A stretch of 44,211 bases of DNA. It comes from an uncultured Oscillospiraceae bacterium (GTDB lineage: Bacteria; Bacillota; Clostridia; Oscillospirales; Oscillospiraceae). The translations under genes and the position numbers were made by a program. Of this stretch, positions 1 through 44,211 are shown piece after piece. Where the stretch lies: the NCBI GenBank assembly GCA_949935795.1, contig CATLFX010000020.1, forward strand, positions 1-44,211, in the 5' to 3' direction. The notes below the pieces were generated by a model, which saw only the letters and a list, made by a program, of their open reading frames with translations, had not been told where the DNA came from and did no database searches. Numbering within the stretch: position 1 is the stretch's first letter; each line of letters begins with the position of its first letter.

Positions 1-38
1 CGCCGCAAACGGGAGTTCGACTCTCCCACGGGTCACCA
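1..38 (+). tRNA. tRNA 3' part (isotype unclear)
   Basis: Only the 3' part lies in the window. A T-arm is visible (GGAG-type stem 11-15 with CTCCC 23-27 around TTCGACT), followed by the acceptor 3' strand ACGGGTC 28-34, the discriminator A35 and an encoded CCA at 36-38. The anticodon is outside the window, so the isotype cannot be read; the acceptor sequence would suit a tRNA-Glu, but that is a guess. Confidence 0.85.
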
Positions 39-45
39 ACTAAAT

Positions 46-121
46 GCACCTTTAGCTCAGTTGGTAGAGCACCTGACTCTTAATCAGGGTGTCCAGGGTT
101 CGAGTCCCTGAAGGTGTACCA
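46..121 (+). tRNA. tRNA-Lys (anticodon CTT)
   Basis: Complete cloverleaf. The acceptor GCACCTT (46-52) pairs with AAGGTGT (111-117), including one G-T closing pair. The anticodon stem CCTGA/TCAGG encloses the loop CTCTTAA with anticodon CTT. The T-arm carries the TTCGAGT loop, and CCA is encoded at 119-121. It lies 7 bases after the preceding tRNA, so the two are probably cut from one transcript that also includes the 5S RNA. Confidence 0.97.
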
Positions 122-215
122 CTCCCCTGGAGTGGAGACACTTCAGGGGAGTCAAAAAAGGTTTTGACCGCAAAGCGGTTGGAATAAATAGCGCGGAGAT
201 AACCGCGCAAACGAA

Positions 216-331
216 GTCGGTGTTGATTGCAGTGAGGGTCCACCCGTTCCCATCCCGAACACGGCAGTTAAGCTCACTTGCGCCGAAAATACTTGGCTGG
301 CGACGGCCCGGAAAGATAGGTAATGCCGACA
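216..331 (+). rRNA. rrf: 5S ribosomal RNA
   Basis: About 115 bases with the usual 5S landmarks: 5' GTCGG pairs with the 3' CCGAC (326-330); the internal segment CCCGTTCCCATCCCGAACACGG is at 242-263 and is the conserved loop B/C region; the loop E/helix IV region ends in GATAGG. No 16S or 23S is in the window, so this is the 3' end of an rRNA/tRNA cluster or a separate 5S unit. The exact ends are uncertain by a few bases. Confidence 0.93.
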
Positions 332-336
332 CAAAT

Positions 337-369
337 AAGGAGGACAGATGAAAGTCTGTCCTCCTTTTA
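337..369 (+). terminator. 5S terminator
   Basis: A 12-bp perfect stem (AAGGAGGACAGA 337-348 with TCTGTCCTCCTT 355-366), a 6-base loop and a T-rich tail. It sits directly behind the 5S RNA. A sequence-related hairpin follows the Nudix gene at 886-915. Confidence 0.92.
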
Positions 370-386
370 TATGGAGGTCGTTTTGC

Positions 387-842
387 ATGGGAAGACGGGA
401 AACGGTGGAACTGACTAATATGTGCATGGTCTATGACCATCAAGGAAATATTTTGGTGCAGGAGCGGCTAGACCCGGATTGGCCGGGGGTCACATTTCCC
501 GGTGGACATATAGAGAAGGGAGAGCCCTTTACAAAGGCGGTCATCCGAGAGGTCAGGGAAGAGACGGGATTGACCATCCAGGCTCCGAAGCTGTGTGGGC
601 TCAAGCAGTTTTTTGATGATGATGGTACGCGGTATATTGTGCTGCTGTATAAAACGGACCGCTTTTCCGGCGAGTTGTGCTCCTCCGAGGAAGGAAAGGT
701 ATTTTGGGTCAAGCGCAGTGAGCTGGGCCAATATCAACTTCCCGTGGGGTTTGATCAGATGATCCGTGTCTTTGAGGATGATGGGATCGGTGAGCAATAT
801 GTCCATTTGGTAGATGATGAGGTCGTGAGGGAGCTCTTGTGA
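387..842 (+). CDS. Nudix hydrolase (8-oxo-dGTP diphosphatase type)
   Basis: A protein of 151 residues with a complete Nudix box: G40, E46, then REVREETGL at 54-62, which fits the G-x5-E-x7-REUxEExGU rule. The box binds the metal and activates water for cleavage of a nucleoside diphosphate-X substrate; the substrate cannot be told from the sequence, though small stand-alone members often clean the nucleotide pool. The start is set at 387 because GGAGG at 373-377 lies 9 bases upstream; an in-frame ATG at 348 falls inside the 5S terminator stem and has no ribosome site. No obvious promoter lies between the terminator and the gene, so it may depend on rRNA read-through. The gene is bracketed by 5S-tail sequences on both sides, which is unusual. 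Confidence 0.9.
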   Translation: MGRRETVELTNMCMVYDHQGNILVQERLDPDWPGVTFPGGHIEKGEPFTKAVIREVREETGLTIQAPKLCGLKQFFDDDGTRYIVLLYKTDRFSGELCSSEEGKVFWVKRSELGQYQLPVGFDQMIRVFEDDGIGEQYVHLVDDEVVRELL

Positions 843-850
843 AGACAGCG

Positions 851-882
851 CGGCCCGGGAAGATAGGCAGCGCTGGCACAAA
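851..882 (+). repeat. Decayed copy of the 5S rRNA 3' tail
   Basis: These 32 bases match the 5S tail at 304-335 in 26 positions, with no gaps, and all six differences are transitions. The similarity continues into the following hairpin, which resembles the 5S terminator. The rest of the 5S gene is not present here. It is seen directly by comparing the two segments; how it arose (insertion between tandem 5S genes, deletion of a second 5S, or duplication) is inference. Confidence 0.8.
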
Positions 883-885
883 GAG

Positions 886-915
886 GCGGACAGTCGAAAG
901 GCTGTCCGCTTTCTT
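886..915 (+). terminator. Terminator after the Nudix gene
   Basis: An 8-bp stem GCGGACAG/CTGTCCGC (886-893 with 902-909) with loop TCGAAAGG, then TTTCTT. It matches the layout and partly the sequence of the 5S terminator. Confidence 0.85.
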
Positions 916-929
916 ATGTATTTCAAGGA

Positions 930-1145
930 TCAAAGGGTGAAATCTTCGTCCTTTAGATGGGCAAAATTGATTGCCAGGGGCTTGGGCGGGGTGCGCTTCA
1001 GGGGATCGTAGCGGAACCGGCGGCAGGAGCCGGTACAGGCCACGATCCCTTTTTTTACGCACATCATCTGCCCCTCCTCCAGGTCCAGCGGCGTGCCCCA
1101 CTGACAGTAGGAACAGCGGGGCTCAATATGTTTGTCAAACAGCAT
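930..1145 (-). CDS. Small Cys-rich, possibly zinc-binding protein
   Basis: A protein of 71 residues with cysteines at 11, 14 (CSYC), 29, 37 and 41, a spacing that suggests a zinc-ribbon-like fold, followed by a basic stretch and an acidic C-terminus. The start is supported by GGGAGGGAG about 8 bases upstream. I do not recognise a named family; short proteins like this are common next to core genes in Clostridia. Its own promoter may overlap the end of ylbJ. The function is unknown: metal binding is inferred only from the cysteine pattern. Confidence 0.75.
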   Translation of the reverse strand: MLFDKHIEPRCSYCQWGTPLDLEEGQMMCVKKGIVACTGSCRRFRYDPLKRTPPKPLAINFAHLKDEDFTL

Positions 1146-1212
1146 GGATGGTCTCCCTCCCTAGGGCGGCGGACGATTAGCGCGGCGGTATATGATCTCT
1201 GCATACCACATC

Positions 1213-1241
1213 ATTATACACGATAATTCGGAGAATTTCCA
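1213..1241 (-). promoter_or_regulatory. Putative promoter for the Cys-rich protein
   Basis: On the minus strand TGGAAA (1236-1241), a 17-base spacer and a consensus TATAAT (1213-1218). The -10 overlaps the ylbJ stop codon. Confidence 0.5.
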
Positions 1242-2386
1242 CACTTATTTCGCCAAAGGGAACGGCAAAGTGCTGCCAATAGCAGCCATCCGCCCAGAGC
1301 CGCTAGGGAGGACGCGGCCAGGGCGGTGGAGAAATCCAGCGCCGCGATGGATTCTGCCTGCTCCGCCAGGTAGTCCGCCACCGGCGCGGACAGGGGGAAC
1401 AGCCGGGTCAGACACCAGGTCAGCCCGGCGGCGATGAGCCCGTGGCACAGCTTGCCCGCCAGATAGGTCTTGGCGGACAGGCCGCTGTCCACCAGGAAAG
1501 ACAGTACCTGGCAGTGTACCGACAGGCCCGCCCACCCTAGCATAAACGCCGCCATGGACACCCGCCCCGCCAGCTGGGTGCTCCCCTGGAGGGAGGACAC
1601 CCCGGAGGACAGCTCCAGCAGGCCCGCCACCAACCGCCGGGCCCACTCCGGCTGAAAGCCCGCCAGCGACAGCAGGTTTGCCAGGATGGTGAACATGCCG
1701 CAGGCGGACATCAGTTGAAGCACCACCGCGAAAAACACCACAAAGGCGCAGATATTCAGCGTGCTTTGCAAAGAGCGGGCGACCGCTCCGGTAAACGCGG
1801 CGGGAATTGTGACAGCCTGAATGGGCTTAGCCTGGGGCCTGGGGGTGCGCGTCTGCTCTGAACCGCCGTAGAAACGGAACAGCAGGCCAACCAACAGTGA
1901 GGCCAGGGCGTGGGTCAGGTAGAGCAGCAGACCCACCCGGCTGTCCCCAAAGACCCCAGCCCCGACCACCCCCAAAATGAAGGCAGGGCCGGAGTTGTTG
2001 CAGAAGGAGAGCAGCCGTTCCGCCTCCGTTTTGGAACACAGCCCCTGCTGATAGAGCTGGAGGGCGGTCCGGGCGCCTACAGGATAGCCGCCGATGAAAC
2101 CCAGAGCTACCGCCGCCGCGCAGCTGCCGCTCACCCGGAACAGAGGGCGCATCAGCCCTTCCAGCGCCCGGCCCAGATAGGCCGCCAGCCCCAGGTCCAC
2201 CACCAGGGAGGACAGCACAAAGAAAGGGAACAGCGACGGCACAATGACATTGAAACAGAGAGTCAGCCCGTCCTTAGCCCCGGCGATGGCCTGGCCGGGC
2301 ATGGCCACCAGTCCCACCGTGGCCAGAAGCAGCGCCAGACCCACCAGTGCGTCCCGCACTTTCTTTTCCTTCAGCAGCCTCAGCAC
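1214..2386 (-). CDS. ylbJ: Sporulation integral membrane protein YlbJ
   Basis: A polytopic membrane protein of about 390 residues with at least eight hydrophobic segments and two nucleoside-recognition (Gate)-type halves. Landmarks are the NVIVPSLFPFFVLSSL segment in the N-terminal half and the GYPVGA loop. The family is known from Bacillus, where YlbJ is needed for spore cortex formation, and it is a marker of spore formers. I prefer a GTG start at 2386, preceded by GGGGGTG; a longer in-frame reading to a TTG at 2470 exists, but that start has no ribosome site. The length fits the usual size of about 400. The neighbours are not spore genes, and no terminator separates it from the small gene downstream. 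Confidence 0.88.
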   Translation of the reverse strand: MLRLLKEKKVRDALVGLALLLATVGLVAMPGQAIAGAKDGLTLCFNVIVPSLFPFFVLSSLVVDLGLAAYLGRALEGLMRPLFRVSGSCAAAVALGFIGGYPVGARTALQLYQQGLCSKTEAERLLSFCNNSGPAFILGVVGAGVFGDSRVGLLLYLTHALASLLVGLLFRFYGGSEQTRTPRPQAKPIQAVTIPAAFTGAVARSLQSTLNICAFVVFFAVVLQLMSACGMFTILANLLSLAGFQPEWARRLVAGLLELSSGVSSLQGSTQLAGRVSMAAFMLGWAGLSVHCQVLSFLVDSGLSAKTYLAGKLCHGLIAAGLTWCLTRLFPLSAPVADYLAEQAESIAALDFSTALAASSLAALGGWLLLAALCRSLWRNKCGNSPNYRV

Positions 2387-2488
2387 GCCATCACCCCCGT
2401 AGGGAGAGACTATGCGGCGAGGGGGCGGCGTTTGCCTGTCCTCAAAAATTTTTGCGGGAAAGAGGTACAAAGTGCCGGTCCGCAGCCC

Positions 2489-2517
2489 TTGGAAATCAAC
2501 CTTAGCTATGATAAAAT
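2489..2517 (+). promoter_or_regulatory. Promoter for the DUF2804 gene
   Basis: TTGGAA (2489-2494), a 17-base spacer and TAAAAT (2512-2517), 28 bases before the ATG. AGGAGG at 2532-2537 is the ribosome site. Confidence 0.75.
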
Positions 2518-2544
2518 AAGGAAAACACCATAGGAGGCGCTCAT

Positions 2545-3576
2545 ATGCAGTACGAGATCACCGAACAGATCCCCCTGTTGGACGGGCAGGGGAACCTCAC
2601 CCGGGCAGGGTACGCCAAGCGGCCGCTGCCTGTATATGACCGGAAACAGGTCCGGGGCGGCCTCACCCGCTTGAAGGAGTGGGACTATTATTATGTGGGG
2701 AACGGCCGCTTTGGGGTGGCCCTCACGGTGGCCGACAACAGCTATATGGGGCTGGACTCTATCTCCTTCCTCTCTTTCGCGGGAGAGCCCTGGGAGGTGA
2801 CAAAAAGCCCCATGTCGGTCTTCCCTATGGGCAGGACCGGTCTGCCCGCCTCCTCGTCGACAGGAGTTACCGCCAGCTCCGGGAAACGGCACGCCATTTT
2901 GTTCCAGGTGGGGGAGGGAAAGCGCCGTCTGACCGCCCACATGGACAATTTTAAAGACGGCCAGCCCATTGACATCCAAATCGTCCTTACGGACGAGCCG
3001 CCGGAATCCATGGTGATCTGCACACCCTTTGAGAAAAAGGGACATTTCTACTACAACCAAAAAATCAACTGTATGCGGGCCGCGGGAACGGTGCGCATCG
3101 GGGCGGAGGAGTACCGCTTCGAGCCTGACAGCGCTTTTGGCGTACTGGATTGGGGGCGGGGCGTGTGGACCTACCACAACACCTGGTACTGGGGTTCCGC
3201 CTCCGGCCTGGTGGACGGGGTGGATTTCGGGTTCAACGTCGGGTACGGCTTCGGGGACACCTCCGCCGCCACGGAGAATATGCTGTTTTACAATGGGAGG
3301 GCCCACAAGCTGTCCAAGGTGGACTTCGGCATCCCCACAAAAGGCGGAAAAGAGGACTATATGAAGCCTTGGCGGTTCACCAGCGACGACGGGCGGTTTG
3401 AGATGGATTTCATTCCCATTTTGGACCGGGCGTCCTGCACCGATATAAAACTTATCAAAAGCGACCAGCACCAGGTGTTTGGCCGGTTCACCGGCACAGC
3501 GGTGCTGGACGACGGGACCAGGCTCCAGGTCAGGGAGCTGATGGGTTTTGCGGAGAAAGTGGAAAATAAGTGGTAG
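2545..3576 (+). CDS. DUF2804 domain protein
   Basis: A soluble protein of 343 residues recognised as DUF2804 by its DWGRGVW segment near residue 202 and the following W-rich stretch (HNTWYWGSASG). These motifs are conserved in a family with no firm assigned reaction; a distant likeness to lipocalin/tocopherol-cyclase-like beta-barrel folds has been suggested for such proteins, which I treat only as a possibility. There is no signal peptide or membrane segment. It is transcribed alone from a good promoter and ends at a strong two-way terminator shared with the ilv operon. The length matches the family. Confidence 0.85.
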   Translation: MQYEITEQIPLLDGQGNLTRAGYAKRPLPVYDRKQVRGGLTRLKEWDYYYVGNGRFGVALTVADNSYMGLDSISFLSFAGEPWEVTKSPMSVFPMGRTGLPASSSTGVTASSGKRHAILFQVGEGKRRLTAHMDNFKDGQPIDIQIVLTDEPPESMVICTPFEKKGHFYYNQKINCMRAAGTVRIGAEEYRFEPDSAFGVLDWGRGVWTYHNTWYWGSASGLVDGVDFGFNVGYGFGDTSAATENMLFYNGRAHKLSKVDFGIPTKGGKEDYMKPWRFTSDDGRFEMDFIPILDRASCTDIKLIKSDQHQVFGRFTGTAVLDDGTRLQVRELMGFAEKVENKW

Positions 3577-3580
3577 AGAG

Positions 3581-3620
3581 TATAGGAAAAAGCCTGCCGT
3601 GAGGCAGGCTTTTTCCTATA
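3581..3620. terminator. Bidirectional terminator (DUF2804 / ilvC)
   Basis: An 18-bp perfect stem (3581-3598 with 3603-3620) around the loop GTGA. The A-rich and T-rich arms allow it to work in both directions, ending the DUF2804 transcript and the ilv transcript coming from the other side. Confidence 0.93.
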
Positions 3621-3628
3621 TGTCGGTT

Positions 3629-3781
3629 TTAGTTGGAAGCGGTGTCCTCGTCACCGCAAGTTCCATATCCCTCGCTTCCGCCTGCGGCGCAAGCTTGTTC
3701 ACTCCACTGCGGCTCCTCTCCCCACAAAGCCTGAGAGCCGGCTTTGTGGGGGCCCCAATTTCTTAGTTGGAAGCGGTGTCC
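3629..3781. repeat. 19-bp duplication of the ilvC end flanking a hairpin element
   Basis: TTAGTTGGAAGCGGTGTCC occurs at 3629-3647 and again at 3763-3781; the second copy is the stop codon and last codons of ilvC (D-T-A-S-N-stop). The 115 bases between the copies hold no gene and carry a perfect 12-bp inverted repeat (3720-3731 with 3740-3751, CCCCACAAAGCC type) plus a C/T-rich stretch. It looks like a small non-coding element inserted at the end of ilvC with a long target duplication, or a local duplication. A related layout occurs at 35641-35893. Confidence 0.75.
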
Positions 3782-4782
3782 AGATCTGAGTCGCCACCCC
3801 AGATCATGTTCTTGCGCAGCTCGCCGCCCACGATCTCCATCTGGTGCTTCTTGAGCTGGGCCCTCTTGGAGTTGAAGAAGGTGCGGCCGTTCTTGTTCTC
3901 GGCGATCCACTTGCCCGCGAAGGTGCCGTCCTGGATGTCGGAGAGCACGGCGCGCATACGGGCCTTGGTCTCCTCATGGGGGATGACCCGGGGGCCGCTG
4001 ACGTACTCGCCAAACTCGGCGGTGTCGGAGATGGAGAAGTTCATGGCCGCCACTCCGCCTTTGTTGATCAGGTCGATGATGAGCTTCATCTCGTGAATGC
4101 ACTCGAAGTAGGCGTTCTCCGGCTCGTACCCGGCCTCCACCAGCACCTCAAAGCCGCAGCGCATCAGGTCCACCACGCCGCCGCACAGCACGGTCTGCTC
4201 GCCGAACAGATCGGTCTCGGTCTCGTCGTGGAAGGTGGTCTCCATCACGCCCGCCCGGGCGCCGCCGATGCCCGCGATATAGGCCAGGGCGATCTGATAG
4301 GCGTGGCCGGTGGCGTCCTGCTCCACCGCCACCAGGCAGGGCACACCCTTGCCCGCCACATAGGTGGAGCGCACGGTGTGGCCGGGACCCTTGGGGGCGG
4401 CCATGAACACGTCCACCCCGGCGGGGGGGACGATCTGCTGGTAGCGGATGTTGAAGCCGTGGGCAAACGCCAGGGCCTTGCCCTCGGTCATATAGGGGGC
4501 GATGTCCTTCTTATAGACCTCGGCCTGGACTTCGTCGTTGATGAGCATCATCACGATGTCCGCCCATTCGGCGGCGGCGGGGACGGTCTTGACGGCCAGG
4601 CCCGCGGCCTCGGCGTTGGCCCAGTTCTTGGAGCCCTCCCGCAGGCCAACGCACACGTCGCAGCCGGAGTCCTTCAGGTTGAGGGCATGGGCGTGGCCCT
4701 GGGAGCCGTAGCCGATGATGGCGATCTTCTTGCCCTTCAGCCAGCTCAGGTCGCAGTCCTTCTCATAGTACATCTTTGCCAT
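3763..4782 (-). CDS. ilvC: Ketol-acid reductoisomerase
   Basis: Converts 2-acetolactate or 2-aceto-2-hydroxybutyrate to the dihydroxy acid using NAD(P)H and Mg2+ (second step of valine/isoleucine synthesis). The protein of 339 residues has the class I length. The N-terminal Rossmann fold carries GYGSQG at 24-29; the loop LREGSKNW follows beta-2 and is where NADPH phosphate is usually bound. The C-terminal knotted domain has [12 protein letters not shown] with the acidic metal ligands, and [11 protein letters not shown]. The start at 4782 has AAGGAGTG upstream; a longer in-frame reading adds 12 residues without a ribosome site. It is the last gene of ilvB-ilvN-ilvC, about 100 bases after ilvN. 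Confidence 0.97.
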
Positions 4783-4880
4783 GGTAAAACACTCCTTATA
4801 TCTTGAAATTGAAGCCAATGGATACGCGTTTCAGATATGATATCACAGCGGGGCCCAAAAGAATGATAACCGTGATACAA

Positions 4881-5441
4881 TTACAAAATGTTTTTGCCCA
4901 GATCGAACTCCTCCCGCTCCTTGTTGCTGGCGTTGTTGCGGATGGTGGCCTCGCCCCGCTCCAGGGCCACCATGCCGGTGCGCACCAGCTCCAGAATGCC
5001 GAACTCGGCCAGCAGCTTTTCCAGGGCGTCGTCCTTGGACTCCTGACCGATAATAGCCAGAGTCAGGCTCTGGGTGGACACGTCGATGATGGAGGCTCGG
5101 AAGATGTTGGCGATCTGGATGACCTCGTTGCGGACCTCGCGGCTTTCCGCCTTCACCTTGATGAGCACCAGCTCCCGGCGGATGGACTGCTCCGGGGGCA
5201 GGAGGCGGACGGAGTAGACGGAGAACTGCTTGCGCAGCTGGTTGATGATCTGGTCGATCTGGGCCTCGGCGCACAGCACCTCGATGGTGATACGGGACAC
5301 CGCCGGGTCGTCGGTGGTGCCCACCGCCAGGGACTCGATGTTGTAGCCCTTCCGGGAGAACAGCCGGGACACCTGGCTGAGCACGCCGGCGGTGTTCTCC
5401 ACCAGCACGGACAGGGTGTGGCGTTTGACGATGGTATTCAT
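4881..5441 (-). CDS. ilvN: Acetolactate synthase small (regulatory) subunit
   Basis: A protein of 186 residues with an N-terminal ACT domain (about 5-80, starting HTLSVLVENTAGVLSQVSRLF) and the C-terminal ALS_ss_C domain (about 85-160). It binds the IlvB catalytic subunit, raises its activity and gives feedback inhibition, typically by valine. The start is preceded by AAGGAGG, and the gene begins 15 bases after ilvB, so the two are co-translated. The length is at the upper end for the family because of a charged C-terminal tail. Confidence 0.96.
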   Translation of the reverse strand: MNTIVKRHTLSVLVENTAGVLSQVSRLFSRKGYNIESLAVGTTDDPAVSRITIEVLCAEAQIDQIINQLRKQFSVYSVRLLPPEQSIRRELVLIKVKAESREVRNEVIQIANIFRASIIDVSTQSLTLAIIGQESKDDALEKLLAEFGILELVRTGMVALERGEATIRNNASNKEREEFDLGKNIL

Positions 5442-5456
5442 GGCGTTTCTCCCTCC

Positions 5457-7166
5457 TTAATGAAGTAAGAAATCGGTGACGGGGGTGCCGCCGCTGACCA
5501 TGGGGTGTACCATGGCGTCAATGTCGATGGCGCAGTCGATGACACAGCCGCAGCCCGCCGCCAGGGCCTGCTTGAAGGCCTCCTCAAACTCTGCCTGGTT
5601 CTTGGCCCGGAAGCCCTTCAGGCCGTAGGCCTCCGCCAGCTTGACGAAGTCGGGGCCCCGGTCCAGGGTGGTCTGGGAAAACCGCTTTTCATAGATCAGA
5701 TTCTGCCACTGGCGGACCATGCCCAGGGTGCGGTTGTCAAAGATCACGGTGATGACCGGGATGTGGTAGTGCTCCACGGTGGCCAGCTCGTGGCAGTTCA
5801 TGCGGAAGCAGCCGTCCCCGGTGCAGTGGACCACCACCTTGTCCGGGTTGCCCACCTTGGCCCCCATGGCGGCCCCCAGGCCGAAGCCCATGGTGCCGAA
5901 GCCGCCGCTGGTGAGCAGCTGGCCGGGCCGGGAGAAGTGGTAATACTGGCAGGACCACATCTGGTGCTGGCCCACATCGGTGGCGATGATGGCGTCGCCG
6001 TCAGTCAGGTCGGAGATGGTCTCCAAAATCTCGTGGGCATGGAGGATATCGTCCTTTTTCAGAGGCAGCTCCTTGCGGGCAAAGACCTGGGCCTTCCAGG
6101 CGGTGTAGTCGTGCTGGGGCAGCTTTTCGTTGAGCAGCTCCAGCACCCGCCGGGCGTCGCCGATGATGTGGTGGTAGGTCTGGACGTTCTTGTCAATCTC
6201 CGCCCGGTCGATGTCGATGTGGACGATTTTGGCGTTTTTGGCAAACGAGGCGGGGTCTGTGGCTACCCGGTCGGAGAACCGGCAGCCGATGGCGATGAGC
6301 AGGTCGCACTCAGCGGTGGCCATGTTGGAGGCGTGGGAGCCGTGCATACCCACCATGCCGGTGAACAGGGGGTGATTGCCCGGGCAGGCTCCGCCGCCCA
6401 TGATGGTGGAGCCCACAGGGGCGTCCAGGGTCTCAATGAACTTGCGGAACTCGGGCACCGCGCCCTTGGAGCGGATCACGCCGCCGCCCACCAGCACCAT
6501 GGGGCGCTGGGACTGGGCGATGAGCTCCAGCAGCTTGTCGATGTCCCCCCGGTTGGGTTCGGGGTTTTTCAGGTCCCGGTTGGACCGGCGCAGCAGGGTG
6601 GCCAGCCGGCCGTGGTTGGGGTGCTCGGCCACCGGCAGATATTCATACTCCCCCTGGACGGCGGTGACGTTCTTGGCGATGTCCACCAGCACCGGGCCGG
6701 GCCGGCCGGACCGGGCGATGGCGAAGGCCTCCCGGATCACGTCGGCCAGCTCGTTCACGTCCTTCACCAGGAAATTGCACTTGGTGATGGGCATGGTGAT
6801 GCCGGTGATGTCCACCTCCTGGAAAGAGTCCTTGCCGATGAGGTTCTCGCTGACGTTGCAGGTGATGAACACAACGGGGGAGGAGTCGTAATAGGCGGTG
6901 GCGATGCCGGTGACCAGGTTGGTGGCGCCGGGGCCGGAGGTGGCGAAGCACACCCCGACTTTTCCGGTGGAGCGGGCGTAGCCGTCGGCGGCGTGGGACG
7001 CGCCCTGCTCGTGGGCGGTGAGGTAGTGGCGGATCTTCTGGTTGTAGCCGTGGAGCTCAAACTCGTCGTAGATGTTCAGGATGGTGCCGCCGGGATAGCC
7101 GAACACCGTATCCACGCCCTGCTCCAGCAGGCACTCCATGACGATCTGGGACCCTCTCATCAACAT
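5457..7166 (-). CDS. ilvB: Acetolactate synthase large (catalytic) subunit
   Basis: A ThDP-, Mg2+- and FAD-dependent enzyme that joins two pyruvates to acetolactate, or pyruvate and 2-oxobutyrate to acetohydroxybutyrate. The protein has 569 residues. The N-terminal PYR domain has the catalytic Glu in LTAHEQGA (E53); the central FAD domain follows; the C-terminal PP domain has TGDGCFRMN, the ThDP-binding GDG motif, and RQWQNLIYEKRFS. The start ATG at 7166 has GGAGG 8 bases upstream; the open frame continues further but without a start signal. It is the first gene of ilvB-ilvN-ilvC, behind a structured leader. Confidence 0.96.
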   Translation of the reverse strand: MLMRGSQIVMECLLEQGVDTVFGYPGGTILNIYDEFELHGYNQKIRHYLTAHEQGASHAADGYARSTGKVGVCFATSGPGATNLVTGIATAYYDSSPVVFITCNVSENLIGKDSFQEVDITGITMPITKCNFLVKDVNELADVIREAFAIARSGRPGPVLVDIAKNVTAVQGEYEYLPVAEHPNHGRLATLLRRSNRDLKNPEPNRGDIDKLLELIAQSQRPMVLVGGGVIRSKGAVPEFRKFIETLDAPVGSTIMGGGACPGNHPLFTGMVGMHGSHASNMATAECDLLIAIGCRFSDRVATDPASFAKNAKIVHIDIDRAEIDKNVQTYHHIIGDARRVLELLNEKLPQHDYTAWKAQVFARKELPLKKDDILHAHEILETISDLTDGDAIIATDVGQHQMWSCQYYHFSRPGQLLTSGGFGTMGFGLGAAMGAKVGNPDKVVVHCTGDGCFRMNCHELATVEHYHIPVITVIFDNRTLGMVRQWQNLIYEKRFSQTTLDRGPDFVKLAEAYGLKGFRAKNQAEFEEAFKQALAAGCGCVIDCAIDIDAMVHPMVSGGTPVTDFLLH

Positions 7167-7178
7167 ATTGGAAACCTC

Positions 7179-7269
7179 CTTCAATACGAAAAAGCACAGC
7201 CGCGTCCGACACAGGACGAGCCATGCTCCGCGGTGCTTTGAAAAAAGCGCATAATTCAGTGTATTGAAG
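7179..7269 (-). promoter_or_regulatory. Structured RNA leader of the ilv operon
   Basis: On the minus-strand transcript the first bases (CTTCAATAC, plus positions 7261-7269) can pair with GTATTGAAG (7179-7187), which runs into the ribosome site of ilvB. Inside are a stem AAAGCA-CCGCG/CGCGG-TGCTTT with a 3-base bulge (7191-7204 with 7229-7239) ending in a T-run, and within it two small hairpins, GAGC/GCTC (18-28 of 7200) and GTCC/GGAC (7204-7217). It can act as an attenuator and can hide the ribosome site. The segment ACCGCGGAGC resembles a T-box core, but there is no room for a Stem I. The ligand or signal is unknown. Confidence 0.6.
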
Positions 7270-7271
7270 TT

Positions 7272-7300
7272 ATCATATCCTTTTACGGAGGCTTTGTCAA
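7272..7300 (-). promoter_or_regulatory. ilv operon promoter
   Basis: A consensus -35 TTGACA (7295-7300), a 17-base spacer and -10 TATGAT (7272-7277) on the minus strand. Transcription should start near 7265, giving a leader of about 100 bases before ilvB. Confidence 0.88.
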
Positions 7301-7393
7301 TGTAAAATGGCGGGAATTTCGCAAATTGCGCCACTCGAACAAAGAAGGGCCGGTTTTTCGCCGCTTTTTTATGCTCTTTTCGGCAAAAACAAG

Positions 7394-7419
7394 GCGGGGA
7401 GGGCATTTGCCCTCCCCGC
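7394..7419 (-). terminator. Terminator after the DUF1540 gene
   Basis: GCGGGGAGGGC pairs with GCCCTCCCCGC around ATTT-type loop bases; on the minus strand it is followed by TTGTTTTTGCC. It closes the DUF1540 transcript before the ilv promoter. Confidence 0.88.
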
Positions 7420-7442
7420 TGCTCACGACGGCTCCGCGCTTC

Positions 7443-7628
7443 TTAGTGACAACCGCAGCTGGTGCCGTGGTCGCCCAGCTTGAAGGACGCGCACTCGGTC
7501 TCGCCGCAGGTGCACACGCTGTTCTGGCAGTGGCCCACCTGGATCTCGTTGAGGGTGCAGCGCTGGTCCTTGTGGTAGGTGCAGCTGTTCACGGAGCACT
7601 TGATGCTGGGATTGGTCTGGTTCATCAT
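7443..7628 (-). CDS. DUF1540 domain protein
   Basis: A protein of 61 residues with eight or more cysteines in the DUF1540 pattern (IKCSVNSCTYH, then C, HC, CTCGETEC and a terminal CGC). The domain occurs in one or two copies in small proteins of Clostridia and bacilli and is thought to bind metal; its role is not established. The start has AAGGAGG 8 bases upstream. It is transcribed with, or just after, the membrane protein gene upstream and ends at its own terminator. Confidence 0.88.
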   Translation of the reverse strand: MMNQTNPSIKCSVNSCTYHKDQRCTLNEIQVGHCQNSVCTCGETECASFKLGDHGTSCGCH

Positions 7629-7696
7629 GGTCGTTACCTCCTTGTATCCTAACTCATATCGAATACAAGGGAGAGTATGCCCCGGGAGGGCGGCGG

Positions 7697-8566
7697 CTAT
7701 TCAGCCTTTTCCGCGGTCTGTCCGTCCTGAACGGGGGCGTCCGGCCCGACGGCGGGACTGCGCTGGAACCGGGGGATAAACCGGCGGGCGAAACCGCCCT
7801 TGCCCCGGCCCTGCACGTAGAAGTAGCCGATGACGGAGAACACCGCCGCGCCGATGAAGTTGACGAACAGGTCCTTCATGGTGTCGATAATGCCCACGTC
7901 CAGGTAGCCGCCCAGCCCCAGAGGCATTTGGGAGCCGTCCTCCAGCACCAGGATCACGTCCTGGATGCCCCGGACCACCACGGCGGCGGTGCCGTGCTTG
8001 GGGTCCAGGTTGACGGTGGAGATGGTGTTGATGACGGTGTCCTTCTGCATGTCAAAGAGCAGCCAATGGTCCATGGCGAACTCGAAGAACTCCCACAGCA
8101 CGCCGATGGTCATGGAGAAACAGAAAGCGGTCACCGCCATGAAGAAGGGGGACAGGTGGAGGGACACCTTTTCCTCCCGGTTGAGGATATCCACCAGGGC
8201 GAAGCCGATGGCGGCGCACAGGAAGCCGTTCATGGTGTGGAGCATGGTGTCCCAGTAGGGGAACTGGATGTAGTAGTCGCTGATCTCCCCCAGAATCTCG
8301 GCGGCGTAGATGAACAGCAGGATGATGACCTCCAGGGTGTCGGGCAGGTCGATGTGCAGCCGCCGCTCAAAGATGGAGGGCAGCATGAACAGCACCAGGG
8401 TGAGGACGCACAGCAGCATGTTCTCGTAGTTCTGGTTAAAGAACTGGGCCACCAGCATGAGCACCACCGACAGCCGCAGAACGAAATACACAGAATAGAC
8501 CAGCTTTTTGTTTTCAATGTGCCGCCACTCCTGGCCCTTCAGTTTTTTTGCCTTGCGTTTTGGCAT
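7697..8566 (-). CDS. DUF2238/YjdF-like membrane protein
   Basis: A membrane protein of 289 residues with a basic N-terminus and about seven hydrophobic segments. The stretch PYWDTMLHTMNGFLCAAIGF and the later WEFFEFAMDH are the conserved pattern of the DUF2238 (YjdF) family; the Asp/His and Trp-Glu residues lie at membrane edges and suggest a catalytic or metal site, but no reaction is known. A soluble, charged C-terminal tail of about 35 residues follows the last segment. The start is preceded by AAAGGAGCG. I am sure it is a real membrane protein and fairly sure of the family. Confidence 0.75.
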   Translation of the reverse strand: MPKRKAKKLKGQEWRHIENKKLVYSVYFVLRLSVVLMLVAQFFNQNYENMLLCVLTLVLFMLPSIFERRLHIDLPDTLEVIILLFIYAAEILGEISDYYIQFPYWDTMLHTMNGFLCAAIGFALVDILNREEKVSLHLSPFFMAVTAFCFSMTIGVLWEFFEFAMDHWLLFDMQKDTVINTISTVNLDPKHGTAAVVVRGIQDVILVLEDGSQMPLGLGGYLDVGIIDTMKDLFVNFIGAAVFSVIGYFYVQGRGKGGFARRFIPRFQRSPAVGPDAPVQDGQTAEKAE

Positions 8567-8662
8567 GAGCGCTCCTTTCCTGTACGGTGGGTTGTCTGTG
8601 TAAAAGAAACCATGTCAGTCCGCGCCCCCCGGCGCATAGTATGGTTCTGGAGGTGATTTTTT

Positions 8663-8875
8663 ATGGATTTGAAAAACAACCAGATCACGCTGGGCGAGCT
8701 GTGGGATAACCCCAAGAGCCGGGCGGTGTTCCAGAAGCGCATTCCCATGCTGGCCAAGCACCCGGTGCAGGGGGCGGCCCGGACGGTGACGCTGGAGCAG
8801 CTGCGGGACTTCATCACCGGCTGGGTGCCGGGGATGATGGTCAACGGGGTGATGTCCGACCTGAAGAAGCTGTGA
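8663..8875 (+). CDS. Small protein of unknown function (70 residues)
   Basis: A helical, soluble protein starting MDLKNNQITLGELWDNP, with GGAGGTGAT 8 bases before the ATG and a strong terminator 36 bases after the stop. The segment LGELWDNPKSRAVFQKRIP resembles a short C-terminal helical module found at the ends of some larger clostridial enzymes, here as a separate gene. The likeness is only by eye. No function is assigned. It lies divergent from the DUF2238-like gene, about 100 bases away. Confidence 0.7.
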   Translation: MDLKNNQITLGELWDNPKSRAVFQKRIPMLAKHPVQGAARTVTLEQLRDFITGWVPGMMVNGVMSDLKKL

Positions 8876-8910
8876 TGTCGTCTACATTTTAACAATCATA
8901 TCAAAAAAGA

Positions 8911-8936
8911 GGCCCGCTGTCAATTGACAGCGGGCC
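8911..8936. terminator. Bidirectional terminator
   Basis: A perfect 26-base palindrome of GGCCCGCTGTCAA type, with A-rich sequence on the left and TTGTTTTC on the right. It serves the small gene on the plus strand and the convergent lipoprotein gene on the minus strand. Confidence 0.9.
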
Positions 8937-8944
8937 TTGTTTTC

Positions 8945-9625
8945 TCAACCAATGTCCAATATCTGGACCTCTCCGTAGTCCTCCAGGCCGCTCTCGTGAA
9001 AAGCGGCATCCAGTCTGTCCCGGTCCGGGAACAGGATATTTCCGGAGGAGGCCAGCGGCAGTGCGCAGCTTTTGGGCTCGAGGGCCTGAGCGGGATCGTC
9101 CACCAAAATGACCAGCGGGTTTTTGGCGGTGACCGGCTTGGCCCAGCCCAGGGTCACGCCGGAGGGGAAGGCGAATAGGCCGCCGTCCTCACAGCGATAC
9201 AGTCCCACGCCCTCCGGCAGGACGGACCCGTCCGCGGTGAGGATGGGCATTTGGGCGTTCAAAAAGTCCCGCGTTCCGACGGGAAGGCTGTCCAGTTCCA
9301 CCGGCTGGAGGCGGTCCGGGCGGCCGAACCGCTCCACCCACCGGGGGCTGGCCATCACCAGGTGGTCGTAGTCCCCCAACTCCTCCGGGGTGAGGAGGAT
9401 GGCGCTGTCCACCACATAGGAGAGCAGCAGGCTGTCCCCCTGGGCGGACAGCAGGTCCCGGCCCGCCTGGGTCAGCGCCGGGTTCTCGCACACCGCGTCG
9501 ATGTCGGAGAACGCCAGATAGGCGATTCCCTCCGTGTCATACTGGGCGGGAATACCGGCATTGCCGCACCCGGCCAGTCCGGCCAGGAGGACACAGACCA
9601 GCGCTATCATCGCCATTCGCTTCAT
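8945..9625 (-). CDS. Putative lipoprotein
   Basis: A protein of 226 residues with an N-terminal signal and the lipobox LAGLAGC (Cys about residue 20), so it should be lipid-anchored on the outer face of the membrane. I do not recognise the family. The mature part is acidic, with hydrophobic strands such as GDSLLLSYVVDSAILL and PLVILVD, and could be a small alpha/beta fold. The start ATG at 9625 follows GAGGTGG; an in-frame GTG three codons earlier overlaps that ribosome site. The ribosome site lies in one arm of a 7-bp inverted repeat (9633-9639 with 9652-9658), which may limit translation. It is transcribed alone. Confidence 0.75.
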   Translation of the reverse strand: MKRMAMIALVCVLLAGLAGCGNAGIPAQYDTEGIAYLAFSDIDAVCENPALTQAGRDLLSAQGDSLLLSYVVDSAILLTPEELGDYDHLVMASPRWVERFGRPDRLQPVELDSLPVGTRDFLNAQMPILTADGSVLPEGVGLYRCEDGGLFAFPSGVTLGWAKPVTAKNPLVILVDDPAQALEPKSCALPLASSGNILFPDRDRLDAAFHESGLEDYGEVQILDIG

Positions 9626-9660
9626 GGAGACCACCTCGTATCACCGTTTCGACGAGGTCG

Positions 9661-9689
9661 ATTATAGCGCGTCTCCGAAAGGGCGGCAA
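9661..9689 (-). promoter_or_regulatory. Promoter of the lipoprotein gene
   Basis: TTGCCG (9684-9689), a 17-base spacer and TATAAT (9661-9666) on the minus strand. Confidence 0.75.
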
Positions 9690-9725
9690 GGCCGGCGGGC
9701 TATTCTTCACTCTTTCTTAAGAGGT

Positions 9726-10571
9726 CTACCGCCCCTCCGCGATCCTCCGCCCGGTGGGGGTGGCGGCCAGACCACCTTCGCCGGTCTCCCGCAGAGCGGT
9801 GGGCATGGCCCGGCCCACCGCCCCCATGGCGTCGATGACCTCGTCGCAGGGGATGGGGCTGGCCAGCCCCGCCAGGGCCATGTCGGCGCAGGACAGGGCG
9901 TTCACAGCCCCCATCACGTTGCGCTTGACGCAGGGGACCTCCACCAGCCCGGCCACCGGGTCGCACACCAGCCCCAGCACGTTTTGCAGGGCCATGGCGC
10001 AGGCCGCGGCCATCCACTCCCCGGAACCCCCGCGGGCGTGGACCAGGGCGGCGGCGGCCATGCCGGAGGCGGAGCCCACCTCCGCCTGACAGCCCCCCTC
10101 CGCCCCGGAGATGGAGGCTTTTGTAGCGATGACCTGGCCGAACCCGGCGGAGACATACAGGCATTTCACCATGTCCTCATCGCTGAGCCGGTCCTTGCGC
10201 TGGAGGGGGATGAGCACCGCGGGCAGCACCCCGCAGGCCCCGGCGGTGGGAGCGGCCACGATGCGGCCCATACAGGCGTTGTGCTCCCCCAGCTTCAGGG
10301 CGGTGGAGATGACCTCCTGGATAAAGGGCCCGCAGATGGAGCGGTCCAGGGCGGCCATCCGGGCCCCCTGCCCTCCGGACAGGCCGCAGGGGGAGCGGCG
10401 GGTGGGGTCGTAGTCCAGCACGGACTGCTTCATGGTCTGCCATAGGGCGGTCATTTTGGACAGGCTGTCCTCCCGGGATACGTTCCGGTCCTGGCAGTCG
10501 TCGTCCAATACGGCCTCCCACAGGGGCTTGTCCGCCGACGCGGACAGCAGAGCTTGCACAGAGCCAAACAT
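9726..10571 (-). CDS. sdaAA: L-serine ammonia-lyase, Fe-S type, alpha subunit
   Basis: Catalytic subunit of the iron-sulfur L-serine dehydratase, which turns serine into pyruvate and ammonia. The protein of 281 residues has the family length. Conserved parts are GRIVAAPTAGACGVLPAVL in the middle, SGAEGGCQAEVGSA with one of the cluster cysteines, and the CDPVAGLVEVPCVKRN segment with two more. It depends on a [4Fe-4S] cluster and is oxygen-sensitive, fitting an anaerobe. The start at 10571 has GGAGGG upstream and lies 2 bases after sdaAB, so the pair is translationally coupled. Confidence 0.95.
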   Translation of the reverse strand: MFGSVQALLSASADKPLWEAVLDDDCQDRNVSREDSLSKMTALWQTMKQSVLDYDPTRRSPCGLSGGQGARMAALDRSICGPFIQEVISTALKLGEHNACMGRIVAAPTAGACGVLPAVLIPLQRKDRLSDEDMVKCLYVSAGFGQVIATKASISGAEGGCQAEVGSASGMAAAALVHARGGSGEWMAAACAMALQNVLGLVCDPVAGLVEVPCVKRNVMGAVNALSCADMALAGLASPIPCDEVIDAMGAVGRAMPTALRETGEGGLAATPTGRRIAEGR

Positions 10572-10573
10572 AT

Positions 10574-11239
10574 TCAGCCCTCCTTCAGATTCAGATAGAT
10601 GCAGCGCACCACGCCGCCCAGCAGGTCGATGTCGTCCAGGGTCTCCTCGCTCACCGGCTCGTCGCACTCGATGACCGTGACGGACAGCCCGCCCCGGCGG
10701 TCCCGGTAGAGCTGCATGGTGGCGATGTTGGCCCCGTTGCGGGCCAGGCAGGTGCTGACCTCGGACACCACGCCCGGCTCGTCCCGTCCCCGGATGACCA
10801 GGGTGGGCAGGTCGCCGGAGAAGGCGGCCTCCAGCCCGTCGATGGAGTTGACCCGGATGCGCCCGCCCCCCAGGGAGGAGGCGGACACCACCACCGTCCG
10901 TCCCCGGGACCCGGTGAGGGTCATGACGGCGGTGTTGGGGTGGGCGTCCCGCAGGGTGACGGGGTGGATGTTCACCTCCAGCCCCGCCTCCTTTGCCAGC
11001 TGGAGGCTGAACGGGATGCGGGGGTCGTCGGGGCCCATGCCCAGCAGGCCCGCCACGATGGCCTTGTCGGTGCCGTGGCCCGGCCCGGTGGCGGCGAAGG
11101 AGCCGTGGAGGCCGATATCCGCCCGGGCGGGCTGGAAGCCCAGCAGTTTGCGGCCGATGTAGCCGATCCGGGCCGCCCCGGCGGTGTGCGAGGAAGACGG
11201 GCCCACCATGACGGGGCCCATGATGTCAAAGATGTTCAT
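10574..11239 (-). CDS. sdaAB: L-serine ammonia-lyase, Fe-S type, beta subunit
   Basis: Partner of SdaAA in the two-subunit enzyme. The protein of 221 residues begins NIFDIMGPVMVGPSSSHTAG, the hallmark N-terminus in which GPSSSHT contributes to the serine site, and ends in an ACT domain (about 145-220, TLVIRGRDEPGVVSEVSTCL) that may sense an amino acid. A ribosome site GAGGGAAGG lies just before the start. It is the first gene of sdaAB-sdaAA. Confidence 0.95.
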   Translation of the reverse strand: MNIFDIMGPVMVGPSSSHTAGAARIGYIGRKLLGFQPARADIGLHGSFAATGPGHGTDKAIVAGLLGMGPDDPRIPFSLQLAKEAGLEVNIHPVTLRDAHPNTAVMTLTGSRGRTVVVSASSLGGGRIRVNSIDGLEAAFSGDLPTLVIRGRDEPGVVSEVSTCLARNGANIATMQLYRDRRGGLSVTVIECDEPVSEETLDDIDLLGGVVRCIYLNLKEG

Positions 11240-11308
11240 TTACCTTCCCTCACGATCTGTTATTGAGATCTGACTGCCTGTCAGAATAGCCGGTGAGAAT
11301 CTTTTCCC

Positions 11309-11337
11309 ATTATACCCCATCCAAACGGCGGGCGCAA
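11309..11337 (-). promoter_or_regulatory. Promoter of sdaAB-sdaAA
   Basis: A weak -35 TTGCGC (11332-11337), 17-base spacer and consensus -10 TATAAT (11309-11314). Confidence 0.6.
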
Positions 11338-11363
11338 GCTGTTCCTGACGGGGCGGAATAACT

Positions 11364-11786
11364 TCAGGATGGCATCTCGGACGGCTTGCCGCACAGAGAC
11401 GACAAAGTAAACTGTGCCAAATAGTCAGAGATCACCTGATCCAGCCCTTGCCACAGCGGGAGCGTCCGGCAGTTATTTTTCCGCGGGCAGGCGTTTTGCC
11501 CCGGTCCCAGGCAGGCGACGGGAACCAGCGGCCCCTCCATCAGCTCAAGGACAGACTTCACGCTGTACTCCTCCGGAGAGCGGTTCAGCCGGTAGCCGCC
11601 GCCTTTCCCCCGCATGGCGGCAAGCAGTCCGGCCCTTACCAGCTCTTTCACTACGATTTCCAGATACTTTTCCGAGATCTCCTGACGGATGGCCACATCT
11701 TTCAGCGGCACAAACCCATCGCCCTGGTGCTCCGCGACATCCACCAGGAACCGCAGCGCGTACCTGCCTTTTGTAGAAATCATCAT
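11364..11786 (-). CDS. Rrf2-family regulator, CymR/IscR-like
   Basis: A DNA-binding protein of 140 residues. The N-terminal winged helix (MMISTKGRYALRFLVDVAEHQ, then a recognition helix ISEKYLEIVVKELVRAGLL and wing RGKGGGYRL) is the Rrf2 pattern. Three cysteines, in CLGPGQNACPRKNNC, sit where IscR-like members bind an Fe-S cluster; CymR members lack or vary them. It is divergent from metY-cysK, which suggests it represses cysteine/methionine synthesis in response to sulfur supply. The chosen ATG is 8 bases after GGAGG; ATGs two codons upstream and one codon downstream are alternatives. Confidence 0.88.
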   Translation of the reverse strand: MMISTKGRYALRFLVDVAEHQGDGFVPLKDVAIRQEISEKYLEIVVKELVRAGLLAAMRGKGGGYRLNRSPEEYSVKSVLELMEGPLVPVACLGPGQNACPRKNNCRTLPLWQGLDQVISDYLAQFTLSSLCGKPSEMPS

Positions 11787-11808
11787 AATCATCGCCTCCA
11801 TTTCTCCT

Positions 11809-11837
11809 ATTATACTACAAGGTAGATAGGTTTTCAA
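11809..11837 (-). promoter_or_regulatory. Promoter of the Rrf2 regulator
   Basis: TTGAAA (11832-11837), a 17-base spacer and TATAAT (11809-11814). The spacer holds CTACCTTGTAG, an inverted repeat that shares ACCT/AGGT half-sites with the metY promoter, so autoregulation is possible. Confidence 0.8.
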
Positions 11838-11848
11838 GCGGAACTGAT

Positions 11849-11884
11849 ATACCTATTGACAAAGTAGGTTAATTGGTATATGAT
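11849..11884 (+). promoter_or_regulatory. metY-cysK promoter with candidate Rrf2 operator
   Basis: TTGACA (11856-11861), a 17-base spacer and TATGAT (11879-11884). The -35 is enclosed by the inverted repeat ACCTA (11851-11855) / TAGGT (11865-11869), inside a longer ATACC...GGTAT pair (11849-11853 with 11875-11879). An operator over the -35 fits repression by the divergent Rrf2 protein; binding is inferred. Confidence 0.75.
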
Positions 11885-11915
11885 GGAGCCACATCAAGAG
11901 AAAGGGGAGTTCTCC

Positions 11916-13205
11916 ATGCATACATACAAATTTGAGACCTTGCAGCTCCATGTGGGCCAGGAACAGCCCGACCCCGCCACCGACGCCCGGGCTGTGCCCA
12001 TTTATCAGACCACCTCTTATGTGTTCCGGGATTCCGCCCACGCCGCCGCCCGTTTTGGGCTGACGGATGCCGGGAACATCTACGGGCGGCTGACCAACTC
12101 CACCCAGGATGTGCTGGAAAAGCGCATCGCGGCCCTGGAAGGCGGTGTGGCGGCCCTGGCCGTGGCTTCGGGCGCGGCGGCGGTCACTTACACCATTCAG
12201 GCCCTGGCCCAGGCGGGGGATCACATCGTAGCCCAGAAAACCATCTATGGCGGAAGCTATAACCTGCTGGCCCACACCCTGCCCCAGTACGGGATATCCG
12301 CGGCTTTTGTGGACGCCCACGATCTGAGCGCCGTCACCGCCGCCATTCAGCCCAACACCAAGGCCATTTACCTGGAGACCCTGGGCAACCCCAACAGCGA
12401 CATTCCCGACATCGACGCCATTGCGGAGATTGCCCACGCCCACGGCCTGCCCCTGGTCATCGACAACACCTTCGGGACGCCCTATTTGATCCGCCCCATT
12501 GAGCACGGCGCGGACATTGTGATCCACTCCGCCACCAAGTTCATCGGCGGTCACGGCACCACTCTGGGCGGCATCATCGTGGACAGCGGTAAATTTGACT
12601 GGAAAGCGTCCGGCAAATACGCCCCCATCGCCGCCCCCAACCCCAGCTACCACGGGGTCAGCTTTGTGGACGCCGCCGGCCCCGCCGCCTTTGCCACCTA
12701 CATCCGGGCCATTCTCCTGCGGGACATGGGCGCCACCATCTCCCCCTTCAACGCCTTTCTGCTCCTCCAGGGCGTGGAGACCCTGTCTCTGCGCCTGGAA
12801 CGGCACGCTGAAAACACAAAGAAGGTGGTGGAGTTCCTGGGCGGGCACCCGCAGGTGGAGAAGGTCAACCATCCCAGCCTGCCTGACCATCTCGACCATG
12901 CCCTGTACGAGAAGTACTTCCCCAACGGCGGCGCCTCCATCTTTACCTTTGAGATCAAGGGCGGGCAGGCAGAAGCCCACAAATTCATCGACAGCCTGGA
13001 GATTTTCTCCCTGCTGGCCAATGTGGCGGATGTGAAGTCTCTCGTCATTCACCCGGCCACCACCACCCACTCCCAGCTCTCCCCGGAGGAGCTGCTGGAC
13101 CAGGGGATCAAGCCCAACACCATCCGGCTGTCCATCGGCACCGAGCATATCGACGACATCATTGCCGACCTGGAAAAGGGTTTCGCCGCCGCGGCGCGGA
13201 AATAA
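11916..13205 (+). CDS. metY: O-acetylhomoserine aminocarboxypropyltransferase
   Basis: A PLP enzyme of 429 residues that joins sulfide (or methanethiol) to O-acetylhomoserine, making homocysteine or methionine. PLP is expected on K208 in HSATKFIGGHG; other landmarks are NIYGRLTNST, ASGAAAV and VIDNTFGTPYL. The length and the insert before the C-terminal domain separate it from the shorter cystathionine synthases/lyases. The start at 11916 follows AAAGGGGAG. It is the first gene of an operon with cysK, 15 bases away, behind a promoter with a likely Rrf2 site. A cystathionine-type role cannot be fully excluded. Confidence 0.94.
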   Translation: MHTYKFETLQLHVGQEQPDPATDARAVPIYQTTSYVFRDSAHAAARFGLTDAGNIYGRLTNSTQDVLEKRIAALEGGVAALAVASGAAAVTYTIQALAQAGDHIVAQKTIYGGSYNLLAHTLPQYGISAAFVDAHDLSAVTAAIQPNTKAIYLETLGNPNSDIPDIDAIAEIAHAHGLPLVIDNTFGTPYLIRPIEHGADIVIHSATKFIGGHGTTLGGIIVDSGKFDWKASGKYAPIAAPNPSYHGVSFVDAAGPAAFATYIRAILLRDMGATISPFNAFLLLQGVETLSLRLERHAENTKKVVEFLGGHPQVEKVNHPSLPDHLDHALYEKYFPNGGASIFTFEIKGGQAEAHKFIDSLEIFSLLANVADVKSLVIHPATTTHSQLSPEELLDQGIKPNTIRLSIGTEHIDDIIADLEKGFAAAARK

Positions 13206-13220
13206 GGGGAGGAATCTGTC

Positions 13221-14152
13221 ATGTCCAATATCTACACATCCGCAGACCAGCTGATTGGCGGGACGCCCCTGCTGGAACTGACCCGCATGGAAAAGGAAGC
13301 GGGCGTGAAGGCCCGCGTCCTGGCCAAACTGGAGTATTTTAACCCTGCCGGGTCCGTGAAGGACCGCATTGCCAAGGCGATGATCGACGAGGCCGAGGCC
13401 GGCGGCAGGCTGAAGCCCGGCTCCGCCATCATTGAACCGACCTCCGGCAACACGGGGATTGGGCTGGCCTCCGTGGCCGCCGCCCGGGGATACCGCATCA
13501 TCATCACCATGCCGGAAACCATGAGCGTGGAGCGCCGCCAGCTGATGAAAGCCTACGGCGCGGAGCTGGTCCTCACCGAGGGGGCCAAGGGGATGAAGGG
13601 GGCCATTGCCAAAGCGGAAGAACTGGCGAAGGAGATTCCCGGCAGCTTCCTCCCCGGCCAGTTTGTCAACCCGGCCAATCCCGCCGCCCACCGGGCCGCC
13701 ACCGGTCCGGAGATCTGGGCGGACACCGATGGGAAGGTGGACGTCTTTGTGGCGGGCGTGGGCACCGGCGGCACCATCACCGGCGTGGGACAGTATTTGA
13801 AGGGACAAAACCCGGCGGTGAAGGTGGTGGCGGTGGAGCCCAAGGATTCCCCCGTTCTCAGCGGGGGCCGCTCCGGGCCCCACAAAATTCAGGGCATCGG
13901 CGCGGGCTTTGTCCCGGAAGTGCTGGACACCGCCGTCTATGACGAGATCATCCAGGTGTCCAACGAGGACGCCTTTGCCGCGGGCGGCTGGCGGGCCGCA
14001 AGGAGGGCATCCTGGTGGGCATCTCCTCCGGGGCGGCGCTCCACGCGGCGTTTGAACTGGCCAAGCGGCCTGAGAACGAGGGAAAAACCATTGTGACCCT
14101 GCTCCCGGATACCGGAGACCGCTATCTGTCCACGCCGCTGTTTGCGGACTGA
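13221..14152 (+). pseudogene. cysK: Cysteine synthase with a frameshift
   Basis: O-acetylserine sulfhydrylase makes cysteine from O-acetylserine and sulfide with PLP. The first 255 codons are normal: NPAGSVKDR with the PLP lysine K47, TSGNTG at 74-79, and the phosphate loop GTGGTITG. Around 13983-13985 the frame breaks; the rest of the enzyme, including the ISSGAA motif and the usual C-terminal [13 protein letters not shown], continues in the next frame to a stop at 14150-14152. One missing base, probably a C in GGCCGG, explains it. Repaired, the protein would have about 310 residues, the normal size. As read, translation ends after 291 residues with a scrambled tail (stop at 14096). It may be a sequencing error, since the tail is otherwise intact. 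Confidence 0.9.
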
Positions 14153-14164
14153 ATATAGGAGGGG

Positions 14165-14190
14165 ACACGCCGGTGAACGCGCCGGCGTGT
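14165..14190 (+). terminator. Terminator after cysK
   Basis: A 9-bp stem ACACGCCGG/CCGGCGTGT (14165-14173 with 14182-14190), then TTTCCGTTT. Confidence 0.75.
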
Positions 14191-14232
14191 TTCCGTTTGG
14201 AACGGATTTTCTATGGCACGCGGGGACAATGA

Positions 14233-14267
14233 GAGGACCGGCGCGGCTTCACGCCGCGCCGGTCCTC
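14233..14267 (-). terminator. Hairpin downstream of pyk
   Basis: A 15-bp perfect stem (14233-14247 with 14253-14267) around TTCAC. The minus-strand tail is only weakly T-rich, so it may stabilise the 3' end as much as terminate. Confidence 0.65.
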
Positions 14268-14306
14268 GCTTGCAATGCTTTGTGATGGCCTGCACTGCTG
14301 TTTCGG

Positions 14307-15725
14307 TTATTTCACGATCTGCGCCTTGATGAGGTTGGTGGTGCCGCTGCTGCTCAACGGCACGCCCGCGGTGATGACCACCGTGTCTCCGGACTGGACC
14401 AGCCCTTCCTTGCGGGCGGTGTCCACGCACAGGGAGAACAGCCGGTCGGTGGAGTCCACGTTGCCGGACAGGAAGGGGACCACCCCCCAGGAGATGGCCA
14501 GCTGGCGGCGCACCCGCTCCTCGGTGGTGAGGGCGGCCACGGCGCAGCCCGGACGGAACCGGGAGATCATCCGGGCGGTGTAGCCCGACTGGGTGGCGGT
14601 CAGGACGGCGGTGGCCCCCAGGTCCATGGCGGTGAGGCAGCTGGTGTGGCTGATGGCGTCGGAGATGTTGGCGGTGTGGTCAAACACGGTGTTGCGGAAC
14701 CGCTTCCAGTAGTCGATGCCGCCCTCGGCGGCCTCCACGATGTTCACCATGGTCTGGAGGGCCTCCACCGGGTGCTTGCCGGAGGCGGTCTCGCCGGACA
14801 GCATCACGCAGCTGGTGCCGTCGAACACGGCGTTGGCCACGTCGGACACCTCCGCCCGGGTGGGCCGGGGGTTGCGGATCATGGAGTCCAGCATCTGGGT
14901 GGCGGTGATGACCACCTTGCCCTTGTGGATGGCGGACTTGATCATCTTCTTCTGGAGCACCGGCACCTCGTAGGCGGGGATCTCCACCCCCAGGTCGCCC
15001 CGGGCCACCATGATGCCGTCGGACAGGGCGGCGATGGCCTCCAGGTTGTCCACGCCCTCCCGGTTCTCCAGCTTGGAGATGATGCCGATGTCCTGGCCGC
15101 CGAAGCTGTTGAGGACGGAGCGGATCTCCTCCACGTCGGAGGCCCGGCGGACAAAGGAGGCGGCCACAAAGTCGAAGTCGTTCTCCACGGCGAAGCGCAG
15201 GTCGTCCTTGTCCTTGTCGGTGAGGGCGGGCAGGGCGATGGACACGCCGGGGATGTTGATGCTCTTATGGTTGGACAGGGGCCCGCCGGTGACCACCTTG
15301 CAGTGGATGTCCTGGCCGCTGATCTCCTCCACCTCCAGGTCCACCAGGCCGTCGTCGATGAGCACGTGGCAGCCGGGCTGGAGCTCCTGGTGGAGGTTGG
15401 CGTAGGTGACGGACACCTGATGTGCGTCCCCCTCCACCTCCCGGGTGGTGAGGGTGAAGGCGTCCCCGTCCGCCAGCTCGATGCGGCCGCAGCCAAAGGT
15501 GCGGATGCGGATCTCGGGGCCCTTGGTGTCCAGAATGGTGGCCACGGGCCGGCCCAGGCCGTCCCTCACCCGCTTGAACCGGGTGAGCAGGGCCCCGTGG
15601 GTCTCGTGGGTGCCGTGGGAGAAGTTGAAGCGGGCGGCGTCCATGCCGGACAAAATAAGCTGCTCGATGACCTCCTCGCTGTCGGAAGCGGGGCCCAGGG
15701 TGCAGACGATTTTTGTTTTTCTCAT
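14307..15725 (-). CDS. pyk: Pyruvate kinase
   Basis: Last step of glycolysis: phosphoenolpyruvate and ADP to pyruvate and ATP. The protein of 472 residues has the TIM barrel with the signature ISKLENREGVDNL and the MVARGDLGVEI segment, an inserted B domain (about 70-165), and a C-terminal allosteric domain ending TNLIKAQIV. It lacks the extra PEP-utilising domain that many bacilli carry at the end. The start at 15725 (MRKTKIVCTLGPAS) has TTGGAGG upstream; the frame continues 5 codons further without support. It is transcribed alone. Confidence 0.97.
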   Translation of the reverse strand: MRKTKIVCTLGPASDSEEVIEQLILSGMDAARFNFSHGTHETHGALLTRFKRVRDGLGRPVATILDTKGPEIRIRTFGCGRIELADGDAFTLTTREVEGDAHQVSVTYANLHQELQPGCHVLIDDGLVDLEVEEISGQDIHCKVVTGGPLSNHKSINIPGVSIALPALTDKDKDDLRFAVENDFDFVAASFVRRASDVEEIRSVLNSFGGQDIGIISKLENREGVDNLEAIAALSDGIMVARGDLGVEIPAYEVPVLQKKMIKSAIHKGKVVITATQMLDSMIRNPRPTRAEVSDVANAVFDGTSCVMLSGETASGKHPVEALQTMVNIVEAAEGGIDYWKRFRNTVFDHTANISDAISHTSCLTAMDLGATAVLTATQSGYTARMISRFRPGCAVAALTTEERVRRQLAISWGVVPFLSGNVDSTDRLFSLCVDTARKEGLVQSGDTVVITAGVPLSSSGTTNLIKAQIVK

Positions 15726-15780
15726 CTTGTTTTCCTCCAATCTGAAAACATGCTGTGTAATTTCCTCTCATTCCACCCAC

Positions 15781-15808
15781 ATCATATACAAACTGGGGAA
15801 AATGTCAA
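15781..15808 (-). promoter_or_regulatory. pyk promoter
   Basis: TTGACA (15803-15808), a 16-base spacer and TATGAT (15781-15786) on the minus strand. Confidence 0.82.
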
Positions 15809-15877
15809 GGCGTTCGCCAAAACTTTGCAGGATGTGCCGAACTTTTTCCCGGCGGGGCGGGAAGGTTTGGGCAAAAA

Positions 15878-15905
15878 GAGACGGAGCGGACCCCCGCTCC
15901 GTCTC
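15878..15905 (-). terminator. Terminator after the CBS-domain membrane protein
   Basis: A 12-bp stem (15878-15889 with 15894-15905), loop of 4, and a minus-strand T-run TTTTTGC. Confidence 0.9.
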
Positions 15906-15909
15906 CGCC

Positions 15910-17256
15910 TCAGTCAATTGTCTCCGGGTTGGGGGCGGGCTCCAGTTTGGACACCAGGGCCTGGTCCACCCGCCGGTCGATGAAGCTGGTCACCTTCACG
16001 TGGAGGCCGCAGGCGTCCACCTCCAGCTGGGCCCCGTCCTCCGGGATGACGGAAAGCTGGGCGAACACCAGCCCGCCCAGGGTGTCGGATTCCTCCTCCT
16101 CGGGGAACTCCACCCCCAGGGCCTGGGCCACCCGCTCCAGATCACAGGAGCCGGACACCTTCCACACCCCCGGCTCCACCTCTTCGATGTCCTTTTCCTC
16201 CACGGGGTCGAACTCGTCGTAGATGCTGCCCACGATCTCCTCCAGCAGGTCCTCCATGGTCACCAGGCCGGAGGTGCCGCCGTACTCGTCCACCACAATG
16301 GCCATATGTACCTTTTTGCTCTGCATATCCCGGAAGAGCACGTCGGTGCGGACGGACTCGGGCACAAAGTAGGCGGGGCGCAGCAGCTCAGAGAGGGGCT
16401 TGGGGGTCTCCTCCTGGGCGTTGAGCAGGAAATCCCGGGTGTTGAGTATGCCCACGATGTGGTCGGCGTCCTCCTCGTACACCGGGAACCGGGACCGGCC
16501 GGAGGCCAGGATGGCGCTGCGCACGTCCTCGCTGGAATCCTGGGCCCACACCATCACCATGTCGGTGCGGTGGACCATCACGTCCTCGGCGGTGGTGTTG
16601 TTGAACTCGAAGATGTTCTCGATGAGCTCCTTCTCGGAGGCCTCGATGGCCCCCCGCTCCTCCCCCAGGTCCACCATCATGCGGATCTCGTCCTCGCTCA
16701 CGTCCTCCTGGTCGGCCTTGGGGTCGATGTGGAGCAGGCGCAGCACGCCGTTGGTGGACTTGGACAGCAGCCAGATGACGGGCCGGAACACCGCCGCCAC
16801 GGCGGACACCGCGCCCACGGTGAACCGGGCTACGCCCTCCGTCTTTTTCATGGCGATGCGTTTGGGCGCCAGCTCCCCCAGCACCAGGCTGAAGTAGGAC
16901 AGCACAATGGTGATGAGCACCACCATCAGGTTGTTCAGGGCGCGGGGGTCCAGGGCGGTGACGCCCTTTTCCTTCACCAGCCACTTCACCAGCGGGTCGG
17001 AGAAACTGTCGGCGGCGAAGGCGGAGGACAGAAACCCGGCCAGGGTGATGGCGATCTGGATGGCGGACAGGAAGTGGTCGGGGGTCTGGGTGAGCTTGAG
17101 CAGCTTTTCCGCCTTTTTGTCCCCCTCCTCGGCCTGGCGGCGCAGCTTGGTCTCGGACAGGGAGATGACGGCGATCTCCGCCGCGGCGAAAAAGGCGTTG
17201 ATGAGAATGAGTATGACCAGTAAAAGCAGCTTCGGTAAGAACGGGTCGTCGGACAA
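15910..17256 (-). CDS. CNNM/HlyC-CorC family membrane protein with CBS domains
   Basis: A protein of 448 residues. A DUF21 (CNNM) membrane domain fills about 1-190, starting with the hydrophobic KLLLLVILILINAFFAAAEIAVISL. Two CBS domains follow (about 205-335; motifs RSRFPVYEEDADHIVGIL and VVDEYGGTSGLVTMEDLLEE), then a CorC_HlyC domain to the end. The family is linked to magnesium efflux; older names call it hemolysin. The start is TTG at 17256, set by GGAGG 10 bases upstream. It is transcribed from its own promoter just after the trxA terminator. Confidence 0.92.
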   Translation of the reverse strand: MSDDPFLPKLLLLVILILINAFFAAAEIAVISLSETKLRRQAEEGDKKAEKLLKLTQTPDHFLSAIQIAITLAGFLSSAFAADSFSDPLVKWLVKEKGVTALDPRALNNLMVVLITIVLSYFSLVLGELAPKRIAMKKTEGVARFTVGAVSAVAAVFRPVIWLLSKSTNGVLRLLHIDPKADQEDVSEDEIRMMVDLGEERGAIEASEKELIENIFEFNNTTAEDVMVHRTDMVMVWAQDSSEDVRSAILASGRSRFPVYEEDADHIVGILNTRDFLLNAQEETPKPLSELLRPAYFVPESVRTDVLFRDMQSKKVHMAIVVDEYGGTSGLVTMEDLLEEIVGSIYDEFDPVEEKDIEEVEPGVWKVSGSCDLERVAQALGVEFPEEEESDTLGGLVFAQLSVIPEDGAQLEVDACGLHVKVTSFIDRRVDQALVSKLEPAPNPETID

Positions 17257-17338
17257 GATGGATGACCTCCCAAATTTTACACAGCGGTCTGTTGGATTTG
17301 CCGCTCCATTCTATGCGGCGCAGACCACAATCGATTAC

Positions 17339-17366
17339 AGTATAGCAGACTTCTGAGAAAAAGCAA
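17339..17366 (-). promoter_or_regulatory. Promoter of the CNNM-family gene
   Basis: TTGCTT (17361-17366), a 16-base spacer and TATACT (17339-17344). The -35 lies in the T-rich tail of the trxA terminator, so termination and restart are packed together. Confidence 0.65.
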
Positions 17367-17389
17367 GGGCCGCCCCGCTGGGGCGGCCC
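17367..17389 (-). terminator. Terminator after trxA
   Basis: GGGCCGCCCC/GGGGCGGCCC, a 10-bp stem with a 3-base loop, followed on the minus strand by TTGCTTTTTC. Confidence 0.9.
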
Positions 17390-17403
17390 TCCAGAACAGG
17401 CGT

Positions 17404-17712
17404 TTAGTCCAGCAGCGCCAGCAGGTCCTCCTTGGGACGGGCGCCCACCGCCTTCTGGGCCAGCTTGCCCTCCTTGAACACCAGCAGGGTGGGGATGCTC
17501 ATCACGCCGAACTGGGCGGCCAGCTCGGGCTGCTCGTCCACGTTCACCTTGCCCACGGCGACGTCGGCGCGCTCCTCGGCGATCTGGTCCACGAGGGGGG
17601 ACACCATGCGGCAGGGGCCGCACCAGGGGGCCCAGAAGTCCACCAGCACGGGCTTGTCGGACTGGAGCACCTGGTCGTCAAAATTTTCCTTGGTAATGGT
17701 CAGTACGGACAT
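17404..17712 (-). CDS. trxA: Thioredoxin
   Basis: A disulfide reductase of 102 residues with the active site WCGPC (Cys31 and Cys34) and the cis-Pro segment SIPTLLVF. The length and motifs are those of a standard cytosolic thioredoxin. A good ribosome site (AAAGGAGAA) precedes the start. It begins 18 bases after the glycosyltransferase gene and probably shares its transcript. Confidence 0.96.
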   Translation of the reverse strand: MSVLTITKENFDDQVLQSDKPVLVDFWAPWCGPCRMVSPLVDQIAEERADVAVGKVNVDEQPELAAQFGVMSIPTLLVFKEGKLAQKAVGARPKEDLLALLD

Positions 17713-17730
17713 GGCTTCATTTCTCCTTTA

Positions 17731-18759
17731 TCAATTGAATTTGTAGATTTTCTGAGCGACCCGGTAGAGCTGCACCGACAGCTTCCGGCCCTGGTAGCCG
17801 GGGATGTTGGTGCCCACGTTGGTGGCCTTGTAGCGGCAGCGGCGGTAGAGGGCGGGGTCCTTCTGGCGCAGGTACTCCCACAGCTCGGTGCGCATGCCCA
17901 GGGCCTCCGGCGTGTTGGCGATGACGGCGAAGATGGACGAGATGGACATCATCATGGACAGGTAGTTGAGCATATACCGGCCCAGCTTGGGCTGGACGGC
18001 CTTGAGGGCCAGCACGTCGTGGGCGTCGATCATCTGCCTGGTGACCCGGACCTGCTGGTCGATGCGCCCGGCCATCACCGACTCGTTGACGCTCTGGTCC
18101 GCCCGGCCGATGAAATAGCGGTACAGGTCCAGATCCATATAGTACAGCGTTTTCACATAGGGCAGGGGCTGGTAGACAAAGATGTTGTCCACGTAGAAGG
18201 TATGCTTGGGCAGCTCCAGCCCGCAGTCCCGCAGCAGCTGGGTGCGGTAGATCACCGAGTGCATCAGCAGGTACTGGGAGGTGCGGAAGCGGCGGATGGA
18301 GTCCCAGGTGATAATCTGGTCGGCGGGGAACACGTTTTTGTAGCCCATGACCTTCTGGGTGTTGTCCTCCGCGTGCTCGTAGACGTAGTTGGCGATGAGC
18401 AGGTCCACCGGGGCGGGCATGGCGGCGAACTCCCGCAGCTTGGCCATCACCTTGGCCAGGGCGGCGGTGTCCAGCCAGTCGTCGGAGTCCACCACCTTGT
18501 AATAGAGCCCCCGGGCGTTGCGGATGCCCTGGTTCACCCCCTCGCCGTGGCCGCCGTTCTCCTGGTGGATGGCCCGGATGATATCGGGGTGCTTCTCCAC
18601 CCACTGGTCGCACTTGGCGGGGGTGTCGTCCTTGGTGGAGCCGTCGTCCACCAGAATGATCTCCGCGTCCTCCCCCGCGGCCAGCAGGGTCTCCACGCAG
18701 TGATCCATGTAGGCGGCGGAATTGTAGCAGGGAACGGCAAAGGTGATCAATTTGTCCAT
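17731..18759 (-). CDS. Family 2 glycosyltransferase
   Basis: A GT-A type enzyme of 342 residues. The N-terminus has FAVPCYNSAAYM, VDDGS (about 37-41) for nucleotide-sugar binding and VDSDDW (about 90-95) with the DXD metal site. The C-terminal part is helical and has no clear membrane anchor. It follows glf by 45 bases, so it may use UDP-galactofuranose or add a sugar near galactofuranose in a surface glycan; this is inferred from the neighbour only. Confidence 0.9.
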   Translation of the reverse strand: MDKLITFAVPCYNSAAYMDHCVETLLAAGEDAEIILVDDGSTKDDTPAKCDQWVEKHPDIIRAIHQENGGHGEGVNQGIRNARGLYYKVVDSDDWLDTAALAKVMAKLREFAAMPAPVDLLIANYVYEHAEDNTQKVMGYKNVFPADQIITWDSIRRFRTSQYLLMHSVIYRTQLLRDCGLELPKHTFYVDNIFVYQPLPYVKTLYYMDLDLYRYFIGRADQSVNESVMAGRIDQQVRVTRQMIDAHDVLALKAVQPKLGRYMLNYLSMMMSISSIFAVIANTPEALGMRTELWEYLRQKDPALYRRCRYKATNVGTNIPGYQGRKLSVQLYRVAQKIYKFN

Positions 18760-18804
18760 TGGCGCTTTCTCCTCACATATATCAGTATGCCCGCCGGGGC
18801 GGTT

Positions 18805-20004
18805 TTAAAGCAATTTGTCCGTCAGTGCCAGCGCACGGGCGGCGATTGCGTCCATATTGTAGTACTTGTACTCGGCCAGCCGGCCCAGCAGGTACAGGTT
18901 GGGGTATTTGTCCGCCTCCGCCTTGTACTTGGCGTACAAAGCGTTGTTTTCCGGGTTGATGATGGCGTAGTAGGGGATTTCCCCCTCCGCCCCGGTGTAG
19001 GCCCGGGAATACTCCTTCATAATGGCGGTCTCCCACCGGGTCTTCTGGCCCGTAAGGTACTTGAATTCGGTGATGCGGGTGAAATCCTCGTCCACGGTGT
19101 AATTTACGGTGCCGTGGCTCTGGTAGAAATACTCGTCCGCGTCATTGCCGTCCATCCGTCCATGGATCTCAAACTTGAAATCCAGCGTGCGGTAGGGCAG
19201 GGGCCCGAACCGGAAGCCGAACAGCTCGTCGGCCTGGCCGGTATAGATGACGGCGCCGCCGAAAGCCCCGCCGTCCAGCCTGATGACGCCGTCCGCCAGC
19301 TCCAGCCGCTTCAGCGCGTCCACGCCCAGCTCTACGGTGATGTTGGGATGGTCCAGCATCTTCTCAAACATGGGGGTGTAGCCCTCCGTCGGCATCCCCT
19401 GGTAGGCGTCCTGGAAGTACCGGGGGTCCCGGGACAGGAACACAGGCACCCGGGCGGTGGTGGCGGGGTCGATCTCCTCCGGTTTCTGCCCCCACTGCTT
19501 CATGGTATAGTGGACGAACACATTCTCATACACATAGTCCGCGATAGCGGCGATTTCTGGGTCGGGGTTCTGGCGCAGCTCCAGGATGGTCACCTTTTTT
19601 TCCGCGCCGTAGGCGGCGATGAGCTTATCGCCCAGCCGCTTGCCCTCCTCGGGGCCGAAGGCGGTCTCCATGGAATCCAGGTTGAAGGGGACGGGGAAAT
19701 TCATCCGCCCGCCCTTTCCGTCCGGAAGGTCGGCCACCACGGTGTGCTCGTAGGGCCGCCACTGGGTGAAGCGGCTGAGGTAGTCGTACACCCGCTTGTC
19801 GTTGGTGTGGAAGATATGGGGGCCGTAGACATGGATGACGATGTCCTCCTCGTCCGGCGTGTCGTAGGCGTTGCCCGCCACATGGTTCCGGCGCTCCAGA
19901 AGTAGCACCTTCTTGTTCCCGTCTTCCGCCAGCCGCCGGGCGGCCACCGCCCCGGCGTAGCCCGCGCCCACGATCAGGGCGTCATAATTTGTCAAAACGC
20001 TCAC
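18805..20004 (-). CDS. glf: UDP-galactopyranose mutase
   Basis: An FAD enzyme of 399 residues that interconverts UDP-galactopyranose and UDP-galactofuranose for cell-surface glycans. The N-terminal dinucleotide fold has IVGAGYAGAVAARRLAE; HVYGPHIFHT and the C-terminal LGRLAEYKYYNMD are conserved mutase segments. The length is typical. It heads a likely glf-glycosyltransferase-trxA transcript. The upstream 300 bases are AT-rich near the gene but I find no consensus promoter. Confidence 0.95.
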   Translation of the reverse strand: MSVLTNYDALIVGAGYAGAVAARRLAEDGNKKVLLLERRNHVAGNAYDTPDEEDIVIHVYGPHIFHTNDKRVYDYLSRFTQWRPYEHTVVADLPDGKGGRMNFPVPFNLDSMETAFGPEEGKRLGDKLIAAYGAEKKVTILELRQNPDPEIAAIADYVYENVFVHYTMKQWGQKPEEIDPATTARVPVFLSRDPRYFQDAYQGMPTEGYTPMFEKMLDHPNITVELGVDALKRLELADGVIRLDGGAFGGAVIYTGQADELFGFRFGPLPYRTLDFKFEIHGRMDGNDADEYFYQSHGTVNYTVDEDFTRITEFKYLTGQKTRWETAIMKEYSRAYTGAEGEIPYYAIINPENNALYAKYKAEADKYPNLYLLGRLAEYKYYNMDAIAARALALTDKLL

Positions 20005-20214
20005 ATCATTTCTGTTAAAATCGGCGGCGGGACCAGGGGCCCCGCTTTCTTACCATATTATCATATATTTCCCCAAAGGGGAAGGAAGAAATTATAAAAA
20101 TTTATTGAAATTTCCAGGGGGGAAAGCCCCGCCGCCATAGTATGCCGCGCCGGAAAGAACCTATGAGCCGCGGGGCGCTGGAAAATCCGCCGCCCTCCGG
20201 TGGGATTTAAAGGG

Positions 20215-20243
20215 GTGACAAGCGGCTCTGCTTGTGCTAAAAT
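20215..20243 (+). promoter_or_regulatory. Promoter of the nucleoside kinase gene
   Basis: GTGACA (20215-20220), a 17-base spacer and TAAAAT (20238-20243). The 344-base gap 20005-20348 otherwise holds AT-rich sequence near glf and a structured 5' leader. Confidence 0.65.
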
Positions 20244-20259
20244 AAAGATATAAGGTCGA

Positions 20260-20317
20260 GGCGGGGCCGGGAAGTCTGTGCATATTCCCATGGGGCCGGA
20301 CGGCTCCGTTTCCCGCC
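20260..20317 (+). promoter_or_regulatory. Possible structured 5' leader of the kinase gene
   Basis: GGCGGG (20260-20265) can pair with CCCGCC (20312-20317), enclosing GGGAA/TTCCC (20269-20273 with 20285-20289) and CGGA/TCCG (20297-20300 with 20305-20308). It resembles a small multi-branch fold, but the stems are short and GC-rich, so chance is possible. Confidence 0.3.
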
Positions 20318-20348
20318 CGCGTCAACAATGGAAAGAGGAGGCCATCCC

Positions 20349-22019
20349 ATGGAAGAAAAGAGAATGATAACGGTCACCGTGGACGGGGCGCGGTATTCCT
20401 ATCCCCAGGGGACGCCCTACCGGGCCGTCGCGGCGGATTTTCAGGACCGGTATCCCAATGACATCCTGCTGGTCAACCGGGATGGGAAGCTGTGCGAGCT
20501 CCACAAACCGGCGGACCGGGACTGTTCGCTGAAATTCCTTACCGCCCGGGATGTGCCGGGGATCCAGACCTATGAGCGCAGCGCGGTGTTTCTGATGCTG
20601 AAGGCCTTCTACGACGTGGTGGGCCGGGAGAACGTGGAGGGCGTCTGTGTGGGGTACTCCCTCAGCCGCTCCCTCTTTATCCGCGCCAAGGGGGGGTTCA
20701 CCCTGGACCAGCCTCTGCTGGACCGGGTGGAGAGGCGGATGCGGGAGCTGTCCGCCGCCGCTCTGCCCATCCAAAAGCGCTCCATCAGCACCGACGACGC
20801 CATAGAGCTGTTCCAGGAGGAGGGGCTGTTCCACAAGGCCCGGCTGCTCAGCTTCCGCGTCAACTCCCACGTCAATGTCTACGAGCTGGACGGCTTTGTG
20901 GACTACTTCTACGGCTATATGGCGCCGGATACGGGCTATATCCGCTGCTTCGGCCTGGAGCTCTACGAGGACGGCTTTGTGCTGCGCCTGCCCACCCTGA
21001 AGGACCCGGACCGCCTGGGGGAGTTCCGGCCCTCCGTCAAGGTGTTCCATGAGCTGCAGGCCTCCGCCCTGCGGGCCCAGGCGCTGAGCGCCTCCAACGT
21101 GGCGGAGCTGAACACCATCATCTCCCAGGGAGGGGCCACGCCGCTGATCCTGGCCCACGAGGCCATGATGGAGAAGAAGATCGGCGACATCGCCGCCGAG
21201 ATCGCCGCCCGTAAGGAGGTCCGCTTCGTCATGATCGCCGGGCCGTCCTCCTCGGGCAAGACCACCTTCTCCCACCGGCTGTCCACCCAGCTGCGGGCCT
21301 GCGGCCTGCGGCCCCACGCCATCGCCACCGACAACTACTTCGTGGACCGGGACAAGACGCCCCGGGATGAGATGGGCAACTACGATTTCGAGGGCCTGGG
21401 GGCCATGGACGTGGAGCAGTTCAACACGGACATGGTACGGCTGCTCAACGGCGAGACGGTGGAGCTGCCCACCTACAACTTTATCAGGGGAAAGCGGGAG
21501 TACAACGGCAATTTCCTGACCCTGGGGGAGGGGGACGTGCTGGTCATCGAGGGCATCCACTGCCTCAACGACCAGTTCACCCGGGCCCTGCCCCGGGAGA
21601 GCAAGTACCGCATTTACATCAGCTGCCTCACCACTCTGAACGTGGACGACCACAACCGCATTCCCACCACCGACGCCCGGCTGCTGCGGCGCATCGAGCG
21701 GGACGCCCGGACCCGGGGCCACAGCGCCCAGGCCACCATCAAGATGTGGCCCTCCGTCCGCCGGGGGGAGGAGGAGAACATCTTCCCCTTCCAGGACAGC
21801 GCGGACATGGTGTTCAACTCGGCGCTGATCTACGAGACGGCGGTGCTGAAGCCCTACGTCCAGCCCCTGCTGTTCGGGGTGCCCCGGGACAGCGAGGAGT
21901 ACATTGAGGCCAAGCGGCTGCTGAAATTCCTGAACTATTTCCTGCCCATCCCGGCGGACGACATCCCCAAGACCTCCCTGGTGCGGGAGTTCATCGGCGG
22001 CGGGTGCTACCACGTTTAA
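20349..22019 (+). CDS. Nucleoside (uridine) kinase with TGS and ThrRS-like N-terminus
   Basis: A protein of 556 residues. Residues 1-65 look like a TGS domain, and about 65-200 like the second additional domain of threonyl-tRNA synthetase (here with HKARL rather than a full HxxxH site). From about 295 comes a phosphoribulokinase/uridine kinase domain with P-loop AGPSSSGKTT and the YNFIRGKREY/LVIEGIHCLND segments. It probably phosphorylates a pyrimidine nucleoside; the N-terminal half may bind RNA or regulate. This architecture is common in Clostridia. The start at 20349 follows GAGGAGG; an in-frame ATG 7 codons earlier overlaps it. Confidence 0.9.
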   Translation: MEEKRMITVTVDGARYSYPQGTPYRAVAADFQDRYPNDILLVNRDGKLCELHKPADRDCSLKFLTARDVPGIQTYERSAVFLMLKAFYDVVGRENVEGVCVGYSLSRSLFIRAKGGFTLDQPLLDRVERRMRELSAAALPIQKRSISTDDAIELFQEEGLFHKARLLSFRVNSHVNVYELDGFVDYFYGYMAPDTGYIRCFGLELYEDGFVLRLPTLKDPDRLGEFRPSVKVFHELQASALRAQALSASNVAELNTIISQGGATPLILAHEAMMEKKIGDIAAEIAARKEVRFVMIAGPSSSGKTTFSHRLSTQLRACGLRPHAIATDNYFVDRDKTPRDEMGNYDFEGLGAMDVEQFNTDMVRLLNGETVELPTYNFIRGKREYNGNFLTLGEGDVLVIEGIHCLNDQFTRALPRESKYRIYISCLTTLNVDDHNRIPTTDARLLRRIERDARTRGHSAQATIKMWPSVRRGEEENIFPFQDSADMVFNSALIYETAVLKPYVQPLLFGVPRDSEEYIEAKRLLKFLNYFLPIPADDIPKTSLVREFIGGGCYHV

Positions 22020-22024
22020 ACAAG

Positions 22025-22058
22025 AACGGGCCGCGCTGTGTACACAGCGCGGCCCGTT
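22025..22058. terminator. Bidirectional terminator (kinase / metK)
   Basis: A perfect 34-base palindrome (AACGGGCCGCGCTGTGT and its complement) between two convergent genes. Confidence 0.85.
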
Positions 22059-22077
22059 GCGTATGTAGTATGGAGAA

Positions 22078-23259
<1,182 letters not shown>

Positions 23260-23291
23260 AAAAATTTCTCCTTTCTTTGGGGAAGAGGCTG

Positions 23292-23321
23292 AAAAAGCCC
23301 CCGCCGGAACTCGGCGGGGGC
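23292..23321 (-). terminator. Riboswitch terminator of metK
   Basis: GCCCCCGCCG/CGGCGGGGGC (10 bp, loop of 5) followed on the minus strand by TTTTT, between the SAM aptamer and metK. Confidence 0.92.
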
Positions 23322-23336
23322 AGGATGGTTCAGTTC

Positions 23337-23428
23337 TCTCCTCATCTTGCGTTTCCGCCGGACTTGGCACCTTGCAATGCAGGTTGCCGTGGTTTCATCG
23401 GGCCGGTCCCTCCGCCACTCTTGATAAG
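23337..23428 (-). promoter_or_regulatory. SAM-I (S-box) riboswitch
   Basis: The minus-strand transcript has the S-box order: CTTATCAAGAG, GGCGGAGGGA, GGCCCGATGAAACC, CGGCAACC, then AAGGTGCCAA, and closing GATGAG at the 3' side. The k-turn and SAM pocket segments are all present. It is followed by the terminator at 23292-23321 and metK: SAM binding should favour the terminator. Confidence 0.95.
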
Positions 23429-23450
23429 GGTTATTCACTTGTACGGCACT

Positions 23451-23478
23451 ATTATAGCACGTGGTCCGCCGCTGTCAA
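23451..23478 (-). promoter_or_regulatory. metK promoter
   Basis: TTGACA (23473-23478), a 16-base spacer and TATAAT (23451-23456), just upstream of the riboswitch. Confidence 0.87.
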
Positions 23479-23510
23479 TGGGCAGTTGGGGAAAATTGTG
23501 AAGATTCGGC

Positions 23511-24899
23511 TCAGTCCGCCGCCCCCTCCCGCAGGGGCAGGATGTCCCGCCGGTATACCCGGCCCATGAAGACGGCGCACAGGGCGCAGGAGAACAGTTC
23601 GGCGATGGGGAAGGCCAGCCACACCACGTCCAGGTTCTGGAACAGCCGGGACAGGAGAAAGGCCACCGGCAGCAGGACGATGAGCTGGCGCACCAGCGAG
23701 GTGGTGAGGCTGAGCACGCCGTGGTCCAGGGCCTGGAACACCGACCCGGACACGATGCCGAAGCCGGCCAGCAGCCAGCTGAAGGAGATGATGCGCAGGG
23801 CGGGTACGCCGATGGCGATCAGGTCGCCGGCCATGTCCTCCTCCGACCGGAACATGTCCAGCAGGGGGACGGGGAACAGCTGGAACACGGCGAAGCCGAT
23901 GACCATGAGGGCGGTGGCGTAGATGACGCTGAGCTTGATGGTCTTGATGATACGGTCCGGCTTGCGTGCGCCGTAGTTGTAGGCCACGATGGGCACCATG
24001 CCGTTACACAGGCCAAACACCGGCATGAAGAAAAAGGACTGGAGCTTGAAGTATACCCCGAATACCGCCGTGGCCGTGTCGGTGAAGGCGATGAGGATCT
24101 GGTTCATGCCGAACACCATCACCGAGCCGATGGACTGCATGACGATGGAGGGCAGGCCCACGGAGTAGATCTCCCGGATGGTGGGGCCGTGGGGGCGGAA
24201 GCCCTTGAAGGACATGGTGATGTCCGGGTTGCGGGTGGTGTTGAAGAAGATGGATACGCCGCAGCCCAGAAACTGGCCGATGACGGTGGCCAGGGCGGCC
24301 CCCGCCACCTCCATCCGGGGAAAGGGGCCCAGGCCGAAGATGAGGATGGGGTCCAGAATGATGTTGGTCAGCGCCCCCGCCGCCTGGGCGATCATGGTGT
24401 AGAAGGTGCGCCCGGTGGCCTGGAGCAGCCGCTCCATGGTCACCGCCCCGAACAGGCCCATGCTCACCCCGCACACGATGGTGAGATAGTCCTCGCCGTA
24501 GTCCACAATGCCGGGTATGTCGGTCTGGACGGTGTAGAACAGCCGGGAGCAGGTGAGGCCCAGCGCCACAAACACCAGGCAGCTCGCCGCCGCCAGGAAG
24601 ATGCCGTTTACCGCCGAGCGGTTCACCTTTTCCCGGTCGCCCTGGCCCAGGCTCCGGGCCAGCAGGGCGTTGACGCCCACGCCGGTGCCCACGCTGACGG
24701 CGATCATCAGGTTCTGCACCGGGAAGGCCAGGGACACCGCGTTCAGCGCGTCCTGGCTGATCTGGGACACGAAATAGCTGTCCACCACGTTGTAAAGGGC
24801 CTGGACCAGCATGGAGATCATGATGGGGATGGCCATGTTCAGCAGCAGCGGATTCACCGGCATAACGCCCATTTTGTTTTCGCCTTCGGGCTGTTCCAC
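23511..24899 (-). CDS. MATE family efflux protein
   Basis: A membrane protein of about 462 residues with twelve hydrophobic segments in two similar halves, starting NPLLLNMAIPIMISMLVQALYNVVDSYFVSQI, the classic MATE N-terminus. Such proteins export drugs or metabolites using Na+ or H+. The start is GTG at 24899 with AAGGAGG 9 bases upstream. It is transcribed alone from a consensus promoter. The substrate is unknown. Confidence 0.93.
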   Translation of the reverse strand: MEQPEGENKMGVMPVNPLLLNMAIPIMISMLVQALYNVVDSYFVSQISQDALNAVSLAFPVQNLMIAVSVGTGVGVNALLARSLGQGDREKVNRSAVNGIFLAAASCLVFVALGLTCSRLFYTVQTDIPGIVDYGEDYLTIVCGVSMGLFGAVTMERLLQATGRTFYTMIAQAAGALTNIILDPILIFGLGPFPRMEVAGAALATVIGQFLGCGVSIFFNTTRNPDITMSFKGFRPHGPTIREIYSVGLPSIVMQSIGSVMVFGMNQILIAFTDTATAVFGVYFKLQSFFFMPVFGLCNGMVPIVAYNYGARKPDRIIKTIKLSVIYATALMVIGFAVFQLFPVPLLDMFRSEEDMAGDLIAIGVPALRIISFSWLLAGFGIVSGSVFQALDHGVLSLTTSLVRQLIVLLPVAFLLSRLFQNLDVVWLAFPIAELFSCALCAVFMGRVYRRDILPLREGAAD

Positions 24900-24973
24900 G
24901 AAAAAGTTCCTCCTTTTTTGCCTGCAAGGCGCACCTTGCGCACGTTTTCTCTTCCTGTTCACAGTAACGTATC

Positions 24974-25002
24974 ATTATAGAGGAACCTATTTTTATTGTC
25001 AA
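24974..25002 (-). promoter_or_regulatory. Promoter of the MATE gene
   Basis: TTGACA (24997-25002), a 17-base spacer and TATAAT (24974-24979): full consensus in both boxes. Confidence 0.9.
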
Positions 25003-25095
25003 TGGGGGAGGGAGAGTTTTGGCGTTTTTGTGAAATTTCAGGCCGAAATGGTGGAAAGAAACACCTAGACCACCAAAATTTACCCTGTCCGAGCC

Positions 25096-25124
25096 TTGAC
25101 GCTGGGGCGGGAAAAAGGTATGAT
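25096..25124 (+). promoter_or_regulatory. Promoter of the alcohol dehydrogenase gene
   Basis: TTGACG (25096-25101), a 17-base spacer and TATGAT (25119-25124); AGGAGG precedes the start codon. Confidence 0.85.
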
Positions 25125-25181
25125 AAAAATAAGGTCCCAAAACCAGGAAATTCACAGGACAATTATAGGAGGTAGATTCCA

Positions 25182-26327
25182 ATGGCTGTCAATCGTTTCG
25201 TACTCAACACCATTTCCTACCACGGCAAGGGCGCTATCCAGGAGATCCCCGGCCTCGTCACCGCCAAGGGCGTGAAGAAGGCGTTCATCGCCTCCGACCC
25301 CGACCTGGTGAAGTTCGGCATCACCAAGAAGGTCACCGACCTGCTGGATGCCAACGGCATGGCCTATGAGGTCTACTCCGACATCAAGCCCAACCCCACC
25401 ATCGAGAACGTGAAGTCCGGGGTGGAGGCCTACAAGAAGTCCGGCGCGGACTACATGATTACCATCGGCGGCGGTTCCTCCATGGACACCGGCAAGGCCA
25501 TCGGCATCATCATCAACAACCCCGAGTTCGCCGACGTGCGCTCCCTGGAGGGCGTGGCCCCCACCAAGAACCGCACCGTGTACACCATCGCCGTCCCCAC
25601 CACCGCCGGCACCGCCGCTGAGGCCACCATCAACTACGTCATCACCGACGTGGAGAAGAAGCGCAAGTTCGTCTGCGTGGATGTGAACGACATCCCTGAC
25701 ATCGCCATCGTGGACCCGGACATGATGTCCACCATGCCCAAGGGCCTCACCGCCGCCACCGGCATGGACGCCCTGACCCACGCCATCGAGGGCTACACCA
25801 CCGCCGCGGCCTGGGAGCTGGCCGACTGCCTGAACCTGGAGGCCATCAAGCTGATCTCCGCCAACCTGCGCAAGGCGGTGGAGAACGACCCCGAGGGCCG
25901 TGAGGGAATGGCCCTGGGCCAGTTCGTCACCGGCATGGCCTTCTCCAACGTGGGCCTGGGCATCGCCCACTCCATGGCCCACACCCTGGGCGCGGTGTAT
26001 GACACCCCCCACGGCGTGGCCTGCGCCATGATGCTCCCCATCGTGATGGAGTACAATCAGGATGCCACCGGCGACAAGTTCAAGCACATCGCCGAGGCCA
26101 TGGGTGTGGACACTGCCGGCATGGACCAGGCCGCCTACCGCAAGGCCGCCATCGACGCGGTGCGCCAGCTGTCCGTGGACGTGGGCATCCCCACCAAGCT
26201 GGAGGCCATGAAGGAGGAGGACCTGGAGTTCCTGGCCCAGTCCGCCGCCGCCGACGCCTGTGCCCCCGGCAACCCCAAGGCCGCCTCCGTGGAGGACTTC
26301 AAGGAGCTGTTCCGCAAGATCATGTAA
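25182..26327 (+). CDS. Iron-type alcohol dehydrogenase (lactaldehyde reductase-like)
   Basis: A group III (iron-dependent) dehydrogenase of 381 residues. The N-terminal NAD(P) domain has GGGSSMDTGKAIG; the metal site is formed by D and H of TGMDALTHAIEGY and by the histidines of AHSMAHTLG and TPHGV. The order and spacing resemble FucO-type lactaldehyde/1,2-propanediol reductases, but substrate range in this family is wide (ethanol, butanol, propanediol). The codon use is strongly biased to C-ending codons, suggesting high expression, which fits a fermentative role in recycling NADH. Confidence 0.93.
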   Translation: MAVNRFVLNTISYHGKGAIQEIPGLVTAKGVKKAFIASDPDLVKFGITKKVTDLLDANGMAYEVYSDIKPNPTIENVKSGVEAYKKSGADYMITIGGGSSMDTGKAIGIIINNPEFADVRSLEGVAPTKNRTVYTIAVPTTAGTAAEATINYVITDVEKKRKFVCVDVNDIPDIAIVDPDMMSTMPKGLTAATGMDALTHAIEGYTTAAAWELADCLNLEAIKLISANLRKAVENDPEGREGMALGQFVTGMAFSNVGLGIAHSMAHTLGAVYDTPHGVACAMMLPIVMEYNQDATGDKFKHIAEAMGVDTAGMDQAAYRKAAIDAVRQLSVDVGIPTKLEAMKEEDLEFLAQSAAADACAPGNPKAASVEDFKELFRKIM

Positions 26328-26370
26328 GAGGCTGCCCAGGCAGGCTCTGAGCTGTTTCCCCAAGAATTTG

Positions 26371-26402
26371 ACAGGGGCGGGCCCATGCCCGCCCCTGTTT
26401 TA
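26371..26402 (+). terminator. Terminator after the alcohol dehydrogenase
   Basis: ACAGGGGCGGGC/GCCCGCCCCTGT (12 bp, loop CCAT) followed by TTTTATG. Confidence 0.93.
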
Positions 26403-26436
26403 TGCGAAAAAATCCCAGCACCGGACAAAAAAGGGG

Positions 26437-26465
26437 TTGACAAGGGCCCAGGGAAGGAATATACT
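26437..26465 (+). promoter_or_regulatory. Promoter of the ABC exporter operon
   Basis: TTGACA (26437-26442), a 17-base spacer and TATACT (26460-26465), upstream of a leader peptide and attenuator. Confidence 0.87.
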
Positions 26466-26505
26466 GGGCTACGCTGTCATTTATAAATGAAAGGAGGCGC
26501 GCAGG

Positions 26506-26610
26506 ATGCTGAATATCAGGTTTGGATTTGTATATGAGGCTGGATTTAAGGCCGCTGTGAATTGTCACAGGGGACAGTTGGGATTTTTGCGCGCCTGCGG
26601 GATGGGATAG
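26506..26610 (+). CDS. Leader peptide of the ABC exporter operon (BmrB-like role)
   Basis: An open frame of 34 codons with a very strong ribosome site (AAAGGAGG 8 bases before the ATG). It ends 28 bases before the 5' arm of an intrinsic terminator that lies in front of the first ABC gene. GGGGACAG at 26570-26577, inside the peptide's coding part, can pair (two G-U pairs) with CTGTCTTC at 26647-26654, which overlaps the terminator's 5' arm and loop. This fits ribosome-mediated attenuation as known for bmrB-bmrCD of Bacillus subtilis: slowed ribosomes would free the antiterminator. The peptide sequence itself need not resemble BmrB. Confidence 0.7.
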   Translation: MLNIRFGFVYEAGFKAAVNCHRGQLGFLRACGMG

Positions 26611-26638
26611 CACTCTCTTCCTGTTATTTTGGTATGCC

Positions 26639-26672
26639 GCTTCCCTCTGTCTTCCAGAGGGAAGCTTTTTTT
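26639..26672 (+). terminator. Attenuator in front of the ABC exporter genes
   Basis: GCTTCCCTCT/AGAGGGAAGC (26639-26648 with 26656-26665), a 7-base loop and seven T's. It lies between the leader peptide and the first structural gene, so it must be read through for expression. Confidence 0.92.
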
Positions 26673-26697
26673 GCGTCTGTTTTAGGAAGGAGAGCAT

Positions 26698-28539
26698 ATG
26701 GAATCACAGATGAAATTGACCCCGAAAGAGAAGACCGCCATGATTCTGGACCAGCTTCGGGGGAATTGGGGCTATTTTGCCGGGGCGCTGATCCTGGCCT
26801 GGATGAACACCGCCTGCAACGCCGTCATCCCTCAGGTCATCAGCGTGACGGTGGATTCAGTGCTGGGGAGCAAGGAGCCCGGCCTGCCCGGCTTCCTCCA
26901 GGCCCTGCTGCCCCTGGACCGGCTGCGGGCGGACCCCTGGGCTGCCCTGTGGATGGCCGCGGGGGCGGTGGTGCTGATCGCCGCCGTCCGGGGCGTGTGC
27001 ATCTTTGGAATGCGGGTCAACATGGCCAAGGGCTCCGAGGGCTTCGTGAAAAAGCTCCGGGACAGCCTGTACGGCCACATCCAGCGGCTGAGCTTCCAGT
27101 GGCACACCGCCCACGCCACCGGCGACATCATCCAGCGGTGCACCTCCGACGTGGAGGTCATCCGTACCTTTGTCTGCAACCAGATGGTAGAGGTGTTGCG
27201 CACTGGATTTCTCATCGTGCTGTACACCGGCATCATGCTGGTGATGAACTGGCGGCTGGCCCTGATTCCCCTGGCCTTTATCCCCGTCACGGGGCTGGCC
27301 TCCGGGGTGTTCTACGGCAAGATCTCCGCCCGGTTCCAGGTGGCCGACGAGGCGGAGGGGGAGCTGACCACCTGCGCCCAGGAGAACCTCACCGGGGTCC
27401 GGGTGGTCCGGGCCTTCGGCCGGGAGCGGTTTGAGATCGACCGCTTCGCCCAGAAAAACGACCGATTTTCCGCCCTGTGGGTGGAGCTGGGCAAGGTGCT
27501 CAGTGTGTACTGGGCCTCCGGTGTGCTGCTGGTCTGCCTCCAGATCATGGCGGTGGTGGTGGCCGGGTCAATGGCGGCGGTGAATGGCGATATCACCCTG
27601 GGTGATTTCCAGGCCTTCGTCATCTACAACAGCACCATGGCCTGGCCGGTGCGCTCCCTGGGCCGTGTGCTGTCCGAGATGAGCAAGGCCGGGGTGTCCA
27701 TGGACCGGGTGGGCCAGATCCTCAGGGCGGAGGAGGAGCCCGACCATCCCGAGGCCAAGAGCGTCAAGCTCAGCGGCGACATCGTGTTCGACCGCGTCAC
27801 CTTCGGCTACGAGGGCCAGGAGGTCCTCCGGGACGTGTCCTTCACCATCCCCTGGGGGTCCACCTTCGCCGTGCTGGGGGGCACCGGGTCGGGCAAGTCC
27901 ACCCTGGTCCACCTGCTGGACCGGCTCTACGACCTGGAGGAGGGCCAGGGGCGGGTGACCATCGGCGGGGTGGACATCCGGGACATCAGCCGGGAGGACC
28001 TGCGCCGCCAGGTGGGCCTGGTGCTCCAGGAGCCCTTCCTGTTCTCCCAGACCATCCGGGAGAACATCGCCGCCACCCGGCCGGATGCCTCGGACGAGGA
28101 GCTGCGCAAATGCGCGGAGATTGCCTGCGTGGACGAGGCCATCGCGGACCTGCCCCAGGGTTACGAGACGGTGGTGGGCGAGCGGGGGGTCACCCTGTCC
28201 GGCGGGCAGAAGCAGCGGGTGGCCATCGCCCGGATGCTGCTGCAAAACGCCCCGGTGATGGTGTTTGACGACTCCCTGTCCGCCGTGGACGCGGAGACCG
28301 ACACAAAAATCCGCGCCGCGCTGAAGGAGAGAATGTCCCAGGCCACCGTGATCCTCATCTCCCACCGGGTGACCACCCTGATGCAGGCCGACCGCATTCT
28401 GGTACTGGACAAGGGCCGGGTGGCGGACATGGGCACCCATGCCGAGCTGATTGCCCGTCCGGGCATATACAAGGAGATTTATGACATCCAGATGAGCAGC
28501 GACGACCGCGCTCTGGTGGAGAAGGGAGGGGAGGCGTAA
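26698..28539 (+). CDS. ABC exporter half, degenerate ATPase site (BmrC-like)
   Basis: A half-transporter of 613 residues: a six-helix membrane domain (about 20-330) and a nucleotide-binding domain (about 350-600). Walker A is GGTGSGKST, the signature LSGGQKQR is intact, but Walker B reads VMVFDDSLSAVD, with Asp in place of the catalytic Glu. With the partner gene it would form a heterodimer with one weak ATP site, as in BmrCD, LmrCD and TM287/288, which export drugs. The ATG at 26698 follows GGAAGGAGAG. The stop codon overlaps the partner's start by one base. Confidence 0.93.
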   Translation: MESQMKLTPKEKTAMILDQLRGNWGYFAGALILAWMNTACNAVIPQVISVTVDSVLGSKEPGLPGFLQALLPLDRLRADPWAALWMAAGAVVLIAAVRGVCIFGMRVNMAKGSEGFVKKLRDSLYGHIQRLSFQWHTAHATGDIIQRCTSDVEVIRTFVCNQMVEVLRTGFLIVLYTGIMLVMNWRLALIPLAFIPVTGLASGVFYGKISARFQVADEAEGELTTCAQENLTGVRVVRAFGRERFEIDRFAQKNDRFSALWVELGKVLSVYWASGVLLVCLQIMAVVVAGSMAAVNGDITLGDFQAFVIYNSTMAWPVRSLGRVLSEMSKAGVSMDRVGQILRAEEEPDHPEAKSVKLSGDIVFDRVTFGYEGQEVLRDVSFTIPWGSTFAVLGGTGSGKSTLVHLLDRLYDLEEGQGRVTIGGVDIRDISREDLRRQVGLVLQEPFLFSQTIRENIAATRPDASDEELRKCAEIACVDEAIADLPQGYETVVGERGVTLSGGQKQRVAIARMLLQNAPVMVFDDSLSAVDAETDTKIRAALKERMSQATVILISHRVTTLMQADRILVLDKGRVADMGTHAELIARPGIYKEIYDIQMSSDDRALVEKGGEA

Positions 28540-30368
28540 TGGCCGCCTTTGACGAAAAAGAATATACCCAGGCCTTTGACTGGTCCATCTGGAAGCGGCT
28601 GTTTCCCATCCTGGCCCGGTTCAAGGGGCGCTACCTGAAGATGGTCGTGTTCACCGGCTTTACCGACCTGCTGGACGCGGCCCTGCCCCTGTTCCAGCTG
28701 TACGCCGTGGCCCATTTCATTCAGGCGGGGACCCTGGAGGGGCTGGTCCCCTTCGCCGCGGCCTATTTGGCCGCCATTCTGGCGGAGAGCGTTCTGGTCA
28801 TCGCCGCCACCCGGCAGACCATGCACATTGAGATGTACCTGGGCCGGGACCTGCGCCGGGATTTGTTCCAGCATTTGCAGACCCTGTCCCTGTCCTTCTA
28901 CAACGTCACCCCGGTGGGCTATCTGCTCACCCGGATCACCAACGACACCAACCGCATCGCCGGCAATCTGGCCTGGGGGCTGAACGACATGGTGGACGAG
29001 ATCATCTATGTGGTGAGCTCCTTTGCCATCATGTTCGCCCTGGACTGGCAGCTGGCGCTGGTCGTGATGCTGGTGGCGCCCTTTGTGGCGGCGCTCACCG
29101 TGTATTTCCAGCCCCGCATTTTGGACTGGAATCGGAAGGTGCGGAAAATCAACTCCAAAATCACCGGGGCCTTTAACGAGGGCATCACCGGGGCGAAAAC
29201 CGCCAAAACCCTGGTGATTGAGGACCAGAGCATCCGAAATTTCAAGGATTTGACAGGGAGCATGAACCGCTCCGCCGTCCGGGCGGCCCGGCTCAACGCG
29301 GTGTATATCCCCGTGACCCTTTTCTTCTCCACCCTGACGGTGGCCATTGTGCTGCTGCGGGGGGGCTGGCTGGTGAAGGAGCAGGTGATGGAGATCGCCA
29401 CCCTGTCCGCCTTCATCACCTACGCCATGAACATCTTTGAGCCCCTTCAGCGGATGGCCAACAATCTGGCGGAGTTCATCGCCGTCCAGGCGTCCATCGA
29501 GCGGGTCACCGGCCTGCTGGACGAGACACCCCAGGTCACCGACGCCCCCGAGGTCATTGAGAAGTACGGCGACGCATTCTCCCCCAAGCGGGAGAACTGG
29601 GAGCCGCTGGCGGGTGAGATCGAATTCAAGGATGTGACCTTCCGCTACCCTGACGGCGGGGACAACGTGCTGGAGCACTTCAATTTGAAGATCCCCGCCG
29701 GGGCCACCGTGGCCATCGTGGGGGAGACGGGGGCGGGTAAATCCACCCTGGTCAACTTGGCCTGCCGGTTTTTCGAGCCCACGGAGGGCCAGATCCTCAT
29801 CGACGGCCGGGACTACCGGGAGCGCAGCCAGCTTTGGCTTCACTCCAACATCGGCTATGTGCTGCAAAGCCCCCACCTGTTCTCCGGCTCCATCCGGGAG
29901 AACATCCGCTACGGGCGGCTGGACGCCACCGACGCCGAGATCGAGGCGGCGGCCAAGGCCGTGTCGGTGGACCAGGTGGTGGCCAAGCTGGACCAGGGCT
30001 GGGACAGCGACGTGGGCGAGGAGGGCGACCGCCTGTCCACCGGCGAGAAGCAGCTGATCTCCTTTGCCCGGGCGGTGCTGGCCGACCCCCGCATCTTCGT
30101 ACTGGACGAGGCCACCTCCTCCATCGACACCCAGACCGAGCAGTATATTCAGAGCGCCATCGACCACCTCCTGCGGGACCGCACCTCCTTCCTCATCGCC
30201 CACCGGCTGTCCACCATCCGCAAGGCGGACATGATCCTGGTGGTCCGGGACGGAAAAATTGTGGAGCAGGGCACCCACCAGTCCCTTCTGCGGGCCCACG
30301 GCTACTACCATGACCTGTACAGCAAGCAGTTTGCCGAGGAGAACGCGGTCAAGGTGCTGGGGGCGTAA
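28539..30368 (+). CDS. ABC exporter half, catalytic ATPase site (BmrD-like)
   Basis: Partner of 609 residues with the same layout. Walker A is GETGAGKST and Walker B VLDEATSSID keeps the catalytic Glu, but the signature is LSTGEKQL instead of LSGGQ. The faulty parts of the two proteins therefore meet in one site (this signature plus the other's Walker B), and the good parts meet in the other. A longer N-terminus and an insert before the NBD (about 330-365) match the larger BmrD-type subunit. It starts one base inside the upstream stop, so the pair is translated together. Confidence 0.93.
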   Translation: MAAFDEKEYTQAFDWSIWKRLFPILARFKGRYLKMVVFTGFTDLLDAALPLFQLYAVAHFIQAGTLEGLVPFAAAYLAAILAESVLVIAATRQTMHIEMYLGRDLRRDLFQHLQTLSLSFYNVTPVGYLLTRITNDTNRIAGNLAWGLNDMVDEIIYVVSSFAIMFALDWQLALVVMLVAPFVAALTVYFQPRILDWNRKVRKINSKITGAFNEGITGAKTAKTLVIEDQSIRNFKDLTGSMNRSAVRAARLNAVYIPVTLFFSTLTVAIVLLRGGWLVKEQVMEIATLSAFITYAMNIFEPLQRMANNLAEFIAVQASIERVTGLLDETPQVTDAPEVIEKYGDAFSPKRENWEPLAGEIEFKDVTFRYPDGGDNVLEHFNLKIPAGATVAIVGETGAGKSTLVNLACRFFEPTEGQILIDGRDYRERSQLWLHSNIGYVLQSPHLFSGSIRENIRYGRLDATDAEIEAAAKAVSVDQVVAKLDQGWDSDVGEEGDRLSTGEKQLISFARAVLADPRIFVLDEATSSIDTQTEQYIQSAIDHLLRDRTSFLIAHRLSTIRKADMILVVRDGKIVEQGTHQSLLRAHGYYHDLYSKQFAEENAVKVLGA

Positions 30369-30422
30369 CTGAACGGGGTGAAAGAATGGAATTGTTGGCA
30401 CGTATGATTCGTATTTTCGCAA

Positions 30423-30451
30423 GAGCGCCCGCCGCGCCGCGGCGGGCGCTC
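30423..30451 (+). terminator. Terminator after the ABC exporter operon
   Basis: GAGCGCCCGCCG/CGGCGGGCGCTC (12 bp, loop of 5), followed by a weakly T-rich CTGCCTTTCC. Confidence 0.75.
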
Positions 30452-30485
30452 CTGCCTTTCCCTCCGGCTTTTTGTGAAAAAAAGG

Positions 30486-30514
30486 TTGCCAGCGGCGGGG
30501 GGATGTGGTATTTT
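30486..30514 (+). promoter_or_regulatory. Promoter of the GH13 gene
   Basis: TTGCCA (30486-30491), a 17-base spacer and TATTTT (30509-30514). Confidence 0.65.
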
Positions 30515-30558
30515 AGTATGTGATTTTTGGCGGGTATCCCGCCGGGGAGGGGATTATT

Positions 30559-31869
30559 ATGGCGAGAAATACCAGTAAAACCTATCGGAATCAGGTGATG
30601 TATTCCGTTTATGTCCGCAATCACACCGCGGAGGGCACCTTTGAGGGGGTGCGCCGGGACCTGGAGCGCATCAGGAAATTGGGCGTGGACATCATCTGGC
30701 TCATGCCCATCCACCCCATTGGGGAGGTCAACCGCAAGGGGAGCCTGGGCTGTCCCTACGCCATCCGGGACTACCGGGCGGTGAACCCGGAGTACGGCAC
30801 CCTGGAGGACTTCCGGCGGCTGGCGGACGATATCCACAAGTTGGGGATGAAGTGCGTCATCGACGTGGTGTACAACCACACCGCCCCCGACTCCTGGCTG
30901 GCCCGGAACCATCCCGAGTGGTTCTATCACAAGCCGGACGGCGGCTTCGGCAACCGGATCGGGGACTGGTGGGATGTCATCGACCTGGACTACTCCCAGC
31001 CGGGGCTGTGGGACTACCAGATCGAGACGCTGAAATACTGGGCGTCCATGGTGGACGGCTTCCGCTGCGACGTGGCCCCCCTGGTGCCCCTGGAGTTCTG
31101 GCTCAAGGCCCGGGAGGAGGTGGAGAAGGTCCGCCCCGGCTGCCTCTGGCTGGCCGAGTCGGTGGAGCCCTCCATGATCCGGGAGTGCCGGGCGGACGGC
31201 CTGTCTGTGCTGTCCGACTCGGAGTGCTACCAGGCCTTCGACATCTGCTACGACTACGACATTTTCCAGGTGTTCCAGGACTATCTGGAGGGGAAGGCCC
31301 CCCTGGAGCGGTACGCCCAGGCGGTGAACGCCCAGGAGTCCATCTACCCCGGCAATTTTGTGAAGCTGCGCTTTTTGGAGAACCACGACCGGGCCCGGGC
31401 GGCGTTCGTCATCCCGGAGGGAATGGCCCTGATGAGCTGGACGGCCTTCCTCTACTTCCAGAAGGGCATGACCCTGCTCTACGCCGGGCAGGAGGCGGAG
31501 TGTACCCACCGGCCCAGCCTGTTCGACAAGGACGAGGTCGCCTGGCACATCAACGAGGGCGTGACCAAGCTGCTGCGGACTCTGGCGAAGCTGAAGCAAA
31601 ACCCCATCCTCACCGACAGCCGGTATGAGGTGAAGGCACTGCCCGGCGACATTTTGTACGCCTCCCACCGCAGGGGGGACTGCCAGCTGGCGGGCCTGTT
31701 CAGCGTCAAGGGGAACGCTTCCCTGGCGCGGGTGGAGGCCCCGGACGGCTTCTACCCCAACCTGCTGGACGAAAACGGCCATGAGGTGGAGGTCTACGAG
31801 GGCATGGTGAGCGTCAAGGGCGCGCCTATCATCTTCGAGGCCCCCTGGACCGGGAACCGGCCCAACTGA
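30559..31869 (+). CDS. GH13 family alpha-glucan-active enzyme
   Basis: A cytoplasmic protein of 436 residues (no signal peptide). The GH13 barrel motifs are present: DVVYNHT (about 102-108), DGFRCDVAP with the nucleophile D171, the acid E200 in LWLAESVEP, and FLENHDRAR with H275 and D276. The catalytic barrel is short, and a small beta-rich C-terminal domain follows. Exact activity (amylase, glucosidase, transglycosylase) cannot be told. It starts 17 residues after an open upstream stretch; the ATG at 30559 has GGGGAGGGG. The NSS transporter gene follows by 27 bases with no terminator, so the two share a transcript. Confidence 0.9.
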   Translation: MARNTSKTYRNQVMYSVYVRNHTAEGTFEGVRRDLERIRKLGVDIIWLMPIHPIGEVNRKGSLGCPYAIRDYRAVNPEYGTLEDFRRLADDIHKLGMKCVIDVVYNHTAPDSWLARNHPEWFYHKPDGGFGNRIGDWWDVIDLDYSQPGLWDYQIETLKYWASMVDGFRCDVAPLVPLEFWLKAREEVEKVRPGCLWLAESVEPSMIRECRADGLSVLSDSECYQAFDICYDYDIFQVFQDYLEGKAPLERYAQAVNAQESIYPGNFVKLRFLENHDRARAAFVIPEGMALMSWTAFLYFQKGMTLLYAGQEAECTHRPSLFDKDEVAWHINEGVTKLLRTLAKLKQNPILTDSRYEVKALPGDILYASHRRGDCQLAGLFSVKGNASLARVEAPDGFYPNLLDENGHEVEVYEGMVSVKGAPIIFEAPWTGNRPN

Positions 31870-31896
31870 ACGTTATTGTTTTAAGGAGAAAAAGAG

Positions 31897-33261
31897 ATGA
31901 AGCGAGAAAATTTCCGCTCCCGGCTGGGCTTCCTGCTGGTGAGCGCCGGATGCGCCATCGGCATCGGCAACGTGTGGAAATTCCCCTACGTCACCGGTGA
32001 GAACGGCGGCGGGGTGTTCGTGCTGTTCTACCTGCTGTTTCTGGTGATTATGGGCATACCCGTGCTGACCATGGAGCTGGCGGTGGGCCGGGCCAGCCGC
32101 AAAAGCGCGGTGCTGGGATACCAGGCCCTGGAGCCGGCGGGTTCCAAGTGGCACATCCACGGCTGGTTCTGCATGATCGGCTGCTACCTGCTGATGATGT
32201 ACTACACCACCGTGTCCGGTTGGATGCTGGGCTACTTCTTCAAATTCGCCGGAGGGGCCTTCGCCGGTCTGCCCAACGAGGCGGTGGACGGGGTGTTTTC
32301 CGCCATGCGGGCCAACCCCGCCGAGATGACGGTGTGGATGGCCGTCACAGTGCTGGCGGGCTTCCTGGTGTGCTCCCTGGGCCTCCAGGGGGGGCTGGAG
32401 CGGGTGACCAAGTGGATGATGCTGGGCCTGCTGGGCCTCATCGTGGTGCTGGCCGTCCACAGCCTCACCCTCCCCGGCGCGGGGGAGGGCGTGAAGTTCT
32501 ACCTCCTGCCCGACTTCGGCCGGGCGGCGGAGCAGGGTCTGGGCAAGGTGGCCACCGCCGCCATGAACCAGGCGTTTTTCACCCTGAGCCTGGGCATTGC
32601 CGCCATGGAGATCTTCGGCAGCTACATGAGCCGGGACAACACCCTGGCCGGGGAGGCCGCCCGGATCTGCGGGCTGGATACCTTCGTGGCCCTCATGAGC
32701 GGCCTCATCATCTTCCCCGCCTGCTTCTCCTTCGGGGTGACGCCGGACGCGGGGCCCTCCCTCATCTTTATCACCCTGCCCAAGGTGTTCACCGGCATGG
32801 CCGGAGGGCGGCTGTGGGGGTCCCTGTTCTTCCTGTTCATGACCTTCGCCAGCTTCTCCACCGTCATCGCCGTGTTTGAGAACCTGCTGGCCGGGTGCAT
32901 CGACAACTTCGGCTGGAGCCGGAAAAAGGCGGCGCTGGTGAACGGGGTCTTTGTGCTCCTGGCCAGCATGCCCTGTGTGCTGGGCTACAACCTTTGGTAT
33001 TTTGAGGCCGCCCTGCCCAACGGCGGGGTGGGCCAGGTGCTGGACATCGAGGACTTTTTGGTGTCCAACCTGCTCCTCCCCCTGGGCTCTTTGGTGTACC
33101 TGCTGTTCTGCGTCACTAAGTGGGGCTGGGGCTTCGACAAGTACCTGGCCGAGGCCAACGCCGGAAAGGGCGTCAAAATGCCCCGGGCGCTGAAGCCCTA
33201 CTTCCAGTTTGTGCTCCCGGTGCTGATCCTGGTGATTTTGATCCAGGGACTGCTGAAGTGA
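31897..33261 (+). CDS. Neurotransmitter:sodium symporter (NSS) family transporter
   Basis: A membrane protein of 454 residues with eleven predicted segments, which is usual for bacterial members such as MhsT. TM1 has the unwound segment AGCAIGIGNVWKFPY that binds Na+ and substrate, and TM6 the conserved region around SLGIAAMEIFGSY. It should import an amino acid with Na+; hydrophobic or aromatic amino acids are typical. AAGGAG lies upstream of the start. The link with the GH13 gene is positional only. Confidence 0.94.
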   Translation: MKRENFRSRLGFLLVSAGCAIGIGNVWKFPYVTGENGGGVFVLFYLLFLVIMGIPVLTMELAVGRASRKSAVLGYQALEPAGSKWHIHGWFCMIGCYLLMMYYTTVSGWMLGYFFKFAGGAFAGLPNEAVDGVFSAMRANPAEMTVWMAVTVLAGFLVCSLGLQGGLERVTKWMMLGLLGLIVVLAVHSLTLPGAGEGVKFYLLPDFGRAAEQGLGKVATAAMNQAFFTLSLGIAAMEIFGSYMSRDNTLAGEAARICGLDTFVALMSGLIIFPACFSFGVTPDAGPSLIFITLPKVFTGMAGGRLWGSLFFLFMTFASFSTVIAVFENLLAGCIDNFGWSRKKAALVNGVFVLLASMPCVLGYNLWYFEAALPNGGVGQVLDIEDFLVSNLLLPLGSLVYLLFCVTKWGWGFDKYLAEANAGKGVKMPRALKPYFQFVLPVLILVILIQGLLK

Positions 33262-33266
33262 AAAAG

Positions 33267-33304
33267 ACCCGCCTCCCGGGCCGCGCCCGGCGGGGTGGGT
33301 TTTT
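33267..33304 (+). terminator. Terminator after the NSS transporter
   Basis: An imperfect GC-rich hairpin (ACCCGCC...CCCGGGC/GCCCGG...GGTGGGT) followed by TTTTT. Confidence 0.85.
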
Positions 33305-33352
33305 GGCGTTTTGCGCCATCTCTTGCGAATTCTTTAAATTTTGACGCGGACA

Positions 33353-33381
33353 TTGCATTTTTTCCCCTCCTATGGTATGAT
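33353..33381 (+). promoter_or_regulatory. Promoter of the LTA-synthase-like gene
   Basis: TTGCAT (33353-33358), a 17-base spacer and TATGAT (33376-33381). Confidence 0.7.
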
Positions 33382-33447
33382 GGGTGACATCTGAAAAACG
33401 GGCCGAGGGGGCGGAAAGGCCCCTGTTCCGCCCTCATATACCATAGG
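33369..33447 (+). repeat. Nested inverted repeat over the -10 and leader
   Basis: CCTATGGTATGA (33369-33380), which includes the -10, is mirrored by TCATATACCATAGG (33434-33447) beside the ribosome site, with a 2-base insertion. Inside, GAGGG..CGGAA (33405-33416) pairs with TTCCGCCCTC (33426-33435). The whole is an imperfect palindrome of about 80 bases. It may be an operator or a leader hairpin, or the scar of a small palindromic element. Confidence 0.55.
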
Positions 33448-33456
33448 AAGTGACCC

Positions 33457-35595
33457 ATGATGAATCGACGCTATTCCGGCTATACGGGACGGCGGAAGCT
33501 GGGGGGACCGGCGCTGTCCGTCCTGTTTTTCCCCGCCGCCGTCCTCTACCACGAGCTGCTCCTCCGGGCCTTTGACCGGAGCACCCCCTTCTTCGACCTG
33601 GCCCTGCTGCGCATCGCGCTGTTCTCCATCGCCGCCGGGCTGGCCGTCGGCCTGATCCTGGACCTGCTGCCCTGGAAGACTCCGGCCCGTATCGCGGGCG
33701 GGGTGCTGCTGGGGCTGGGCACGGTGCTGTTCTGCGTGGAGCGGGGGTGCCGGGCCACCTTCAACCTCTACTACGGCGTCACCTTCATGGGCGATATGGC
33801 GGGCGACGTGGCCGGGGACTTCAGTTCCACGGTGGTATCGGTGGTTTTGAGCATGATCCCCTTTATCCTGCTGTCCTTCGTGCCCCTGGCGGCGTTTATC
33901 ATCCTGCGGGAGAGTGTCGTCTCCGACGAGGGCAATGAAATGCCCGTGCGGATCATCCTGGCCGCCGTGCTGGTGGCCTGCCAGCTCACCGCCTACCTGC
34001 TGTCCATCCTGGGCCCGGTGAAGAGCTACTATACCTATGAGTTTGCCGCCAACTCCGCCATCCCCCACTTCGGCCTGCTTACCTCCGTACGGCTGGAGCT
34101 GGAGTATAACCTGGCGGGCACCCCGGCCCCTCCGCTGGACGAGTTCATCGACCCGGTGGACACCCCCGCCCCCGGCGGGAGCGCCCAGCCCTCCGCGGAC
34201 CCCTCCGCCGCCCCCAGCCCCGGCGCCTCCCGGCGGCCCGTCCCCACCGGACCCAACGCCCTGGACATCGACTTTGAGGGAATGGCGGAAGCGGAGACCA
34301 ACGAGACGCTGAAAAGCATGCACCAGTATTTCGGCAGCCTCACCCCCTCGGAGAAAAACCAGTACACCGGCATGTTTGAGGGCAAAAACCTGATCCTCCT
34401 CACCGCCGAGGGGTTCTCCCCCTACGCCATCGACAAGGAGCTCACCCCCACCCTGTACCGCATGACCCAGGAGGAGGGCTTCGTGTTCCACAACTTCTAC
34501 CAGCCCGACTGGACCCTGTCCACCACCGGGGGAGAATTTGCCGTCACCACCGGCCTCATCCCCAATTGGTATAACGGCGGCAAAACCGGGGCGCCCCTTC
34601 TCAGCGCCGAGAAATCCATGCCCATCACCCTGGCCAGGCTGTTCGCCGCCCAGGGATACGCCGTCCCCGCGTTCCACGACCACACCTACGACTACTACCA
34701 CCGGGACCAGTACCTCTCCAATTTCGGCTACGACTATAAGGGCATCGGGAACGGCCTGGAGATGACGGAGAGCGTCACAAAAAAATACTGGCCCGAGTCC
34801 GACCTGGAGATGATGGAGGAGACGGTGGACGGCTATATCAATGACTGCGTCAAGAATGGAACGCTCTTCCATGCCTACTATATGACGGTGAGCGGACACG
34901 GAAAATACTCCTGGGGCGGCAACGATATGTCCGCGAAGCACCGGGAGGCGGTGGAGGCCAAGTACCCCAATCTCTCCGAGACATCCCAGGCGTATCTGGC
35001 CTGCAACATGGAGCTGGATCTGGCCCTGGAGCACCTGGTGGACAAGCTGGAGGCGGCGGGCATCGCCGGCGACACCCTCATTGTCATGGCCGCCGACCAC
35101 TATCCCTACCTGATGGTGACCGACGACGGAGATTTTTACAACGAGCTGCGGGGCTTCACGGACACCGAGAGCGACACCTCCCGCTACCGCAACACCCTGC
35201 TGATGTGGTCCGGGTCCATCAAAGAGCCCATTGAGGTGGACACCCCCTGCTCCACCATCGACATTGTGCCCACCATCTGCAACCTGTTCGGGCTGGACTA
35301 CGACTCCCGGCTCTACTCCGGGCGGGACATCTTCGCCGAAAACTACGAGGCGGACCAGTATTCCAACTGTATGCCTCTTGTGGTGTTCGCCAACAAGGGC
35401 CAGGGCAACGCCTGGATCACCGCCGCGGGGACCTACGAGTGCTCCACCAAGACCTTCACCCCCAACGAGGGCGTTGAGCTGGAGGATGAGGAGGATTACG
35501 TGAAACGGGTCCACCGTCTGGCGGCCGCCAAGGTGAACTACTCCAAGCTCATCATTCAGGAGGACTACTACGCCCACGTCCAGTTTCCCGAATAG
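33457..35595 (+). CDS. LTA synthase family sulfatase (phosphoglycerol transferase)
   Basis: A protein of 712 residues. Five hydrophobic segments fill about 20-200, then a Pro/Ala/Ser-rich linker (about 225-265), then an extracellular alkaline-phosphatase-type domain. Conserved residues of LtaS are visible: LLTAEGF (metal Glu), STTGGEF with the likely nucleophile T356, VSGHGKYS and AADHYPY (metal Asp-His). It should transfer glycerol phosphate, or another phospho-group, to a cell-surface polymer. A protease cut in the linker is common in the family. The true substrate in Clostridia is uncertain. A second ATG directly follows the first. Confidence 0.92.
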   Translation: MMNRRYSGYTGRRKLGGPALSVLFFPAAVLYHELLLRAFDRSTPFFDLALLRIALFSIAAGLAVGLILDLLPWKTPARIAGGVLLGLGTVLFCVERGCRATFNLYYGVTFMGDMAGDVAGDFSSTVVSVVLSMIPFILLSFVPLAAFIILRESVVSDEGNEMPVRIILAAVLVACQLTAYLLSILGPVKSYYTYEFAANSAIPHFGLLTSVRLELEYNLAGTPAPPLDEFIDPVDTPAPGGSAQPSADPSAAPSPGASRRPVPTGPNALDIDFEGMAEAETNETLKSMHQYFGSLTPSEKNQYTGMFEGKNLILLTAEGFSPYAIDKELTPTLYRMTQEEGFVFHNFYQPDWTLSTTGGEFAVTTGLIPNWYNGGKTGAPLLSAEKSMPITLARLFAAQGYAVPAFHDHTYDYYHRDQYLSNFGYDYKGIGNGLEMTESVTKKYWPESDLEMMEETVDGYINDCVKNGTLFHAYYMTVSGHGKYSWGGNDMSAKHREAVEAKYPNLSETSQAYLACNMELDLALEHLVDKLEAAGIAGDTLIVMAADHYPYLMVTDDGDFYNELRGFTDTESDTSRYRNTLLMWSGSIKEPIEVDTPCSTIDIVPTICNLFGLDYDSRLYSGRDIFAENYEADQYSNCMPLVVFANKGQGNAWITAAGTYECSTKTFTPNEGVELEDEEDYVKRVHRLAAAKVNYSKLIIQEDYYAHVQFPE

Positions 35596-35603
35596 ACAAA
35601 ACA

Positions 35604-35627
35604 GCCCGGCGGGGAATCCCGCCGGGC
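35604..35627 (+). terminator. Terminator after the LTA-synthase-like gene
   Basis: GCCCGGCGGG/CCCGCCGGGC (10 bp, loop GAAT) followed by CGCTGTTTG. Confidence 0.82.
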
Positions 35628-35640
35628 CGCTGTTTGAGGA

Positions 35641-35893
35641 TGTTTGCCGCCGGGTGGAAATCTGTCTCCATACAACCCTGCCCATCGGCGAACGAAAAGT
35701 TCTTTTCGGTTCCTTTTGTCACGCTTCGCCTGCTCGCGACGCGCGGCTTCCCTCCGACTCGGACAAAACCCATTCGGGCCTTTGGCCCTCCTTGGGCTTT
35801 TGTCCTCGCTCTGGTCCATCCGCGCTGCTCGCAACGGCTCAGCGCTTCTCTGTTCCTTTCAAGAAACGGAACAAATCAAATGCTCTTTTCCGC
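35641..35893. repeat. Gene-free, repeat-rich intergenic island
   Basis: About 250 bases without a convincing gene. It holds CGAAAAG/CTTTTCG back to back (near 35693-35708), a nested hairpin GGACAAAACCCA (35761-35772) with TGGGCTTTTGTCC (35793-35805) around GGGCC/GGCCC (35776-35780 with 35784-35788), and GTTCC/GGAAC near 35861-35882. Segment 35827-35855 (GCTGCTCGCAACGGCTC type) matches 24 of 29 bases with 7419-7447, and the CCCACAAAGCC/ACAAAACCC hairpins here and at 3720-3751 look related. It is probably a member of a dispersed non-coding repeat family. Confidence 0.5.
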
Positions 35894-36820
35894 TTAAATA
35901 TGCTTTTCCAGCCAGGCCAGCACGTCGGCGTACACCTCGCCCTTGTTGATCTCGTTGAGCATTTCGTGCCGCCCGCCGGGGTAGAGCTTCATGGTCAAAT
36001 CGGCGGTGCCGTGGTCCTTGAAAAAGCCGTACACCTTTTTGACGCCCTCTCCGTTGGAGCCCACCGGGTCCCTGTCGCCGGAGAACAGGTACACCGGGGT
36101 GGACGGGTCCATCCGGGACAGGGCCTCCTCGCTGGAGATGTACTGCAAGCCCCCCATCATGTCCCGGAACATGCCAGCGGTGGGCTTGAAGGTGCAGAAG
36201 GGGTCCTTTAAATAGGCGTCCACCACCGACTCGTCCCGGCAGATCCAGTCCGCCGTGGTGCGGTTGGGGGCGAACTGCTTGTTGTAGGCCCCCAGGGACA
36301 GCTTGTCCACCAAAGCGCTCACCGTCTCCGGCCCCTTTACGGCGCAGATGGCGGAGGCCACCGCCTTGCCCGCCGCCACCAGGGCGGGCTTTTCCTGGCC
36401 GGTGCCGGACAGAATGCAGCCGTCCGCCGTGCCGGGGTAGGCGCACAGGTAGGTCCGGGCCAGGAAGGACCCCATGGAGTGGCCCAGCAGAAAATAGGGA
36501 ATCCCGGGATATTTTTCCCCCATCAGGACCCGCAGGCGGCGCACGTCGGAGGTCACCAGGGTCCAGCCGTCCTTTTTGCCGAAATAGCCGTATTTGCCGT
36601 CGTTTACCGTCTTGCCGTGGCCCAGGTGGTCCTCGCCGCACACCACAAAGCCGTGGTCCGCCAGATACCGGGCAAAGTGGTCGTACCGCCCGGCGTACTC
36701 CGCCACCCCGTGGACAATCTGCACCACCGCCCGGGGCGCGCCCTCAGGGGTCCACAGGCTCGCGCGGCACTGGTGGACGCCGTCCTTGGAGGGGAAGGAA
36801 AATTCTGAAAACTCCGTCAT
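35894..36820 (-). CDS. Alpha/beta hydrolase (monoacylglycerol lipase-like)
   Basis: A cytoplasmic serine hydrolase of 308 residues in the Hydrolase_4 (serine aminopeptidase S33/lysophospholipase) group. The triad is visible: Ser in LLGHSMGSF, Asp in SGDRDPVG, His in GGRHEML; the oxyanion loop is IVHGVAEYAGRY. It probably cleaves a monoacylglycerol or lysolipid ester. AGGGTGA is a modest ribosome site. It is convergent with the LTA-synthase-like gene and divergent from the S41 protease. Confidence 0.9.
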   Translation of the reverse strand: MTEFSEFSFPSKDGVHQCRASLWTPEGAPRAVVQIVHGVAEYAGRYDHFARYLADHGFVVCGEDHLGHGKTVNDGKYGYFGKKDGWTLVTSDVRRLRVLMGEKYPGIPYFLLGHSMGSFLARTYLCAYPGTADGCILSGTGQEKPALVAAGKAVASAICAVKGPETVSALVDKLSLGAYNKQFAPNRTTADWICRDESVVDAYLKDPFCTFKPTAGMFRDMMGGLQYISSEEALSRMDPSTPVYLFSGDRDPVGSNGEGVKKVYGFFKDHGTADLTMKLYPGGRHEMLNEINKGEVYADVLAWLEKHI

Positions 36821-36859
36821 ATTTTGTTCACCCTATTCCTGTCGTTGTGTGATATAATC

Positions 36860-36888
36860 AGTTTAATATGCCCCGCCCTGTTTGTCAA
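36860..36888 (-). promoter_or_regulatory. Promoter of the alpha/beta hydrolase gene
   Basis: TTGACA (36883-36888), a 17-base spacer and TAAACT (36860-36865) on the minus strand. A TATAAT at 36852-36857 on the plus strand may serve the protease gene, but I see no good -35 for it. Confidence 0.6.
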
Positions 36889-36926
36889 TTTACAAAAGGC
36901 CCGGGACGCACAAAAGGAGAACCGCT

Positions 36927-38831
36927 ATGAAAAGATATCTGTCCCGCATGGCCGCCGCGGCGCTGGCCCTGGTCCTGCTGACCGCTCCCGCCTCCGCCCT
37001 GTCGGTGTCCCAGGCCCTGGAGCTGCTGGAGGATAATTTCTATTACGATATCCCCGACGAGGCCTACCAGGCCCAGACCCTGGATGAGCTCATCAGCCTG
37101 CTGGGAGACCCCTACACCCAGTACATGACCGCCGAGCAGTACGCCCTGTTCCTGGACCTGGTGGAGGACACCGTGGACGTGGTGGGCATCGGCGTGGAGG
37201 TCAGCTACACCGAGGAGGGCTTCCTCATCCAGAAAGCGCTGCCGGGGGGTTCCGCCGAGGAGGCCGGGCTCCAGCCCGGCGACCTCATCGTGGCGGTGGA
37301 CGGGACCTCCTGCGCCCCCGCCGGGCAGGAATACCGCCAGCTCCTGCTGGGGGATGAGGGCACCCGCGTCACGGTCACCGTCCTCCGGGACGGAAAAAGC
37401 CAGGACTACACCCTCACCCGCCGGGCGGTGTACATTCCCAACACCCAGATCTCCCTGCTGGAGGGGGGCGTGGGCTACGTGGACTGCAACAGCTTCGGCC
37501 AGGACACCGACGAGCTGCTGGCCGAGGGGCTGAAGCAGTACGACGGCCAGGTGGGCTGCTGGCTGGTGGACCTGCGGGACAACGGGGGCGGCTATGTGGA
37601 CTCCGCCGTGGAGATGCTGGCCGCTGTCAACGGCGCGGGGCAGTACCTTTATTTTGAGGACCAGAACGGCCATGTGGTGGGCTATACCCGCCGCTCCTCC
37701 GCGCTGACCAACAAGCCCATGATCCTGCTGGTGAACGGGGAGAGCGCCTCCGCCTCCGAGCTGTTTGCCTCCGGGGTGCGGGACACCGAGCGGGGCATCA
37801 TCGTGGGCAGCCGCACCTACGGCAAGGGGGTGGCCCAGGCTGTGCTGGATGAGTCCTCCGATCCGGCCTATTTCGACGGAGACTGCCTGAAGGTGACCAC
37901 CGCCCGGTTCTACGCCGCCGGGGGCTCCACCACCGACAGGGTGGGGGTCATTCCCACCCTGCTGGTGGACGACGGCTACACCCAGGCGGTGGCCGAGGCC
38001 CTGGTGGGAGGCAGCCCGGAAACCTCTTATCTGTGCGTCATTCCCGGCACCGAACCCTTCTACATCGATCCGGACACCCCGGACGACGTGATGGCCCAGC
38101 TGCTGTCCGCCCTGCCGCCCCAGGTGATGGTGTTCTCCAACGGGGGCGTGGCCGGGGGCAATTTCGACCCCTGTACCCCCGCCCAGGCGGCGGAGAAGCT
38201 GGGGCTGTCCTACGAGAGCCGCTGGTTTACCGACGTGGCGGACAGCCCCTACGCCGGGGCCATCAACGCCATGGGCGTTTACCAGCTCCTCAACGGCACC
38301 GCCCCCGGCCGGTTCAGCCCCAAGGACAAGCTCACCCGGGCCCAGCTGTGCGTCATGCTGGCCCGTGTGCTCAATGTGACCTCCGCCGGGTCCTCCCGGT
38401 TCTCCGACGTGGACCCGGACGCCTGGTACGCCGACAGTGTGAATGCCATGGCGGAGCTGGGCCTGGTGGACGGGGTGGGCGGCGGCCGCTTTAGCCCGGA
38501 GGGCGCCCTCACCCAGGAGGAATTTCTCACCATTATGGGCCGGATGGCCCGGTTCCTCAACTTTGCCCTGGACGACTACGGCGAGGCGATGGAAGACCCC
38601 GCCGCCCAGCTGCCTGTGGGGATGCGGCTGGCCCTGGCCCCCTTCTCCGACTGGGCCCGCAGCAACGTGGCCGTGTTGGCCTGGGGGCTGGAGGATGCGC
38701 TGTACGGCAAGGAAACCATGCTGTATACCGATTCCGGCCTGCAAGACATTGTCCCGTCCGCTCCCGTTCTCCGGGAGGAGGCCGCCGCCCAAATGTATAA
38801 AATTCTCTCCAGCCTAGATATTCTGCCCTGA
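36927..38831 (+). CDS. S41 (C-terminal processing) peptidase with SLH domains
   Basis: A secreted protein of 634 residues. A signal peptide (1-24, ending ASALS) is followed by a short N-terminal region, a PDZ domain (about 85-165) and an S41 protease domain with the Ser/Lys pair in NGESASASELFASG and SRTYGKGVAQ. After a linker come S-layer homology repeats: FTDVADSPYAGAI (from about 434), FSDVDPDAWYADS (about 491) and a weaker FSDWARSNVAV (about 572). The SLH part should hold it on cell-wall polymer, an uncommon partner for S41. AAAGGAGAA precedes the ATG at 36927; 15 extra upstream codons lack support. Confidence 0.9.
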   Translation: MKRYLSRMAAAALALVLLTAPASALSVSQALELLEDNFYYDIPDEAYQAQTLDELISLLGDPYTQYMTAEQYALFLDLVEDTVDVVGIGVEVSYTEEGFLIQKALPGGSAEEAGLQPGDLIVAVDGTSCAPAGQEYRQLLLGDEGTRVTVTVLRDGKSQDYTLTRRAVYIPNTQISLLEGGVGYVDCNSFGQDTDELLAEGLKQYDGQVGCWLVDLRDNGGGYVDSAVEMLAAVNGAGQYLYFEDQNGHVVGYTRRSSALTNKPMILLVNGESASASELFASGVRDTERGIIVGSRTYGKGVAQAVLDESSDPAYFDGDCLKVTTARFYAAGGSTTDRVGVIPTLLVDDGYTQAVAEALVGGSPETSYLCVIPGTEPFYIDPDTPDDVMAQLLSALPPQVMVFSNGGVAGGNFDPCTPAQAAEKLGLSYESRWFTDVADSPYAGAINAMGVYQLLNGTAPGRFSPKDKLTRAQLCVMLARVLNVTSAGSSRFSDVDPDAWYADSVNAMAELGLVDGVGGGRFSPEGALTQEEFLTIMGRMARFLNFALDDYGEAMEDPAAQLPVGMRLALAPFSDWARSNVAVLAWGLEDALYGKETMLYTDSGLQDIVPSAPVLREEAAAQMYKILSSLDILP

Positions 38832-38839
38832 ACGCCATA

Positions 38840-38868
38840 ACAGCCAGGACTGGCCCGGTCCTGGCTGT
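38840..38868 (+). terminator. Terminator after the S41 protease gene
   Basis: ACAGCCAGGAC/GTCCTGGCTGT (11 bp, loop of 7) followed by CTCACTT; a weak T tail. Confidence 0.72.
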
Positions 38869-38897
38869 CTCACTTCACGATAAAAGGAGGCGCTTTT

Positions 38898-39485
38898 ATG
38901 AGCCTGCTGCTCCACATCTGCTGTGCGCCCTGTTCCGTGGTCTGCGTGAAAATGCTGCGGGAGGAGGGGACGGAGCCCACCGGCTTCTGGTATAACCCCA
39001 ATATCCACCCCTTTTTGGAGTACAAGGCCCGGCGGGACACCCTGCGGCAGTATGCCCAGGACATTGGCCTGGACCTGCGGGAGGAGGACTTCTACGGCCT
39101 GCGCCAGTTCACCGCCGCCGTGGCCCAGGACTGCGAGCACCGCTGCGGCTACTGCTACGCCTGCCGGATGGAGCGCACCGCCCAATATGCCGCCGGAAAC
39201 GGCTTTGAGAGCTTTTCCACCACGCTCCTGGTGTCCCCCTACCAAAACCGGGAGCTGATCTGTGCCACGGGGGCGAAAATGGGGGAAAAATACGGGGTGG
39301 AATTCGTCCCTTATGACTTCCGACCGCGCTTCAAGGAGGGCCAGGAGGAGGCCCGGGCTTTGGGGCTCTATATGCAGAAATACTGCGGCTGTGTGTACAG
39401 CGAGGAGGAGCGTTTTTCCAACCGCCGGAAAAAGGAGCTCCACAGACTGCACAAGGCAGAGGCAAGGGGGGAAACTCAGTGTTGA
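38898..39485 (+). CDS. queH: Epoxyqueuosine reductase QueH
   Basis: Final step of queuosine tRNA modification: epoxyqueuosine to queuosine in tRNA. The protein of 195 residues belongs to the DUF208 (QueH) family, a cobalamin-independent replacement for QueG. It has LHICCAPCS near the N-terminus (two adjacent cysteines plus one), CGYCYACRM in the middle and YCGCVYS near the C-terminus, which carry the iron-sulfur and metal ligands. AAAGGAGG precedes the start. It overlaps rlmD by 7 bases, making a small RNA-modification operon. Confidence 0.95.
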   Translation: MSLLLHICCAPCSVVCVKMLREEGTEPTGFWYNPNIHPFLEYKARRDTLRQYAQDIGLDLREEDFYGLRQFTAAVAQDCEHRCGYCYACRMERTAQYAAGNGFESFSTTLLVSPYQNRELICATGAKMGEKYGVEFVPYDFRPRFKEGQEEARALGLYMQKYCGCVYSEEERFSNRRKKELHRLHKAEARGETQC

Positions 39486-41095
39486 AAGAGGGCAGGGTAT
39501 ACCCCGCTGTGATTGACGGCTATGCCAGCGGCGGCGAGGGGGTGGCCCGGATTGAAGGTATGGCGGTGTTTGTCAAGGGGGCCCTCCGGGGAGAGCAGGC
39601 AGAAGTGATGATCGAGCACATCGGCCACAACGCCGCCTGGGGACATATTGAAAAGCTGCTGGAGCCCTCGCCCCGGCGGGCGGAGCCGGACTGCCCCTAT
39701 TACGGGGCGTGCGGCGGCTGTCAGTTCCGGCACATGGCCTATGAGGAGGAGCTGGAGGCCAAGCGGCGGCGGGTGGAGGACGCCCTGCGGCGCATTGGCG
39801 GCGCGGACCTGGCGGTTTCTGTGATACATGGGGCGGAAAATACCCGGCGTTATCGCAACAAGGTGCAGTTTCCCGTCTCGACCGGAGCCATTGGATACTA
39901 TCAGGGCCGCACCCACCGGGTGGTGGACATTGCGGACTGTTTGCTCCAGCCGGAGGCGGACACTGCCTGCCGGGCCGCCGTCAAGGAGTGGATGGAGCGG
40001 TTTTCCGTCCCCGCCTACGATGAGAAGACAGGCCGTGGGCTGGTCCGACACCTGTTTCTGCGCACCAATTCCGACGGAGAAATTTTGTGTTGTCTGGTGG
40101 CCAACGGAAGAAAGCTCCCCCACGGGGAGGAGCTGGTGGAGGCCCTCCGGCAGGCCGCGCCCAAGCTGGCGGGGGTGGTGCTGTCGGTGAACACGAAAAA
40201 GACAAACGTGATTCTGGGGGATGCTTTTCACACCCTCTGGGGCCGGGACTGGCTGGAGGAGACCCTATGCGGCCGCAGCTTCCGGCTGTCGGTGCCCTCC
40301 TTCTTCCAGGTGAACAGGGCCCAGACCGAGGTGCTCTACCGCCGGGCGCTGGATTTTGCCGCCCTCACCGGGCGGGAGACGGTGGTGGAGCTGTACTGCG
40401 GCATCGGGACCATCAGCCTGACGCTGGCGGAGTACGCGAAGCAGGTCATCGGGGTGGAGGTGGTGCCCCAGGCGGTGGCCGACGCACAGGAAAACGCCCG
40501 CCGGAACGGCCTGGAGAACAAAACCCGGTTTGAGTGCGGCGATGCCGCCAACTTGGCCGTCCAACTGGAAGAGGAGGGTGTTCGGCCTGATGTGGTGGTG
40601 GTGGACCCGCCCCGGAAGGGGCTGGCCCCGGAGGTGGTGGACGCCATCGTCCGTATGGCCCCGGACCGGGTGGTATACGTGTCCTGCGACCCGGCCACCC
40701 TGGCTCGGGACGTGAAGCGGTTTTTTGCTGGGGGATACGTCCTCCTGCACGCGGAGGCGGTGGACCTTTTCCCAAGGACGGCTCACGTGGAGACGGTTGT
40801 TTGCTTAGGTAGGGAATTTGAGAAAAGCAAGGAACATGTCTACCTGGACTATGAGCCGTCCCCGGACATGGAGGTTCCCCTTGATCCGACATATCCCGAG
40901 ATCAAGGAGTGGGTGCTGGAACACCACGGCCTGAAGGTGTCGTCCCTGTACATCTCCCAGGTCAAGCGTAAGCACGGCCTGCCCGTTGGCGAGAACTTCA
41001 ACAAGCCGAAGAACAAGAGCATGAAGCAGCCCCAGTGCCCTCCTGAGAAAGAGGCCGCCATCGAGGCGGCCCTGCGGCACTTCCGTATGCTTTGA
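39479..41095 (+). CDS. rlmD: 23S rRNA (uracil-C5)-methyltransferase RlmD with C-terminal extension
   Basis: A SAM-dependent methyltransferase of 538 residues. The order is: an N-terminal TRAM domain (about 5-60), a [4Fe-4S] site with C72, C78, C81 and the later Cys in IADCLLQ, the Rossmann core (VELYCGIGTISLTLA), and the catalytic Cys in VYVSCDPATLARD. The normal enzyme would end near residue 445. About 90 further residues follow (TYPEIKEWVLEHHGLKVSSL, then PPEKEAAIEAALRHF), a domain I also know from clostridial RlmD proteins and from mobile-element proteins. The start is GTG, supported by AAGGGGGG and overlapping queH. Its 3' end borders the accessory region. Confidence 0.92.
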   Translation: MLKEGRVYPAVIDGYASGGEGVARIEGMAVFVKGALRGEQAEVMIEHIGHNAAWGHIEKLLEPSPRRAEPDCPYYGACGGCQFRHMAYEEELEAKRRRVEDALRRIGGADLAVSVIHGAENTRRYRNKVQFPVSTGAIGYYQGRTHRVVDIADCLLQPEADTACRAAVKEWMERFSVPAYDEKTGRGLVRHLFLRTNSDGEILCCLVANGRKLPHGEELVEALRQAAPKLAGVVLSVNTKKTNVILGDAFHTLWGRDWLEETLCGRSFRLSVPSFFQVNRAQTEVLYRRALDFAALTGRETVVELYCGIGTISLTLAEYAKQVIGVEVVPQAVADAQENARRNGLENKTRFECGDAANLAVQLEEEGVRPDVVVVDPPRKGLAPEVVDAIVRMAPDRVVYVSCDPATLARDVKRFFAGGYVLLHAEAVDLFPRTAHVETVVCLGREFEKSKEHVYLDYEPSPDMEVPLDPTYPEIKEWVLEHHGLKVSSLYISQVKRKHGLPVGENFNKPKNKSMKQPQCPPEKEAAIEAALRHFRML

Positions 41096-41134
41096 TGATT
41101 GGCGCCTACTGCTTCGGGGGGAATGGCACAAAGC

Positions 41135-41164
41135 GGGCCGCTCCAGGGTTACCAGGAGCGGCCC
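41135..41164 (+). terminator. Hairpin after rlmD
   Basis: GGGCCGCTCC/GGAGCGGCCC (10 bp, loop of 10) followed by TTCGATTCC. It is the only clear structure in 41096-41228; no gene is seen there. Confidence 0.65.
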
Positions 41165-41228
41165 TTCGATTCCTCGCCTGTCCCATCGGATACAGCAACA
41201 TGGCCCCACGGTACGCGCCGCCCTTTCC

Positions 41229-41296
41229 AGTACCAAAACAATCTATATTAGAATAGTACCCAAATTATTGACAAGTACCTGGTTCCGTGCTATCAT
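41229..41296 (+). promoter_or_regulatory. Recombinase promoter with AGTACC repeats
   Basis: TTGACA (41268-41273), a 17-base spacer and TATCAT (41291-41296). AGTACC occurs three times in the same direction, at 41229, 41255 and 41274, the last inside the spacer. The area is AT-richer than its surroundings. The repeats could bind the recombinase or a repressor; this is inferred. Confidence 0.7.
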
Positions 41297-41349
41297 ATAA
41301 GTAGCCAATCTGAGTACACCTTATTTGGCTACGAAGGGGATATTCCATC

Positions 41350-42063
41350 ATGAAGCTGTACGCATACGTCCGGGTGAGCACCCGGCAACAGAGCCTGAAG
41401 CGGCAGATCGAGAATATCATGTCGGCGAACGGCGGGGCTTACGCCAATGCCCAGTTTTTCAGCGACAAGTTCACCGGCAGCACCCTGGACCGGCCGGAGT
41501 GGAACCGGCTGTACAAGCGGCTGCAGCCGGGGGACACCGTCGTGTTCGATTCCGTGTCCCGCCTGAGCCGTGACGCGGAGGACGGCGCCGCCCTGTACGA
41601 GGAGCTGTACCAGAAGGGGATCAACCTGGTCTTCCTGAATGAGCCCCATTGCGACACGGAGTGCTACCGCCAGGCCGCCGCCGCCAGCATCCCGGCCACG
41701 GGCAACGAGATCGCGGATATTTACATCGAGGCGACCAACCGAGTCCTGATGCTCCTGGCCCGGAGGCAGATCGCCATCGCCTTCGAGCAGGCCGAGAAGG
41801 AGCGTCTCGACATCCAGACGAGGGTCCGGGACGGGATGCGGGCCGCGAAACTGGAGGCCGCCCAGCACGGGATCGAAAAGACCTACGGCCTCGCCCCCGG
41901 CACGAAGCTGACCACCCGGAAGAGCGTCGCCGCCAAGGCCGTCATCGTGAAGCACTCCAAGGACTTCAACGGGACGCTGGACGATCCGGAGGTGATCAAG
42001 CTCTGCGGGATCTCCCGCAACACGTATTATCGGTACAAGAGGCAGCTCAAGGCCGGACAGTGA
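41350..42063 (+). CDS. Serine recombinase (resolvase/invertase type)
   Basis: A site-specific recombinase of 237 residues. The catalytic domain begins KLYAYVRVSTRQQSLKRQ with Ser10 and Arg8, and has DSVSRLSRD with R71 and R74 matching the arginines of gamma-delta resolvase. A long helix (about 118-165) follows, and the C-terminus ends in a helix-turn-helix-like GISRNTYYRYKRQ. It is too small for a large serine integrase. AAGGGGA precedes the start. The PolC-like gene begins 43 bases later without a terminator, so the two are probably co-transcribed. It likely inverts or resolves DNA of an inserted element. Confidence 0.92.
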   Translation: MKLYAYVRVSTRQQSLKRQIENIMSANGGAYANAQFFSDKFTGSTLDRPEWNRLYKRLQPGDTVVFDSVSRLSRDAEDGAALYEELYQKGINLVFLNEPHCDTECYRQAAAASIPATGNEIADIYIEATNRVLMLLARRQIAIAFEQAEKERLDIQTRVRDGMRAAKLEAAQHGIEKTYGLAPGTKLTTRKSVAAKAVIVKHSKDFNGTLDDPEVIKLCGISRNTYYRYKRQLKAGQ

Positions 42064-42106
42064 CCGGCGATGCTGCACCACGCTTTGAACAGGAGGATAG
42101 AAACCA

Positions 42107-43099
42107 ATGTCAGCATTTCTGTACCGCGACAGCCAGATGGAACAGGAACTGCGCGGCAAAATCAAGCAGATAGCGAACAAGCGGCACGGCGGGGCGGTCC
42201 CCGCGGACGTCCAGGACCGCATCGCCACGGAGGAGCGGCATATCTTCGGCAATAGCCATGGGACGCTCCTGGCCGTCGCCGCCAAGTTGGCGGAGTTCTC
42301 TGAAAGCCGGGGCTGCCCCGTGGGGTTCCGAGGGCTCACCGGCAACCTGTATCTGTCGTACCTCCTCGGCCTCGCCGCCGTCGATCCCATGGAGCTGGGC
42401 CTCCGCTGGGAGGGCTGCCTGGGCCTGGACGGGACGCGGGCGCCGCAATTCACCCTGAACGTGGCGGGCGGGCTAATGGAGGAGATGACGGCGTACCTGG
42501 GCGAGCTTCTCCCGGGGTACGATCCCGACGCTGAATGCCCGGCCATCAGGCTGTGCCCGCACGCCCTGATGGACCGCGTATGGGAGGCGCGGCAGGCCGG
42601 GGGCGTCCCGGCTGCCGGGGACGTACTCTCCGACGGGAGTCTGGTTGCCAGGGCGTACCACGGCGACGTGGCCGGTATCCCCGTGCTGGGCGACCTGGAT
42701 GGCTTCCAGGACCTTGCCCGCCGGCTGGAGCCGGAGACTTTCTCCGACCTGGTGAAGATCATGGGGCTGTGCCTCACCCCGGAGATCCGGTTCCAGGCGG
42801 ACCGTCTCGTGGACCAGCCCGACCGTTTCGACCGCCTGGTCGGGACGCGGGAGGACGTGTACGACCTGTGCGTGCGGCATGGCGTCGGCGGGGACGACGC
42901 CCTTCGGATCATGCGGCAGGTATCCCACGGCAGGCTGTCACCGGAGTACAAGGACACGCTCGCCGCCCGGGGACTTCCCGGCGTGTTCCTGGAGGCGCTG
43001 GACGCCGCCAAGTATCTGTACCCGCGCGGCCAGTGCGCCGACTACCTGTATTGGGCGCTGGCGCTGTTGGCGCAAGAGCGCAACCCCTGCCAGGCGTAA
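42107..43099 (+). CDS. Cut-down PolC-like protein with lost catalytic residues
   Basis: A protein of 330 residues whose parts line up in order with the core of PolC, the replicative polymerase of low-GC Gram-positives (PolC recalled from memory). VGFRGLTGN (72-80) matches VGSRGSVGS of the palm; APQFTLNV (112-119) matches VPDIDLNF, where the catalytic Asp pair has become Gln and Thr; PETFSDLVKIMGL (209-221) matches PTTFSELVQISGL; KYLYPRGQCADYLYWAL (302-318) matches KYMFPKAHAAAYVLMAV. The OB, PHP, exonuclease, zinc and third-Asp regions and the C-terminal clamp-binding part are absent. It cannot polymerise. It may bind replication proteins or DNA without catalysis. AGGAGG lies 10 bases before the ATG. 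The recombinase is upstream and a terminator follows. Confidence 0.8.
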   Translation: MSAFLYRDSQMEQELRGKIKQIANKRHGGAVPADVQDRIATEERHIFGNSHGTLLAVAAKLAEFSESRGCPVGFRGLTGNLYLSYLLGLAAVDPMELGLRWEGCLGLDGTRAPQFTLNVAGGLMEEMTAYLGELLPGYDPDAECPAIRLCPHALMDRVWEARQAGGVPAAGDVLSDGSLVARAYHGDVAGIPVLGDLDGFQDLARRLEPETFSDLVKIMGLCLTPEIRFQADRLVDQPDRFDRLVGTREDVYDLCVRHGVGGDDALRIMRQVSHGRLSPEYKDTLAARGLPGVFLEALDAAKYLYPRGQCADYLYWALALLAQERNPCQA

Positions 43100-43146
43100 T
43101 TTCGCGCCGTACTGGAATCCAATATCGCCTTTGCCGGCATGGTGAA

Positions 43147-43188
43147 ACGGGCTGGAGGAGCGTTCCTCCGGCCCGTCCCGTCTTTTTT
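43147..43188 (+). terminator. Terminator after the PolC-like gene
   Basis: A 13-bp stem with one T-G pair (43147-43159 with 43164-43176), loop GCGT, then TTTTTT at 43183-43188. It closes the recombinase/PolC-like transcript. The rest of 43100-43328 holds only the next promoter. Confidence 0.9.
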
Positions 43189-43267
43189 GGGGGTGGCGGC
43201 TCTCGGATACAATGCGGGGTTTTCCTAAAATGCGCCCATAAATGAGGGGATTTTGCCGGTTGGCGTC

Positions 43268-43296
43268 TTGAAATCCCGCCCGGGTTGCATTACAAT
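43268..43296 (+). promoter_or_regulatory. Promoter of the terminal lipoprotein gene
   Basis: TTGAAA (43268-43273), a 17-base spacer and TACAAT (43291-43296). Confidence 0.78.
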
Positions 43297-43328
43297 ATCG
43301 GACAAAGAAACAGATGGAGAGAGAAATT

Positions 43329-44211
43329 ATGAAGAATACACATAGATTGTCCATACGCCGTACCGCCCTGCTGCTGGCCCTGTCGCTCCTGTTCTCCCTT
43401 GCCGCCTGCGGCAAGGCCCCCGCGCAGGACGGGACCCAGGTGAGCGACACTCCGGCGGAGGCCACGCAGGCCGCTTCGGACACTTCCGGGACGGACGCCC
43501 CGGCCTCCATGAAGTTTTACGAGAATATGCTGGACAGGATGCCGGTATCGGACGGCGCCTCCCTGGGCCTGCTGTATTCGGAGGTCCTTGATTTCGAGGC
43601 GGACGGGAACCCGGAGCTGCTGGTGCTTTCCGTGGACGACTTCGCGAAAGCGACGCCCGGTTCATTCCTCATGTCAATATACCGGTATGAATCCCATGGG
43701 ATGTGCTGCCTGATGAACTCTTACGTCACCCTGGGCACCGGGGGCGGGCTCTCGCTGATGGAGTCCGGCGGGCGGCTGTACCTGGAGACGTACGGGTGCA
43801 TCCGTGAGGAGGCCCAGGGGTTGGTCAGGTACTCGGATAACAGGACATACTATGGTTCCGTCGCCCAGAAGGACGGCGTCGGCCAGTTCTGCGACGACGC
43901 TCCCAGCCCGGGCGAGAGCGATTGGGGCGCCGTTGATATGCTCCGCCGCGATTGGTCCGAGGGCCATGCCGCCTACTTCATGCAGCCCCACGACGAGCGC
44001 GGGCTCGCCAACGGCGGCGCAGGCTATGACACGGCCACCCGCGAGGAGTACCAGGCCGCGCAGGACGGATATACCGCGGGGGCCGTACTCGCCTACAGCC
44101 CGGACGGGACAAGCATCGTCATCAAGCCGGAGGACGTGCCGGAGCGGCCCGAGCCGGGGCCGGAGGAATCCCAGCCCATCCAGCCCGATCCGGTGGACTC
44201 CGGCCCCGCCG
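43329..44211 (+). CDS. Putative lipoprotein, truncated by the window end
   Basis: The frame is open from ATG 43329 to the end of the window (294 codons, no stop). A signal peptide with basic RRT and the lipobox SLAAC (Cys27) shows a lipid-anchored surface protein. Then comes a low-complexity Thr/Ala/Ser/Asp linker (about 30-60) and a domain with DFEADGNPELLVL, a calcium-loop-like DxDxNxE pattern found in secreted proteins with VCBS-like or EF-like repeats. The visible end is Pro/Glu-rich. GGAGAG precedes the start. I do not recognise the family. It has its own promoter, so a link with the PolC-like gene is only positional. Confidence 0.82.
   Translation, partial: MKNTHRLSIRRTALLLALSLLFSLAACGKAPAQDGTQVSDTPAEATQAASDTSGTDAPASMKFYENMLDRMPVSDGASLGLLYSEVLDFEADGNPELLVLSVDDFAKATPGSFLMSIYRYESHGMCCLMNSYVTLGTGGGLSLMESGGRLYLETYGCIREEAQGLVRYSDNRTYYGSVAQKDGVGQFCDDAPSPGESDWGAVDMLRRDWSEGHAAYFMQPHDERGLANGGAGYDTATREEYQAAQDGYTAGAVLAYSPDGTSIVIKPEDVPERPEPGPEESQPIQPDPVDSGPA

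Follow-up and report, generated by a model that had tools for sequence, protein, structure and literature searches.

The intact open reading frame at bp 42107–43099 (+ strand) of the window, that is, of the whole 44,211-nucleotide stretch that was analyzed, encodes a 330-residue palm-finger protein of PolC descent which has lost the catalytic aspartates, and which is here called mini-PolC (window protein, query P0001). Judged from its sequence, it is highly probable that this protein is derived from PolC and has no polymerase activity. As the best explanation of the whole, to which we assign a probability of about 0.4, we propose a non-catalytic mimic of PolC whose use lies in binding or sensing.

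The mini-PolC gene and its flanking signals

The frame starts with ATG, and its assignment is based on the open reading frame, its translation, homology and a motif alignment. A ribosome-binding site, AGGAGG, was located by eye at bp 42091–42096. Upstream, on the same strand, lies a gene for a small serine recombinase (bp 41350–42063, 237 aa, with a Resolvase domain match), and ahead of both genes a sigma-70-like promoter, TTGACA-17-TATCAT, is predicted by consensus match at bp 41268–41296. It was also noticed by eye that the hexamer AGTACC occurs three times (bp 41229, 41255 and 41274, spanning bp 41229–41279), the third copy falling within the promoter spacer; this may be an operator. Downstream of mini-PolC, a strong terminator-like hairpin is predicted at bp 43147–43176 (+ strand), followed by a lipoprotein-like open reading frame (bp 43314–44211, + strand) that is incomplete at the window end and had no Pfam match. 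A scan of bp 40700–44211 with Rfam matched no RNA element.

Segments of PolC that are retained

The preliminary description of this DNA, made from the letters and their translations, had recognized PolC palm and finger segments in their normal order and had proposed profile and structure searches as checks. The Pfam palm model (PF07733) matched the window protein with an E value of 6.4e-11 (42.8 bits, cut-off 23.9), and the Pfam finger model gave 13.3 bits, under its 22-bit cut-off. The NCBIfam model polC_Gram_pos matched with an E value of 1.5e-18, a score far under the full-length cut-off, as is to be expected since the window protein is a fragment. Geobacillus kaustophilus PolC (3f2b) was aligned in two segments, residues 11–95 and 189–319 (E value 1.1e-13), and hhalign of the five-member family described below against four PolC-type sequences returned a probability of 99.3% (E value 4.6e-20, 307 columns). 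In view of these Pfam, NCBIfam, 3f2b and hhalign matches, the homology to PolC is not due to chance, and the order of palm and finger segments first read by eye was confirmed.

Motifs were compared in an alignment of 24 sequences. In the first palm half (about residues 10–100, bp 42134–42406, + strand, placed by the PolC alignments), VGFRGLTGN replaces VGSRGSVGSS; more fully, LVGSRGSVGSS of PolC has become PVGFRGLTGNL, in which RG and one G are retained and the serines are gone, so that both the VGxRG segment and the loss of the palm serines were correctly recognized at the outset. The fingers correspond to residues 189–319 (bp 42671–43063, + strand, from the NCBIfam, 3f2b and hhalign alignments), and here the motif YMFPKAH of PolC reads YLYPRGQ. 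An AlphaFold model of the window protein, built from five sequences, was poor (mean pLDDT 53.4), with block means of 45–89 at residues 11–160 and values mostly below 50 from residue 169, that is, in the fingers. Foldseek with this weak model gave five matches at E values up to 0.001, all of them PolC entries, with low TM-scores (0.35–0.39).

Segments of PolC that are lost

The strand APQFTLNV (residues 112–119, bp 42440–42463, + strand) was found by alignment to occupy the site of the two catalytic aspartates of PolC, EPDIDLNFS having changed to APQFTLNVA, so that the two aspartates are replaced by Q114 and T116. The region of the third aspartate, LKLDILGH, is deleted together with about 150 palm residues, IRLCPHAL being aligned in its place, and the zinc-site cysteines are missing as well. 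Only the palm model exceeded its Pfam cut-off, with no PHP, exonuclease or OB-fold match, and the PolC-like part stops at residue 323 of 330. Because the alignment with PolC spans the palm to the fingers only, the PHP, exonuclease and OB-fold parts and the clamp-binding tail are absent. The available part of a report on Enterococcus faecium PolC (PMC12592400) names D972 and D974 as the polymerase aspartates and F1276 as a residue that matters for the placement of the incoming nucleotide. Counted on our alignment, F1276 is the F of YMFPKAH, and in the window protein this position is a tyrosine.

The same losses were observed in all five close members of the family (the window and loci L031–L034), none of which has either palm aspartate. 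Thus the replaced aspartate pair and the missing third aspartate, zinc site, PHP, exonuclease, OB fold and clamp tail, all claimed in the preliminary description, were upheld by the alignments and Pfam, and none of the five members was found to retain catalytic aspartates elsewhere. That the protein is an unusual enzyme, in which nucleotide transfer persists with an altered active site, is very improbable given that every close member has other residues at both palm aspartates and a deletion that removes the third. Archaeal PolB2 serves as a warning case, since this polymerase, predicted to be inactivated, is reported as a translesion-synthesis extender in the text available from PMC8764526.

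Close relatives and selection

The suggested homologue search found four loci besides the window that encode the same protein and share its losses, L031 and L032 (each 79% identical), L033 (65%) and L034 (64%); L031, L033 and L034 are from genomes G017, G005 and G018, respectively, among the 99 relatives searched. The mini-PolC query had matches in 88 of these 99 genomes, and almost all of these were due to complete frames of PolC or DnaE size. The genome from which the window comes yielded one C-family gene, a frame of 1156 aa, besides the window gene, and no host PolC was seen in this assembly, which is 69.73% complete.

Pairwise dN/dS in the mini-PolC family ranged from 0.31 to 0.59, and in the last third of the gene it was 0.69 against L031 and 1.03 against L032, for which reason the constraint on the window protein must be regarded as loose. 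For the window and L031, the recombinase had a dN/dS of 0.048 and the lipoprotein-like frame 0.37. In the mini-PolC pairs that include the window, pN was well under pS; the frame is open in all five members, and when the window is aligned with each of the other four, all gap runs are multiples of three. When substitutions were placed at random at the observed number (2000 runs per pair), the frame remained open in 0.9% of the runs for L033, 1.0% for L034, 5.4% for L031 and 6.7% for L032. Taken together, the dN/dS values, the in-frame gaps and the odds of frame survival indicate that the gene is maintained yet fast-evolving; purifying selection on it is real but weak.

These figures bear on the possibility that the gene is a decaying passenger, a polC fragment on its way out that has no present function. 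Such decay would agree with a dN/dS that is high for a conserved enzyme and far above that of the recombinase in the same pair, with the value of 1.03 in the last third against L032, with the sporadic occurrence in five genomes, and with the interruption of a near-copy of another damaged form in genome G340 (see below). However, five open frames out of five, gaps kept in frame against survival odds of 0.9–6.7% per pair, the low pN relative to pS and the presence of a putative promoter, ribosome-binding site and terminator all argue against it, and we consider decay unlikely.

The probable island and the neighboring recombinase

Identity between the window and L031 starts at bp 41199 and continues to the window end. 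A contig of the same genome as the window (C62) shares bp 40806–41527, from the 3' end of a gene that we take to be rlmD-like into the start of the recombinase, with 76% identity, and then ends. From these two starts of identity (bp 40806 with C62, bp 41199 with L031), the left junction is placed at bp 40806–41199 (+ strand), and mini-PolC appears to sit on an island inserted at the 3' end of the rlmD-like gene. The C62 copy (L081, bp 3451–4179) is broken off at the contig end and may be a second island, so the island is perhaps present in more than one copy in this genome. Genes of the type carried by transferable elements were found on the contigs of the relatives, namely those for a tyrosine integrase, SSB, PcfJ and a 1956-aa N6-methylase/helicase on that of L031, PcfJ on that of L033, and Toprim/DUF3991 on that of L034. 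The lipoprotein-like frame lies 3' of mini-PolC in both the window and L031.

The statement that mini-PolC is encoded next to a recombinase held for the window and L031, but not for the other three of the five members. In genome G040, the recombinase is present with no mini-PolC beside it, and the search of the 99 relatives gave no mini-PolC match in that genome. Because only two of the five members have it and it occurs apart from mini-PolC, the recombinase is an incidental neighbor, and a link with it was dropped as an explanation.

A phage origin was likewise rejected, as the window protein had no match among phage records at an E value of 1e-5, and scans of viral contigs with the window protein, A2 and P0013 revealed no relative. 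The viral-contig scan with P0017 returned two loci, one being L196 and the other a phage DnaE-like protein with an intact PDIDVDF. Among phage records, 19 matches were obtained with query P0002, and queries P0002, P0007 and P0013 also matched plasmids other than the one described next.

Other damaged or short C-family derivatives

Several damaged derivatives of PolC occur in Clostridia, and the window gene is among them. Plasmid pCY186 of Butyrivibrio proteoclasticus encodes a 332-aa mini-PolC (WP_013283140), 24% identical to the window protein, which it resembles in size, in PolC descent, in having neither the zinc site nor the third-aspartate region, and in the replacement of the aspartate pair, here by S and E (NLSIEINV). 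Unlike the window protein, it keeps FPRAH in the fingers, lies among replication genes and falls outside the window family in the tree. One gene away, a 480-aa DnaE-like mini (L035, bp 5071–6513) has PSYCIRIDV at the aspartate motif, where PDIDIDF is expected. The stretch that holds both minis also contains dnaX, a DnaA-like gene, a full PolC and dnaB.

This arrangement raises the question of whether the window protein could be an accessory replication subunit, a dead protein that pairs with an active PolC, of the host or of the element, or with other replication proteins and so aids copying of the element. The pair of minis amid the pCY186 replication genes points in this direction, as do the SSB and Toprim/DUF3991 genes on islands with a window-type protein and, by analogy, the inactive paralogues that serve other polymerases. 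In the stretches read, however, no PolC, DnaE or clamp-loader gene lies beside the window-type members; moreover, the subunit-binding parts of PolC are missing, and a form fused to a helix-turn-helix domain, described below, is unlike a subunit. A role as accessory subunit is thus held to be doubtful.

Further damaged forms were found. Genome G410 encodes a 472-aa form with ALEFYYFFS, a Y at the third aspartate and truncated fingers, of which G340 has a near-identical, interrupted copy (L110, bp 4961–6441). In the G410 region concerned (L066, bp 5253–8906), the 472-aa form is near a pair of genes judged by eye to be AbiEi/AbiEii-like. A 399-aa form in G210 has LPIIEFDID and zinc cysteines, and a form of about 700 aa in G067 has SPEFYFNF and a C at the third aspartate. 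Beside the G210 gene, a small protein (L107, bp 2995–3339) was seen by eye to have a YYPRGR stretch in common with the N-terminal part of the pCY186 DnaA-like gene product (L035, bp 9060–9905); a Pfam search with this small protein gave no clear family. Short forms with all three aspartate motifs were found in G091 (829 aa), G819 (810 aa), G546 (900 aa) and Cetobacterium plasmid p3 (914 aa); these 810–914-aa frames (L115, bp 4253–6742; L148, bp 4747–7179; L149, bp 4124–6826; L036, bp 3768–6512) may be active short PolC paralogues.

G245 encodes a PHP-bearing PolC relative of 728 aa in which one aspartate of the three is changed (EPVIDLN). It is flanked by a GmrSD restriction gene and a WYL gene, the three frames being separated by 0 and 1 bases. 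The run of GmrSD gene, PolC relative and WYL regulator (L108, bp 1470–6459) is a candidate defense operon.

A decoy or brake has also been considered, in which the window protein would occupy primer ends or replication proteins and slow the replication of the host or of a rival phage or plasmid, to the benefit of defense or of the island. The retention of palm and finger parts of the host replicative enzyme, the mobile island that carries the gene and the defense-like setting of the partly altered G245 relative are all consistent with such a role. On the other hand, the G245 protein, with its PHP domain, represents another form, no PADLOC model matched the window protein at E values up to 0.001, and the nucleotide-positioning residues are changed. 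The parts of PolC that bind partners are the exonuclease/PHP, the OB fold and the clamp tail, and since these are missing, the case for a decoy directed at the clamp or the clamp loader is weakened in particular; we regard a decoy as improbable.

Among the matches listed, 22 short-frame loci were picked by eye and read, so that the damaged derivatives are examples and not a census. Thirteen were ordinary PolC pieces, either cut by a contig end or frame-broken (L109, L111, L112, L114, L116, L117 and L150–L156), and five were damaged (L066, its interrupted near-copy L110, L107, L113 and L147), the remainder being the partly altered L108 and the short L115, L148 and L149 with aspartate motifs.

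A family with a fused helix-turn-helix domain

A 472-aa protein of G516 matched three models, HTH_3 (E value 3.8e-14), PolC finger (6.7e-13) and PolC palm (7.6e-11), the helix-turn-helix (HTH) domain being N-terminal and of the Cro/C1 type. Among 196 genomes of the family to which G516 belongs, the full-length fusion was present in six (G516, G863, G836, G848, G925 and G903), the other five members being 60–87% identical to the G516 protein; the same set contained a divergent two-piece match including the HTH in G840, a fragment in G932 and a form lacking the HTH in G950. All six members have other residues at the first and third aspartates and lack the mid-palm segment. Four retain the second palm aspartate (NTSFDL, NTSFDV twice and NTSFDI), and two have replaced it as well (GSHVFV and NIALAV), so this family, damaged at two or three of the three positions, is less thoroughly disabled than the window family. 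At the position of F1276, five of the six have F, and G925 has M. The dN/dS values were 0.08–0.22 in the palm (three saturated pairs left out) and 0.07–0.22 in the fingers, which shows that the damaged PolC domain is under clear selection in the fusion. Most likely, to judge from this architecture, the fusion is a transcription factor that receives its input through the damaged domain.

The G516 fusion lies directly ahead of pyrH, frr, uppS, cdsA, rseP and ispG (names given by eye), and PolC follows at some distance on that contig, on the same strand; the surroundings differ in the other five genomes. It was also noticed that the first 66 codons and about 50 preceding bases are 96–97% identical between genera in G516 (L147, bp 7221–7470), G863 and G836, each having a single copy, with synonymous differences of about 0.1 in these codons against about 0.5 in the remainder of the gene (G516 pairs).

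What the fusion family shares with the window family is a palm-finger remnant of PolC in which the mid-palm has been removed and the first and third aspartates are replaced. It differs in the N-terminal HTH, the zinc-site cysteines, fingers that mostly keep FPKAH (YLFPKAH, against YLYPRGQ in the window protein) and the stronger selection; HTH models gave no match to the window protein at E values up to 1. In the tree, the window family formed one group (support 100/100), the HTH family together with G950 another (99/98), and G067 and G210 a pair (95/96), with pCY186, G950 and G410 on long branches. A single clade of 15 mini forms, with G067 and G245 left out, was neither rejected (p-AU 0.19) nor supported, and the tree keeps the window and HTH families apart. 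The link between these two families is one of kinship only, and a repeated reduction of PolC to mini forms is possible on this phylogeny.

Proposed function

With these alternatives weighed, we return to the non-catalytic PolC mimic, for which the support comes from the PolC descent, from the absence of all three aspartates in the five related loci, which keep the frame open under weak purifying selection, from the 332-aa pCY186 form amid replication genes and, most closely, from the well-conserved HTH-fused cousins. The remnant palm-finger fold would bind a ligand of the replication machinery, be it primed DNA, a nucleotide or a replication protein. Recognition would thus have been separated from synthesis, the metal site being lost while the first half of the palm and some or all of the fingers are retained, and mini-PolC would be a recognition or control part of its carrier island rather than an enzyme. 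In the HTH-fused branch, the input would be received at the PolC-like part and the output exerted at DNA; the window protein, in which an output domain is missing, would act via binding alone or via a partner, and its target may be host replication, the copying of the island or gene expression. This lack and the changed finger motif weaken the sensing reading for the window protein, and a binding or sensing module as its mechanism is put forward tentatively, at somewhat less than even odds.

A broader and rather unlikely proposition is that Clostridia have repeatedly reworked the core of their replicative polymerase so that it recognizes without catalyzing, a domain that reads the state of replication and feeds gene control, element copying or defense. 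If so, this domain would be found fused to an HTH, alone on islands and plasmids, or amid defense genes, and would sense primer ends, dNTPs or the replisome, the window gene being the most reduced form met. A set of damaged PolC proteins, one of them well conserved and fused to a DNA-binding domain, would be a new route for sensing or steering replication, and by virtue of the HTH fusion the function of damaged PolC cores becomes testable.

Comparison with known systems

A bacterial survey of C-family polymerases (PMC3919608) removed fragments lacking an intact active site before analysis, as stated in the available part of that paper, and a second (PMC12926913, likewise available in part) divides the C family into four groups and names inactivity for the PHP and exonuclease parts only; neither text, in the parts available, describes an inactive C-family polymerase. 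Among the literature matches listed, none dealt with inactive PolC derivatives. As far as this search reached, there are hints that the reuse of damaged PolC cores in Clostridia is new, the general kind, an inactivated polymerase, being known.

In comparison with PolC itself (3f2b from G. kaustophilus and 9qpc from E. faecium), the window protein is homologous over the first half of the palm and over the fingers, but has 330 residues instead of about 1450, and it lacks the catalytic aspartates, the third-aspartate region and the zinc site as well as the PHP, exonuclease, OB-fold and clamp-tail parts. Among polymerases, the B and Y families are known to include inactive relatives, and to our knowledge none of the inactivated archaeal B-family polymerases is as extremely miniaturized as the window protein. 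These archaeal proteins, as presented in the accessible portion of PMC2527604, are conserved relatives that have lost catalytic residues, as has the window protein, but they belong to a different family. ImuB and the inactive Y-family proteins are, in the available text of PMC12926913, inactive polymerase homologues that act via partners; they too are of another family, and they carry clamp- and RecA-type binding motifs. The window protein fits the description of an inactivated DNA polymerase paralogue, being a homologue devoid of the catalytic residues with five open members under weak constraint.
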